From: Microvelia longipes
Lineage: Eukaryota > Arthropoda > Insecta > Hemiptera > Veliidae
Assembly: GCA_018340805.1 (NCBI GenBank)
Contig: JACMZG010001913.1
Span: 22,223,243-22,287,242, forward strand
Direction: 5' to 3'
DNA length: 64,000 bases
Part shown: piece by piece, positions 1 through 64,000 of the stretch
Layout of the letters: each line of letters opens with the position of its first letter
Numbering within the stretch: the first letter of the stretch is position 1
The notes under the pieces: generated by a model
The model's input: the letters and a program-made list of their open reading frames with translations, nothing else
Database searches by the model: none
Told to the model about the DNA's origin: nothing
Position numbers and translations under genes: made by a program

Positions 1-540
1 CCCCCACCTTCACTTCTAGCGTTAAGGCACTTATCCGCGTCTTCGTTTAAAAAACGCTGGATTTCAAGCCTCTCTAAAAAATTTAGTCCGCTACCTTTAG
101 ACATTTGATGTAGAAAAGCAACCTGGTGATGTTGATTATGGCCCTCCGTAATCGTGTGTTGGTAAAACTTGCTGTCTTTGCGCCAAGATGCTCTGCCAAT
201 CTGGTAGAAAACTGCGCCCAGTTTGGCCTAAATAGGCGCTTTCGCACTCACCACACTTTAATAAGTATACACCATTTCGGTCTCCCACCTCTACTTCATC
301 TTTATATCGGGACAAGGTGTGGCGTAGTGCACCACAACTGCTATAAGCAACGTTGTGTCCATTAGCTTTGATGACTTTAGCAATTTTTTCAGAGACCGAT
401 CCTATGTACGGTATAGAACGCCAAGATTTAGGTGAATGTGGTGGCATTTCAGAAACATCAGACTCGTTTATTCTGTCTAGAACAGCCTTATTTTTCTTCT
501 TGTCCACCATACGTTTAACCACCATTAGACTCACCATACC
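1..540 (-). pseudogene. Penelope-like retroelement, GIY-YIG endonuclease end (fragment)
   Basis: Reading leftward from about 537, the frame passes a conserved block (IPYIGSVSEKIAKVIK) and then GVYLLKCGECESAYLGQTGR. This fits the GVY...AYLG core of the GIY-YIG nuclease at the C-terminus of Penelope-like elements. Near 190 the frame shifts; in the next frame FYQHTITEGHN and LNFLERLEI follow, the latter with the Glu expected in the active site. The fragment runs off the left edge. No reverse-transcriptase motif is visible upstream on this strand, so it looks 5'-truncated. The C-X2-C pair before the YIG-like motif is typical of Penelope nucleases. Family call by motif recognition; the frameshift is seen directly. 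Confidence 0.75.
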
Positions 541-559
541 TGTACCATTAGACTCACTG

Positions 560-1000
560 GTAGACTACTGATCTACTTTTTTTATAATCACCGGTAGGTT
601 TTGTTTTAAGTTTTTGATATGTTTAATGTTTTGGAATTTTTGTTTTATTTTTTAACTCTTTATGTATTTTATCTTGTTCATTTATTTTGTTTGTTATGTA
701 GGCACTGATGATGACCGTTAACGGTTGAAAGTCGGCTTTGTTATTAGTAATTATAATGAGTGGAGAGACGAAAACTTGTTTAGTTTTATTTCTTCTTATC
801 ATAGCACTCCACAGCTCAATCCATCATATAATTTTTGGAAAGGTTAAGTTTTTGGGTCAAAAGTTGCCCAAAATAGAAATTTTCCCGACTTGGATTTTCT
901 GGGAAACTGTACGAGATGGGTCAATTTCGACTTCAGATTCGGTTTCAGCACCATCAAGAACATAAAAATAAATTTTCATCAAAATTTGAAGATCATTGTT
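560..1000 (+). repeat. Penelope-type terminal segment with hammerhead, shared with 28780..29060
   Basis: Holds the hammerhead at 701..742, then a stretch (about 755-830) that runs ATGAGTGGAGAGAC, AAAACTTGTTTAG, CATAGCACTCCACAGCTC. The same blocks recur at 28780..29060, where the outer part is also present inverted ahead of the hammerhead. This matches the partial-LTR organisation of Penelope-like elements. The nuclease fragment at 1..540 lies on the opposite strand. Coordinates are approximate. Confidence 0.55.
701..742 (+). ncRNA. Hammerhead ribozyme motif
   Basis: Conserved core CTGATGA (705-711) and GAAA (727-730) enclose stem II, ACCG-TTAA-CGGT. Stem I pairs GGCA (701-704) with TGTT (739-742) using G-U wobbles. 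Stem III is minimal: A730-T737 and G731-C736 around a very short loop, so it may act better as a dimer. Predicted cleavage is after 738. Penelope-like elements are known carriers of such minimal hammerheads. Confidence 0.65.
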
Positions 1001-2300
1001 GTAAAAGAGGAAACGTAAAAATAAAAGCGATACCATTTATATGTCTCTAGGAAAATTGATGAATAAATTTAATTGTAAAATTCTTCTTTCAGGTTGTATT
1101 AAACATTATTAAAAAGCTTAAATTGTATTTGCTGAGATCTTAGTTGGGTTTTTATTTAAATTTATATCTTTACTTTAGAGACCTAATTAGTAGATATCAT
1201 TCCAATTCCCTTTGAAGTATTTTAATAACTCCAATTTACCTCTAAAATCAAAGATAACCCTTCATTTTCTATGATTCATAATTGGTAATTTTGGTTTTAA
1301 TCAGATTATTTATTTTGCTTCCAGACTTGTTTAATTTTAAAATCGAAACTGCAAATCATCAAAAATTATATTAACAGATTTAAACTTTATTTTTTTAATT
1401 GGTATTTTAATAATAGAGCACTTAAAGTAAAAAATTAATGCTTGTACATTCAGTCGTTTAGTAATTAACAACATACAGGCGCAGGACAAATTTTACGTAG
1501 GTCGAGCTTGGTATAACCTGTAATTGGACCGTCGCCAGCATTTATTTGCTAATTTTATACTTTAAGTATCACGCCCGTCACAGTGTTCAAGGTCTTTTAA
1601 GCATCATTAGGCACACACAAATTTATATATATATTTAACTTATTTTCTCAAAACTCAATTTTCTTTTTACTTTTCCTCATTTATACAGCAGGTATATTAA
1701 GAAAAGTATTGTGTTTGCAAAAGGATCAGAAATCGAGACTTCACCTGAATTATCCGTGGTTTTTTATTATGTTTTTTATCTTAAGTGTTTGTCTGTTATC
1801 ATCGTATTTTCCCAGAGTATAATGCTAGAAAGTTGAAACTTTTTGATTCAAAAATCAATCTTTGGGTCCATTTGAGCTATCCAGAAAATAAAATTTTTGT
1901 ATATTAATATTATTTTTGGTTAAATATATTTTGACCCGCAATAATGAGTCAGCAAAAAATTTGAAAACTCATTAAATACGGGAAAATGTATCGAGTTTGA
2001 GTTTGGCACATATGTGCTCATATCCAAACATTGGTGTTGCTTGGTGCATCCGAAGTTAACTTCACCACCAAAAAGAGGTTTGCTTACACAAAAATTATCC
2101 CACTTAGTTATTTTTGGTCCACCCTAAACAAGTATTATATGTAATAATATAGCTACCTGTCTAGATGATCTTCACACATTATCATCAGTTTTGATGATAA
2201 CAGAAGAAAGTGTAGTTAACTTGTACAACACTTTGAAATCGACCCTGTCAGTCTTAACTCCTCGATCCTAATGGTAATCTTTCTACTATTAGGATACAAT
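1000..2300. other. AT-rich non-coding DNA, no gene seen
   Basis: No convincing coding exon or structured repeat was found. It lies upstream of the first visible furin exon, so it is probably intronic. A short perfect hairpin (TTATCATCA / TGATGATAA) sits at 2179-2200. Confidence 0.5.
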
Positions 2301-2305
2301 TCTTC

Positions 2306-2340
2306 CGTGCCTAAGATCAATAGCTGGCTATGTCAATATA
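2306..2340 (+). ncRNA. Truncated hammerhead-element remnant
   Basis: CTAAGATCAATAGCTGGCTA followed by TGTCAATATATA matches the downstream half of the intact hammerhead at 43951..43992 (TTAAGATTGAAAGCTGGCTA, TGTCAAG). The CTGATGA half is missing and GAAA has become CAAT, so it should be inactive. Confidence 0.4.
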
Positions 2341-3129
2341 TAAATATTTATCAGTAGAGAAACTCTTTCCTATATACTACTTGTTATCTCTGATTTTAGT
2401 GAGTTTTTGTAAATAATAATAATGTAAAGCAAAAATTCAGATTGTAACAAATAATTTTAGAGTCAGATACTAATATTTTAGAGTTAAGAATCGATACTTA
2501 TAATACACCTTGATGCTATGTTTGTAATATGCTCATCTAGAATTCAGATTAATGTTCCTGAAAATAGCCTTTTAAGTTTATACTTGATTGGCTGTGACAT
2601 AAACTTTCTAGAAAGTCTATTAGCGCGTATAATTCTCTAATAAAACCTGTTGGATTTCTTTAAGGTATTACTTAATATTTATTAGATGTATGCCTTAAGT
2701 TTCTTTGGTAGTGAAAATGTATTCACCGCCCACGAAACCTTTTACTTTGACAAAATCTTAATCCCTTATTCTATTAATATTTCTATTTGTACGAGGTGAA
2801 TCCAAACCAATATAGTTATGTATTCTCTTTAATCCGTTCTCTAGTTACCGAGTTAATTGCATATACAATGAAGTCTAATGTTTAATCATTGCTCGTTGAA
2901 TATGTTAAAAATAAGGCTCTATGACACAGATAATATGGCAACAGATAACTATGGTAAGATTTCCAACTTCCCTCTTCTTCTACCTTTGACAGACTACTAG
3001 TGCTGGTCCCCGAAAATAGCAGCGAATGATACTCTTTCCTCCTTTTTACAAATCTTTACTTGATATTATGGAAACTGGCACATATTAGCTCTTTGAAATG
3101 TGTTGGGGTATTACAAAACGGAACACTGT

Positions 3130-3430
3130 AGCATTCTTCCTGTTACTAAAATTGTGCCAAGGGAAGAATGTCACACTGCTGAGTTAAAAATTCGGGGCTC
3201 TGATGTATTTAAATATGTATTGTAATTGTATGAATTTATGTTACACATATAGTAAAAGCATGTACTTATGCCTCAAGTAAACATTGTGTACTCGAGTTTT
3301 TCTGTCACACCGGAAATACTCTAGTCTAACCGATTATACCCGACAAGCTTACCATTTTTTCCATTACTTTGGTGAACGTGCCCTGCTGCGGAACAACCAA
3401 ATCGCTGAAGCTGGACCCCCTGCTCCATGA
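3130..3430 (-). repeat. Dispersed repeat, copy A (partner 54955..55380)
   Basis: On the minus strand this shares ordered blocks with 54955..55380: AGGGGGTCCAGCT, CAGCGAT..GGTTGT, TAGCTTGTC.G..AT.ATC, GTATTTC.GGTGTGA, ATAAGTACATGCT and later GAGC/TGCC.CGA.TTTTT. The copies are diverged with indels. The family is not recognised; an old retroelement 3' end is possible. Confidence 0.6.
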
Positions 3431-3833
3431 AAAAAGCAGGAATCAAAATGTATATAAATGAAATTATCTCTTGCTTTGTAGTTTAAAATGTCTTTTTTCC
3501 AACTTCCATGTTGCGTAATCATGTAACCAATTAAATTTTTCTCCGTGCGTAGTTTTCGAGAAATTGATATATGACTTCCTCAGATCCAACAAGGCCAATA
3601 ATATTTTAAAGATTTGGGTTGGGCAGAGAAGTTATCTTGGGTAAGATAGGTTAGAATTTGATCTACTTGCCCATTTCGAACTGCTTTAGACGTACTTATG
3701 GTTTGAGATGGATAGTGCCATCCTATGTTAAAACTCTCATATGTCAGCAAGTGATTGCTACTACTAACTAGTGTGTCAGAAAGATGTATTTTTATTAATG
3801 TCCTCTAACAACACTTGTATATTGATGTTCTAG

Positions 3834-4006
3834 GTGTTAGAATGCTAGACGGAGTAGTTAATGACGCTGTAGAAGCACGAGCACTGTCTCTGAATCCAGA
3901 TCATATAGATATCTATTCCGCTAGCTGGGGTCCTGAAGATGATGGTAAAACAGTTGATGGTCCTGGACCATTAGCCACCAGGGCTTTTCTCAACGGAATC
4001 ACATAT
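3834..4006 (+). CDS. Fur2: Furin exon a: catalytic domain, DGKTVDGP segment
   Basis: Starts after TTCTAG and completes a split Gly codon (phase 1). It encodes GVRMLDG, the block [18 protein letters not shown] and AFLNGITY, the signature stretch between the catalytic His and oxyanion Asn of kexin-like convertases. It ends in phase 0 at a GTAAGT donor. The preceding exon, with the His region, is not found in the 3.8 kb to the left. Confidence 0.97.
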
Positions 4007-6208
4007 GTAAGTTGTTTTCCAAAAACAATTGTAAACTTATTCGGCTAGATGGATTATCGAAGTTCGTTTAGTATTTGAGTTAATTTATAAATTTAATCTT
4101 TGGTTTTTTAATTCTCATTTTTTTAAATAATAGTCAACTTTTAAATGTGTTAACTTTTGAAAGGCCTAAAGATAAATTGAAGTACAGTCCACAACTTATA
4201 TAGAAGTCATAACTAAATTGTATATTCACAAGGAATGACTAATGAAAGGTCGGTCACATTTTTAGTTTAAGATGGCCATAGTTATTTATTGAGTAGACAT
4301 TATTTTAGGGTATCTTAGCGGTAAAGCCAATAGTAAAGTCCTATCATTGATAAAATACTTATAATTTTATTGTTCCTCGACTCTGGGAAAATCAACTGAT
4401 ATTCTTTCATTTATAGGATTGTGATAATTTTAGTAAGCTAGGTCTCTCAGAGAGTCTACTGATATTCTGTCATTAACAGGATTGTGATAATTTTAGTAAG
4501 CTTTGTCTCTGAGAAAGTCTACTGATATTCTGTCATTAACAGGATTGTGATCATTTTAGTAAGCTTTGTCTCTGAGAAAGTCTACTGATATTCTGTCATT
4601 AACAGGATTGTGATCATTTTAGTAAGCTTTGTCTCTGAGAAAGTCTACTGATATTCAGTCATTAATAGGTTATTCAATCTTTTAGATCCTGGTAAGTATG
4701 TTGTCTATAAAGGGCTAGAAATGTGATCAAACCATAAACCATGTATTAATTCAATAGTTCGACCTATAAAAAAAAAAATCATGTGTTTCAGAAAAGGCAA
4801 ACAAAATATTCATGGTTTTCACAAATCAATGTGTCAAGAGAGACCGAACATCGTTCGGTCTCTCTTGACATTCACTGTATTAGAAAATGTTAATTAAAAC
4901 AGAGTCTCCGCGAACATTGTGTCTCACAACGTTATCTAACTACTTATAGGTTTTGGAAAGGTTAACTCATAGATAAACAATATTAACACGGATGGTTCAG
5001 TTAAAAAATACGGGCCTTCGGCCCGTAGCCGCTACGCGGCGTCGGCCCGCCGGGCCGCTTCGCGGCCCGGGGGCCTCCCAGTGGCCGCTTCGCGGCCACA
5101 TTGTTGTTGTTTTGTATTATCTATGGCTTCATTATCGTTTCTTGGTTACATGGCATTTTTGCCACGTATTTAGCGAATTTCACAGACTCCGTTTCACAGG
5201 CCCGCTTCGCGGCCTGAGAGGCTTTCTCCAAATTTGATTTTATTAATCCTCTATTATTAATAGTAAGCAATAAATATTACAGTTAACAAGCAATATAAGA
5301 AATAATAAAGTATATTTAAATACATAACTAATACGTTTTTTATAGAGGTAATATAGAATACAAGGAAAAAATCCACACGTTGCAACTGTTGAAGTAACCT
5401 TGTATAAAGAGTAAGAAAAGATTATAGTTTCATCTTTCATCAGCTTTAGTTATCGTCCACTATACAAAAGGGTATAAACTCTTACTTACATTTATGATTG
5501 TTTATAGAATTTAAAGAAAGATGTCAAATTTTTTTTTGTAAACAAATTGTTTATTTGAGTAAAATCTTAAGGTTGAAAAAAATTTATTCATGATTATTTA
5601 AAATAAAAATACCATTTGCGTCACTTAGGATTGTCCGATTGAGCTGAAAACTGGTCGCAATTCGTTTTTAGAATAACTTCGACCATATAAAGACTACTTC
5701 AATGTTCTTCCTCTTTACGGGTCTGCTTAGCTCGGCGTGGTTCAGTGGAAGCCATTTTTGCCCTGTCTCTCTGGGATAGTAGGCTTACCATGATGGAGCA
5801 AGAGGTAGAGGTCTCTCTTTTATACTATATCCCCACCCCTAACACTACTGAACCCAACAAATATCGTACGAGTCTTTGACCTAGACGTATACATATATAC
5901 AAGATTATATATATATGTATACCGATTGCGCCATTTGTGATGGTTTCGATTGAGCTGAAATTTGTCTTAATCGATTCAAGCTAGCCGTCTACCTAAATAC
6001 TAGATACCTTGTTTTAAAGCCATTTCAAGTTTCAAAAAAATTTTTTTTCATGACGTCATAACTTTGGTTGATGACGTCATAATGTTTTATAAACAATAGG
6101 CCTCGTAAGGCTCCTCAACATCTCGCGATTTGCAAAGTTTCGTTTCAATTTGAGAACGCCTTCGAGAGTTATCGTTCGCCATACGAAAGGGTAGAAACTC
6201 TTACATAC

Positions 6209-6273
<65 letters not shown>

Positions 6274-9200
6274 TATATAAACTTTTTTCGGACATATATT
6301 TTTGTTATCAGGAAGCCAATAGGAACCGATTCCGCTCACTCCCACCCTCAACTTCCGTCATCCGAACAACCTCATAAGCGTCATTTTCATTATGAAAATT
6401 CGCTAAAAACCTAAGACGAAATGCAGGAGGCTCACAGGCTCAAGTAGCACACTCTAGTGATGGAAGAGTGATACTGTCAGATATTTTTATTAATCAAACA
6501 ACGAGCTGTTTTGAGTAATAAAGCCATTCCATTCGCTACTCAGCGCTAAAATGATGAGAAGACGATGGACTAGTTCCCAAATAAGCTCTATAAGAATTCC
6601 GTAATGTGATAATTGTGATTTCTTACTCTTTAATCCCATACCGTCCCCCCTGGACTCAAACCTCTAATGTCAGTTTCATTGTTTGTGTTTGACTTTCCTT
6701 AACTTATCCGATTGTACTACTAACCCGAGAAATCTTATTTAGGTAGCAAATTTGAACCTTTAGTCTGTAACACTCAAAATGAGTTATTGTTATTTTTTAA
6801 TTCCCTGAGTTATTGTTAATTATTGTTATTGTTAGTAGGGGCAAAAGGGGCATTCTGGAGCCGCCTCCTCCACCGCCTCCTCCTCCTCCTCCACCTCCTC
6901 CTCCTCCTCCTCCACCTCCTCCTCCTCCTCCAACCACCTCCTCCTCCTCCTCAACCATTTCTTTATAGTTTTATATCCCCCCCCCCCCTCTTTTGCTTTG
7001 CATAGTGTAATAACAGTAACATTAAATAGCTTTGCATAAAAAATTGGCCCCCACCATATAGGTAGAAGCAGGATGATTTTAGGTTTGAAGTAGTAGACCA
7101 CCCTAGATAAGTGTCTCTCTTAGTAAAAAGCCTTCCCACCACGTCAAGGTGGAGACACATCGGAAAGGTGTACAGTGCCCCGTCCTCGCACTGTACTATG
7201 GCGACCATCCTCTTTAAAAAAATATCGCCTCTATATATTTTTTTGTATTTTTTATATTTTTAATTTTTTTTTTGTATTTTTTATATTTTTATTTTTAATA
7301 TTTTTTTGTATTTTTATATATATTTTTTTTTTCTAACGTATTTACAATTACACTTACATCTCGTTAGCGCCATATAGGTTTACGGGACGCTATGCCACGC
7401 CAGTGACCTTAAAGATGGAATATTGCGGTTTACGGGACGCTATGCCACGCCAGGACCCTCTATCGGTTTACGGGACGCCATGCCACGCCAGGGACCCAAT
7501 TATGGCACGCTTCGCCATACTAGAGTTCCATCTCGTATTTGCGGCAGCTGCTGAGACATGAGTGTAAGGCTATTTAACATATGATTAAACTCTAAGAATA
7601 AACTCGAAAATAAATCCCACTCTGGTTTTTTTAAAACAACAAATATTTTATCTTCTTCTTTCGAACAAATCGGACGAATAATTACTTGACGTCCGTGAAA
7701 TTTAGGATTAACCAATATTACTTTTATTAAACCAAATTTTCGATCAAGTTGTACATCTTCTTTACTACGTTTTACAAAATAATTATCAATTTCATTTTTC
7801 GCGGATCTCAACAACTCAAAATCGGACATGTGAATGTTTACACTTCTTTTACCATGTTCTAATCTCAAGAAGCTACACCTTAACTAAACAAACTAATACC
7901 TTTTTACCGTCACTTAGATGGTAAATAGTCGACATCTTGCGCAATACTGATTTATTATTGCTTGGCTTTCTTTATTTATATATCCCCCCCCCCTCATCGA
8001 CCAGACATGTCTATTCATGTCATTTTATGCACAATGCTAGTCAGGGGGTTGTACTGAACTAATCTATCGTGTAACAATAGACAGTACGCGGTAGTATTTG
8101 CCGGGAAATCTTTTTCAGATTCAAATTCTAATCTCACATCTACCGGACCCTTTTTGATAGACTCTGATTGTTTTCGAACAATCAATGATTACAACAGGAC
8201 ATTATTCTTAAAATCTGTAAAGGATACGTACGGTAGACTCTGATAATGTTGTAGTACGACGTTTGAAACGCCGCGTACATGTGGTATAATAAAGCAAATT
8301 TATTTTGGGTGAATTTTAAATTTAAATCATCGTAGGGGAACACTCGTGAATTGAGATAAAGCTTGACATTTGTCAAGTCGCAGTGATCGAAACAACTGGA
8401 TGCCTTATCAATGACGTTATTTCTACCCTTTTGAAAGGCTAAAATTAAAAATCGCGGTTTCTCGAGTTGAGTCGAAGTTTTAATCGACCATACTTGACGG
8501 TTTGACGTAGGTAATAGCGGATACTCGTGCATATCCCACGCTCGGAAATGGAGAGAAATTATTTTTTCTGTTTTTAAATAATTAATTAAATTTAGTTTCT
8601 GAACTTCGTTAACCGAAACGTAGGGTATTTTCCAACAAAGCGATAGCAGTTCATTTTAACTTTCTCGCGAACTTTCTGCCCGTGCATCCGTATCGACATA
8701 TGGAACATGCTGTACAAAACAATTTGAATCGTTTCTCGCTCTTTCCAAAATTAGCTCTTGCTTTACGTTTGTCAAAACTTTTCGGTAATCTTTCGCGAAT
8801 CCGAGTAACGAGGATAAAGGTAGACTGACGTGTACCGGGTGGATGCATTCTTCTGAACTTCATTGAAGGGTATTGTCCATCCCATATTTGTTAGGGAATA
8901 CGATATAGGTGCGTGAGATGCAATCCCTTTTAGAGTCGAAGTCATTCCCGGGGTTTCTGACTTTATCAATCCTCGATCACAAAATTTCTACCGGATCTCG
9001 TCGAATAAAAACGGGAATGCGTTGTTGATGAGTCTGTGCTTCGCCGGTGCCGTTTTTCCTCCTTCTTTTAAAAATGATAGTTCCAAATATATAAAACTTT
9101 CACTCGGAAAGCGTATAAATGTCTTGGGAGTTGTACCGGAATCCGTATCTCTTCTCCGGCGTCTATCTTTGAGTTTGCGTACGGATAGTGAGTATGATAC

Positions 9201-12200
9201 TCTAGACTCTCTATAGATTCATCATATTCAGGGTGTTCACTTAAATTTAAACATCTCAACCATTTTTGGCTCTTTATGTCTTTGTTACTTACACATCATC
9301 AATAGGTTCATCCTCCTCATCATCTTCTTCATCCTCCTTCCTCATCGTCTTCTTCTTCTTCTTATTCTTTTCTATCCTTTTCCGATCCCCACATACTGTC
9401 TCGCTAGAGTTATTATAGTTTTCAATTGACTCATCATGTTTTACATGCAATGGCGTCCTTGTAGAATCCCCAACTCTGAACCATCCTCGCGTTTACCTCC
9501 TCACAGTGTTTACTCGTTGGGTGTCGAAGTAAATTCTTTTTTGTATAAACTTTTTACAGCAGTCTGGACAACTAAATGTCAAGTTTTCAATCTCTTCTTG
9601 TAGAGGCTCGAATCACGTATCTTGGGAGAACATCTCTGCTCGGTGTCTGGCTCAATACTAAAGTTGGAGCTCCACTAGCTCTCTAAATATATATATATAT
9701 ATATACAAACGAAAGCTAAAACACCGCTGAAGCGGCTTCAACAACTCCAGTTAGACCCATATTAGCTGCAACACAACTCCAAATCGGCTCGTATAGGCTC
9801 TGCGATAGTTCATATTGGCTCCACATCGGCTCTAAATCCATATAGGCTCCACATGGCTCATATATGCTCCAAATGGCTCATACTCGGCTTCTAAATAGCT
9901 CGTAATAGGCTCCAAAGTGGCTCTTAATTGGCTCATATAGGCTCCCTACTCGCCAAATGGCTCATATAGGCTCCTACTCGGCTCCAAATGGCTCATATAG
10001 GCTCCACTCTGGCTCCAAATGGCTCATATTGGCTCCACTCCGGCTCTAAATGGCTCCACTTCGGCTCTTAATGGCTCATATAGGCTCCACTCCGGCTCTA
10101 AATGGCTCATATTGGCTCCACTCCGGCTCTAAATGGCTCCACTCCGGCTCATAATGGCTCATATAGGCTCTGCGATAGCTCATATAGGCTCCACACCGGC
10201 TCTATAATGGGCTCATATAGGCTCCAAGCGGCTCTAAATGGTTTAATAGGCCCTACTTGGCTCATAAGGCTCCAACATGGCTCTAAATGGCTCATATAGG
10301 CTCAACATGGCTCCAAATTGGCTCATATAGGCTCCAAAGCGACTCTAAATGGCTCATATCGGCTCCAACAAGATGAATATATAAGTTTATGATGTAAGGG
10401 GATATGGTCAGTTGTATCTCGGCTTCCGTGCATTCAAGATGCCTTCTACCGCTATTATAGATATTCAAGGGTTTGTAGATAATGAGGGGCAAGTCATCGT
10501 TAAAGAGCTTGCATGTTTGGACCTGGAGACGAAATCGTCTTCGAGCTGGTTATTTTTTTACACCTGCAAATTACATTCAAGATTCTAAATCTATGAAAAC
10601 TAATTCTTGGCTTACATTAAATTTTCACGGAATAAACTGGGATGACGGTGATGTTGAGTACGAGCGATTGTATTTTGTTATTTAACTTTTATCTAATCGA
10701 TACACACACTTTGTCGTTAAAGGTAAAGTTCGTTTATTGAAAAAATACTTGCCAAATAATTGCGTCATTATAGATTTACTTGCGATAGAATGCCCCAAAA
10801 TTAGTTCATTGAGTTATAGCTGGAGGCCCTGCCTTCTTCATAAGCACAATAAAAAATTTGCTTGCTCTCAGGCTCGAGTGTGGAGTTTGTATAAATGGCT
10901 CGTAAACGGACCTGCACTCGGTTTGACCATAAATTTACTACCGGTTTCATGTGTAGCCACGTGAGTTTTATTTCAGGGGATTTATTTTCGAGTTTATTCT
11001 TAGAGTTTAATCATATGTTAAATAGCCTTACACTCAGTCTCAGCAGCTGCCGCAAATACGAGATGGAACTCTAGTATGGCGAAGCGTGCCATAATTGGGT
11101 CCCTGGCGTGGCATGGCGTCCCGTAAACCCATAGAGGGTCCCTGCGTGGCATAGCGACCCGTAAACCCTCAGAGCGGTCCCTGGCGTGGGCATAGCGTCC
11201 CGTAAACCGCAATATTCCATCTTTTAAGGTCACTGGCGTGGCATAGCGTCCCGTAAACCTATATGGCGCTAACGAGATGTAAGTGTAATTGTAAATACGT
11301 TAGAAAAAAAATAAAAAAACAAAAAAATAATAAAAATAAAAATATAAAAAATACAAAAAAAATTAAAAATATAAAAAACAAAAAATATATAGAGGCGATA
11401 TTTTTTTAAAGAGGACGGTCGCCATAGTTACAGTGCGAGGACGGGGCACTGTACACCTTCCCGATGTGTCTCCACCTTGACGTGGTGGGAAGGCTTTTTA
11501 CTAAGAGAGACACTTATCTAGGGTGGTCTACTACTTCACACCTAAAAATCATCCTGCTTCTACCTATATGGTGGGGGCCAATTTTTTATGCAAAGCATAT
11601 TTAATGTTACTGTTATTACACTATGCAAAGCAAAAGAGGGGGGGGGATATAAACTATAAAGAAATGGTTGAGGAGGAGGAGGAGGTGGAGGAGGAGGAGG
11701 AGGAGGAGGAGGTGGAGGAGGCAGTGGAGGAGGCAGTGGAGGAGGCGGCTCCAGAATGCCCCTTTTGCCCCTACTATTGTTCCCCAAGTTTTGGAAAACA
11801 AATATACATACTTGTTTATTGTCATATAATATTATAATATAATAGACAATATTATTTGTAACGTAGTACAAATAACAATACAATAATATTATTACAATAT
11901 TATTTTATTATTTGTATTTTTTATTTTTTTATTATTAGCGACTGTTTGTATTAAAAAAAACTACAGCACAATGTAGTAGAGATTGTGCTGTAGATTCATT
12001 CGACTCTGGGAAAATCAACTGATTTTCTGTCATTAATTTAAAGGATTGTAATCAATTTAGTAAGAAATGAGGTTTCATAGTCCAGGTTATGAAGTGTCGA
12101 TAGATATAGAATATATAGATATAGAATATAGATATAGAATATCGACACTATCGATGAAGTGTCGATACAAACGAATATTGAGACCAAGGTAAAGTGTCAA

Positions 12201-14969
12201 TGTTATTTAGTGTGGAGACATCGTGATGTCGAAATTACGTGAAAACTTGCCTCCATCTGTCAATGTTATGTAGTGGCGAGACTATCACATGTCGAGACTT
12301 CGTTAAACCATGCCATGTGTCGATATAAAGACGAGTTTGTACAGAACAAAGAGTAGTCACACCTATATTACAGTCTATCGTTTAGTTTAAAAATTCCCAA
12401 GGTCACAAGTATTTTGGGGATTGACTAATCAGAGAAGCCGCAGCCAACCTCTTACTTAAAAAGAGAAAAAAAGCCTACCACAATAACCGCTGTAGGGAAA
12501 AAACCTTCTTCCCGGCAATTGTTCGCTTTGTTTGTGGTTCTTCTTTTGATTAAATCGTTTTGAAAACTACTTTCAAATTAATCTTAAAAATGATATTTTA
12601 AAATAAAACTTCACAAAAGAAATGTAAAAAAACATCGCCAAGAAAACACGGATAAAATAACCTGATTTGTTTACATAGTTTTTCTTGCAGGGATTTTTTT
12701 TTCTTATGAATTAGTGGTATCTAAACTGACCTGTCAAGATTTTTAAACTAAACAATGGACTGTAGTGTCGAGGCTTTGTAGTGTCGGAACCCCGTAGGGA
12801 CTGGAAATATGTATTTTTTTAATATTTTTACCATGGCAGGAGTTTACGTTGTATCAACACGTCGATGTCTCGACATGACGTAACATCGACCCATGATTTG
12901 GTTAAGGTGTCGAGGTTATGAAGTGTCGATACAACGTAATATCTTGCCACGAAAAGTGTCGACGTTATGTAGTGTCGAGACATCGTCGTGTCGAGACTAC
13001 GATACGGCCATAGAGATATACTAGAGGGGGCATAGCCTATCTCGATACATTGAGAGGCCTGAAACATCTTTTAGGGGCTCTGTGTAACCTCATTGAAACC
13101 ATTAAAGAGTGAGTTAAGGTTACAAAACTAAGGTTAATAAATCAGTTTATTATGACTTCTCACACATTGTTTGTGTTTTGATTTGTGTTTTTAACATTCA
13201 CCTATAAGTTATTGTAATTTTGAACTGATTATTTGATTGTATTTATAATCGAAGGTGGTCAGGTTACTTTTTTGATGTTTCACTATTTAACCTATAGGGC
13301 CCCTCTAGTAATTATATCTCTATGGATACGTCACCTAAATCGTAAACACAAACTTGTCATTTGAATGTTCCTAAAATTTTCAGAAGTGAACCGTCTATGT
13401 GAATATTGTTTATCCACGGGTTAACTATCAGAGTTAACTTTTTTGTGTTAACATCAAAAAAGATGAAGCGACAAATTTTTCTTTTACACTCGTTCCATTT
13501 TTGCGTGTTATCATTTAGTACGTTCACACACACTTTAGATCCGCGTATCGTATAGAGTACGATCTCTCAATACGGTAATTTAAGCTGTATGAACCATGCG
13601 GAGGGGATCCGATCGCATACGCTAGAACTAGGCAGATGGAATCTAAATGGATCCCCCGATACGCTGTCTTTTTGTCTGATTGTATTTAACGGATAACCTT
13701 CTCGTCGAACTTTTATTTCACTTCTATATAACCGTTTTTGATCAAATAACTTTTGGAATATTATTTTTTTTAGTGTAACTTTATTATTACGCAAAGAAAT
13801 CACAATTTAATTAAATATATTTTTTGTTTTAAACTTCCTTATAACCAAAAGTGAAGGTTCACTAAACAAGACGCCATGTTTTGGCGGGATCAGTTATCAC
13901 TCGATCGACTAAACAAATACGCTGCAAGAACCGTGAAGTTAGTTGACCGTATTGTGTACGTATTCTATACGATCCGCGGATCTAGAGTGTGTGTGAACGT
14001 ACTAATTGTTTTACTGAATCTATTCCCATTTTTATAATTATACGTTTTTATTCAAGTTTGTTCAAGTTCATACTTGACTACAGTGGTAAAAATCAGATGG
14101 ATTAAGTCTTAATTAAAATTTTATTTTACAAATAGTCACACATGTAAAGTTATGTATTTAAAATGATTAATTATAATCTATAATCATTTAATCCAGTACA
14201 TAGTATATACTATGTTTTGTTCGGATTAGCGCCGTATCATATTTAGAAATGGTTATTAACATAATACGCCGTGGTTTGTAATTAGACTCAAATTCACTAA
14301 GCCCGGCTTAAATTATTAGTAATATGATATTTAAAAGCGGGTATGTTATAAGGAGAGTAAAGGTGCTCTCAATATAAATTCATTACCGTCTTAAGCTTCA
14401 ATATTAAATTAATTATGAAATTTCTTACCTAAACCTAAAATTGATGTGAAAAAATTTTAGTAGATTAGAAATGATAAACGACTTTCTGTATATATATATA
14501 TGTATAAAACTATTCACAAAGACAAAAATATACATAAACATATGGGAAAAGAAACACGGGACGATGCACGATGATCAGCTACCGAAAAGCACTTCTTAAA
14601 ATCGGAAAAGGAATGGTTAAGATGACTATAATACGGCACACGGCTAAAATCAGTTGACAGCGTAAGAAAATAATCCAAAGGTGTCAATGACATTAGTACT
14701 AGATGTTAAACCATGCCTTTAATATCAAATCTGACCAACCATATTTATTCCTTAACTCTACTTTCCCGCGTTGTCAAGTGATTTTAGCCGTGTGTTAAAT
14801 ATAGTTAAAGGTAGGTGTCAAGCTGTACACGACCAAAAGTTATACTCTGACCCGCGGAGTTGCTACCGAGCCTTGACTTAACGGAGAGTTAAAAAGGATC
14901 CTTTAGCGTGGCCTCAAACGCTCCCCTCGCCAGAGTCTACAGTTACGAAGTTAGAAGATATATATGTAT

Positions 14970-15033
<64 letters not shown>

Positions 15034-17108
15034 TATATATATATAATATTTGTGTGTGTGTGTGTGTAATAAACGTAAATCAATAAATGTGACTGATCAA
15101 CGCAAACAAAATTCTAAAAAGAAATTATATTGTTTAATATATAATTTACTTTTGCTTCAACTTCACGGTTAGCTGGTTTGCAACAAGGATCTTGAATAAA
15201 GGGGATGACGCACTAAGATGATTTGCCATACAAACAAGTGACCCCATCGAAAACCAGAAAATAGAGAGAATTCAACACGAAACACACGTCAAAAACCAAC
15301 TGCACATGCTTGGTGTCACAATGGTTTCCATTGTTTATTGCTTGAGAAGGTTATAACAAAACACGCTTAAATTATTACTCACTGAAGAGGCAAAGTATAT
15401 TCCAAAATTTAAAATTATAAGCACAAATGACTTAACAAGCACAAATGTAACAATCACGAGAAGCACAGAAGAAAGTTGAGAAGCAAACTCGACGACCTTG
15501 CTACATAACCTGCGTTTGGCGCTTTTTTCTTCAAAATCAAGGGGAAGGGGTAAGTTTGCTTCTAATTCTCTATCTCATACAACTTCCATAGGGTCAGAAA
15601 AGTTCCTTAATGCGTCATCCCCTTTATTCAAGATCCTTGGTTTGCAATGACGTCGAGTATTGCATGCTAAAGGTATACAATCGCTGGAACTAAACAATGT
15701 AAGAAGGTAGTAATTGAATGAAACTGTATTCCTTTGAAAACTGAACTAATAGTAACTAATAATAAAAAACATGATTATAAAAATATCTATACAAATACAA
15801 AACCCTTCTTAAGGACATTTATTGTGTAAGTATACAACGTGGTCACAATATACAAGATGCCATATAATAGCAACAGAAATCCTTTGTAGTAAGATCTAAT
15901 CAAAACTTATTATTCCACGACTACGTACTTTTATACAACAAAAGATGTCGGAGTTTGAATCGTAATCACATAATATTTTCTTTTCAGATATACCGATGTA
16001 AGGAGTAATCCATATTTCCTTTGGAGAATAACTAATATTTACTCTTACATGATAATATTTATTCTCATTATACACAATTATATTTATGTAATAAGAACAT
16101 CAAGGGCCCGTTCCACAAAAGAACAAGTATTGTATTTACAAAAAATTGTAGAAAACAACTTGTAATAACAAATTTACATGTGTTACCAAGGATTCATTAG
16201 TAGATTTGGTGTGATTTCGTTCCGTCGACAAATCACTCCGTCGACAGTCGACGGAATGAAACGAGTTGTTGCGTCGACAAATCATTCCGTCGACAAATAT
16301 CTTGTCGATACAATGATTTGTCGACGGAACGATACGGAGCCGTAGATTTGTAGCATTTTTCTATTTAATAAAAATTTTCTTGTCTATAACAATTACTTGT
16401 AACACTCATTTGTAAAACATCTACCCAAGTCCGAACACAGGTAGACTGAGTTACAAGTTCATTTTATTACTATAAAACTTTATTTTTATCGCCAACTTTT
16501 AGTTCATTAGTAATCTTGTGCTCAATATGAGTTTATAAAACGTTTTTTTAAAAATATTACTTCTCTCATTTTAGAAATAATTGCATTCGAAATAATTAAC
16601 TCATATGAATGAAACTGGGTTTTAATAATTTTTTGACTCATTGTTTACAAAAACTCTTAGTAGGTTACAATGAATTGTAATAATATTCGTAAAACGCTTG
16701 ATTTTGACACTTGTAGCTTCAAGTTTTTTGTACAATAATTTGTAAGATTAGTGGGGTAGATAATCAAATTTGATTGGAGTTTGACACAAATATGCTCGTT
16801 TCTTAGGAGATTTAAGAAAAAACTTGTAACCTACTAGTGTTTTTTAATAAAATTGTATGAAAGTCGTTAATAATTACTAGTCTACACTTGTACATTAGTG
16901 AAACAAATTTCTTACAATTATTAGTAAACTTGTAGCTTTTTACTTGTAGTGTACAGAACTTGTACTTTTGTGAAATGAGGCCCAGGTACGGTATGCCCAT
17001 AACTTTTCCTCACAAGTTCAGATGTCAGCTGGCCTTCGAGCCCGCTTGAGCTTGCCATTGGGCTGGTCATTATGCGGTGTAGGATGTAAGTCTAGGATAT
17101 GTGTATAG

Positions 17109-17140
<32 letters not shown>

Positions 17141-19734
17141 AAATGGAATCGATCCTTTTACACCCCCCTCGTTTCTAATTTTATGTATACTTATCTGATG
17201 GGAATACTTAGGTTTAAATGTACTTTTTATGTGATGTATCAAATGTAATCTGGAATTCAATGCACTCTTTTGTGAAATACAATGCTTTATTCTAAGTCTT
17301 GATTTGGTCATTTGGGTGTTTATTGTATTGAGTCTGTGTCACAGTATATACGCACTAATGTCGTTGGTGACCCCTAAACCCAACTAAGGAAGCATTTTTA
17401 ACTTATTGTATGTATTAGCTTTTTTGTATCAATTCTAACCTAATTTAAATTATTTGCTTTTAGGGACGTAAAGGAAAAGGAAATATATTTGTGTGGGCTA
17501 GTGGCAACGGAGGAAGGCACAAAGATTCCTGTAACTGTGACGGTTATACAAACAGCGTCTACACTTTGTCTATATCCAGTGCAACACAAGCTGGGTAACT
17601 ATATTTTTACAAAATCCATAGAAACATTATTGCTACTAAATCTACTTTATGGTTATAACTTCTTATTACTACGTCCTCCTTACTACTATTACTTATTACT
17701 TAAGCCAGCATTGTGAAATGGAATCTTTCTACATGACCTAACTTTTATGGAAAGTAATAATAGAATAATTTTTACAATGTGGCTCATGTCAACATTAAAA
17801 TATTTTAGATGCGCAATGTCTCGACTTATCTTAAACTATTACGCCGATCGTTGTGTGGACTAATGTAACAATAGTTTTAATTTTTATTTGTTTGGGGTTT
17901 TATAAAATCGAGTCTGTGTCCCAGTATTACACTTTCAAGATGACGTTTTTATCAGAAATAAACATATCCTGCAGAATATTTATTATTTATTTGTGCTGCC
18001 TTCTCTAGCTTTTTCTCAATTTATTAGTATTATTATTAACAATAATTAATTAAAAGACGTAATTTAATAGATAGCGCACGTTTAGGAACTTTTTTAAACC
18101 TAGATTATTAAAGTGATATAAAATATAGCATATGGGCATTCTTTTAAATTTTTCAGTGTAATTAGGCTAATGTTAGGTATGTGGAATAAAAGCGCAAAAC
18201 AAAGTTTAGGTAAAAACCATTCATCCTGTAATCTTTGCAAAATGTACCTCAAGCGAGCTATTTTACATAAGTCTTTAAGAATACATGTACTTTGGGTGAA
18301 TTCGGACTATTGCGGATAACACATAAACAGGACCAGTCTTTTAATCAATGCAAAATTTAAGTAAAATGACTAAACTACATATGTCAATAGTTAGATTGAA
18401 TATTAAAATTGTTAGGAACATTTAATGCGCGTATGAGTACAATTTTAGAGCTTCTTATCATGTTAAATATTATTTTTAATTGTTTCAATGCTTAATTATT
18501 AAGCTAATGCTTGATAAATCACCCCTCAATTGTTATTCTTATTATAAACGAACTATAGTAGCCGGCTTACATACGTGATGTGAATAAATTAGGGGTTATT
18601 ATTTACCTGCATACGAAGATAACTTCCTGCGTAACTTCATATTGATAAAGTTGCTTTCTAACTATCTATAGTTTTAGAGAAACTTTATCAATAGCTTGAA
18701 ATGCAGCATAGCTGTAGATTATTGCTTCCGTCATTAGTATGGTAAAACTATAAATCGCATCTCTAATATTAAGGTTTCATGTGTCATATTTCACCCTAGA
18801 GACATAAATAATGGTTTTGTTCCATTCACAAAGTTAAAATAATGGTTCCCTTCGCCTGTCGTTTATAATTTCTAACTTTAGAAGAACCACAAACAAACGT
18901 GTATTATTTTTTATATTTCTTTCAAGTCAAATTTGTGAAAAATTGTTGTTTGATTTGCTCAAGGTATTTCAATAATGATAGACATAATTGATAAAACTTG
19001 TAAACTTTTATTCCTTGAAAGTAGGGTTGTCATCATTTATTAGCACTTATCTTGAATTTTAATTGATTTTTGTAACATACCTTTTGTAAATGAATATCTT
19101 TATTTTTGATCAATAACTATGTATAACGTTATTCATAAATGTCTTCATAGAACTAAAAATCATTTTTTTTTTACTTTTTGTTAGAATTTCCACATGTAAA
19201 GTGTCTAAAGAAGTGTTAAAATGTGTTTTAACTTGAAATAGATGCATACTATTAAAAGAGTTAGTTTTCGTGTAAATTTACTGCGAAAGGTGCGTAGATC
19301 ACGAAAACATTCCCTATTCTAGTTATCAAAAATTTGATAAGTAATCTATGATCATTGTCTCTATTTTGTCCATTTGGGTTATTGAGAAAGGGGAAATGAA
19401 AATTACTTGTCCAAAATCCTTCTATTACGTCAGCTAGATGCTTTTTTTCCAATTATCATTATTTTGCCAGGGTTTTTTGCTAGCTCTATGCATAGAATCG
19501 GACTCTACTCTTAATATTGTTTTTCCTCGCCCATTTTTTTGTATCTGCTCCAATTATACGAATTAAAATATGCTTAAAGTTTAACTTTTGTATAAGTCTT
19601 TTTTTTAAAGTAAGCCGAGTTAAAATGCTTGAAAGTACAGATAGGAAGTTGGGAAAGGTCTCTAACCCTAGGAAATCGACCCCTGTGAGTTTAAATTCAT
19701 CTAAAGCATAAAATCTGAAATGATCCACGCTTGA

Positions 19735-19802
<68 letters not shown>

Positions 19803-19840
19803 TAATATATATATATATATATATAATATATATATTATAT

Positions 19841-19873
<33 letters not shown>

Positions 19874-22800
19874 ATTCATTATATTTTTTAAAGAAGGTTA
19901 TTTGTTTTTAAATTAAATTTAAGTTGAAGCATGAATTAAACACCTTGGCTGACTTTAACTTGCCCTAAATTGAGTAAGTCAAGTAGCCTTCCGCTTCTAG
20001 TCAATTTATTTATGGAATAGTGTAATTAACTTAAGTATGTCTGCTACTTTATACTAACTTTGTTTTGCTAGGTCGAAGCCCTGGTATTTAGAAGAATGCT
20101 CGTCAACAATAGCGACCACTTATAGCAGCGGCACTCTTGGCAGAGATAAGAGTGTTGCTTCCGTCGATATGGACCCAAAATTGAGGGAAGAAAATTTATG
20201 TACAACCGAACACACTGGTAAATATTTTTACTATTTTTATTTCATGAAAATGTATAGATTATTGATGTCTATTTCCATATTCAGATTATTTTTGCAAATC
20301 TCTATTAGACTAGAGGATCTCTATTAGATCCTAGATTTGTCCTAGCTTCTCCTTGTCTTAGTATTATTGAGATACATTTTTTGAAATATCTTCTAGGTTA
20401 CACCGTGGTTGTTCCAAGCTTCCTCCTAAACTTCTTTCTTCTAGCGATTCATAAATTATCCTTAGAAACAATCTCAATTCAGGGCTTAAACTTAAGTGTA
20501 CTTTCAAATTTGATATTTGTCATATCTTTGATCTAAAATATCTGCGGTGACATAGCATGGTTTCTTATGCCGTAGGTGTAAAGACAAAGTGATGTCTTTG
20601 TCTTTACTTTGTATTCGGTTCAGGTGTTTTTAGAACCTTCTGAGCGGTTTTACTATTCATTGCGTACGTGCTACTACAACTATTCATTAGTTCGTTATGA
20701 TTGTAGTTTTTGTGTATTTATGCTAAAAATTTAAAACTAGATGCAAAAATTAATCTTCAGGTCTAATTCTACTCTCCAGAAGACAAAACGATTGTCAAGC
20801 TTTATCTTACTCCCAGAATTTGTTTAATTTGTATCAATGAACAATACGATTTAAAATCAACTCTATCGACCACAATTTTTAAATTCCGTAGTTGAAATTT
20901 ACCATGAGTGGATCCTTTATGTAATTAACGATTATACAAAGTTTTTTCGAATCAGTTGTGTTAAGCAGTTTCGAGCAAGTTCAATACGTGGATGGATGAG
21001 CACTAGAAAAAAAATTGGAATGGATTGTTTCATTTTCGAAAGACGAGCGAAGGGAGTCCCAAGACATACCTCAATATGAATGCGAGTCCAAAGTAGTGGG
21101 AATGAGCGTAGAAATCCAATAGAGTAAAGAAAATTTCCAAGGCTTGTTTTTTTTTGTTTCTTGGTTAGTACTTATTTTAAAATAATTTTGAATTTCTTTG
21201 CAATGTTTGTTATTTTTAGGGACTAGTGCCAGTGCCCCTATAGCAGCCGGAATGTGTGCATTAGCATTAGAAGCCAATCCAAGTCTGACATGGAGAGATA
21301 TGCAGCATATTGTCGTCATGTCTGCCAATCCAAGGCCTCTTAGTAAAGAGCCAGGTTGGATCACTAACGGAGCTAGTAGAAAAGGTAAGCAAGCCTTTTC
21401 AAATTTTCGGGTTATCTGATAATATAGCAATAACTTGCTATATTATCAATATAATTATATTATCAATTAATTATTATTTAGCAATGCTAAATAATAATTA
21501 ATATTGATGAAACATAGCTTTGCATTTAGAGAATTTTTAACTTTGTAAGTTTTTCAATAGTTGATAGCAAAATTGATGCACTAGATGAATTAACTTAAGT
21601 TAATGAAGTTTAAAGGTAAAATGATTATAATATTTAAAATAATTGAGACCAAACACAATCCTAATATTTTATATTATGATATGAGATATATTATATGCTA
21701 ATATATTTATGTTTTGCTCTGAAAAGAAATGTATCATTTAAAAAGGTCTTATTTAAAATTCATCTACTTTTTGATAGCAATTCAATAACTGCATTGGTTA
21801 CAGTAAAACCACCAGGAAAATCTGTAAACAGACAGATCAGCGGACTCAAGGTAACCAATGAATCTGTATACAAACAATATTAGTTAAGTTTGCCTCTTTT
21901 CCAAACTTAAGTGATATGGATGAACAATATTGGATTAATTCTTTTATAAATATATTTTAATGAATATATGTATCTGATAGTATTTTTTTTACTCTCCAGC
22001 CCTATTGTATTTGCTGTCACTCATGTTGTTTATGTTTTGTTACCCTTCAGTGTAGTTGTATTCCTGTAATCCATTTGTTTATTTTGTTTACCTTCAATGC
22101 ATTTATTTGCTGTCACTCATGGTTTTGTTTGTTTTCCCTTAGTGAATTGTATTTCTGTAATCCATTTTTTATGTTTTGTTTACCTCAGTGCAATTTATTT
22201 CCTGTTATCCATTTCGTTATGTTTTGTTTACCTTCATGCAATTGTATTCCTGTAATCCATTTTGTTTATGTTTTGTTTACCCTTCAGTGCAATTGTATTT
22301 CCTGTAATCCATTTTTTGTTGTTTTGTTTACTTTACCTCAGTGCAATTGTATTCCTGTAATCATTTTGTTATGTTTGTTAAATTGTATTTCCTGCAATTG
22401 TTTATGTTTGTTTACTTCAGTCCAATTGTATATCCTGTAATCATTTTGTTTACCTTCAGTCCAATTGATTTCTGTAATCTATTTTGTTATGTTTTGTTAC
22501 CTCAGTGCAATGAATTTCCTGTAATCCATTTTGTTTATGTTTTGTTTACCCTGTAGTTCTATTGTCTTTTTCATTTTTATCGCCCATTTAATATTTGATT
22601 AAATTTTTGTTGCAGTTAATCACAAATTTGGGTTTGGTCTTATGGATGGTAATAACATGGTTACATTAGCTGAACAATGGACTAATGTGCCTGAGCAGCA
22701 TGTTTGCAAAACCCATATAGCTGTTGAAGAAAGGTTAGTTTACTTTTCATTGCTTTGAGAATGAATAAAAACAATAGATGTAAGATTTTGTTCTCTAAAG

Positions 22801-25800
22801 AGGCTTAGTAGAAACAAAACTATGAATGAAAAATTTATTAAATAAAAAAGAAACCAAATCAATTTTAACAAAAACATAAAGAAAAATCCAAAGTTCAAAA
22901 AGAACTTTAATACCCAACCCTATAGGCTGAGGGCTTCTTATTCTTTGCTATTGTTGATTTGCTTAAAAACTGCTGAGCTTCTGAGACAATTGCTCGCTAA
23001 ATCTGATAGTATATCGTCTTGTGGTCTGTCCAATATAATATGAACCACATCCGTATCAATAAATAGTCTAAACAACAGACTTAGGGGCTGTATTGGCAGG
23101 GTCCTTGTGGAACGATAGAACATATGGTCAAAAAATGAGGATATATGCTCTGGAAATCCCATATTGCATTATTTTTTTAGTAATTTTTTTCTACTTACTT
23201 ATTGGAATATGTGGCTAATGGTAGAGATCTCCACTACCAGTGGATATCACTGGTAATAGCATAATAGTAGAATAAGCTATTATCACTAAATTTTTAAATC
23301 GAGAACCTACTTATGTTGGCTTCTATTTATGCTTGATTTTATTATTATAACTAGCAGGGATACCCGTGCATCGCACGGGCGTTAAAGAAGTAAATAATTT
23401 TATCAATTTTTTATCTGCTATAGTACTACATGCCAGTAAATCAGTCCACCCTATAAACTACTATCTAAATCTAATCAAATCAAGTATAACTTAATTACTT
23501 ATCCCTGTCACCACAATTTTCTTTTATCTGCTTATAGTACTTACATAGCAGTAAATCAGTCCACTCTAAAATATAATACAAATCTAATCAAATCAAGTAA
23601 CATAATTACTATGCCCTGTCACACAATTTTCTTTATCTGTTATAGTACTACAGAGCATAATCAGTCCACCTAAAATATACTATACTAAATCATCAAAATC
23701 AAGTAAACTAATTACTTATGCCCTGTGCACCAAATTTTCTTTTTTGCTTATAGTACTACAGAGCCAGTAAATCAGTCCACCCTCTAAATATACTATACCT
23801 AAATCTAATCAAAAATCAAGTAAACTAATTACTTATGCCCTGTGCACCACAATTTTCTTTTTATCTGTTATAGTACTAAGCCAGTAAATTAGTCCACCTC
23901 TAAATATACTATACTAAATCTAATCAAATCAAATAAACGAATAACTTATGCCCTGTGCAAATTTTTCTTTAATCTGCTTATAGTATACAGAGCAGTAAAT
24001 CAGTCACCCTCTAATATACTACTAAATCTAATCAAATTCAAGTAAACTAATAACTCATGCCCCTGTGCACCCAATTTCTTTTATCTGCTTATAGTACTAC
24101 AGAGCAGTAAATCAGTCGACCTCTAAATTTACTATGCTAAAATCTAATCAAAATCAAGTAAACTAATTACTTATGCCCCTGTGCACCACAATTTTCTTTA
24201 TCTGCTTATGAATACATACAGTAAATCGTCACCTTTAAATAGTCCTATACTAAATCTTATCAAAAAATAATTATTATGCCTGTGCACCACAATTTTTTTG
24301 TGTTATAGCACTACATAGCCTGTTAAATCATGCATCTAAAATTAGCTTTATACCAAGTTTTAACAAATCACTGGAAATCCGTGTTTAAGTCAGAAAAATG
24401 AAAAATCTAAAAAAAATCTGAATGCCTTTAAGTTATTTTAACTACACCTAAAGATTTGAGACTCGTACAATTATTATTTCCTGTTCGTAAGTTACTTATA
24501 GACATAATTTTATAGACCTATTCCGAGGCCATTGTCAGTTATATTCATAACTTTATTCAAAGTTATTTACTGCTAAAAAGCTTATTATAGCTCTAAAATC
24601 AAAATTTTTAGCATCAAAATATTGTAATGTTACTGCTCTTAAAATAATAGCTCTAGACATGCATGATTTTATGCTCTCCAAAAAGGCTATGATTTTTTAA
24701 GTATTTCGATGCCCTTGTTAGATGCCCCTAATCATCTTAAGACTCGGCTCAAACCTTCCCATCACTGTGGATTAATTTTGAAAAAACTTTCGTGAAAATT
24801 CGTCCAGTCGTTCTCAACTTTAGAGGGAACATCGGTAGCGACATTTGAATTTTATTTATATAGATAATTTGAAATAGACTTTGTTGTATTATATCAAGTT
24901 CTTTATTAAATTTCTTGTAATTTAAAGGTTTTCTTAACCATCTAATTTCCTTAAACAGCTATCGAGAGGGTCATAAGAAACCATTTTGTGAGCTTAGGGA
25001 TGTTGTAATAAGGTTGGAATGACAGAATCAGTTGTAGGTTTTACTCTTCTATAAATGCCATATTCTATTTTAATGTCCACTTTGGGACCTCCGCGCCAGA
25101 ATTATTTCACAGTTATTTACCTATATCACGTAAATAAAACAATAAAAATGATCATCCTTACCAAAATTCAACAGGCTAAAAAACATCGTAAACAACTCCG
25201 GACTGGTTTATTTACATTATTGCCCCAAAAAACATAAATAAGGTTTTATTTTTCATTATAATAGTTTTCGCGGGTCAAAACTATTAACGCTGAATTTTAC
25301 TGATTTTATGAAATTCAGGTCCGTATTCTAAGACATTTTCCTTACCTAAACCTAACACTTTCCTTAAGGAAAATGTTAGGAAAATGTTTTTGGATACAGG
25401 CCTAAGTTTCATAAAACTTAATTTTAAGGAACACTATCAGGGACCTTGGGGAAAAAATTGCTGATTGTTTTGAGATTCAACCCGTATGTAAGAACAATAT
25501 AAGCATAAGAACAACATATGTGCCAAGTTCCATCACATTATTAGCATTAGTTCAATTTTATACGGTTTTTAAAAAATTGTTAAAAATCTGAAATTTTTGG
25601 TTCAAGTGTACCCCTCTACATAGTAAATAAGTTTACTAAGTTACATTTTAATACATTTTAAATTTGGAGAATTGATTTTTATATTCTGAGGATGAGCAAA
25701 GCAAATCTGAAGAAGGAAGGATGAGCATAACGAATCCGATGTAGTGAGGAAAAGTACTCGATTTTTGTATATGTCTTTTTTGTTATTAATATTTTTATAC

Positions 25801-28800
25801 TTCTAATTTTTTGAAGTAGTAATCATATTTTTTTATTTTTATCTCTTGAATATATTTATCATATTATTCATTTATCTTTTGTAAAATCATTTTTTAATTA
25901 TTTTTTTTAGTTAAAAAATTAAGTAAGGGTTTATTATAAAAAAAAAAACATTTTGTGTCTACACTTATTAATGTTAAAATCAACTTTTTTTTTTTATAAT
26001 GTTTCTTCTGTATTATTTTTATGTTTTATAAAAATTAGAATAGCAAGACACAGTTTTGAACAAAGGAGTGTAAATTATCTTCAGAGTAAAAAATAGCATC
26101 TGACATTCTCAACCGTTAAAGTATATAAAGCTTTTTTCTAAAAAAAAAGTTGGTACCCAGATGGTCCCCATTTATATAATTGCCACCTACTTGAGATGAA
26201 GTCTACATTACTTGGAGGCACCAACACAACGAGAGAAAAAAATACAGAATGTGAGTAGTATAGTGAAAACCAAAGTGCCTTTATATTTATGACTGGATTA
26301 ACCGAACATTATTCTTATAATCATAGAATTTTAGCTGGTTCTATGCCAAACGTTAAATTTTATATTTTTTTATTCCTCTAAAATACAATTACCTTTTAAT
26401 TAATTCTTGAATTATTGCTTATGATTTTATGTTTAATGTTCAAAACGTAACAATATTGACATAATTTACCCCTTGACATAATGATAAAGTTAATAAACTC
26501 TAAAGATCCTTAATTATAAGTTGCTTTTTAGAGTTATTTTTTCGAGACAAAAAATGTATCCGGAATTTTCCTGTTTTATCTAATTCTTTTAACAGCAATA
26601 TTTTTCACCCTTTATCCAAAATTACATTTTTCCCCTGCTTATTAAAATAAGTATTTTTTAATATTATTTAATTTTTATTAGCATTTCTCGCTCTTTTTTT
26701 TATTTTTAATAAAAGAATATTAAAAGTATAATAAATTAGGAGATAAATAGTTACAATCATTAACCTTTTTTCAGCAAGACTACACTTTTATTAATTAAAA
26801 AATAAAATTATGCTTTAAAAAAAGGTACAAATTAAAATTAAAAAAAGTTTGCTTTGTAAACAACATTCTCCTCTTTTTAGATAATAAAGGTTCCCCTTTT
26901 TTACTCTATTATATGATAACACTTTTTTCCGTCCTTAAGTAAATAGAAAGACTTTTTTTATTTAATTAAATAAATTAGTCTCTTGAAGGTAGAGACAGGT
27001 TATCTTTAGATTATATATAAAATCAAGCTTAAAATGAAGTTCATTAAAATCTGTTATTTTCTAAATGAAAGTTAATTGGCAAGGATTATCTTGAGGAGTA
27101 GATTTGGAAGGGTAATATTTTGTATTATTTTGGCAGAATAGGGTTTATTCTTTTGTTTAAAAGGAATATGGAATGTTGCCGAACCCATATAAAATGATAT
27201 ATGGGAATTATAAGTATATATAAAATTATATACATGGGAAACTTGATAGCTCTAGCAACAACATTTAAAAATATTTTTAGTTGATAATACATCATGGTTT
27301 TTTAATAATTAGGAAACATTACTGAGCCGACAAACATTTCAGGAAATAGATGAACTGATGGAATAGAAGTTTGCTATTACCATCCTCAGCAGGTTATAGA
27401 AAAAAACCTGAATCAAAGTTTATGCTACAATAAGTTAGAATAATAGGAGCAAAGAAGAAGCATAAGTCCTATGCTTCTTCTTTGCTTACCATTACCATTT
27501 AAGCTTACCATTACTTCTTTGCTTACCATACAGACCATTGTGTCAACGGTCTGTTGACACAATGGAATTCCACTGATAACCCGAAAGTCAGTTCACTGAT
27601 GGTCTTAAGTAGGTTTACCACCTTAACAACAATTGTTTTCATTGTACTTTCCCCACATAGTTGATGCCCCATTTTTAATTTTTTATTACATTTTGCCATA
27701 GAACAATAAAATATTTGCTTATTTTAATATTTTACCTCACCTACTGTTTCCTCATTCATACTACACTCATTAGAAGCGGACCTATGGAAACTAATTCTCG
27801 TGTTTCCTTAGGACCACCATATTAAAAAAAGTATATTTACAGGTTTTTCAAGAAAACAAACAGGAGAATACCCAAATTAAATTCAAAATAGGCAAACAAT
27901 TAATATTTAATGAACACATAAAAGATAACAATCCTATGTAGACAGTTAAAGTATTACACACAGTTAAAATCAGTTGACAGCATGGGAAAATAATGGAGGA
28001 AGCCAATGAGGTTATCTTCTAGATGTTAAACTTCGCCCATAATTTCATATCAGGCTAATTGGTTCCTCAACACTATTTCCTCACGCTGTCAACTGATATT
28101 AACAGTGTGATATACTATAGAGTAAAACATAATGTAATCCCTCTGTAAATAACTAGTATATTATTTTACCTTTAAACAACACGCATCAAAGCTATCGGGC
28201 ATCTCAATTATGTACTTACAGCATATATATTTATATATATATTTTATATATATTATACATACATAGAAAAATTCAAAGCATACAAACATACAATAAAAAA
28301 ACAATTTTTTTTTTTAGAAAAAATAATTTTATATGTATATACGTATACATATAAAATATATATATATTTATTTACATGTATATTTCTTTAGATTCATTAA
28401 AATGCACTTATCACGCTTAAAAAATCAAAATTAACCATTTTATACATTTATAATTAATAAATAATGGAGATATTAATAATTTAATTTAATACTTCAATAA
28501 CCGAAAGTATTACCAAAGTTGTTAAAAAAAAATATTTTGTCGGATTAGCAGCCTTAGTTAAAGCTGTTTGCAAGTTTTAACCAATCAGATGGATCTGATC
28601 AAAATGCTGTTTTCCGACTTGTTAATCCTGATCAGTAGGTTTTTGTCGGTAGGCGCTTCTCCATATCGATGTCGCTTTACTGATCAAATTGACTGAAAAA
28701 AGGTGTGATTACTCAGGTCTCCCAAAATTTTTGTCGGTTTTAGCATTTTTGTTTGTTTGGCCTCTTCTTTCGCCGACTTGATGGATTGAGCTGTGGAGTG

Positions 28801-31359
28801 CTATGATAAGAAGAAATAAAACTCAACAAGTTTTGGTCTTTCCACTCATTATAGTTTTATCTTTTGTTTTATGTTTAGTAATTTTTGTTTTATATATTTT
28901 AACTTTTCGTGTATTTTATCTAGTATCAATTTACTTTGTTTGTTATGTAGGCACTGATGATGACCGTTAACGGTTGAAAGACGGCTTTGTTATTAGTTAT
29001 TATAATGAGTGGAGAGACGAAAACTTGTTTAGTTTGATTTCTTCTTGTATATTTTAACGTTATATTATACTATACTGTTAGTTATTCTCAGTTGAATCGT
29101 CAAATTTGGTAGGGTTTGATAAAAACGGTGCTAAGTAAATTTACTAGGTCATTAACAAGATTCTTAGTCAAATCATCGAATTATTGTCAAACAGTTTGAA
29201 GAAAACTGTTTGCCTTGTCTTTGTATTGATTTGACTGCTATGTATTGTCTTTTCGTAAGTTCAGAACGAAGCATCTGCTTTCTTAAAATGATATAATAAG
29301 ATAGAATAAAGCCTGGAGTTGTAACTTGTTGCTTGAAATTTCCCCAAACTCTAATATAGTTATTCCTGCTAAAGGACTTAATTTTTAAGTTATCATCTTG
29401 TCATTTTGACTTTAACGCGTTTACCAGAAAAGTTCTTATAAAAACTTTCTTTTAGATTTGTGACATCTATAGATGGTGAAACGAAGACATGTCATAAAAA
29501 TGTTTATCACAATACATCTTTAGCGCTAACACATTAATTTTCCTATATTCCTACTATATAAATACGAAGAAGTAAAAATAAATAAACAAACCATTGTGTA
29601 CTCGGTACCTGTGTACTTTTCCTCACAACTTCGGAGTCACTTCGCTCGTACTCAGATTGTCATGATTATTCATACCTTGACGTGGTTGGTCTCGCTACGC
29701 TCGACCTCAGAATTATCCAAAGTCTGGGGTGTTTTGACTTCGAGCTTGTGTCGCTCGTCCTCAGAATGTAATGATTATCCAAAGCTTAGTTGAATTGCTA
29801 TAAAAACTCCAGTACGAAATCATTATGTTTTGGAAAGCAGTAGAAAAATTAAAATTTATAGGGCGTTAAAAATTTTATTATTTAATATTCAATATTTTCA
29901 AAATGAAACTTTGTGGAACGATTGACCGTCTATAGACGATTGTTTGTGTCAAATGTCAACTCGATGTGTCAAATTTTCGATTTTTTATAAATGTCGATGA
30001 TTCAGCAAAATAGGTTATAATAGTCTGAAAAATCTTTCCTGCGGAGCACAACTAGACCTAAAGCTTGGTTTTTGTGCCAAGTTCAATGTATATTTAAATA
30101 ACTCACACTATCTTATATTTATAATCAGTACAACTATTTTAATTTTATTAATAATTGCAGTAAAACATACAGGGTAATTCAAATAAATCAGTCGAAAATT
30201 TAACTTATTGTCATTTTTATGGCAATGAGTTAAAAATTAATTCGTCTTTTCTATACAGACATAAAGTCAGTATTGAAAAGACAAATTAAAATAATTAAAT
30301 TTGTTGACTTTGTTTCGTTCGGTTAATTTTGTTTTCCTCTAAAATATTAATTAAAATAATATTCTAATTTTAAATATTTTACTTAAAACTATTTCGATGC
30401 ATAGACAATAAAGAAATTTCTGTATTATAACAAAGACAAGATTAATTATGCCCCAGCAGGAGTACTGAGGGATTACTATTGGAGCCACATTTCAAATACT
30501 TGTTGAAATTTAATATCATTTGATTCTACAGAATTTTAGAAAACATTTTGCTAAAATATAATATGGTGTTGGAATTTTCTCTAATATTTATCTCTTCATT
30601 ATTCAGCACAATCTCTTTTACTCTATTTATTTATTTCTCTGTCTTGTAATCCATCTTTTATTTATCAATTTCCCTTGCATAACATACTATTTAGATTTTA
30701 CTTGCATTATTTATCTTTTTGTCTATCCATATTTATTTTATGTAAATATCTCTATCTGCCTTTCTTTGACTTTTAGCCTATGTAAACACTTTATTTCTAT
30801 TAGAAATAGTTTTCCTCTCTTAAATTCCGTACATAAAATCCATCTATTATAAGTAATGACGTCGTATAATTTTATATCAAAAACATTTCAAAAAGGGATA
30901 CAGTTTTAAAAAAAAATAATGGGAATAGTGTATTTATTTGTCTTTATTTTACACGACCTTCGGATTGGTGAAATATTTCTATTTATGAATAAAGTGCATA
31001 CACATATTACTATTGCTGGCATACCTTATCTCAATTCAGGCTTGAAACATCTTCAACCAATTGGGCACGTCTATTAATAATGTCTGTATGATAAATAACA
31101 ATAATTAAATTTAATCCAATCCTGAGGTTATTATTCACATTTACAGTTAAATTGAAACAAACTTATTACATATCAAGTTAAAGAAATCTGGATTGCGCTC
31201 TTATATATAATATATATATATATATATAATATATATATATATAATATCTTTTTTAAAGGTAATTTAGCCGCTATGTTAAGTAGTTGTCAAGGGTGCATTC
31301 GCGACGCTCGAGCGCTCAGAGCGCTCGGGTCAGTGTGCTCAGTGGTGGAGGGGGATAGT

Positions 31360-31398
<39 letters not shown>

Positions 31399-34300
31399 AT
31401 ATATATATATGCATGTGTATTTCTAGCGAATTATCGTATACACGCTATCTCAAAGTTAAGGTTTCCGGTTCTGGGCTAATTTTTATCTTATTTACAGCAT
31501 TTAAGTTAATAACTCAAAATGGCGCCAAGGTTCGCACACCTGGCGTATTTTCTATTAGATGCGTGCTTTCTTGCTTATCATTTTATTACTTTTGATGTAC
31601 TTTTGTATTACTTTTGACACTGGCCACATTAATTCATTTTTTATTATCCCGTTCTTGGACTATCAACATTAAAAAAAAATGTATTACTTTTATATGAACT
31701 AAAAGCGAAATCTGAGATGCGAACCCAGACCTCTGTGATGTGAAAGGTCACTATAATTACTGAAGTTTTAACGTATTGACCATGAAGGCGACAATTATTA
31801 CAAACTACACTGAATTACGTCTGTCCATAACATTACTAACCCGGCATGAGGTCCTTGTTTGATAATCCATCTTCTGAACACATTTATTTACATAAATGCC
31901 CCATAATTTACTCACTTCTCCATCTCAATATATCTTTCTTTATCCTCTCGTAATTACTCTATTCTTTCCTTCCTTCTTTCTTTTCTCTTTTTATTAATCT
32001 TTTTTTATCTATCTCTATTTTGACCTTTACAGTTTACTCAACTAGGTGGCAATTATATAAATGGAGACCATCTGGTTTAGCCCAAGCACTTTTTTTTATA
32101 TTTTTTTAGCTTTTAAAAAGCACTAAGCGAAGCGTAGCAAAGGTTTTTTACCCTCGGATAATTTACACTTTGTCCTCTCTCATTCGACTCTTTTTTACGA
32201 CGTAAAATTCAAAGTAACATTACATTTTTTTTCTTTTACTTACTAATAATTAAAAGTATTAAACACTTTAAATGTATTAATAAAATAAAAATGTGTTAGT
32301 TAAATTATTAAAAATTTAATAATTGCAATTTAAGTTTTCGATCAAATAAACAAATTAAATTTCCGTTTAGAGCTTTCCAAGTTATAAGGGATATCCCTGT
32401 GGGAAACACAGTGTAGTCAGCGAGAGTCAAGTGAAGGGTTGTAAGCTAACCATTAGGCTCAAGAAGCCCATCAATTATATTTCATCAATTATATTCCTTT
32501 TTAATCATTTCAATCCTTTACTCAAATAATGGTAATATATTTCATTATTGTTTTTTGGTCATTTGAATTTTTGAGGCAAAAGTCATAAATTTCACTGGTG
32601 TAAACAAACTTTTTTGTATAATTTTAAGTATCGCACCAATAAATATATATTTTGGCCAATTACTTTTAAGCTTAAAGATAAAAAACAATGGAATTTACAC
32701 ACTTTAATTTACACTGTTCACGCTATTTGACAATATGTACGTAAAAAAGTAGAATATTAAAAGTTTTAGGCTGTCAAGGTTTGAAAATTTAGCGACAGCC
32801 AAGGATGTGGTTGAGGTCACTTTCTATTCAGAAAACTTCAACACATCATCAGAAACATTTTTATTAAATATTTTTTAAGTTTAAAGTTAAATCAACACAC
32901 AGTAGGATTGACCTCAAAATTTAGTTCTTCCTCTTGTATTACTTGATTTTTGTGTCAAGTTCTATTGAAATTGCAACAGCTGTTTGAGTTATTGCGTGTT
33001 TACAAGAAATCTGTACATCCAAACACTCATACATACACACACTATTTTTTAATCCACCCCCTCTTCTCTTTGAGGAGGTTGGAAAGACTAATTCTGTGGA
33101 GTGAACATGATAATCTAATTACCCAGCTCTTTGACCTCTTCGGTATTTCATTTATAAAACTTCAAAAATAATTTCGCATCTTAACACTTCTGTTTCAGAA
33201 AAATTAGAAACAGGATTGAAGTACAAATGAATGTTAGCGGGTGCAGCGATGTGAGATACCTGGAACACGTGCAGTGTCGGCTATCTGTTAGCTTCTCTCC
33301 CAGAGGACACCTACAGCTTGTTCTCATATCTCCACAAGGTACTGTAGAGATGAGTTGTTGAGTAGAGTCACTAGGTGTATTCTAGAACATTACTAAGATT
33401 TGAGTATGACTTCTGTCAAAATGACAAACTCAATTAGTGTTCTAACAAAAAATTAAATGCTTGTGCGATCTTGTGGCACATCAGAAATACTCATGTAGAA
33501 ACCACCTCATCTGGTAGCCAACCATAATGCTCAAACTAATAACAGAAGTTAGTCATTATCTCTGCTGCGTTCAAAGGTGTTGGTTATTTATCCCCTCATG
33601 ATCCTCAATTGGGAAAAATCCCATGTAAATACAACAACTGAGCTAAAACTGCCAAAATACGTTATGTTACTTGCCAACAAAATTACTTTGGTTATCTATG
33701 TATTAATCAGATGTTTCATATATGTGTATGAAAATCAACTTTTTCTTTAAACATAAATTTAATTTTTGGTCACTTTTTCTTATGGGCTACCCTGTCTACA
33801 TGAGCACCAAGTCCATAATAAGTGCTTAGATGGAATGGATAGAAAATAATTAAATCGATTGCTACAGGTACAAGATCGACCATACTGCAGCCTAGACCCA
33901 ACGACCTGGTGTCTTCATCATTTGATGACTGGCCTTTCCTATCAGTTCATTTTTGGGGAGAAGATCCAATTGGAACTTGGACACTGGATGTGACTGATAC
34001 TGATAAATCTCATTTGGATAATAAAATGCCTGGTAAGTGTACTTTTTAAATCCAAATTTGAATGTAAACTATGTTTGTGGTTAGTTGATGACATTCAGTT
34101 AGCCAGTTAGCAGTTCTTCAGATGCTTTAAATGTCTAATATTTTAATGAATTTTTTATTAGTTAAGAAACTTATTACTTTTAGATTTATATGCTTTTGTT
34201 TTTTTCCTATGTCCATTGCAAGAAATACTATACACTTTGTGAAATAGCAACTTTTATCATTTTCTTTAATACTAAAAATTATTCTCATGAGGACAGGCTG

Positions 34301-37300
34301 AGACAGACTAACCTACCTTAGGGAAGGTTTAAGAAAGTAGAGATTAAAATCCAAAAAGACTAATACTTAGATAGAGAATACAACAGCTCTTATCATTCCT
34401 TGGGTTGCTAGGTGCCGTAACTGTTTATTGGTGAGATTATTTATTAATTTTTCGAGGTAATTATCATTTCTCATTGATATTACATTATTTTTCGACCATT
34501 TATTCTTAAATTAAGTATTAATTTTATCTATCGCATATATTTTTTAATTATCTGTGTTGTATAAAGTGATTTAATGTGACATCATTGAAACATGCCTCCA
34601 TATGTTCCGATAAGGGTTGTAGATAGGTGGGGAGTCTTCCTTTTTTGAGACCTAGTAGGAGTTAATACCGTTATGATACCCACTAAAAACTGTCTCTCTT
34701 CTAGACCCCTTATCACTTTGTTATTCTACCCAAGTACTCCCTTTAATTATTAGTCTCTCTGAGTTACCCCTACAAAATTCACCAATCAACAATTATTTGT
34801 AAGAGTTAAGCTTTTAATCAACCCATAATTTAATTAAAATTCATAAAATCTTACTTAAAAATGCACTTTATGCAAATAAACTTATTGTCAAACCCTCTGT
34901 GTAGTTATAACCAAAGAGTATGCTGTATTCTTAATAATCTTTGGTTATAACCTTGTTTAGAAAATAGGTGGGGGGCTTAATTGGCCCTATCAAGTCTGAC
35001 CAGTATGAGATACCGACTATTGGAAATTACTACAACTGTCAATTGAATTGTTCTTTTTTATGTCAGTAGAATGAGTGAGAATGGAGACCATTGCAAGTAA
35101 TGAAAGAAGTCTCTCTACAAAACACAACTTTATTGGCAAATCGTTTTCAATCTAACTAGAGGCCATAATCAGTGCAAAACATGTAAACATTTTTGTCCTG
35201 TTTTATTTTTCATAAAATCATTCTGCTGTAACCTTTTCAATATATTTGTAAAGAAACAAAGTGCTACAATTGTACCGCAGTACAAATATCTACACCCATG
35301 TATATTTGTTATAAATGAAAGAAAAAATGTCAAATGGGTAGCTTAACATTAATCAAAGATTATTTTGTTATAAGATAGTGTTAGCTTGTTGCTATAGCTT
35401 TGTAAATTTTAACTTGTTTATTTGACTTCTTAAAAAATATATGTATAAAATAAGACTGTTTATTGTAGGTAAAATAAAATAAAAAAACTGTTTATTAGTA
35501 AAGAATGTAAAAATTTAAATTATATCTCATAAGCATAATTTTCAGTGTCAAAGTAAATTATGCTTACAAGAATGATGACCTGGTCTTTTTATTATTTATT
35601 TTAGTGTTATTATGTTGTCATAAGACTCACAGCTTTAAATTTCATTTATCTCTCTCTCCCTCTATCTCTCTTTCTTTCTCTTATTACCCTTTTTTGTAAT
35701 AGTAAAAAAGCTTAATATTCCATTAAAAAGATGAGAATTGAAATTTTGCCAAATTTATAAACTTATTCCCGACAAAAATTGCACTTTCCATCTTCTTTTT
35801 ATTTACTTAATAGAAAGATGAATTAAGATTTAATAAATTTATTTGTCAGAGTTCCAACATTTTCCGAGGAAATTCTAAATGGATAATTAGCCATAGAAAT
35901 GAATATTTAGCTTCCTTATTTAATATCTTCCCTTTTTTCGAGCGATGTATTATATTTTTGGGTAATTTAGGTCTAGATGATATTAAATAAAATAAAAATT
36001 GAAATTAACGTTGTTTGAGCTGTAGAATTTTCAACCAGGAATTATGTTCTTACACATTGTTGAGGTCTTTGACTTGTATTATTACATAACTTTAATGATT
36101 ATAATAATACATAACAATAATATACAAGTACATAATACAACCTCTACTTATATAATAATATATATAATAATACAACCACTTACTTATATAATAATAATAT
36201 ATAGTATACAACTATTTAATTATATAATATATAATAATAAACCACTTACTTATATAATAATAATATAATCACACACTTATTATAAAAATAATTATAATAA
36301 TACAACCACTTACTTATAAATATATAATAATCTTATTTATATAATAATAATATAATCACTTACTTATATAATATAATATAATCACTTACTTATATATAAT
36401 AATATAAATAATATAATCACTTACTTATATAATAATAATATAATCAGTTACTTATATAATAATAGTATATAATAATACAACCACTTACTTTGTTTTAGGA
36501 GTTCTTCACAAATGGCAGTTGATATTCTTTGGCACAAAAACAAACCCAGTGAAATTAATACCCCCTTCCCTCCAGCTGTTCAATAGACTGGACTTTTCTA
36601 ATGAGGTAAAGAGGATTTTCTTAACCTAGTAGATAATAATATGACTGTATTTAGAATATGTTATGTTTATTTTTACTGTAAGCTATTTTTGTGCCAAATT
36701 AAAAGAAAGGTTAAGGTTTACTAGAAGTAATTATAAAGAGTTAAAATACTTATTAGAAATGTATTAAAATGAGGTTATTATTTACTATGGAGATTTATTG
36801 TTACCCTCATGCCCTCCAAATGTACATAAAATAATCATTTTTACTTCTTACAAACAGGTCTGTACAACATAGGAAAAAGTGAACAAATAACTTTTTTATC
36901 ATTTGATAATATTTAGTTTTGTAGAACAATGATAGTTGACAAAATATTTTAAGTGAAGAGCAGATTGAGTTAAGGCTCTGTCGGGCGTCTTTATGAATCA
37001 GACGTAAAAAAAGACTGGGCGAGACTAGCTATTATTTTGAATCATCAAACAATGACAAATGTTCAATGATGGAACACTTCCCAGATATTGTGTAGCATTT
37101 TTCTTGTCGCCTTTATATCTCCTACAATTATACTGCATCAAATAATTCTTTCTATCTCAGAAGAAATGGTTCAAAGTTGTATAAATTGAAACTATGTCAA
37201 ACACTAATTTGCTATAAGTGCTTAGTATAATACACCAACTATATTCTGACTTTGGCAGATTGCTTCATCTGATTTTTTTAACTTCTTGATCTTTTTTTCA

Positions 37301-40300
37301 TTTTTTTTTAATTATGGCTATTAATGTTTTTATTTGTTTCTTAGATTCCAATAGAGCAAAGTTACAACTATACTAAAGAAATGATAATTAATGAAGGTTG
37401 TGATAAAGCATGTGATGAGGAGGGTTGCTATGGACCAGGCCCGGATAAATGTGTGAAATGTCTCAAGTATAAAATAGATGGGTAAGTAATTATGATATCA
37501 GGGCCCTATTTCACGAAAGTACAAGTCTTGTATACTACAAGTAAAAAGCTACAAGTTTACTAATAATTGTAAGAAATTGGTTTCACTAATGTGCAAATGT
37601 AGATTGCTAATTACAAGGATTGCAAGCGGTTTTTATACAATTGAATTAAAAAATGCTAGTAGCTTACAAGTTTTATCGTAGTTCTTGTAAAAACAATGCA
37701 TATTCATGTCAAACTCTGTTAAAATTTCATTATCCCTCTTATAAATCTTACAATATACGTACAAAAACAACTTGTGTATCAACTACAAGTGTCAAAATAA
37801 AGCACTTCACAGATATTTTGACAAATTATTGTAACCTACAATAGTTTGTTTTTTACTGAAGTTACAATATTATTAAACCTCATACAAAGATCGGATCGTA
37901 TAATTAAATAATTGTTGAATATTTTGATTTTTGTTTTATTGTGGCAAATGAAAACTTCAATTATTGGCACTGATTTTTAAATGATATCCATGAATGCATG
38001 TACCAAAAAAACTCATATAAATTAAAATGATACAAACATATCATGGACAACTTATCAAAGCAAGGCCGATTCCCTTAAGTGGTATACAAATTCTTTATAA
38101 TATTCATTGATAATTGTTATAGACGCTGTGTGGGCCAATGCCCTGAAGAAAGATACTACAGCTCTGAGTCCAAATGTAAGAGATGTCATAGCAACTGTCT
38201 TACATGTGCGGGTTCAGGTCCTCAGAACTGTTTAACCTGCTCTCCTCATTTATACCTGATAGCAGATCTAGGATTGTGTGTCTCCACCTGTCCTCATACA
38301 TATTACGAGGGTAAAATATTAGTACTTATTTTTATTTAATTTTTCTATTTTGATTATTTTGTTAGTTTTTAAGGGGTTCAAAATGTTTATTTTCTTCTTT
38401 TTATTTAATCAATCTCTATATCTTTAATTATATATATTTTTAATATATCTAATTTTCTTCTTGTTTAAGGCAAATGGTTTTATACATTTTTTACTTTCTT
38501 ATTCCAGATGAAGATGGTAAGAGGTGTCTGAGCTGCAACGATAACTGCGATAGTTGCAGGACTAGTCCAGATAAATGTTCTTCATGTTCCCTTCCACTAC
38601 TTCTATACAATAATACGTGTGTTGTTTCCTGCCCTTCTGGCACATTTCAAAATCTTCATAAAAGGTATAATTAATGCTGATCTGCATAATGCTAACGAAG
38701 TTTTTAAATATAAATAAATAAATAAAAAGTTTATTATTTTTTCTTACAAAAAAATGACATATATATGTTTATAAAAAAGAGGAACTAAGAAGAAAAATAA
38801 AAGGAGAGGTTCAGGTATCTTACCTGTTCTTCCACCTCTCCTTATATAGCTGCTTAAGAGTGTACTGTGGTATGTTTTTCGTATTCCTCAAATCACTCTG
38901 TCCCTAATTGACTTAAAGACTACTTTCCTGCAGGTGCTTAAAAATTATTTAGAAAATTGCTCTTTTTCAAATTTTTGATATAATGTTTATAAACCCATTT
39001 TTGGTATTCTTAAAAAAAATATTTTTAATCATTCTATAAGTTTAAATATTGTGTTCATCAAATTTGGTGGGATTCTGATGAAAAATTTGGCTGTAATTTG
39101 AGGAATTAAATTGAATTTTCGCATGATAAAAATAAAGGTGTGTAATGTCACAAGGTCAATTATCAACATTATAAAGTAAAAACATGATATGATGACAAAC
39201 TTCATGATCCAAGATCATTTTAAAACATAAACACCTATTATAATCGTAAATAAAAATTTTGCACTTATTGTCGAGGTGTCTATTTTTCTCTTATAGTACT
39301 ACAATCTTAAATTTGTGCCAAATGTTTTATTGCTTGAGTAAAACACATTGGGGAATCAAACCTATAATAATGCTTTATCTCACTGCTTTCCCATCACTTA
39401 CTTTTTCGCTGCATTGGTGTAATATTTTCTTATTGCTGATGTTAAGTTAAATTATACAATTTATACTTTAGGAAACTATGAAAAGATTCTTCACAAAAAT
39501 AATAGTTTATTGGTAAAGCTATGAACTTCATCATAGCTCATCAACATGAGTTCATCATCAGTATCATAAAAATAAATACAAAAGTTAGAAGTATAGAAAA
39601 CTACTTATTTTCTTGATATGATAACAGCTTGGTGAGTTAGGTAATACCAACTCAGTGTTTTTCTCCACTCACTTTTTCGAGATGCTGTTATCATCTTGAA
39701 AATGAAAATACTTTTCTATATTTCTTATTTTCGTCTTGATTTTTATGGCCCTCATGATGGCCTTATGTTAGGTTAAAGTGCTTTGCTTATAAACTCGAGA
39801 TATCTTTTTTCATTTACTTTTATTAATAACTCCACGCTCAAAAAAGCACTCATGTTCATTTAAAAGCTACCCTATTTTAATTGGCTTTATTGTTAATGTC
39901 AAGCAACAGGAAACATTTAAAGCTTTGTTTCCAATCAAAATGTTTTTTTTAACATTTAAATCAACTTTATTGTGGAAGGTGTTGCAATATTTTTTAGACT
40001 GAAGACAGTTATTGTTTGAGCAACTCATTACCAGAGAGCGATCTTCTAATAAATATATTAGAAGATCTGGTTTTTAGGAGATGTAGAGAATTATTTAGAA
40101 GGAGTATTTTGTAATTTTTGTTGAATCTAATCAGGTGCACTATAAATAATATATTGGCATTTGATTCGGTAGCTTTTGTTGTTTTCTCTGTATTAACTCA
40201 GTTCCCCTACCAAAGACAGTTGAAAGTTTTTTACTATCATTTACTGAGAGCATCTAGAGGCTATTTTCACTCCTTAAAGTCATATTATTAAGGCTATTAA

Positions 40301-43300
40301 TGATATTATACATAAATTTAACTATTTCATTGTGCTAACTCATTTTTTAGAATTTCATGAAGCTATTTAATTAATTTTTATTAAAATATAAAGGCTCTCA
40401 AGTTGGGCTATTGTGACTTACTAATCATATTTTTAACTTATTTAGAGAAAAATCAAAAACTAAAAATTGTCTATTCCTTTAACCTGCTTTAACCTTGTGT
40501 TTACTTATAAAGGTGAAAATTAATTCTAAACCCTAGTCTTATTCTGAGTTTGACTGCTATCTCTACCTATTGAGAACTTTGTTTTATTATGATTCAAATC
40601 AAATATTTTTGTTGGAAGCTGTATGCACAGTTTCCTCTTAATAATTGACTAAAAGCAACTACAGTGGTTAGTAAATTGCCAGAGGTAATACCAACTGTAC
40701 TAGGTAAGAGATGGCACTTAAAAAAAAACTGCCAAAAATCAAAGCTGCAACATAAGATTTTTAACAAAAAAACCCTCATAAGTAAAAATTTTAAAAATTC
40801 TGTATTCTGCACCTAAACAGATCATTTTAATTAATACTTGAGTGTAAATATTTTGTATTTTTACAGTCTCTTATTATATGTCTCACGGTTTTTTTACTAT
40901 TTAAAAAGAGAAAATCAATGTTGTCATTTTCTAATATTTTTTTGTTGGAGGTATTTTTGCTCTGAAATCTTATAAACGGACTAATGAAATCAGTTTTCTT
41001 TGTAGAATTCCCATGCCATTGATAAGGTAATCATTTAATAACTCCAACGTAACTAATTGAAAAGACCTGTAAAAATTGAAAGACCAAGTTCAAAGCTTTT
41101 TTGAAGGAAAAGAAAACCCAATAAAAACACTTTGTGTTTAAAAATTTGAGTCAAGTCTTGGGGGAATTGTTGTATTATTTTGGAATAAATCAAGTTGTAG
41201 GTTTTTATTTGATAGTTTTATGATGTATTCAGATTATACTGAGCAGGTTTGATATTATAGTACCTTACTAGCTCAAGCTGCATAATAGCCAAGTCACAAT
41301 GCTTTACATTTAGACTTCAGACAATCTCGTGCAAGTCTTGCATTTCAAGACTTAGCTTATTCCAAGAGCTCATGACATTTTTTCTTTTTACTTGGCTTAT
41401 TTTTAAACACTATTGCAAATTTTACTATCAGGGTTTTTATGACCTTACCTATCCAATCAAATGTAGTTATTTTTATTTTTTCTAAAAGAAATTGAATATT
41501 TCTTATTTTACTTAAAGTTTTGACTTATTACAGATGTGAAGTATGTGATAAGTCCTGCACAAGTGGATGTAGTGGTCCAAAGCCAAGCCACTGTGTAAAG
41601 TCAGCAGCTAGTGATCAAACATGTAAAACTAATTGCACAAGCTGTTCTGTCGGGCTTTACCTGCACAATACTACCTGTGTACCTGTCTGTCCTTCTGGGT
41701 TAGTATCTTTTAAAATTAAATAATTACACTTAAGGAATTAAAACAGAAATTTGGTTAAAATAAAAACATTTTGTTGCAATTTAGCACGAAAAACTGAATA
41801 ACCATCCTATGAAAACACTATTTAAAAAAAATATTTTATATGTATTTTTTGGTCACATTGGATCGTTTAATTTAGCTAAAACAGGTCTTAATTGTCTCAG
41901 AATGTCAACAACTATAAATTATAACAATTTTCTTAGGGCTTTAGCACAAATGAATCTTTTTTTTTAAATAAATGAATAAATTTTATTTGCATTAAGTACA
42001 ATTTCAAAGTACAATGGCAAAATGTCAATAATAAATAATCATAATTTACAACACTAATTTTTACAAAAAAATATTATTTGAACAGTGTTACAAAAACAAT
42101 AAAAAAAATTGTTTAAATGTGTAAAGAATTTAAAGTTAAATCTCTGTAATTATTAGCATCAATTGAATTCTTTGGTAACTTGGTACTTATCGTAGTACCA
42201 AGTTTCATTCTAATCAGAGTAAGCGTTTGAGAGTTACTGCGAGACATCTGTGTCTGGAATCTACACACCAAGCCATTAAAAATGTTTCTAAAAATGTAGC
42301 AGACATAAGTCTAGAAAAAATATTATCGTTGATTGCTTTAGTGCATTATATAATTTTATTATGTGAATTTTCAGGTATTACAAAGCTCAAGGGAGGTGCA
42401 AGCGGTGTTGGTCAGGTTGTTCATCATGTACAGGTAGTAGGAGAGACGAGTGTGTTACCTGCATGCAAGGAATGTACCTTGCCGAAGGACAATGCAGGTT
42501 ACACTGCCCTAGGAACATGTATTCTAAGCCACCTGGCTGTCAGAGGTGTCACCACTTCTGTTCTACATGTAATGGTGAGTATTAAGCAAACTTTGAAACC
42601 TGTGATGGAAAGAAAACTGCTTTTCATTCAGAATAGGATTTTTTAAACCTCTAGTGAGACACTTAATCCTTTATGAAATGTTTTTTTCATTATTTAACCA
42701 AGTCCTAATTTTAGCCAATAAATGATTTTATGAAATAAAAGTGTGCTGGTGTAAACAGAGACATGAAGCAATTTGTTGCTTCATTATTAATATTAGTATT
42801 AGTCTCCATTATCAAAATTTGTAGATTCATATTCCTAAGAGGCATATTTAAAGAGGGGAAATTTCTGAAATATGTTTATGTTTAAATGACTCCTATTAAT
42901 CTGATGATTCTTTTAAAATTTTATCAAGAGATTTGTTATGCTACACGAATACAAATAGTCATTCATGACTAGTTTTGATGAACCTAGGGGTTTTTTTATT
43001 GAGTAATTCAAGACTCTTTGGATTGTTACAATTATTAGAGTTATTACAATTAAATGGCTTTAATTTGAGGTAAAAATATATAATATTAATGAGATGTAAT
43101 GCATAAGAGATTTAAATATGTATATTTAAAAGAGAAAAAATAAAATTTTAAACTCTCCCCAACTTTCAAGATTATTGGAGAGCTGGAACAAACCATTAGG
43201 GTTCTTGACTTAAGAAAAACTATGTTTTTGGTGAACGTTTTTTCTGCAGATCCAAACTGAAAAAAACATTGTCTCAGTTTTTCTTAAAAATATTTTCATC

Positions 43301-45971
43301 AGTATAATAAGGCACTCAATTTTATTCAAAATAAATTTTGTATACTTTTGCCGATAAAGAACTTGATTAAAAAATATGTCTAGATTACTTTGTCTTTATA
43401 CTCCACCGCCCATTTTATGGCAAAGATATTTCATACATTTTTCAACCACTAGAATGGTTCAAAAACTCAATATTATTATTTTGTGGTGTTAATTGTTTTA
43501 ATTAAGTAATTTTAAATCAAACTTTCAGACAGATAAGTCAATCAACAGATAAGTTATTTTTTTAATTTTTAAACTTTTATTGTGTTTGGCACAATAAACT
43601 GTATTGTTAGACACTGATAATGTCTTCTCGTTGGTAAAAATATGGAGTTTTTTTTTTAATTTTTTTTTTGTTCTATTACGATGATTTTTCTTAAAACCTT
43701 TCCATAACTTCTATAGGATAAGGAAAAATGAGTTGTGGAGTTTCAAGTAATGAAATAAAACAGAGTCTCTCCACTAATGATATATATTTGACATAGCCAG
43801 CTTTCAATCTTAACAGATCATCATCAGTGCCAGCGAGTAGCGAAGAAAAGAGTTAGGAGACAGCGGTTACAGGTTTGTTGCTGACTCAGCTACAAACCTC
43901 TAGACAAAACTGTAACTGCTGTTTCCTGACTGTTTTCTTCGCTGCTGGCCGGCACTGATGATGATCTGTTAAGATTGAAAGCTGGCTATGTCAAGTGTAT
44001 ATCATTCATTCTATAGGATAGGTTTAAAACTTGACTACTTACTTTTTATTGAGTTTTCTGAACCCAATTAGTAGTTGCCAAGTAGTTTTTTATACATTAA
44101 ATTTTTTATATGTTCCTTTTATATCTATCATGATTAATATATTTCTATCGGTATTCTTTTTACTTAAATTTAAACAAGTGTTATGATATAGGTGGAGGAG
44201 TGCACGGCTGCACTAGTTGCAGTTTGGGAAGGTATTTAGATGAAGATGCTGCTCTTTGTTTACCTTGTAAGAGTGACTGTTCAGCGTGTTCTGGTCCATT
44301 TAAATGCACTGCTTGTTCAGCTATGTATACACTAGAGAATGGTAACTGTTTACCCAGACACTTACTGCCTCCAAGTCATACTTCTCACAATACAACTCAA
44401 GGTGTGTACTTCAAGTTAACTATATCTAAAGATATTTTCTTGACTTGAAAAAATAAATAATAATAATGAAATAGTTATACAAAAGTCTTTATTAATACAG
44501 TGGACACAGCTTAATAGGATCACTTTGGAGCAGCATCATTTTGATAACAATATTCTAACAATTACATTAATCAAAATACAGGCCTTGGACCATTAGCTAT
44601 TATACAACTTGGGCACTTCAGCAGCATTAGCCCCTTGGGTCCCTTGGTGGCAGCATTGTTGTTTGTTTTGTATTATTTGATGTTATATGGCATTTTGTCA
44701 TGTATTTAGTGAATTACTACATAAGTAATTACAACATAATCTTTGACAAAAGAAGTATAAAATTAGGTAAGAAAAACATGAATAAACTATCAACTAAAAT
44801 CATGAAAACAATAAAATAAATAAATTAAAAAAAATAATAAAAAATAAAACCAAATAAACTAAAAAAGAATCACAACTTGTAAAAGTTTTTATTTTTTGAT
44901 GCTTAAATTAAGTTTAAGTTAATTTTTATTAAATTGAAAACAGACAGTTAAGTTCTTTCTGTCATTATCATACTGTTTATAATTTATCATCAAGTTTTAC
45001 TTGTACAGAGACCAAGAACCATCACTAATAACCTGGTTTCTGTACACTACCTTAGTATATAAACAAATAGTAGGTGAGAAAAAATAATAAAATATGAGTT
45101 AAGTTAGCTTATTAAATACAAAGATATATAGTATACCTACAAAGATTATGTGGTATACTACATAATCTTTGATTAAATATATACAAATATGTAATGTTTT
45201 TCTTTACAATTTTCACATAATTTTCCCTTAGGTGACATAATGCACCTATCTGGAGCTGGTAAACGGAGAACATCATCTAGTGAAGAGAGCCCTCACTTAA
45301 ACTACGTCCAACATTTAACTCGAGATAGTAAATACTCTCCGTTCTTCCTTGTTACTATCATCGTGTGCATAGCATGTATTGTCATACTAGCACTGGTTAT
45401 TTTGCTGGTTACTACAATGCAGGTAATATTTTCAACTTTAATATTCTTTTTAAAAACTAATTGTTTTTGGGATTGTTGTTTTGTTGTTGGGAAAACTGTA
45501 ACAAATTTATTTTGAGAAATGCCAATTTGATTATTTAATGTTCTTATTAAATTTGTAAGATTTGTACAAGGTTGTAAAGATCAGTACTACTGAGTGGCTG
45601 AGACATATTAAGAGCCTACCCCTTTTGCAAGCCATCTTGAGTTGGACATTTACATTTGTAATAAAACATTATATGTTTAATGTCCTTACTCTACTACTGC
45701 AGCTACTTAGAAAAAGTATAGTATGTTTACTTTTCCCGTCTACTATTGAAGTGTAAGAGGTATGTACTGTGCTCTATTCCTCCCTATTGATACAGTTGTG
45801 CAATTTTAAAGTGATATTTTGAATAGTGTTTTACTTTTGTAGATGTTCAGATGCAAGAGAGACAGGGTAAGGGCACTAGATGCTTCTGTCCAAAGCCGGA
45901 GTAACAGAAATAAAGTATTGAAGACCAGAGCAGGAACAGTGCCCAATAAAACTACATTTACCATTAGCTAG
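3834..45971 (+). CDS. Fur2: Furin-type proprotein convertase, 16 exons (5' part outside window)
   Basis: A Ca2+-dependent subtilisin/kexin endoprotease that cleaves secretory precursors after paired basic residues, acting in the trans-Golgi and at the cell surface. The span covers sixteen GT-AG exons whose phases all join, giving about 839 residues before TAG. Order: catalytic domain from GVRMLDG through WASGNGG (oxyanion Asn) and GTSASAP (catalytic Ser); P domain; a Cys-rich region of about 350 residues; a transmembrane helix; and a 40-residue basic tail. The signal peptide, prodomain and the catalytic Asp and His must lie upstream of the window. The long furin-repeat region plus membrane anchor favour insect Fur2 or PCSK5B over short furin; the exact orthologue is inferred. 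Introns of 13.5 kb and 10.5 kb are packed with repeats. Confidence 0.95.
4379..4700 (+). repeat. 63-bp tandem repeat, about 4.5 copies
   Basis: TCTACTGATATTC recurs at 4455, 4518, 4581 and 4644, an exact 63-bp period. Each unit contains GGATTGTGAT.ATTTTAGTAA and TCTCTGAGA. The first unit begins CGACTCTGGGAAAATCAACT, and a single diverged unit with the same start lies at 12000..12066, on the other side of the Polinton-like insertion. Confidence 0.9.
4832..4870. repeat. Perfect 18-bp hairpin
   Basis: TGTCAAGAGAGACCGAAC (4832-4849), a 3-base loop, then its exact reverse complement (4853-4870). The arms have no mismatch, which is unusual for neutral old intronic DNA. It is probably a remnant of a foldback element; no ORF is nearby. 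Confidence 0.85.
5008..5235. repeat. GC-rich element made of stacked palindromes
   Basis: A GC island in AT-rich DNA: GGGCCTTCGGCCC, GCCGCTACGCGGC, GGGCCGCTTCGCGGCCC, GGCCGCTTCGCGGCC, then a tail (GTTTTGTATTATCTATGG, GTATTTAGCGAATT). A decayed copy at 44570..44720 keeps the tail but has lost most CpGs. It is a short non-autonomous interspersed element of unknown class. The long open frame across it is a composition artefact. Confidence 0.6.
5430..6215. repeat. Degenerate internal duplications
   Basis: Blocks recur within this stretch: CCATTTG.G..A followed by CGATTGAGCTGAAA near 5635 and 5946, and AGTTATCGT.C.C.ATAC.AA with GGGTA.AAACTCTTAC at about 5446 and 6167. The copies are diverged. 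I see no coding capacity beyond chance ORFs. Confidence 0.4.
6200..6290. repeat. (TA)n microsatellite
   Basis: Nearly pure alternating TA with occasional C. The Tyr/Ile ORFs read from it are artefacts. Confidence 0.95.
6834..7618 (+). repeat. Left terminal inverted repeat of the Polinton-like element
   Basis: In order: the terminus, a CCTCCT-rich microsatellite (6863-6955), a C homopolymer, a unique stretch shared with the other arm, an AT/poly-T tract (7215-7335), and three tandem units carrying TTTACGGGACGC.ATGCCACG (7378-7497). The match to the right arm stops at TAAATCCC (7618). Confidence 0.9.
7500..7868 (-). CDS. Unknown 122-aa protein of the Polinton-like element
   Basis: An intact ORF from ATG at 7868 to the edge of the satellite units. 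It is charged and basic at the N-terminus ([32 protein letters not shown]), with no transmembrane segment or recognised catalytic motif. Its last 40 or so residues are encoded inside the left TIR, so the true C-terminus may be shorter in an intact element. It lies about 150 bp downstream of the capsid-like gene on the same strand, suggesting one transcription unit. The lack of frameshifts, unlike its neighbours, may be chance or selection. Confidence 0.45.
   Translation of the reverse strand: MRLEHGKRSVNIHMSDFELLRSAKNEIDNYFVKRSKEDVQLDRKFGLIKVILVNPKFHGRQVIIRPICSKEEDKIFVVLKKPEWDLFSSLFLEFNHMLNSLTLMSQQLPQIRDGTLVWRSVP
7870..8030. other. Spacer between unknown ORF and capsid-like gene
   Basis: AT-rich with a run of C residues (about 7984-7994) like the C-run in the TIR. 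No motif recognised. Confidence 0.4.
8030..9260 (-). pseudogene. Double-jelly-roll major-capsid-like protein, frameshifted
   Basis: The minus-strand frames give ordered blocks of a family I recognise as double-jelly-roll capsid-like proteins of Polinton-type elements. Near the N-terminus (about 9220-9100) is [18 protein letters not shown]. Mid-gene (8530-8250) come [45 protein letters not shown] and FPYDDLNL. Near the end (8150-8040) are DVRLEFE and [11 protein letters not shown]. Total span of about 1.2 kb (about 400 residues) is near full length for the family, but several frameshifts separate the blocks, so this is a dead copy. The protein would form the virion shell of an adintovirus/Polinton-like particle. 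Assignment is by remembered family motifs; a structural search would settle it. Confidence 0.7.
9300..9640 (-). pseudogene. C2H2-type zinc-finger remnant with acidic stretch
   Basis: On the minus strand, [13 protein letters not shown] is followed, one frame over, by [10 protein letters not shown]. Together they give C-x2-C and H-x4-H spacing of a C2H2-like finger (9505-9580). Next comes a Glu/Asp-rich tract from the TCTTCC-rich DNA at 9310-9370. A frameshift between Cys and His halves and several stops indicate decay. It lies just upstream of the capsid-like gene on the same strand. Confidence 0.45.
9715..10372 (+). repeat. GGCTC minisatellite inside the Polinton-like element
   Basis: Degenerate tandem copies of TGGCTCATATAGGCTCCA with CTCCGGCTCTAAA, units about 18-36 bp, over 650 bp. 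The period is not fixed at a multiple of three, and the implied Ser/Gly/Leu-rich peptides carry stops, so coding is unlikely. It separates the minus-strand cluster from the plus-strand ORF. Confidence 0.85.
10440..10960 (+). pseudogene. Broken ORF of a mobile-element-associated unknown family
   Basis: Frames in order give [20 protein letters not shown] (from 10453), [15 protein letters not shown] (about 10602-10650), then after shifts a block with a Cys/His pattern and YKWL near 10900. This order resembles an uncharacterised arthropod protein found in mobile elements. The Asp and Glu in the first block could suit a DEDD-type exonuclease fold, but that is inference. At least two frameshifts are present. 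Confidence 0.4.
10977..11775 (-). repeat. Right terminal inverted repeat of the Polinton-like element
   Basis: Reverse complement of 6834..7618 with small differences. It carries four CCCGTAAACC-type satellite units (11090-11265) where the left arm has three, and shows small changes in the GGAGGA microsatellite. Arms so similar in unique parts but different in satellite copy number suggest unequal slippage after insertion. Confidence 0.9.
11951..12066. repeat. Hairpin plus single copy of the 63-bp unit
   Basis: TACAGCACAAT and ATTGTGCTGTA form an 11-bp perfect stem (11962-11992). CGACTCTGGGAAAATCAACT at 12000 then begins a diverged unit of the 4379..4700 array, in the same orientation. Confidence 0.6.
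12085..13005. repeat. TGTCGA-rich degenerate repeats
   Basis: GTGTCGA and CGACAC motifs recur in two clusters, 12085-12340 (AGTGTCGATA, GTCGAGACTTCG) and 12760-13005 (AAGTGTCGATACAACG, GTGTCGAGACATCG), on either side of about 400 bp of plain AT-rich DNA. Clustered short motifs at both ends look like subterminal repeats of a DNA transposon; ends were not defined. Confidence 0.5.
13008..13325. mobile_element. 318-bp MITE with CCATAGAGATATA ends
   Basis: Starts CCATAGAGATATACTAGAGG and ends with its imperfect reverse complement (CCTCTAGTAATTATATCTCTATGG region). ATACG occurs just outside both ends, a possible target duplication. No coding capacity. Confidence 0.6.
13518..14002. mobile_element. 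485-bp mariner-like MITE (TA target site)
   Basis: Ends GTACGTTCACACACAC and GTGTGTGTGAACGTAC are inverted and bordered by TA on both sides. The inverted match continues through ATCCGCG and TATACGAT for about 45 bp. TA duplication suggests a Tc1/mariner-class source. The internal 78-codon minus ORF has no recognisable domain. Confidence 0.65.
14637..14794. mobile_element. 158-bp MITE, copy 1 of a four-copy family
   Basis: Ends CACACGGCTAAAATCA and TGATTTTAGCCGTGTG are inverted, followed inward by GTTGACAGCG. Related copies lie at 27957..28109, 50111..50262 and 56690..56840. The consistent 150-160 bp length and shared core (GTTGACAGC..GGGAAAATAAT) mark a MITE family. Confidence 0.75.
14959..15070. 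repeat. (TA)n/(TG)n microsatellite
   Basis: Long alternating TA tract ending in TGTGTGTG. Confidence 0.95.
15184..15639. mobile_element. 456-bp non-autonomous hAT-like element
   Basis: Ends CAAGGATCTTGAATAAAGGG and its reverse complement (TIR about 30 bp, near-perfect). GTTTGCAA flanks both sides (15176-15183 and 15640-15647), a perfect 8-bp target duplication typical of hAT. No transposase ORF, so it is mobilised in trans. TIR identity suggests a fairly recent insertion. Confidence 0.85.
16102..16986. mobile_element. GGGCC-ended element with ACAAGT subterminal repeats
   Basis: Left end GGGCCCGTTCCACAAAAGAA; right end, reverse complemented, GGGCCTCATTTCACAAAAGT. Both lead into many ACAAGT/ACTTGT motifs. 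The right 330 bp (minus) closely matches 37500..37870 (plus). No transposase frame seen. A 19-bp inverted pair nested at 16217..16332 is listed separately. Confidence 0.6.
16217..16332. repeat. Nested GTCGAC-rich inverted repeat
   Basis: TCGTTCCGTCGACAAATCA (16217-16235) and its exact reverse complement (16314-16332) bracket further CCGTCGAC palindromes. It is a miniature insertion inside the GGGCC-ended element. Confidence 0.7.
17106..17140. repeat. (TA)n microsatellite
   Basis: Short pure TA tract about 320 bp before the next furin exon. Confidence 0.9.
17464..17594 (+). CDS. Fur2: Furin exon b: oxyanion Asn (WASGNGG)
   Basis: After TTTTAG, phase 0. It encodes [17 protein letters not shown], whose Asn stabilises the oxyanion, and then CNCDGYTNS and [12 protein letters not shown]. 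The codon splits as GG|GTAACT (phase 2). Confidence 0.97.
17595..20071. other. Furin intron, no gene; (TA)n at 19738..19875
   Basis: AT-rich. An imperfect hairpin (ATTGATAAAGTT.. / ..AACTTTATCAAT) spans about 18642-18694, and a long TA/TATATTA microsatellite lies just ahead of the next exon. The overlapping 60-80 codon ORFs at 19486-19728 show no domain. Confidence 0.7.
20072..20217 (+). CDS. Fur2: Furin exon c: end of substrate-binding region
   Basis: Encodes [18 protein letters not shown] and [11 protein letters not shown], the conserved stretch leading to the catalytic serine. It starts with the third base of a Gly codon and ends in phase 1. Compared with furin, the loop between YSSG and CTTEHTG is of ordinary length. 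Confidence 0.97.
21220..21384 (+). CDS. Fur2: Furin exon d: catalytic serine (GTSASAP)
   Basis: Completes the Gly of GTSASAP, with the nucleophilic Ser, then [20 protein letters not shown] and WITNGASRK. All active-site residues encoded in the window are intact. Phase 1 end at GTAAGC. Confidence 0.97.
21385..22615. repeat. Furin intron with degenerate minisatellite (21998..22560)
   Basis: TATGTTTTGTTTACC.TCAGTGCAATTGTAT.TCCTGTAATCCATTTTG repeats about ten times with a 45-60 bp period and indels. An AT palindrome lies at about 21418-21505. The array stops roughly 55 bp short of the exon e acceptor and supplies a pyrimidine-rich tract. Confidence 0.8.
22616..22733 (+). CDS. Fur2: Furin exon e: catalytic/P-domain junction
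   Basis: Encodes [20 protein letters not shown], then [26 protein letters not shown] matches the conserved YGYGLLDA-type end of the catalytic domain. Phase 2 end at GTTAGT. Confidence 0.95.
23353..24866 (+). mobile_element. Interspersed element with internal 105-115-bp tandem array
   Basis: Begins with ACTAGCAGGGATA and a perfect CCCGTGC-ATC-GCACGGG hairpin. Eight or nine diverged units follow (TTTATCTGCTTATAGTAC, CAGTAAATCAGTCCACC, TAATTACTTATGCCCTGTGC) to about 24330. It ends with GAAAATTCGTCCAGTCGTTC and ATTTATATAGAT. A CCCGTGC/GCACGGG head and GTCCAGTCGTT tail are seen in RTE-related non-autonomous elements. The expanded internal array is unusual. Confidence 0.6.
25290..25440. mobile_element. 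Foldback element, GGTCCGTATTCT-type
   Basis: TTATGAAATTCAGGTCCGTA is mirrored by GGATACAGGCCTAAGTTTCATAA, and the centre TTTCCTTAAGGAAA is palindromic. About 150 bp, no coding capacity. Confidence 0.65.
26057..26210 (+). repeat. Left copy of an inverted repeat pair (partner 32040..32180)
   Basis: AAAGGAGTGTAAATTATC, then GGTACCCAGATGGTCCCCAT and TTATATAATTGCCACCTA. The same ordered blocks occur inverted at 32040..32180. Either two insertions of one family or the ends of one large 6.1-kb element. Confidence 0.55.
27449..27565. repeat. Two adjacent perfect hairpins
   Basis: GCAAAGAAGAAGCATA / TATGCTTCTTCTTTGC (27449-27464, 27470-27485) and CCATTGTGTCAAC / GTTGACACAATGG (27535-27547, 27553-27565), each with a 5-base loop. 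Between them GCTTACCATTAC recurs. Origin unknown. Confidence 0.75.
27957..28109. mobile_element. 153-bp MITE, copy 2 of the family at 14637
   Basis: Ends CACACAGTTAAAATCAGTTG and CAACTGATATTAACAGTGTG are inverted, with GACAGC.TGGGAAAATAATGG inward. Confidence 0.75.
28780..29060 (+). mobile_element. Penelope-type terminal segment with hammerhead
   Basis: Starts with TTGAGCTGTGGAGTGCTATG and ACTCATTATAG, inverted relative to the blocks ATAATGAGTGGAGAGAC and AAAACTTGTTTAG that follow the ribozyme. The order inverted flank - hammerhead - direct flank is like a Penelope partial LTR. It shares most of its sequence with 560..1000. No reverse transcriptase nearby, so it is a solo or truncated copy. 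Confidence 0.55.
28950..28991 (+). ncRNA. Hammerhead ribozyme motif
   Basis: GGCA, CTGATGA (28954-28960), stem II ACCG-TTAA-CGGT, GAAA (28976-28979), then GACGGCTT and TGTT closing stem I. It differs from the 701 copy by one base in stem III (GACGGC against GTCGGC). Predicted cleavage after 28987. Confidence 0.65.
29620..29797. repeat. Tandem CGCTCG-containing repeats, about 3 units
   Basis: Units share TTCGCTCGTACTCAGA, TCGCTACGCTCGACCTCAGA and GTCGCTCGTCCTCAGAATG followed by (TGAT)TATCCAAAG. The elevated GC contrasts with the intron. The ORF across them is an artefact. Confidence 0.55.
31200..31412. repeat. (TA)n microsatellites flanking a GC-richer patch
   Basis: TA tracts at 31201-31245 and 31362-31412 bracket a patch containing the palindrome CGAGCGCTCAGAGCGCTCG. 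Confidence 0.8.
31700..31795 (-). tRNA. tRNA-like remnant or tRNA-derived SINE head (not functional)
   Basis: On the minus strand CTGGG-TTCGCAT-CTCAG (31728-31712) forms a perfect 5-bp T-arm with a 7-base loop and B-box-like GGTTCGCATC. An A-box-like TGGTCAATACG lies about 60 bases before it. The acceptor stem does not pair, so it is most likely a decayed tRNA or a SINE promoter. Confidence 0.3.
32040..32180 (-). repeat. Right copy of the inverted repeat pair (partner 26057..26210)
   Basis: Reverse complement blocks ACAAAGTGTAAATTATC, CCAGATGGTCTCCAT and TTATATAATTGCCACCTA. It ends near AAGCGAAGCGTAGC, a short GC-rich motif absent from the left copy. Confidence 0.55.
33199..33338 (+). CDS. 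Fur2: Furin exon f: P domain, first half
   Basis: Encodes [18 protein letters not shown], then [13 protein letters not shown] and [14 protein letters not shown]. The LEHVQ and [14 protein letters not shown] strings are highly conserved in P (Homo B) domains, which stabilise the catalytic domain. One N-glycosylation sequon (NVS). Confidence 0.96.
33868..34032 (+). CDS. Fur2: Furin exon g: P domain, second half
   Basis: Encodes [32 protein letters not shown] and [29 protein letters not shown] is the best-conserved core of the P domain. Phase 1 ends. Confidence 0.97.
34349..34763. mobile_element. DNA element related to 62116..62536
   Basis: AGACTAATACTTAGATAGAG at the left and AATTATTAGTCTCTCT at the right are inverted. 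The inner blocks ACAACAGCTCTTATCATTCC, GCTAGGTGCCGTAAC, ACATTATTTTTCGACCAT and AGACCCCTTATCACT match the 62116 copy in order. Older copy, diverged ends. Confidence 0.7.
35105..35178 (-). ncRNA. Decayed hammerhead element
   Basis: On the minus strand GCACTGATTATGGCC with CTAGTTAGATTGAAAACG matches the hammerhead layout, but the core CTGATGA reads CTGATTA, which should abolish activity. The flanking GTAATGAAAGAAGTCTCTCT resembles sequence beside the 43790 ribozyme. Confidence 0.45.
36090..36490. repeat. Minisatellite (ACTTACTTATATAATAATA), about 11 units
   Basis: Degenerate 25-40-bp units containing CACTTACTTATATAATAATA run up to the acceptor of furin exon h. Array length changes could affect the branch-point region. 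Confidence 0.85.
36499..36605 (+). CDS. Fur2: Furin exon h: end of P domain
   Basis: Encodes [16 protein letters not shown], the conserved W.L..GT. end of the P domain, then a linker ending FSNE. Ends phase 0. Confidence 0.95.
37000..37165. repeat. Fragment related to the foldback at 48262
   Basis: TGGAACACTTCCCAGATATTG, AGCATTTTTCTTGT and CTACAATTATA correspond in order to TGGAACAGTTCCCAGATGTA, GCAGTTTGCTTGTTAC and ACACAATTATA at 48515-48590. Confidence 0.5.
37345..37481 (+). CDS. Fur2: Furin exon i: start of Cys-rich region
   Basis: A linker with one N-glycosylation sequon (NYTKE) precedes [21 protein letters not shown], the first furin-like repeat, seen in PCSK5/Fur2. Ends phase 2 (GG|GTAAGT). 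Confidence 0.95.
37500..37870 (+). mobile_element. GGGCC-ended element, partial copy
   Basis: Begins GGGCCCTATTTCACGAAAGT 18 bp after the exon i donor. The first 150 bp align almost base for base with the minus strand of 16986 downwards (CTACAAGTAAAAAGCTACAA, TTGTAAGAAATT.GTTTCACT). No right end of the same type was found. Confidence 0.65.
38123..38310 (+). CDS. Fur2: Furin exon j: Cys-rich repeat
   Basis: Encodes [38 protein letters not shown] and [14 protein letters not shown]: a standard C..C...C.TC.G....C..C furin repeat, no Cys missing. Confidence 0.96.
38508..38664 (+). CDS. Fur2: Furin exon k: Cys-rich repeat
   Basis: Encodes [24 protein letters not shown] and [13 protein letters not shown] (sequon NNT). 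AG|GTATAA donor is weaker than the others (T instead of A at +5 region). Confidence 0.95.
38705..38870 (-). repeat. Retroelement 3' tail with hairpin, copy 1
   Basis: AAATAAATAAATAAAAAGTT (the tail on the minus strand) precedes a hairpin GGAGAGGTTCAGG / CCTGTTCTTCCACCTCTCC. The same plan recurs at 53570..53790. Tail microsatellite plus 3' stem-loop suggests a LINE-type 3' end; family not identified. Confidence 0.45.
39495..39560 (-). ncRNA. Decayed hammerhead element
   Basis: On the minus strand ACTGATGATGAACTCATG keeps the CTGATGA core, and the flank TTTATTGGTAAAGCT matches that of other hammerhead loci (35130). The GAAA box is lost, so it should be inactive. Confidence 0.35.
39569..39745. 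repeat. Foldback repeat
   Basis: ATAGAAAA.TA.TTATTTTC and TTGATATGATAACAGC are mirrored by GCTGTTATCATCTTGAAAAT and CTTTTCTATA. Arms about 60-70 bp around a loop with GGTGAGT / ACTCACT. Confidence 0.6.
39746..41533. other. Furin intron, nothing recognised
   Basis: AT-rich, no repeat structure or exon-like frame. CIS-regulatory content cannot be judged. Confidence 0.5.
41534..41698 (+). CDS. Fur2: Furin exon l: Cys-rich repeat with variant spacing
   Basis: Encodes [20 protein letters not shown], then [12 protein letters not shown] and [11 protein letters not shown], with two sequons (NCT, NTT). The middle C..C spacing ([12 protein letters not shown]) is longer than in the neighbouring repeats, as if parts of two repeats were joined. 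Phase 2 end. Confidence 0.94.
42375..42574 (+). CDS. Fur2: Furin exon m: Cys-rich repeat
   Basis: Encodes [37 protein letters not shown] and [13 protein letters not shown]. Full complement of Cys pairs. A different reading frame is open across it, but the Cys pattern and both phases fix this frame. Confidence 0.96.
42575..43708. other. Furin intron, nothing recognised
   Basis: AT-rich sequence with homopolymers only. Confidence 0.5.
43790..43831 (-). ncRNA. Hammerhead ribozyme (left arm)
   Basis: Same core as the right-arm copy: GGCA-CTGATGA, stem II GATCT-GTTA-AGATT, GAAA, stem III with AGC / GCT, TA, then TGTC closing stem I. Conserved in both arms despite differences elsewhere. Confidence 0.75.
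43951..43992 (+). ncRNA. Hammerhead ribozyme (right arm)
   Basis: GGCA (43951-43954), CTGATGA, five-pair stem II, GAAA (43977-43980), stem III A-GC-TG-GC-T and stem I TGTC (43989-43992). Predicted cleavage after A43988. Every invariant core base is present. Confidence 0.78.
44192..44401 (+). CDS. Fur2: Furin exon n: last Cys-rich repeat
   Basis: Encodes [35 protein letters not shown] and [12 protein letters not shown], then a Ser/Thr-rich linker with two sequons (NTT and possibly NCS-like absent). GTGTGT donor is non-consensus at +4 but phases agree. Confidence 0.95.
44570..44725. repeat. CpG-decayed copy of the GC-rich element at 5008
   Basis: Keeps GCATTGTTG, GTTTTGTATTATTTGATG, TATGGCATTTT and GTATTTAGTGAATT in order, but the palindromic head has lost nearly every CG to TG or CA. 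This is the pattern expected from long-term cytosine methylation. Confidence 0.6.
45232..45422 (+). CDS. Fur2: Furin exon o: transmembrane segment
   Basis: Encodes a polar stretch with [12 protein letters not shown] and then [20 protein letters not shown] with LLVTTMQ, a single hydrophobic helix of about 25 residues. KRR before it is a possible processing or shedding site (inference). Ends phase 0. Confidence 0.95.
45843..45971 (+). CDS. Fur2: Furin exon p: cytoplasmic tail and stop
   Basis: Forty-two residues, [15 protein letters not shown] to TTFTIS, then TAG. Very basic next to the membrane; ends in a Ser/Thr-rich stretch. No YxxL or acidic-cluster sorting signal of the vertebrate furin type is obvious. 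Candidate AATAAA signals follow at about 46109, 46680 and 46927; which is used cannot be told. Confidence 0.92.
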   Translation: MFRCKRDRVRALDASVQSRSNRNKVLKTRAGTVPNKTTFTIS

Positions 45972-48260
45972 CAGCTACATAAATTCTAAAATCTGAAGAT
46001 TTTATCAAAGTCAACTAAATGTTACCAGTAGAGATGCTCTGTTATTTTTTTAACATCTTTTTGATGATTTTTTTTTTAAATTTTAAATAACCAGGATGAG
46101 CTGAGCAGAATAAAAATTCTTAACTGAAAGCTCACAACTTACCCAGTTTCTGAATGAGACCAGAGCTGGGTTCTTGTCCCCAGATGCTTGATAGAAAAAG
46201 TATACAACCTCTTGTCTGTTATAATTTTATGCAGTTTTCTTGCCACTGTAGGACTAGGACCAGTGTTTAATGAACATGAACTACTGTTTTAATGTTTTCA
46301 GGTTTATTTTATACAAGTTTGTTATTCTATCTTTTTTAATGCTGTCTATATTAATATTTCTCTTAGTTTAGTTGCACTTTAGTATTCTGTCTATTAAAAT
46401 TTCCTCTCTACTCGTATAATATTGTTTTTTGTTTAATTTGAATTTGGGCAAAGCAGAGTTTTAGATACAATGCTTCAATGTTTTATGTCAAATAGTGATA
46501 GATTCTTCTGTGTAGAGCTTTAAAAATAGTATATCATACTAATAGGCTGTGAAATTAATCTATTTTTTACCGAAGCAACTATATTTACTGGCAAGCAAAG
46601 CAAGTCAGTAAAAAACTGAGGTGAAAAAACGTCGTTCACAGCCATGAAGTGTGTGCTATTTTTTCTTAATGCAAAGAGTAATAAAATAAATAACATTTTC
46701 AAAACAATTAAAAAAATTGGTTTCAAAACACTTTTATTTGCCACTTTAACCCCTAAAGTTTTAAACTCTGGGGGAGTTGCTACCTACTCATTGGTAGCAT
46801 TAAATCACTGTCAAACATTGTAAATAATACTTAATTATATACAAATAATCGAAGAATCAGCTACTGTCGATACTTGCTGTTACAAATAATTAATTTGAAT
46901 TTAATTTTGATTGTAAAGAAACAAGAAATAAATAATTGAAATAATGTTATACTGTTAAAACAGTGTTGTGGTCTTCAGCGTCCTCATGGCAAATAGATAA
47001 ACCCACAGCTTGTACAAAAATGCGTCTTTTTCTATACAAATTTTGTATTTCATGTTTTGTACAACAGGGAATAAATTAAACCTAAACTCTGTACCTCAGG
47101 AATTTAACATTTTTTTAACTTCAGTTTATTCAATCAAATCAAATAATCCTTTATTTGGTTTATAATACATTTTTTTAAATATAATACAATATACATATAA
47201 ATTGCCTTAATACTAAGATTAAAAAGAGCACACCACCACAAAGCTAAGCCTGAGAGTGGAGGAGCATTAAAAAGTATCAAAAGAGTAAATCAAGAGTATA
47301 AATTATTATACAGTAAAATTTAAAAAATTAACTGAAAACAGTGTGTAGAATTATCAAACAACAACACTTAAAGACTAATAACATTATTTAGTAATTGAGA
47401 AACAATATTTAGAAATTATTAAACAGTAACACTTTAAGATAAGCTAAAAAGAGAATGAAGAGCTAAATACAGTATTTTGAAATTAACTAACAATAAATTA
47501 AAAAATAGACAAAGTACAGAATTTAGGAATTACTAAACAATTAAATTTGAGGTGTGAAACCTTTATTTAGAGATCATTAAATAATAGAATTTAAAATGGA
47601 ATGAAAACAGCATTTACAAATTATCGATGAATAAAATTTAAAAGTAGAAAGGAAATAGTAGTTATAGTAAAAATGCATTAGCTCTACATCACAGTGCTAC
47701 ATCTATATTACCCATTTTAAATCGAAATATCTGTATACCTTATTATCTTATAGGTAACAAATTATAAGATTTTAATATTGTATCCCCTGACTTAGTTGGA
47801 CCATCCTGGTGTAAGGCTTTGGCTTATTGGGGCTTTTAAAAACTTTTTATCCAATTATTGTGAAATTTAAAAACAAATACATGATTGATCTCTATAAAAA
47901 TCATACAAAATCCATTGATCCACCTTTTCTTTGATTTTATTTATATGTTGAAGAAATAATATGAGCTTATTGGTTGTGAGCTTATTGGTCCATTTGTTGG
48001 TTTATTGGCCTATAGTAATTATATTTTGTTAATAATATACCATTTATTGTTAATAATATGATAATTTATAATAATTAAACACTGGGTGTCAGCCATTTGC
48101 TATCGTTTCTTCCAAAAAGAAGTCTTTAGGATATCGTTGTCAAGTCTAATTATTTATATTTTCGTACAGAATGAATATTTTGTATTAAATAATCTTTCTT
48201 ACGGAATAAATACATTCTATAAAATTATATTTATTACGGAATAAATACATTGACTCAATA
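45972..48260. other. Furin 3' UTR and intergenic DNA
   Basis: AT-rich. The first part must include the 3' UTR. At 47130-47690 a stretch rich in AATTTAAAA/ATTAAACAATA motifs recurs with a 50-70-bp rhythm, probably an old repeat. No other gene signal. Confidence 0.5.
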
Positions 48261-48261
48261 T

Positions 48262-48590
48262 AATTTTGAGAGAGACTCCTAGGAAATGTAATTAACAAAA
48301 TGCAATGCTACATCTGGGAACTGTTTTATCACTTAACATTTATCAGTATCGATGGCTCGACATAATGCCACGTCTGATTGTGTTTCGTTACATCTAACTC
48401 ATTAAGGTGCCACCATCAATTAAAATTCCGAAGAATATAATGTGAAGTATTTACCATATTTACCGTAAGTATTTACTATTATGTCGAGCCATCTATACTG
48501 AAGAATGTTGAGTGGAACAGTTCCCAGATGTAGTATTGCAGTTTGCTTGTTACATTACCTAGGTGTCTCTCACACAATTATATCTTGTCA
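48262..48590. mobile_element. Foldback/MITE, about 330 bp
   Basis: TATAATTTTGAGAGAGACTC with CCTAGGAAATGTAA, CTACATCTGGGAACTGTT and GATGGCTCGACATAAT are mirrored by ATTATGTCGAGCCATC, AACAGTTCCCAGATGTAG, TTACATTACCTAGG and GAGAGA/ATTATA. Arms about 105 bp. A related fragment is at 37000..37165. Confidence 0.75.
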
Positions 48591-48599
48591 ACTATTCAC

Positions 48600-50105
48600 G
48601 TTTTGCAAAACTCGGTCGTATCAAATAATAAATAAATACTTTGTATAGAATGATATTTCTTACAGAATAAATACTTTGTATAAAATAAAATGTCTTACAG
48701 AATATATACATTGTATAAAATAATATTTATCAGACAATGTAAAATATTATACTAACATATAAATTATGAAAACTGCACAATAAATACTTTAATGAGTCAA
48801 AATAAAACATAAAAATAACAGACATCATTATTTTTACCATATTGTGTAATAATCAGTCCAAGAAACTGTATTGTTTTATGTAAAATATTAATTGAAATTA
48901 GAGCATCTCTCACCGTCCTTTCCCTTATATAGTATTTTTTGCAGAAATAATACTTAGAAATAAATAATATTAACTGAATAACTAAAAAAAAAAAGTATTG
49001 ATATATAATATAGAAATTCTAATGTAAAGACTGTTTTATAAATTTGTAAAAGATTAGGAGTGACAAAATATAAATAAATTAAATATTAAAAATAAGGCTG
49101 ACCAGGGATCACCAACACAAAAGGATATGATTCCTTTTTTGTTTTTGTTTTTTAAGTAGATTTTTACAAAATCATATTCACATCTAGAGCTTGTATTATT
49201 AATTTACTTTTGATCATAGATAAGAGAAAGTAATACTTCATAGAAGTTACCTAAAATAATTTATTTGTTTACTTAATAAAGCAATTCTATTAGTCACTTT
49301 TGGGCTCACAACAAACAAAGAATAGAATCTGATTGCTGGTTTTTGTTTAGTTATGAGACAATATTTGTTTTGAGGCGTTACACTTACGTGATGTATTAAT
49401 ACAGAATCCCTGTCAACTTTTCTTTTTATATATTAAATAAAACAAAGCAGTAACTTTAAAAATAAGTAACTATCATAGTTACTTATTTAAAGTAGTTACT
49501 TAGTTACTTACTTAAATAAAGTAGATCTTTCCAAGTCACTTTGTAGATCTTTAAAAGGCTTACTGAAGAGTTGAAGTATTAAGAGTGTGTTTCTGTTAAA
49601 TATTATTATCTTGGGAGAGTCTAACTTCAAAATATGGCTACAGTTAACATTGTTTACCCAAACATGAACTCTGGGAAAGTTTAACATCAAAATATGGTCA
49701 GTGAACATTGTCTTCCGAAGCATGAACTCTTGGAAAGTGAACCAGGAATAGAATATTTCTTTAAAAAAATGTTAACCAAGGTGTCATGGATTAATGCAAA
49801 TGGGAACATGCTAAATTATGACTCATTGTTTTAGAAAAAGTCAATAAATGAATCATGAAATTAGGAAACAAAATGTACTTATAATATGCCTAATATTTAT
49901 TTATAAAAAATAAGAGAGAGAGTAACGCTTTATTTTCAAAAATAAATATATAAAGGCTGTCCTTATAAATACAATTACCAAAGTAATTCAAGATTAAATA
50001 AAATATAAAAATAATTACCATGGTAATTTTAGATATGTCACATAAGATTAAAAATACATAGGGAGCAGCTAATTTTACCAATATGCTGTTCTCTCCCACT
50101 CTATT
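48600..50105. other. Intergenic, short degenerate repeats only
   Basis: CTTACAGAATA(A/T)ATAC.TTGTATA units recur at about 48140-48730, and CTCTGGGAAAGTTTAACATC-type blocks recur at about 49610-49740 (period near 67 bp). Nothing coding. Confidence 0.5.
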
Positions 50106-50110
50106 TAATA

Positions 50111-50262
50111 ATTAAAATCAGTTGACAGCACAGGAAAATAATGCATGTGAGCCAATGGGATTAGTCCTGGCTGTTAAACAACGCCTTTGATTTCATATCT
50201 GGACTACCTTATTGGCCCTCAATACTATTTTCCCTCGCTGTCAACTGATTATAACGGTGTAC
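50111..50262. mobile_element. MITE, copy 3 of the family at 14637
   Basis: TTAAAATCAGTTGACAGCAC and GCTGTCAACTGATTATAACG are inverted at the ends, with GGAAAATAATGC inward. Confidence 0.7.
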
Positions 50263-50264
50263 TA

Positions 50265-51715
50265 TACTATAAGCTGTGTCTACTGTGAGTTTCCCTGGTC
50301 ACTCTTTTAATATAATATATTTATATAATTGAAAGTTTTAAAACAAATCTCATTAATTAATATAATGTAAATAGTTAAGTAAAATTTAAAGTAAATGATA
50401 AATAATTAAACGCCGATTTGTGTTTGCTCTATGATGTTAACTTGTGTTGAATGTGTTGTTACAATATGTATGTGTTGTTACTTTTGTTGTATGTTGGATG
50501 TTTTTACACTTATTACCTGTTAGTGACACAAAGATATTGAAATATATTTGAATTGAGATTATCTACGATGTACTTGGTAGATTTTGTGTCATTTGAACTT
50601 GGTATTTTATGATTTTTAAACAGAAATAATTTAATTTAATAAATGAATTCAGTTTTACTTTACTTTGCCACATTCAAAAAGGTCAGGTTTATTTTATATT
50701 CAAAATAGATTTTGAATCAATTTGTTAACACTCTAGAATAATATGGAAGAATGAAGATTACATTTTCTTTCTTATATTTAAATTAAAATACAACCAATAG
50801 ACTTCTAAGTAACCTTTAAACCTATATAATGAATCTGTTAGGATTATTTTTTTTGGAATAAAAAAATAGATTTGTAAGTATGATAAAAAAAAAATCTGAT
50901 GAAAGAAATTTTTCTAAATAATTTTATAAATATTCGTCAAAGTTCAAGTCTCTAAGTCGAATAGGAACAAAACTGTTTTGGGAATACAAAAAAGACACCC
51001 ATTCAGTACACCCTTGACTAGTTTAAATTTTTAAGAGCTCTAGTGTGGCCTTCTGATGAAATTAGTTTACTATTTTACTGTTTTTTGCTTGCATGTTCAA
51101 TGAATTTTGCTCCATCAGGGTCCTCAGTATCAACTTACGTCAAATGGGAAACATTTCTGCAATTTTTTAAATAAATATTTCCCTAACAAAAAGTCCTTAT
51201 GAATTACTTGTAGTAATATGAAAAGCTTTTAGAGGTTTTCGTAATTCAAAGCAAATCTGTAAGGTTGATAGCACTTGCAATGGCTTTGAAACATAAGGGG
51301 GATCAAAATCGATTTTAACGTAGGGAAATAAAGATTTTTACGTTTTTATTGAAATGCATCCTTAATTATAAATGTTCAAGTTATTTATCATCAAACAACG
51401 TTTCATTAATAAAAACAACAGAAGTTTAATAAATAAAAATCATTAAATTATTAAAAATTAGATAAAATCATCTTCTTTCTATAAGAGCTTTTAAGAAGCA
51501 TCACCCTGCTGTTATCAATGTTTTCAATAAGCAGAGCTGCGCTCTAGCTAAGTTTGATTTGTGATTAGTCCAGGAGCCAGACCTGAACAATATTACTCAT
51601 GATCAAATTTTTCTAAAATTATACCTTAATCAAAAGATATTGCACACCTATCCAGAGTGTTGCTTTGCACACACTCAAAATTTTTGAAAATCAAACAAAT
51701 GTTAATTAATGAATA
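50265..51715. other. Intergenic, nothing recognised
   Basis: AT-rich sequence; no exon, RNA gene or structured repeat identified. Confidence 0.5.
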
Positions 51716-51719
51716 AAAA

Positions 51720-51790
51720 TAATTCCCTCCATAAACAAAACTTTGTTGGCAATGAGCTTTCAACCGAACTAGAGGTCATCATCAGTGTTT
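51720..51790 (-). ncRNA. Diverged hammerhead element
   Basis: On the minus strand CACTGATGATGACC, CTAGTTCGGTTGAAAGC keep CTGATGA and GAAA and an ACC/GGT stem II, but stem I (no GGCA partner) and stem III are not convincing. Confidence 0.45.
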
Positions 51791-51794
51791 ATTC

Positions 51795-54700
51795 ATTAAA
51801 ATAGGATATTCAGATTTATATGACTCAGCTAAAACATTGAAAAATACATAAAAAGTCAATACTTTTTAAAAGAAATTCTCTGACCATGTAAACATTTATA
51901 ATTTTGTTAGTGTTTTTGCAAAGATTCATAAATTTGGTTGCAGTTATTCAGAAGTTAGAAATTTATTTTTTTAAATCATACGAACACACTATATAACACA
52001 AACACAAAATTATGGGAAAACTTATTATGAATGAAACAAAGTTCAGAGCGAAAAGTGAAAAGATTTTTAAATAAACTAGGGCATGTGTGTTTATAGCACG
52101 CCTGCCAGGGGGTTGCGCTATGATTGTCCTGTGTTGTTGTCCTTTTGGATTACAACAAAATAGAAATTGATGAAAGTAATTACAATTATTACAAATATTC
52201 ATAGAGAAAATATAGTAACAAAATCAGTATTTTCCAAGCACAATTATTATATTTAGGTTCAAGTTATAATTGTTGTTTTAAGTTGTTATAAATTAATTAT
52301 TTTAATTTATTTATAATAATTGATAAAAAAAAGTGGTGATAAATTCCCAACTTATCAATATGAATAAAATTGTATGAAAATATTTATTCATTTATTTTTA
52401 TACTTTATTAGGAATTTTAGTAATACTATGTTCAGTGAATATTTTATTAAATTGCTTTAATTGTTATACATAAAGCAAATAGCTCTTTATTAAAATTAGA
52501 AATAATATGTCTAAAAATATTTGTTTTTAAGAAATAATAAAGAACTAAAAATAAAGGTTTAACATTTGTTTCTGTTGAAAGAAAAAAAAATATACGATTA
52601 GAAAAACATCTATAGTTAGTTAATTCAAAAACATATGGATTAAAAATAAGATTATTAAAAAAAGATAAAATACTTATCCTTTTAAATTTAAAAATTGAAA
52701 GAAAGTTTAAATGAAAACTAAAAGAAAACTTGTTTTTTAAAAATTTGATTAGCTATAGAAATATTCATTCTCTTGAAGTTTTGTATATAGCTAACAGAGA
52801 ACAACTTCTTATTTTAAAAAAAGAACAAATATGCAATTATTTAGAGTCCTCCACTCTGGATAGAGAGACTTTGTTTTTTCATTATCATTTAAGGTATTTT
52901 CTTTATATATTCAGAAAAATTTGATTAGACAAGTACAAAATGTGCCACATTTTTTTAGGGGTTCCTCTTGGCCTAGTATACAGAAAATAATATGTTAAAT
53001 TATAAAATTAGGAATGTAATAAGAAAAATAATAACATTAAGTGTCAAATAATTGTATACTGTAGATAGTCATGAGCAATAAGGGATGTAAAAATAATAAT
53101 TTATACGTTGAAATTAATTATGTTGTAAATGTGAAAATATGTCTGTAAATAAAAAAAAATATTTTTTGTTGATAATGTTTTTTTAAACATTTTGTTTAAG
53201 ACCTTGTTAGCTAAGTGGGATGAAGATTATCTTTCCTATCAGCATTATGCTGAAAAGTATTAAATAAAACATTGTTAGATAACATTTTATTCTTATAAAT
53301 ATTTAAGAGAATATTTTAGTTTCAACTTATTATTATATTAGCTAGTCTGCATAATTTTGTCCTTTTATCAGTTTTCTTCAGGTTATAAAATGCAGGATAC
53401 CACCTTTCGAGTGCCAAGGGTTAATTGTTAGGTTTAAACATCTAGCAGGAGAAGATATCTATTTAAATTTCTTAGTATTTTGCTAGAAGCGTTATTTCTG
53501 TCACATAATTATAATGCATTATTGGAACCTTGCCCCATCAGGGATAACACCTGTGGGAACTAAGTTAGATGGTAAATAAATAAATATACACTTTATTATT
53601 TTGTACAAGGGATCACAAAAAATATTTAACATACAAATTGTACAAATGAAATGGGAGGTAGTCAGTTTTAAAACTGTTCTTCCTTACCACCCTTTTTAAA
53701 TAGAATTATACACATACTTTTAAATTATATGAAAAAATGAAATAAGGAATAGTGGCAACCATTAGCAGAACTTCCACCACCTAACCTTATTTATATTCTA
53801 CTCAGTTACTTTTTACTGTATAACTTTCAATTTATTTTTTCTAACTTATTCTTTTTTTTTAGTTATTTGTGTTGTTAATGAAGTATCTTACTTTGTAAAA
53901 AGGACTGTTTGTCCGTCATCTTTATAGATCAAAGCAGATTAACCCACTTTTTCATTTTGTTGCTTAACAACATACTTTTATTACCAAAGCGTAACTCGAC
54001 TTAATTACTAAAAATCCGTGTTATTCTGTCTGATATATTAAATTAGTGCAACAAAAAGAAAATGAAGAAGAACTTCATCAACACGAACGGCCATTTTGTT
54101 CATATTTTGTTCTCATTTTGTTTGTCTTACGTCTACTATTTTATTTAATTTGCGTTTATTTTATTTTGTGTTTCCTTTTCTACTTGATTGTGATATATTT
54201 TAACTGCAAAAAGTGAATATCAATAGATTTTTATAAGTAATATGATTTAAAATAAATTTGTGTGATGTTTAGTCTGTGAGAAAAGAATTTAACTTACATG
54301 TTTCACGTAAGTTTTTGTCTTTACTTTTTAATGGTATTATTATGGCATTGTGTATAGTATTTGTTTTTATTATATATTCCCTTTATAACTTTAATAAAAT
54401 GGTTAATAAATAAAATAAATGAGTGTAAACAGCAATTATAAAAATATTTGACCGACTGACCCACTTGGTAATAAAAACCGACCTCATAATTTTCTCATCG
54501 AATTTTCTCTAAAAAATTTCACTTTAATTGTAAAAAATTAAGGGAAATTAATAAACAATTAAACTGTCTTTGCCTATTGTTGGAAATATTAATTTCTGAG
54601 ATACAATTCTTTTTGTCCTTGTTGTCTTTCACCTTTCACTTCATGCCAACAGGTGGTTGGTAATATTTATTTATTTTTTTAACTTTTATCCTTGAAACGT

Positions 54701-54950
54701 GTGATTTAATAATAATACTAATGATTTTTTACATGATGTCAAGTTTAAGACGCCATATGATTGTTTAGTTAGAAAGATGTTAAGGTGGTTTTACGCTGAA
54801 ATGTCACCACCCATTTGTTTATAGTGTAATTAAATAGCTATAACATTAATTGCAAAATCTCAAGTAATATTATATATGAATTTTAAGATAACTTATAAGA
54901 TGAATAGACTGGTCCATAGCTATATATGAGCTCTAAGAGGGGGTTTTACA
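51795..54950. other. Intergenic, mostly unannotatable
   Basis: Very AT-rich. Apart from the retroelement tail at 53570..53790, no feature could be supported. Confidence 0.5.
53570..53790 (-). repeat. Retroelement 3' tail with hairpin, copy 2
   Basis: AAATAAATAAATATACACTT tail (minus-strand 3' end) followed by a stem GGGAGGTAGTCAGTTTTAAA / CTGTTCTTCCTTACCACCC. Same architecture as 38705..38870. Confidence 0.45.
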
Positions 54951-54954
54951 ATAA

Positions 54955-55385
54955 TTTAATGTAGTAAAAATCAGGGGGTCCAGCTGCAGCGATACGGTTG
55001 TGCTATAGCAGTGCCGATCTCCCAAAGTAGCCCAGAAAATAGTAGCTTGTCAGTTATTATCAGTTAGGCTTGTGTATTTCTGGTGTGAAAAAATGGATTC
55101 CATAATTTTGTATTAGATATTTGGGTATACTGGTATTTGTTATGATAATTTGTTGATTGTATAACCATTTGTAAACTTTAATTGAAAAAGTGTCTTAGTT
55201 TTTTCTTTTGATAATTTATTTTATATTTCTTTCAATTTTGCTTATTAAATTCAATGAGGCATAATAAGTACATGCTCTTAATATTTGTGTTACTTATAAT
55301 CATACTATACAATTTTAAATAAAGCTGAGTGCCGAGTTTTTTGACTCTGTAGTCTGACTTTTTTGCTGTGACACATTTTTATTAA
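54955..55385 (+). repeat. Dispersed repeat, copy B (partner 3130..3430)
   Basis: Carries CAGGGGGTCCAGCTGCAGCG, TAGCTTGTCAGTTATTATCA, GTATTTCTGGTGTGA, ATAAGTACATGCTC and GAGTGCCGAGTTTTTTGACT in the same order as the minus strand of copy A. AATAAA at about 55318 could be a polyadenylation signal of the element. Confidence 0.6.
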
Positions 55386-56371
55386 TTGAAAATAAAACAG
55401 AAAGCATGCTACCATGTGGCATTGTCTGATGTCCCAATACAGCTCAAACAGTTAATTTGTGCCACATTGTAACATTAGTAAAAAGTGAGTGTCATGTGTT
55501 TCCATTTTTAATGCTATTTTGGAGGATCAGCACCAATTAAAGAGGGAAGGAGGCAATCTTGCCATACTGGGTTATATATCTGCTTATTATATCTGTGGTA
55601 AAGATTACTATATATGATGATAGTTTTGACAAACATTTGATACATTTATGAATGCAGCCAGGTACACTTGCTTTCTTAGTTAACAAATAGATGTGATGGA
55701 ACCTTGTCAGCTCAAATTATGTATCAAAAGTTAAATTGCTTGCTGATTTTTTCCCTCATCTATATTGTATTATAATAGTATTATAATTTAGAAATAATAA
55801 CATAAACATACAAGATGTTAGTAATTTATAAGGTGGTTTAATTTGATGTAAACAAACCAAATGCATTCTGACGTTATAACCGTCATTCATTTTATGAATG
55901 ACATGTGACATATTTGCAGGGATTGGAATAAGTGACTAACATTGAAAATTCTCTATTTGTTCCTGGAATGACACCAATGCCATACTATAACCTAACAGAA
56001 AACAAAAAAAATGATTTAATTTATTATAACCTTCCTATTGAACCACCTTATAAAATCTATCAGTAAGCATAAATAATTTGTATATGATTACACAAACATT
56101 TGACAGGTGTGCTCAATACTGTTTGGTTTGTTCCCATATTTTTCAAGAATGAATGTTTCCTTTTCCCTTCCGATCTCCCCCCTCTAAAAAAGGCTTTACT
56201 TAAAAATTAAACTTTTTGAACATGTTTTGCTGATTCCTCATTATGCTAATATTTTCAAATCTTGTTACTATTTATACTATTTGTGTGTTAGTTCTTTGAT
56301 AGACAGACTATAAGTACTAAAGTAATTATTGATGTTGTTATAATTTTTTGTTTACTTGTTTTTTAATGCAG
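55386..56371. other. Upstream of the clarin-like gene
   Basis: No clear promoter motif. A CAG acceptor after a T-rich tract (56361-56371) suggests a non-coding first exon farther upstream, position unknown. Confidence 0.45.
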
Positions 56372-56375
56372 GTTA

Positions 56376-56506
56376 ATGTGATGTGACGTACATAAAACAG
56401 CATCTAAATGAGAGATGGGAGGTGCGTACCGAAGGGGTATGCTCCTAGGATCCTTTTTAGGGGGTTGTTTAGCAGTTTGCCTCCTAGGCGCAGCCTTGTC
56501 TACTGA
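56376..56506 (+). promoter_or_regulatory. Upstream ATGs of the clarin-like gene
   Basis: Two overlapping start-stop elements, ATGTGATGTGA (56376-56386), and an out-of-frame ATG at 56408 opening a 32-codon ORF that ends at TGA 56504-56506, overlapping the main start at 56415. The 56408 context is weak (T at -3) and the main ATG context is strong (G at -3, G at +4). Such uORFs often damp translation; effect here is inferred. Confidence 0.5.
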
Positions 56507-56646
56507 CTACTGGGTTGTATCGTCAGCCAGGCGAGCCCCTCATGGATTGATACATATCGAGTCTGATGGCAAAATACATTTTGGTTTATTACACGGTGTC
56601 AAGGAATTGAATGTTGGTTACGGATGGAGAAATGAAGAATTTTCTT
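56415..56646 (+). CDS. Clarin-like four-transmembrane protein, exon 1
   Basis: Starts MGGAYRRGMLLGSFLGGC; the first membrane helix (about residues 9-28) is followed by the conserved STDYWVVSS. The extracellular loop has DGKIHFGLLHGVKELNVGYG, matching the position and pattern of the FGLF.G...LN.G.G loop of clarins. Clarins are small tetraspan-like proteins of sensory cells in vertebrates (clarin-1 in Usher syndrome); the insect role is little known. Exon ends phase 1 at T|GTAAGA. A claudin/PMP22 relative is the main alternative. Confidence 0.75.
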
Positions 56647-56689
56647 GTAAGAGAAATTTACACTTACGTTATTATAGTAATATGCATAG

Positions 56690-56840
56690 TTATAATTAGT
56701 TGACAGTTTGGGAAAATATTTTTAAAGAACCAATGAGGTTGGTCCAAAGTGGAATTCTGGACATGTTTTAATTTCCAGGATTAACTTGATTAGCTTTACT
56801 CACATTATTTTCCAATGCTGTAACCATGTATATGTTGCTA
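56690..56840. mobile_element. MITE, copy 4 of the family at 14637
   Basis: TTATAATTAGTTGACAGTTT, GGGAAAATATTT and CACATTATTTTCCAATGCTG. The most diverged copy; starts about 45 bp after the exon 1 donor. Confidence 0.6.
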
Positions 56841-57398
56841 TAATATTTTTTCTTGTGTTCTATTTTATCTTTCTTTAGTTGTTACTTATTTATTAATGTC
56901 CCATTATATAACTTGACAGTAAAGTGGCATATTATTGTTAGCTAATAATATACCTAATAAAATATATAAAATAAAATAATATATATTTTATTCTAAATGA
57001 TGTCACTTAAAATCTTTTGAAGTAAATTGATAATTGTTTATGGTTTTAAGTGAATACTTTTTTCAAGTATTCAATTAATTATAATAAATTTATTTAAGGT
57101 GGGGTGGGAATGGAAAAGGAACTCAGCGTCGGGGACCTGACCTGGGTTCCGCCTTTATCCACTAGAATGCGCTAGAAGAGAAAACTACTCTGTAGTATAA
57201 AGAGGGGGCGTTCCTGGTATACATCTATTTTATCCAACTACAGGAAAAATAGAGCCAACAATCTGGCATGCGCATTTGTCGATTTATAAGCGAATGCTCA
57301 CATTCGCAAAAAATAAATATTGTTTTGAAAATCATGAGAGGTTTCCTATTGTAGGTATTGATGGGTAGAACAATAATATGCATTTAAATACTGGTTAC

Positions 57399-58229
57399 CA
57401 GCGACGGATGGGAAGGTTCAAAACGGCGCGGGAAATGTTTACCGGCGCAACCCCCCCCCCCTCCTCATTTCCTCCTATTCTTGGTGAGGAGCGAGGCGTA
57501 TAAACACTATTTTGTCTGGAAAGCAAAAAATACTCCTTAAACATTATGTAGCAGCAATTTGCTGCATAATATAAATAAAAATATTCTCAATGATATGATT
57601 AGGTAGTGACTTTAGTTCTATAAAAAGTATTGAACGAATTTATTCATTTTTGAACGACAATTTTCATTTTTTATCCTGTGATACCTTAAAATAAATTATA
57701 ATATGTTCGTGTTTTTATGTGTTATTATGTGCAATAATAATAATAATAAATTATACTTTATTAAAATTAATTAAACTTAATTTTACATTTTTACTCTTCC
57801 TCGCCATCTACAAAGGTATATAGAAAAAGTATTGATTTCGTTTTTATCTATTAGACAGTATTAAAGAGGTAAAAAAGGCATAATTTACACAAAATTTTAC
57901 GATACTTTCTTTAATTGACTTTTTACAATCGATTACTTTTAGCGAATTTAGCGACTAATAACATTGACTACTTAAAAACTAAGAAAATCTATTTTTAAAA
58001 AGTAGTTGATTTTTCTCGTCGCTGATTTATTTCTGTAATTTTTGTATTTTTTTGCAAAGTCAACCAACCGGCGACCGGCGCTGGTTGGTCACCGTTTGGT
58101 CGACCGGTTTGTCGCCGGTTGTGATCTACCGGCGCCTCCTGCGCCGGTCGCCGAATTTTTTTTTTTCTTTTTTTTTTCATCGGCGCCTCGGGAAATTTCC
58201 CGAACGCTCTTATGGCCCATCCGTCGCTG
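57399..58229. mobile_element. 831-bp non-autonomous hAT element
   Basis: Ends CAGCGACGGATGGG and CCCATCCGTCGCTG are inverted, CAG-initial as in many hATs. CTGGTTAC flanks both sides (57391-57398, 58230-58237), a perfect 8-bp target duplication. Inside are GC-rich CCGGCG / CGCCGG arrays (58060-58150) and CGGGAAAT motifs near both ends. No transposase; the apparent ORFs at 57995-58369 overlap the right terminus and are artefacts. Confidence 0.85.
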
Positions 58230-58734
58230 CTGGTTACACACAAATAGAGTGTAAAAATACACATATTTACACACTAAAAATGTGTAATATGCATCACTTT
58301 TTCAAAATGCAAAAACCACCAAAAAATTGTCCCCCCTTCCTCCAACTAACCCATAAGGAGGAGCCCTAAAAATATGAAAAAATGCTCAATAAAAGCCCTA
58401 TAAGGGCCATTGAAATTCTTCGGATAAAAAGTTTCAACAGTTAATTTTAGCATTTCACAAATTGCACATACGCGCACGCGCAAAAAATAAATATTTTTTT
58501 AAACAAAATGTGGTGTATCAAATTGCAATGAATATCTATATATCAGGTTGCAATGAATATATATTTATTTTTCGTGAATTTGTAAACTACACTAGTCCTA
58601 AATACAAGTATTGTCACTATACGTAATGTTTATTCGTGATAGTCTAAATTGTAAGACTGAAGAATATAGTAAACTATGCATTAGTTTAGGTTGCAATAAA
58701 TATACTAAATATTTTAGTGAAGTTGTAAAATGCC

Positions 58735-59125
58735 TACTATTGCTATATTAATTATGAATATAATGAATCAAGGGAGTGAAGCGAACAGTAGCCTTTTTTA
58801 TCAAATATTATAATGAAGCAATCTTGCGAATGCGCAGTGAGCGTTTTTTTATATACTCTCAAATATATTTATAGCAATTTAGTGAGCGTAGCGAGTCATG
58901 TTTTATACTCTCACGTATATATTTATAGCAAACTAGCGAGCGAAATGAGCCTTTTTTAGTGTACCTAATTTTACACTTCACTGTTTTGCGAGCTTAGACA
59001 GCCTCTTTTTATATATAGCTTTTGCATTCTTGCGAGCGAAGAGAGCCCTTTTAATGAATTTAATATGTTGCCTCTTGATATGAGCCTAGTTATCTTGCGA
59101 AGCGCCTCTTTTTATACGCTCTTGT
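58735..59125. repeat. Tandem GCGAGCG repeats, about 5 units
   Basis: Units of about 75 bp share TATATTTATAGCAA and TAGCGAGCGAA.GAGCC followed by TTTTTTATA (58860, 58925, 58990, 59035, 59100). They directly precede the foldback element and may be part of the same element. Confidence 0.65.
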
Positions 59126-59135
59126 ATATACTTAT

Positions 59136-59757
59136 CTTACCAAAAACCATTTATATGGTAAAATATTCCCTGCCTAGTCTTTGTTTCAAAAAAGTAGGGA
59201 AATCACCTTTTCTGTCCCATGCACCAAGTCATGTCCGTATTGGGTGGAGACTCTCATAGGCGTTTCAAAGTAAAGCTGCTAGGTTGACAATAGTTAAGGG
59301 CCCTGTTTAAATTAAGAGGCAATCACCCGCTTCTTCTCCTTGGCGGCAAACCAGCTGTGTGAACGAGTGAAATATCAAACAATTCAGGTGTTCATGGAGA
59401 TTAATCATAACAGATTTTAGCAGTTATCATAATTGCAGCAGTTTTACTAACCTGCATAGATCCAGGCGTATACAAAAGAAATGAATGAATAAATATAATC
59501 AGGCACTATACCCTATATATATAGGGTATAGAGTATACCCTTGCAAACACTACCTCTAAAGGTGATGATTGAAGGAGAAGAAGCTGATGATTGCCTCTCA
59601 AAGTAAATAGGGCCCTTAACTATTGCCAACCTAGCAAATTCACTTTGAAACGCCTATGACATGACTTGGCGGGACAGGAAAGTTGATTTCCCTACTTTTT
59701 TGGACCAAAGACTTGGAGGGGAGTATTTTACCACATAAGCGGTTTTTGGTAAGATTT
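59136..59757. mobile_element. 622-bp foldback element
   Basis: Arms of about 200 bp: CTTACCAAAAACC, AAAAGTAGGGAAATCA, CATAGGCGTTTCAAAGT, TTAAGGGCCCT and GAGGCAATCA on the left are mirrored on the right. The centre contains a short palindrome ACTATACCCTATATATATAG. No ORF. Confidence 0.8.
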
Positions 59758-59999
59758 AATGACTTTTTGTACGGCTCCTGTTTTATGTAAAAACAGACGT
59801 AAACATAATACGTGTAGTAAATAAAGCTGTAAAGAGTGTCAAGGTATTAAATATACCACTCTCAAGCTTTGTTTTCTGCGGCGCGTACAACATAGGATTG
59901 ATTAATTTGGGATTTATTGATATAAGAATGTTAAAAAGGTATAAAAAAATCCAAAAGTCCTCAAACACCAAAATCCATTCATTAGTAAAGAGTGCAGAT

Positions 60000-60480
60000 G
60001 GGTCAACTTAAATAAAAGTAGCGTTCGCTAGCTAAGTTTCTAGCTCCGTGTTTAGCACAGGAATGTTGAATTTGAGATTTTATCAAGCGTAAGACAAATT
60101 CAAAAAGTCACCACATATCAAAATGTGTTCAGTACTCTTGGCTGCAGGCTAGTTTTTCGCTCCGCGTTAAGCGTAAAAACATCGATTTTAGATTTGAATG
60201 AGGTAGGAATACACACGAGCATAAGAGAAATCTATAGGCTGTAGGGGCATAAACATATAAAACTATCGTTCGCTAGCTTAGTTTTTCGCTCCGCGTACAG
60301 CTTAGGAATGTCGAATTTAAGATTTTAGGTAGGAATGCACACAAGCATAAGACGAATCCAAAAAGTTCTTATATGTCAAAATATAAGAACACTGGCAGCT
60401 TAAGTGGTTTTTTGACTAAGCGGGGTATTTTTACTTTTCTTCTTGACTTGGCGGGGCGGAACGCTGCTGGGTTTCTAAAT
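60000..60480. repeat. Tandem repeat, about 3 units of 110-130 bp
   Basis: Units contain TTCGCTAGCT.AGTTT.TCGCTCCG, AGGAATGT.GA.TT.AGATTT and AAGCATAAGACGAATCCAAA. The GC-richer CGCTCCGCG motif recalls the GCGAGCG units on the other side of the foldback, so all three blocks may be one element of about 1.7 kb. Confidence 0.6.
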
Positions 60481-61784
60481 AGCAAACTTGCGAGCATGTC
60501 ATTGATTAATTTTATTTTAACGTGAGTTCCTAATATAACACATTACTAGTTACATTATTGATCTTTTTTTTTTTGCTCCAAATGTACAATTAAGACACTA
60601 ATTACACGTAATATTAATTTATGACAATCTCTAATAAGACTAAAAAGACATAGTGAACTATGCTATAGCTTTGGTTGCTATGATAAATGCAATTACGTAA
60701 AAAATGAAAGAAATAGCCAAATTCAAAATATTTTATATTTATACAAACTTTTATTTTGATTTACTTAAAAGTTATTCATATTTTATTAATTAAAGTAATT
60801 TAAATCTTTTTAATTTATGCTTTCCATAACAATTAAATGTTTCGCAAATACTGATTGTAAAAAACTAATAAAAACTATTTCAATTTATGTGTTAAAGACT
60901 TACTAGTGTCAAATGTATATTTTGATTTTATTGATTGACATATATTGTATTGTTTAATTGTATATGCCTTGTTAATTGTATGTAGTAGGACGAATAGTTT
61001 AATAGTGACCTTTTACAATCCAAACTATATTTACCACTAAACTTATTGAAGCATTTTAAACACTATAAATAAAATAATTGTTGTCTTCATTTGTATATTA
61101 TGAATATACATATGTGTCATATGATTTTTTTAACTGTAATATTGATTTACATATATAATAATATTTAAGTTATGGTTTACATAGGAAAGACCTAGCCGAC
61201 TGAAAAGGGGCGAAGGTAGCTCCGCCTACTCCTGAATCTGACGTGTACAGTAAGTTCGAGTATACCTTAAAAAAACCTGATGACTGACATCTATCGGATA
61301 ACGCTGGAACTAAAATCCCATTTTACGCGTTATTTTCGCCAGCTTAGTACGCCTTGATAAATTAATATTTTTTATTGAAATTTTGGTTTTGAGTTCTAAG
61401 TCACATGATAAAGGGGGCCTAGTAATTACATTTTTAAAATTTTAAGTTCAAAATGAAAATTTTGATTTTAACCAGCGCGTACACGCTTGATTAAAAAAAA
61501 ATTCAAAAAAATAAAAACTAGGTACCCTTTGGCATTTTAATAGTTTTAAATTAAAAAAAAAATTACGTCTCTATCTTAAAAATTACGTACGGGAGACGTG
61601 GGATAGCATTTTAAGTTCGCGTTCCACCCACCCTTAACTCCAACAAGCTTTTTGGAGTTAAAAGTCAATAGTTGAAAAACAAGTTCTGAGCAACCAGGGA
61701 TCCTGGTGGTCATCAGGGTAAATATATTTATTAAAACATAAACAACAAGACTATAAACATTAAACTAAATAATCCTACAAATAT

Positions 61785-61975
61785 ACAATATCAAATAATG
61801 TAAGAGAAAACAACAAAAGATAAGAGTTGTCAAAAATGACGGTAACATAAGATTAGAGATGTACAGATTGTAGTTACTCTGTACTTCTCTAATCTTATGT
61901 TACCTTCATTTTTGATAAGTCTTATCTTTTGTTGTTTTCTCTTACATTATGTGATATTGTATATTTGTTATTTGG
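61785..61975. repeat. Foldback element, about 190 bp
   Basis: AAATATACAATATCA, AATGTAAGAGAAAACAACAA and GGTAACATAAGATTAGAGA are mirrored by TCTCTAATCTTATGTTACC, TTGTTGTTTTCTCTTACATT and TGATATTGTATATTT. Near-perfect arms around a 20-base loop. Confidence 0.8.
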
Positions 61976-62115
61976 TTAATTGGTGAAAAACAGTTATTAT
62001 TTATGTGAAATATTAGTTAGTCATGAAGGTTATGTGTTAAGTACTATTGGCTCTCATCGTACGTATAGCCTATCTGGGGAGTAGACTAGATTCCATCTCC
62101 ATTGTTCTAGAGTAT

Positions 62116-62536
62116 CAAAGAGACTAATACTATTAGAGGGAGGATACAACAGCTCTTATCATTCCTTGTGTAGCTAGGTGCCGTAACGGTACATTGGTGA
62201 CGTCATTATTTTTATTTTTCATAATAATTACAATTTTACATTAATATTACATTATTTTTCGACCATTTTGTTTTAAATCAAGTAAAATAAGTTTTAATTA
62301 TTATCTATTGTTGAATAAAGTGGTTTAATGTGGCATCACTGAAAAATGTCCGCCTTTAGTAGAGTGTATGCTACAAAGGAGTTGTAGAGGGGTGGGGAAG
62401 TATCTAGTCTCTCTCTAGGGAGACTATAGTAGGGGTAAGTACAGTTATGGCACCTATGGAAACTGTCTCACTTCCAGACCCCTTATCACTGTGTTAATCA
62501 GGTTCTGTACTCCCTCTAATAGTATTAGTCTCTTTG
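62116..62536. mobile_element. 421-bp hAT-like non-autonomous element
   Basis: Ends CAAAGAGACTAATACTATTA and TAATAGTATTAGTCTCTTTG are perfectly inverted. TAGAGTAT and TAGAGTAG flank them, a 7/8 match to an 8-bp duplication. Outside this, GTAGACTAGATTCCATCTCC (62082) and GTAGCCTACTAGATTCC (62541) give a further rough direct repeat. It is the less diverged relative of 34349..34763. Confidence 0.7.
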
Positions 62537-62660
62537 TAGAGTAGCCTACTAGATTCCCTCTGAATTGTTCTTACTAAGTATTTAACTGTCGTATTAATGC
62601 GATCGATTTATTATGCTGTGTGTACATAGTAAATGATTTGTTTCATAAATCTGTTTGCAG

Positions 62661-62864
62661 TAAGAGAGGTGTACATAGACAGTGGTATAGTTGACTACTG
62701 GTCATGGATAGGAGTCTGGTTTTGTTTGATATTAGCTTTACTGTGCTCTGTGTGTGGGGCTCTATTATGTCTCATCAGTAGTGCTGCTGCCCCTGCAACC
62801 GCCCCACCCTTCATACATTCCCTCACTTCTCTCCATCGATTATATTTAACATATTCACTTGCTA
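62661..62864 (+). CDS. Clarin-like protein, exon 2
   Basis: After TTTGCAG, phase 1. Encodes LREVYIDSGIVDYWSW, then a membrane helix IGVWFCLILALLCSVCGALL with CLIS, an Ala/Pro-rich loop, and the start of a further hydrophobic segment (LYLTYSLA). Ends phase 1 at A|GTAAGT. The position of helix 2 right after the intron mirrors clarin gene structure. Confidence 0.8.
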
Positions 62865-63964
62865 GTAAGTAATAACTATGGATGAATAATTTTGTTTATT
62901 TTTTATTTATATGAATGTTTTCAGTTTGTTAATCACCTATAAGTTTATTTCTGGTTATAAAAAGAGTGAATTAGATGCCATAGGCCAAATACTAAATTAG
63001 TTAATACAGATATAAATCTGGTTTTTAAATTACAGATAAAAGTAGGCTTTAATTTTATATGTTACAAAATTTATTTTGTTTTTAATTATTCAGCCAACAT
63101 TGTGGCCATCTTCAGAACAATAACTAACTTTACATAAATCTATCACAGACTACTTAAAAACATTAAAAAGTACATAAAAAATGTGAAAAAAGTACATAAA
63201 AGTTTTTTTAGCTATTGAAAAAATAGCTAAAACAAACTTAAAAAACTACATCACAGTAAAGTAATAAAATTAATGAGATACAATATCTAATAAAATTATT
63301 GAGATATTGTCTCATTAATTTTATTACTTTACTGTGATATAGTTTTTTAGCTATTTAGAACCTTTTTTATGTACTATTTAATGTTTTTAAGTAGTCTGTG
63401 ATAGTTTTATGTAAAGTTAGTTATTGTTCTAAAGATGGCCACAATGATGGCTGAATAATTAAAACAAAATATATTTTGTAACATATAGAATTAAAGCCTA
63501 CTTTTATCTGTAATTTAAGATGGAATTCTATAAACTAAGAAGTGCAACTAACGAAAAACTATAAATCTGTTTGGTTATACTCAATATCTCAACCATTGGT
63601 TATCTTAATCTCTTCTATTATAAAATAAAATCAATATATCCTTTGTCAAATTATGAATTGGGGAGTAAAGTATGAATTTTAGACAACTTCATAAGGAATT
63701 TAATTAAACTATGGTGACTGAAGTAAAAAAAAAAACAACAATGAAAGGAGTATAAACTTTTAACTAAATACATCTATATTCCAATGTTTTTAACTTTAGT
63801 TTCTAATTTTAAAATGCAACCAAGTTTAGAGACTTGACAGCTATCCTAAAAAAGTTATGGACATAAATATAAAAGTTTTGTTTAACTGACTTATTGAATT
63901 GTAAAAAAAATGTCTTACTTTCTAATATAATCTAAATATCTATATAAATATATTTTCTTTGCAG
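62865..63964. other. Intron 2 of the clarin-like gene, with a large foldback
   Basis: Nearly half is the foldback at 63028..63516. The rest is AT-rich with nothing recognised. Confidence 0.7.
63028..63516. repeat. 489-bp foldback with hammerhead-like arms
   Basis: AAATTACAGATAAAAGTAGG, CAGCCAACATTGTGGCCATC, TATCACAGACTACTTAAAAA and AATGAGATA are mirrored on the right, arms about 235 bp. On the strand leading away from the centre the arms read CTGAAGATGGCCACAATG then GGCTGAATAA, which recalls a hammerhead layout (CTGAnGA...GAAA) but with altered core bases. Confidence 0.7.
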
Positions 63965-64000
63965 TGGTCTTTGAGCTAATAGGAGGTGGTCTATGGACAT
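63965..64000 (+). CDS. Clarin-like protein, exon 3 (cut by window edge)
   Basis: After TTTGCAG; completes Met across the junction and reads MVFELIGGGLWT before the window ends. Gly-rich hydrophobic sequence fits a third membrane helix. Confidence 0.7.

What the first reader, a model, noticed from the sequence alone, without database searches (positions are those of the whole stretch)
6828..11781. Miniature Polinton-type element with capsid gene inside a furin intron
Seen: AG...CT ends, identical ATTGTT on both sides, 785/799-bp inverted repeats, 4,942 bp total. Known: these termini and a 6-bp duplication are the Polinton/Maverick signature, but those elements are about 15-20 kb. Inferred: either an internal deletion derivative or a small class that keeps a capsid-like gene but borrows polymerase and integrase, comparable to a capsid-bearing satellite.
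Basis: partly seen in the sequence, partly recalled or inferred. Interest (0 to 1): 0.92.

Follow-up and report, generated by a model that had tools for sequence, protein, structure and literature searches.

The report
Capsid-bearing mini-Polinton family
The 4.9-kb insertion in a furin-gene intron is one copy of a family of short virus-like jumping elements that kept a virus capsid gene and have a private gene, but lack the polymerase and integrase they would need to copy and insert themselves, so they probably live off larger relatives in the same genome.

Summary
Observation confirmed: element 6834-11775 (4,942 bp), AG/CT ends, 785/799-bp TIRs, 6-bp duplication ATTGTT, between two subtilase (furin-type) exons. 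It is not a one-off deletion. Of 29 other fetched loci, 17 share its ~5-kb interior, 4 are rearranged or shortened mini forms, 7 continue from the capsid gene into larger-element sequence, 1 is unresolved. Eighteen of 22 bounded copies have perfect, all different, 6-bp duplications. The element carries a double-jelly-roll major capsid gene (PF21738). Mini copies add a zinc-finger/acidic extension and a private 'DIQGF' ORF. Of 65 capsid loci with the extension, 59 have DIQGF within 6 kb and none a PolB hit within 15 kb; none of 119 DIQGF loci lies within 15 kb of a PolB hit. Capsid and DIQGF genes show purifying selection among mini copies (pN/pS 0.18 and 0.20; shifted frames 1.2-2.5). The right TIR is mostly an inverted copy of the larger element's left end, and palindromic copies with perfect duplications point to template switching. 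Best reading: a helper-dependent, capsid-bearing Polinton satellite lineage. Helper use and virions were not shown; recombination with larger elements may explain part of the capsid signal.

The parts
6828..6833 (.). left copy of the 6-bp target-site duplication ATTGTT
6834..7618 (+). left terminal inverted repeat (785 bp), starting AGTAGGGG
   Evidence: homologous to the capsid-side end of the larger elements
7503..7971 (-). small terminal ORF ('TERM', 157-codon open frame in L017); its 3' end lies inside the TIR
   Evidence: 98% match to the L017 ORF; a copy of its last 116 nt lies in the right TIR at 10977-11091. No clear selection signal
8018..9249 (-). double-jelly-roll major capsid gene (broken in this copy)
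   Evidence: PF21738 E=1.1e-51 on a piece, 1.4e-113 on the L019 ORF; mapping; fold of the relative P0001
9250..9651 (-). mini-specific zinc-finger and acidic extension, in frame with the capsid gene in unbroken copies
   Evidence: mapping; zf-C2H2 E=0.018, below Pfam cut-off; open into the capsid gene in other copies; no selection signal of its own
9754..10371 (.). GGCTC-type minisatellite of variable length (edges approximate), between the divergent genes
   Evidence: families D1, D3, D4; length differs between copies
10385..10961 (+). private 'DIQGF' ORF (192-codon open frame in L009; frame-shifted here)
   Evidence: 96% match to the L009 ORF; 119 loci, none within 15 kb of a PolB hit and none of 120 entries within 15 kb of an integrase hit; pN/pS 0.196
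10977..11775 (-). right terminal inverted repeat (799 bp), ending CCCCTACT
   Evidence: only its outer ~190-205 bp match the two larger-element right ends read
11776..11781 (.). right copy of the target-site duplication ATTGTT
3809..4030 (+). host exon, subtilase domain of a furin-type convertase, upstream of the insertion
   Evidence: PF00082 E=1.4e-4, at its cut-off of 21.8 bits; motifs GVRMLDG and SWGPEDDG
21192..21380 (+). host exon, subtilase domain (GTSASAP), downstream of the insertion
   Evidence: PF00082 E=1.8e-10

Best explanation
The insertion is a copy of a helper-dependent, capsid-bearing Polinton lineage. Shown: a multicopy class of about 5 kb with Polinton ends and duplications, a DJR capsid gene and a private ORF, with no polymerase or integrase detected in or near it. 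Inferred: an ancestral template switch or recombination joined one end of a larger Polinton (TIR, terminal ORF, capsid gene) to new material (zinc-finger extension, GGCTC array, DIQGF) and closed it with an inverted copy of that same end, so both ends carry the replication and integration signals. The larger Polintons' protein-primed polymerase then copies it as linear DNA from its ends, and their integrase inserts it with a 6-bp duplication. The element supplies its own capsid protein and the DIQGF protein, which are kept by selection because they help it (self-packaging, or control of the helper). The last step is the least certain.
For: Shared architecture in 17 of 29 fetched loci, plus 4 mini-derived variants. 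Perfect 6-bp duplications, all 18 different, in 18 of 22 bounded copies, so these are independent insertions. Seven loci share the TIR and a 93-96% identical capsid region but continue differently; ORFs taken from two of them match family B polymerase (PF03175) and integrase (PF00665) (L018) and an A32-like ATPase (L020). Capsid loci with the zinc-finger extension: 59 of 65 have a DIQGF hit within 6 kb, 0 of 65 a PolB hit within 15 kb; capsid loci without it: 8 of 21 PolB, 5 of 21 DIQGF, 8 of 21 neither. Of the same 21, 12 have an integrase hit within 6 kb; 0 of 120 DIQGF entries have one within 15 kb. pN/pS among mini copies: capsid 0.176 (95% 0.121-0.255), DIQGF 0.196 (0.126-0.310); shifted frames 1.21-1.30 and 1.24-2.46. 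Capsid variants shared by 2+ minis and not seen in the larger class: 13 nonsynonymous to 18 synonymous, p=1e-5 against neutrality. The right TIR is mostly an inverted copy of the larger elements' capsid-side end, while the larger L019 element's own inverted repeat is only ~218 bp. Palindromic copies L024, L027, L034 with perfect duplications; in L024 the two halves' alignments overlap by 9 bp at the turn.
Against: No virion, transcript or transposition data. Capsid genes of the two classes differ at only 5 near-fixed nucleotides (3 synonymous, 2 not) and 3 near-fixed residues, positions 12, 19 and 23; recombination with larger elements could therefore refresh the mini capsid gene and account for part of its low pN/pS. 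pN/pS is higher in minis than in the larger class (0.064, 0.031-0.108). For mini-private capsid variants the contrast of shared with single ones is weak (p=0.037). The zinc-finger extension and TERM show no clear selection. The window element showed no minor capsid, protease or ATPase gene, so it could not build a full capsid alone. Many copies, including this one, have frame-shifts, though mostly of 1 bp and with few stops. The genome searches scored only part of their candidates, and only two larger-element right ends were read.
Confidence: 0.6

Rival explanations
1. An ordinary non-autonomous Polinton, like other non-autonomous DNA transposons: mobilised in trans through its ends, with the capsid gene as a passenger.
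For: No polymerase or integrase hits near DIQGF loci; further shortened forms L015 (3,119 bp) and L036 (3,794 bp) also inserted, with perfect duplications; many broken frames.
Against: DIQGF, not found near any PolB or integrase hit, shows pN/pS 0.196 (95% 0.126-0.310), and mini-private shared capsid variants are biased to synonymous changes. A passenger should drift neutrally.
Confidence: 0.22
2. The capsid gene looks constrained only because minis keep recombining with larger, selected elements; only DIQGF is the mini's own gene, acting for instance on ends or chromatin.
For: Very few near-fixed differences between the two classes' capsid genes despite pS of 7-8% within each class.
Against: In an unrooted FastTree the capsid sequences of the seven larger-type loci group together (local support 0.974); L022, then still counted as larger, falls with mini L021 and was later set aside as unresolved; most inner supports are low. 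At 2 of 3 diagnostic residues the mini state is the derived one against all 5 outgroup proteins; at the third the nearest outgroup P0001 shares the mini state and the other 4 the larger-class state.
Confidence: 0.12
3. The mini element interferes with the larger elements (a dominant capsid variant with an added DNA-binding head), and the host or the element keeps it for that.
For: The extra zinc-finger/acidic extension on an otherwise very similar capsid protein is the kind of change that could poison or redirect assembly (inference).
Against: The extension has no selection signal and there is no functional data; copies are dispersed over many contigs like a selfish element.
Confidence: 0.06

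Closest known systems
Polinton/Maverick (polintoviruses)
   Same: AG/CT termini, 6-bp duplication, inverted repeats, DJR capsid gene; larger elements with the same TIR in this genome hold PolB, integrase and A32-like ATPase ORFs. End motifs (AG)3 and (AGT)2 with 6-bp duplications in vertebrate Mavericks: passages of PMC8097293; gene set and 15-20 kb size: passages of PMC4028283.
   Different: About 5 kb instead of 15-20 kb (two larger relatives here measure 11.1 and 12.6 kb); no PolB or integrase found in or near it; both ends derived from one end of the larger element; private DIQGF ORF and zinc-finger extension.
Non-autonomous DNA transposons (trans-mobilised derivatives)
   Same: Keeps cis-acting ends, lacks enzymes (general definition in passages of PMC6431247).
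   Different: Carries genes that show purifying selection.
Virophages such as Sputnik and mavirus, and satellite viruses
   Same: Small, capsid-encoding, thought to depend on a larger virus; same capsid fold class.
   Different: The presumed helper is a Polinton of its own family, not a giant virus (inference); the mini genome is roughly a quarter the size of a virophage genome (virophage size recalled) and shows one capsid gene.

Membership tests
Polinton/Maverick | AG...CT termini and 6-bp target-site duplication | tested here: met
   window copy; perfect duplication in 18 of 22 bounded copies
Polinton/Maverick | long terminal inverted repeats | tested here: met
   785/799 bp
Polinton/Maverick | DJR major capsid protein | tested here: met
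   PF21738; AlphaFold2 model of the relative P0001, pLDDT 87.1, matches PBCV-1, Sputnik and mavirus capsid proteins at TM-scores of about 0.5-0.6
Polinton/Maverick | protein-primed family B polymerase and RVE integrase in the element | tested here: not met
   none among 10 ORF pieces of the window element; no PolB hit near 119 DIQGF loci, no integrase hit near 120 DIQGF entries; present in a larger relative (L018). So it is a Polinton-derived non-autonomous element, not a complete Polinton
Polinton/Maverick | length of 15-20 kb | tested here: not met
   17 typical bounded copies, window included, 4,774-5,550 bp
non-autonomous trans-mobilised derivative | shares ends with an enzyme-bearing relative in the same genome | tested here: met
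   larger elements with the same TIR
non-autonomous trans-mobilised derivative | moves only with a helper's enzymes | not testable with these tools
   inferred from gene content
satellite virus / virophage-like | encodes its own capsid protein under selection | tested here: met
   pN/pS 0.176, with the recombination caveat
satellite virus / virophage-like | forms particles and depends on, or harms, a helper virus | not testable with these tools
   no expression or particle data

The most novel reading that the evidence does not exclude
A capsid-encoding satellite of an endogenous Polinton in an animal: a 5-kb linear element that parasitises the polymerase and integrase of a full Polinton, packages itself with its own zinc-finger-headed capsid protein, carries a helper-control gene (DIQGF), and arose by a template switch that gave it two copies of the same end.
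Probability: 0.3. Interest if true: 0.88.

Novelty: new variant of a known kind. Interest (0 to 1): 0.72.

Why it matters
Whether Polintons form virions in animals is open (the start of the abstract of PMC8097293, seen in the listing, says their particles have not been observed). A lineage without the enzymes but with constraint on its capsid gene would be indirect evidence that capsid protein is made and useful, and would give Polintons their own satellite, as giant viruses have virophages. Palindromic insertions with clean duplications also leave a genomic record of how these elements may replicate: linear, from the ends, with template switching.

Tried and rejected
Simple internal deletion of a larger Polinton: rejected, because the mini right half matches the two larger-element right ends read only in the outer ~190-205 bp, and DIQGF, array and extension gave no match in the larger-element pieces held (these pieces do not cover whole elements).

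Zinc-finger extension taken from PolB's N-terminus: PolB of the C521 element does begin with C2H2-like fingers (read by eye), but the match is weak (E=0.66 and 0.94, about 40% over 17-20 residues). Left open.

Relatives of DIQGF: none at E<=0.001 in the large protein library (62 candidates), none in PDB at E<=10, Pfam best E=0.057, below cut-off, none in PHROGs. Relatives of the extension alone: none at E<=0.001 among 7,982 candidates scored. Capsid relatives in viral contigs: 10 stretches matched a pattern, none confirmed. PDB by sequence: none for the capsid protein at E<=1.

TIR dating: only rough (window 6 substitutions in 398 compared sites). For L021, L023, L025, L033, L036 and L037 the automatic alignment gave high values (8.7-83%) that I did not trust and did not use.

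L022 was first counted as a larger element; its interior is an N gap and its capsid sequence pairs with mini L021, so it was set aside before the counts.

Literature: eight searches. No title or abstract start in their listings describes a short capsid-bearing Polinton class; most of those papers were not opened, and the library lacks most subscription journals. Passages only were seen of PMC4028283, PMC8097293, PMC6431247 and PMC6035795. Kapitonov and Jurka 2006 is not held.
Full report
What is there. The element spans 6834-11775 (4,942 bp), begins AGTAGGGG and ends CCCCTACT, and is flanked by ATTGTT on both sides. Its arms are 6834-7618 and 10977-11775. Subtilase-domain exons on the + strand lie on both sides (3809-4030 and 21192-21380).

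It is one of many. In the window's own genome (664.6 Mb, 1,470 contigs) a search with the left arm found 504 candidates; the 40 scored gave 42 matches, the window's own two arms included. The 18-base terminus with up to two mismatches occurs 94 times forward and 88 times reverse, against 3 and 0 for the reversed control. Of the 100 places listed there, 28 neighbouring +/- pairs lie under 25 kb apart, with lengths from 2.0 to 22.6 kb; the two longest probably hold more than one insertion.

Two classes share the ends. I fetched 29 other loci. In 17 the interior matches the window element over its length, with the minisatellite varying (L016 and L031 match only to interior position ~3,035 of 3,330, and L031's left end is an N gap). 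Four are rearranged or shortened forms of it (L015, L027, L034, L036). Seven (L018, L019, L020, L024, L028, L029, L030) match only the TIR and the first ~1.62-1.66 kb of the interior, that is the terminal ORF and the capsid gene. L022 runs into an N gap and is unresolved. Beyond the capsid gene the seven are alike: L019 aligns to the other six at 91-97% identity, over 4-6 kb for L018, L020, L028 and L029, ~2 kb for the palindromic L024 and ~0.9 kb for L030, which then runs into an N gap. ORFs of L018 match family B polymerase (PF03175) and integrase (PF00665), and one of L020 an A32-like ATPase; a protease-like ORF was recognised from recalled motifs only, with no Pfam hit above cut-off. One larger element is bounded by terminus matches at 12,578 bp, with PolB matches in a 1,301-codon open frame (C521:22029-34606); another is 11,103 bp by its end coordinates (C707:20539040-20550142). 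Whether any of them is active was not tested.

Independent insertions. Of 22 bounded copies (window, 20 mini-type loci and palindromic L024), 18 have a perfect 6-bp duplication and all 18 differ. The exceptions are L021 (1 mismatch), L032 (4), and L016 and L017, whose right end was not placed cleanly by the script. Seventeen typical mini copies, window included, measure 4,774-5,550 bp.

The capsid gene. PF21738 matches the L019 ORF at 1.4e-113. In the protein library 1,421 proteins match at E<=0.001; the nearest named ones are from Rhodnius prolixus (58%) and Cimex lectularius (54%). That hints that the host is a true bug, but mobile elements are weak evidence for this. An AlphaFold2 model of P0001 (414 aa, pLDDT 87.1, pTM 0.87), built on 45 of the 120 listed relatives, matches PBCV-1, iridovirus, Sputnik, Faustovirus and mavirus capsid proteins in the PDB and capsid proteins in the viral library.

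What the mini class has and the larger class seems to lack. In mini copies the capsid frame continues upstream into a C2H2-like finger (below Pfam cut-off) and an acidic stretch. In the genome search with L009's frame, 10 of 107 rows run from the extension to query residue 403 or beyond without a stop (L009 itself included); 4 of these lie in frames of 526-542 codons. Across a GGCTC minisatellite lies a divergent ~190-aa ORF, here called DIQGF after a motif in it. Neither was found in the larger-element pieces held, nor in the right end of the C521 element, which holds PolB with N-terminal zinc-finger-like motifs and then ~2.4 kb unrelated to the mini. That 2.4 kb is shared with the L019 element's right end (97% over 1.57 kb, 94% over 0.73 kb). 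Combining three whole-genome protein searches: 86 capsid loci, 65 with the extension. Of the 65, 59 have DIQGF within 6 kb, 6 do not, and none has PolB within 15 kb. Of the 21 without it, 8 have PolB, 5 DIQGF and 8 neither. Of 119 DIQGF loci none has PolB within 15 kb. With integrase, 0 of 120 DIQGF entries lie within 15 kb and 12 of the 21 capsid loci without extension within 6 kb. The searches scored only part of their candidates (PolB 72 of 518, DIQGF 150 of 344, capsid 96 of 483, integrase 125 of 1,361), and the DIQGF listing was cut, so absences hold only for what was scored.

Selection. Among 19 mini sequences (window included; L015, L027 and L034 not counted) the capsid gene has pN/pS 0.176 (codon bootstrap 0.121-0.255); among 8 larger-class sequences from 7 loci (both arms of L024) 0.064 (0.031-0.108). 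DIQGF has 0.196 (0.126-0.310) among 21 sequences (both arms of L034), TERM 0.444 (0.197-1.070), the extension 0.539 (0.298-1.151). Shifted frames give 1.21 and 1.30 for the capsid gene, 2.46 and 1.24 for DIQGF, but 0.56 and 0.79 for the extension and 0.66 and 2.00 for TERM, so those two are not shown to be constrained. Capsid variants shared by two or more minis are 18 nonsynonymous to 42 synonymous, singletons 68 (9 of them stops) to 43 (Fisher p=1.1e-4). Counting only variants not seen in the larger class, shared ones are 13 to 18 (p=1.0e-5 against neutrality), singletons 62 to 35, and the contrast weakens (p=0.037). Against a clean reading: only 5 near-fixed nucleotide differences separate the classes, so recombination between them is likely. 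DIQGF is free of that objection as far as the searches reach. Most indels are of 1 bp and stops are rare, which suggests assembly error in repeats rather than decay, but this was not tested with reads.

Origin and mechanism. In the L019 element left and right ends are inverted repeats over only ~218 bp. The mini right end matches the two larger-element right ends only in its outer ~190-205 bp, while the rest of its 799-bp right TIR is an inverted copy of the capsid-side end, including the last 116 nt of the TERM ORF. So the mini has the same end twice. Palindromic copies show how this can happen: L024 (larger type; arms ~3.64 kb, loop ~0.92 kb), L027 (mini; arms ~2.0 kb, loop ~1.2 kb) and L034 (mini, mirrored on the other side), with arms 96-98% identical, each between perfect 6-bp duplications, so they were inserted in that form. 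In L024 the alignments of the two halves overlap by 9 bp at the turn, as expected for template switching at a short repeat, though an overlap of that size can also come from alignment extension. Outward-facing DIQGF pairs at 4 further places, one inward-facing pair, and opposed PolB pairs suggest more such forms (not read). I infer linear, end-initiated replication by the helper's polymerase and insertion by its integrase.

Tree. A FastTree of capsid columns groups the sequences of the seven larger-type loci (support 0.974); L022, then counted as larger, pairs with mini L021 (0.998). The tree is unrooted and most inner supports are low.

Verdict. The short class, its shared design and its missing enzymes are shown within the reach of the searches. 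Selection on DIQGF is well supported, on the capsid gene supported with a recombination caveat. Helper use, packaging and the role of DIQGF are inferred.

Noticed in passing
L024:632-8843; L027:1001-6249; L034:3029-8772: Palindromic copies (one end mirrored, loops of about 0.9-1.2 kb) with perfect 6-bp duplications, in both the larger and the mini class: likely frozen template-switch products of replication.
   Followed up: partly
G000 C518:31293303/31302704; C564:23652259/23662481: Pairs of same-strand PolB copies about 9.4 and 10.2 kb apart: neighbouring or tandem larger elements.
   Followed up: no
G000 C518:41491109-41491615: A DIQGF relative at 64% identity in a 189-codon frame without stops and with no capsid hit listed nearby: another lineage or a host-kept copy.
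   Followed up: no
L009-L037, capsid gene: Up to 30 frame-shifting indels but 0-2 stops per copy, suggesting an indel-prone long-read assembly in repeats; frame-shift counts in such windows should be read with care.
   Followed up: partly
window 136-564, minus strand: 142-codon open frame that looks (from recall) like the end of a retroelement with a GIY-YIG-like motif; no Pfam match at E<=0.01.
   Followed up: no
L021 and L022 (C740, about 31 kb apart): Near-identical capsid genes: perhaps a segmental duplication of one mini insertion, partly hidden by an N gap.
   Followed up: no
L015; L036: Further shortened mini forms (3,119 and 3,794 bp, the first nearly only minisatellite between TIRs) that also inserted with perfect duplications.
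   Followed up: no
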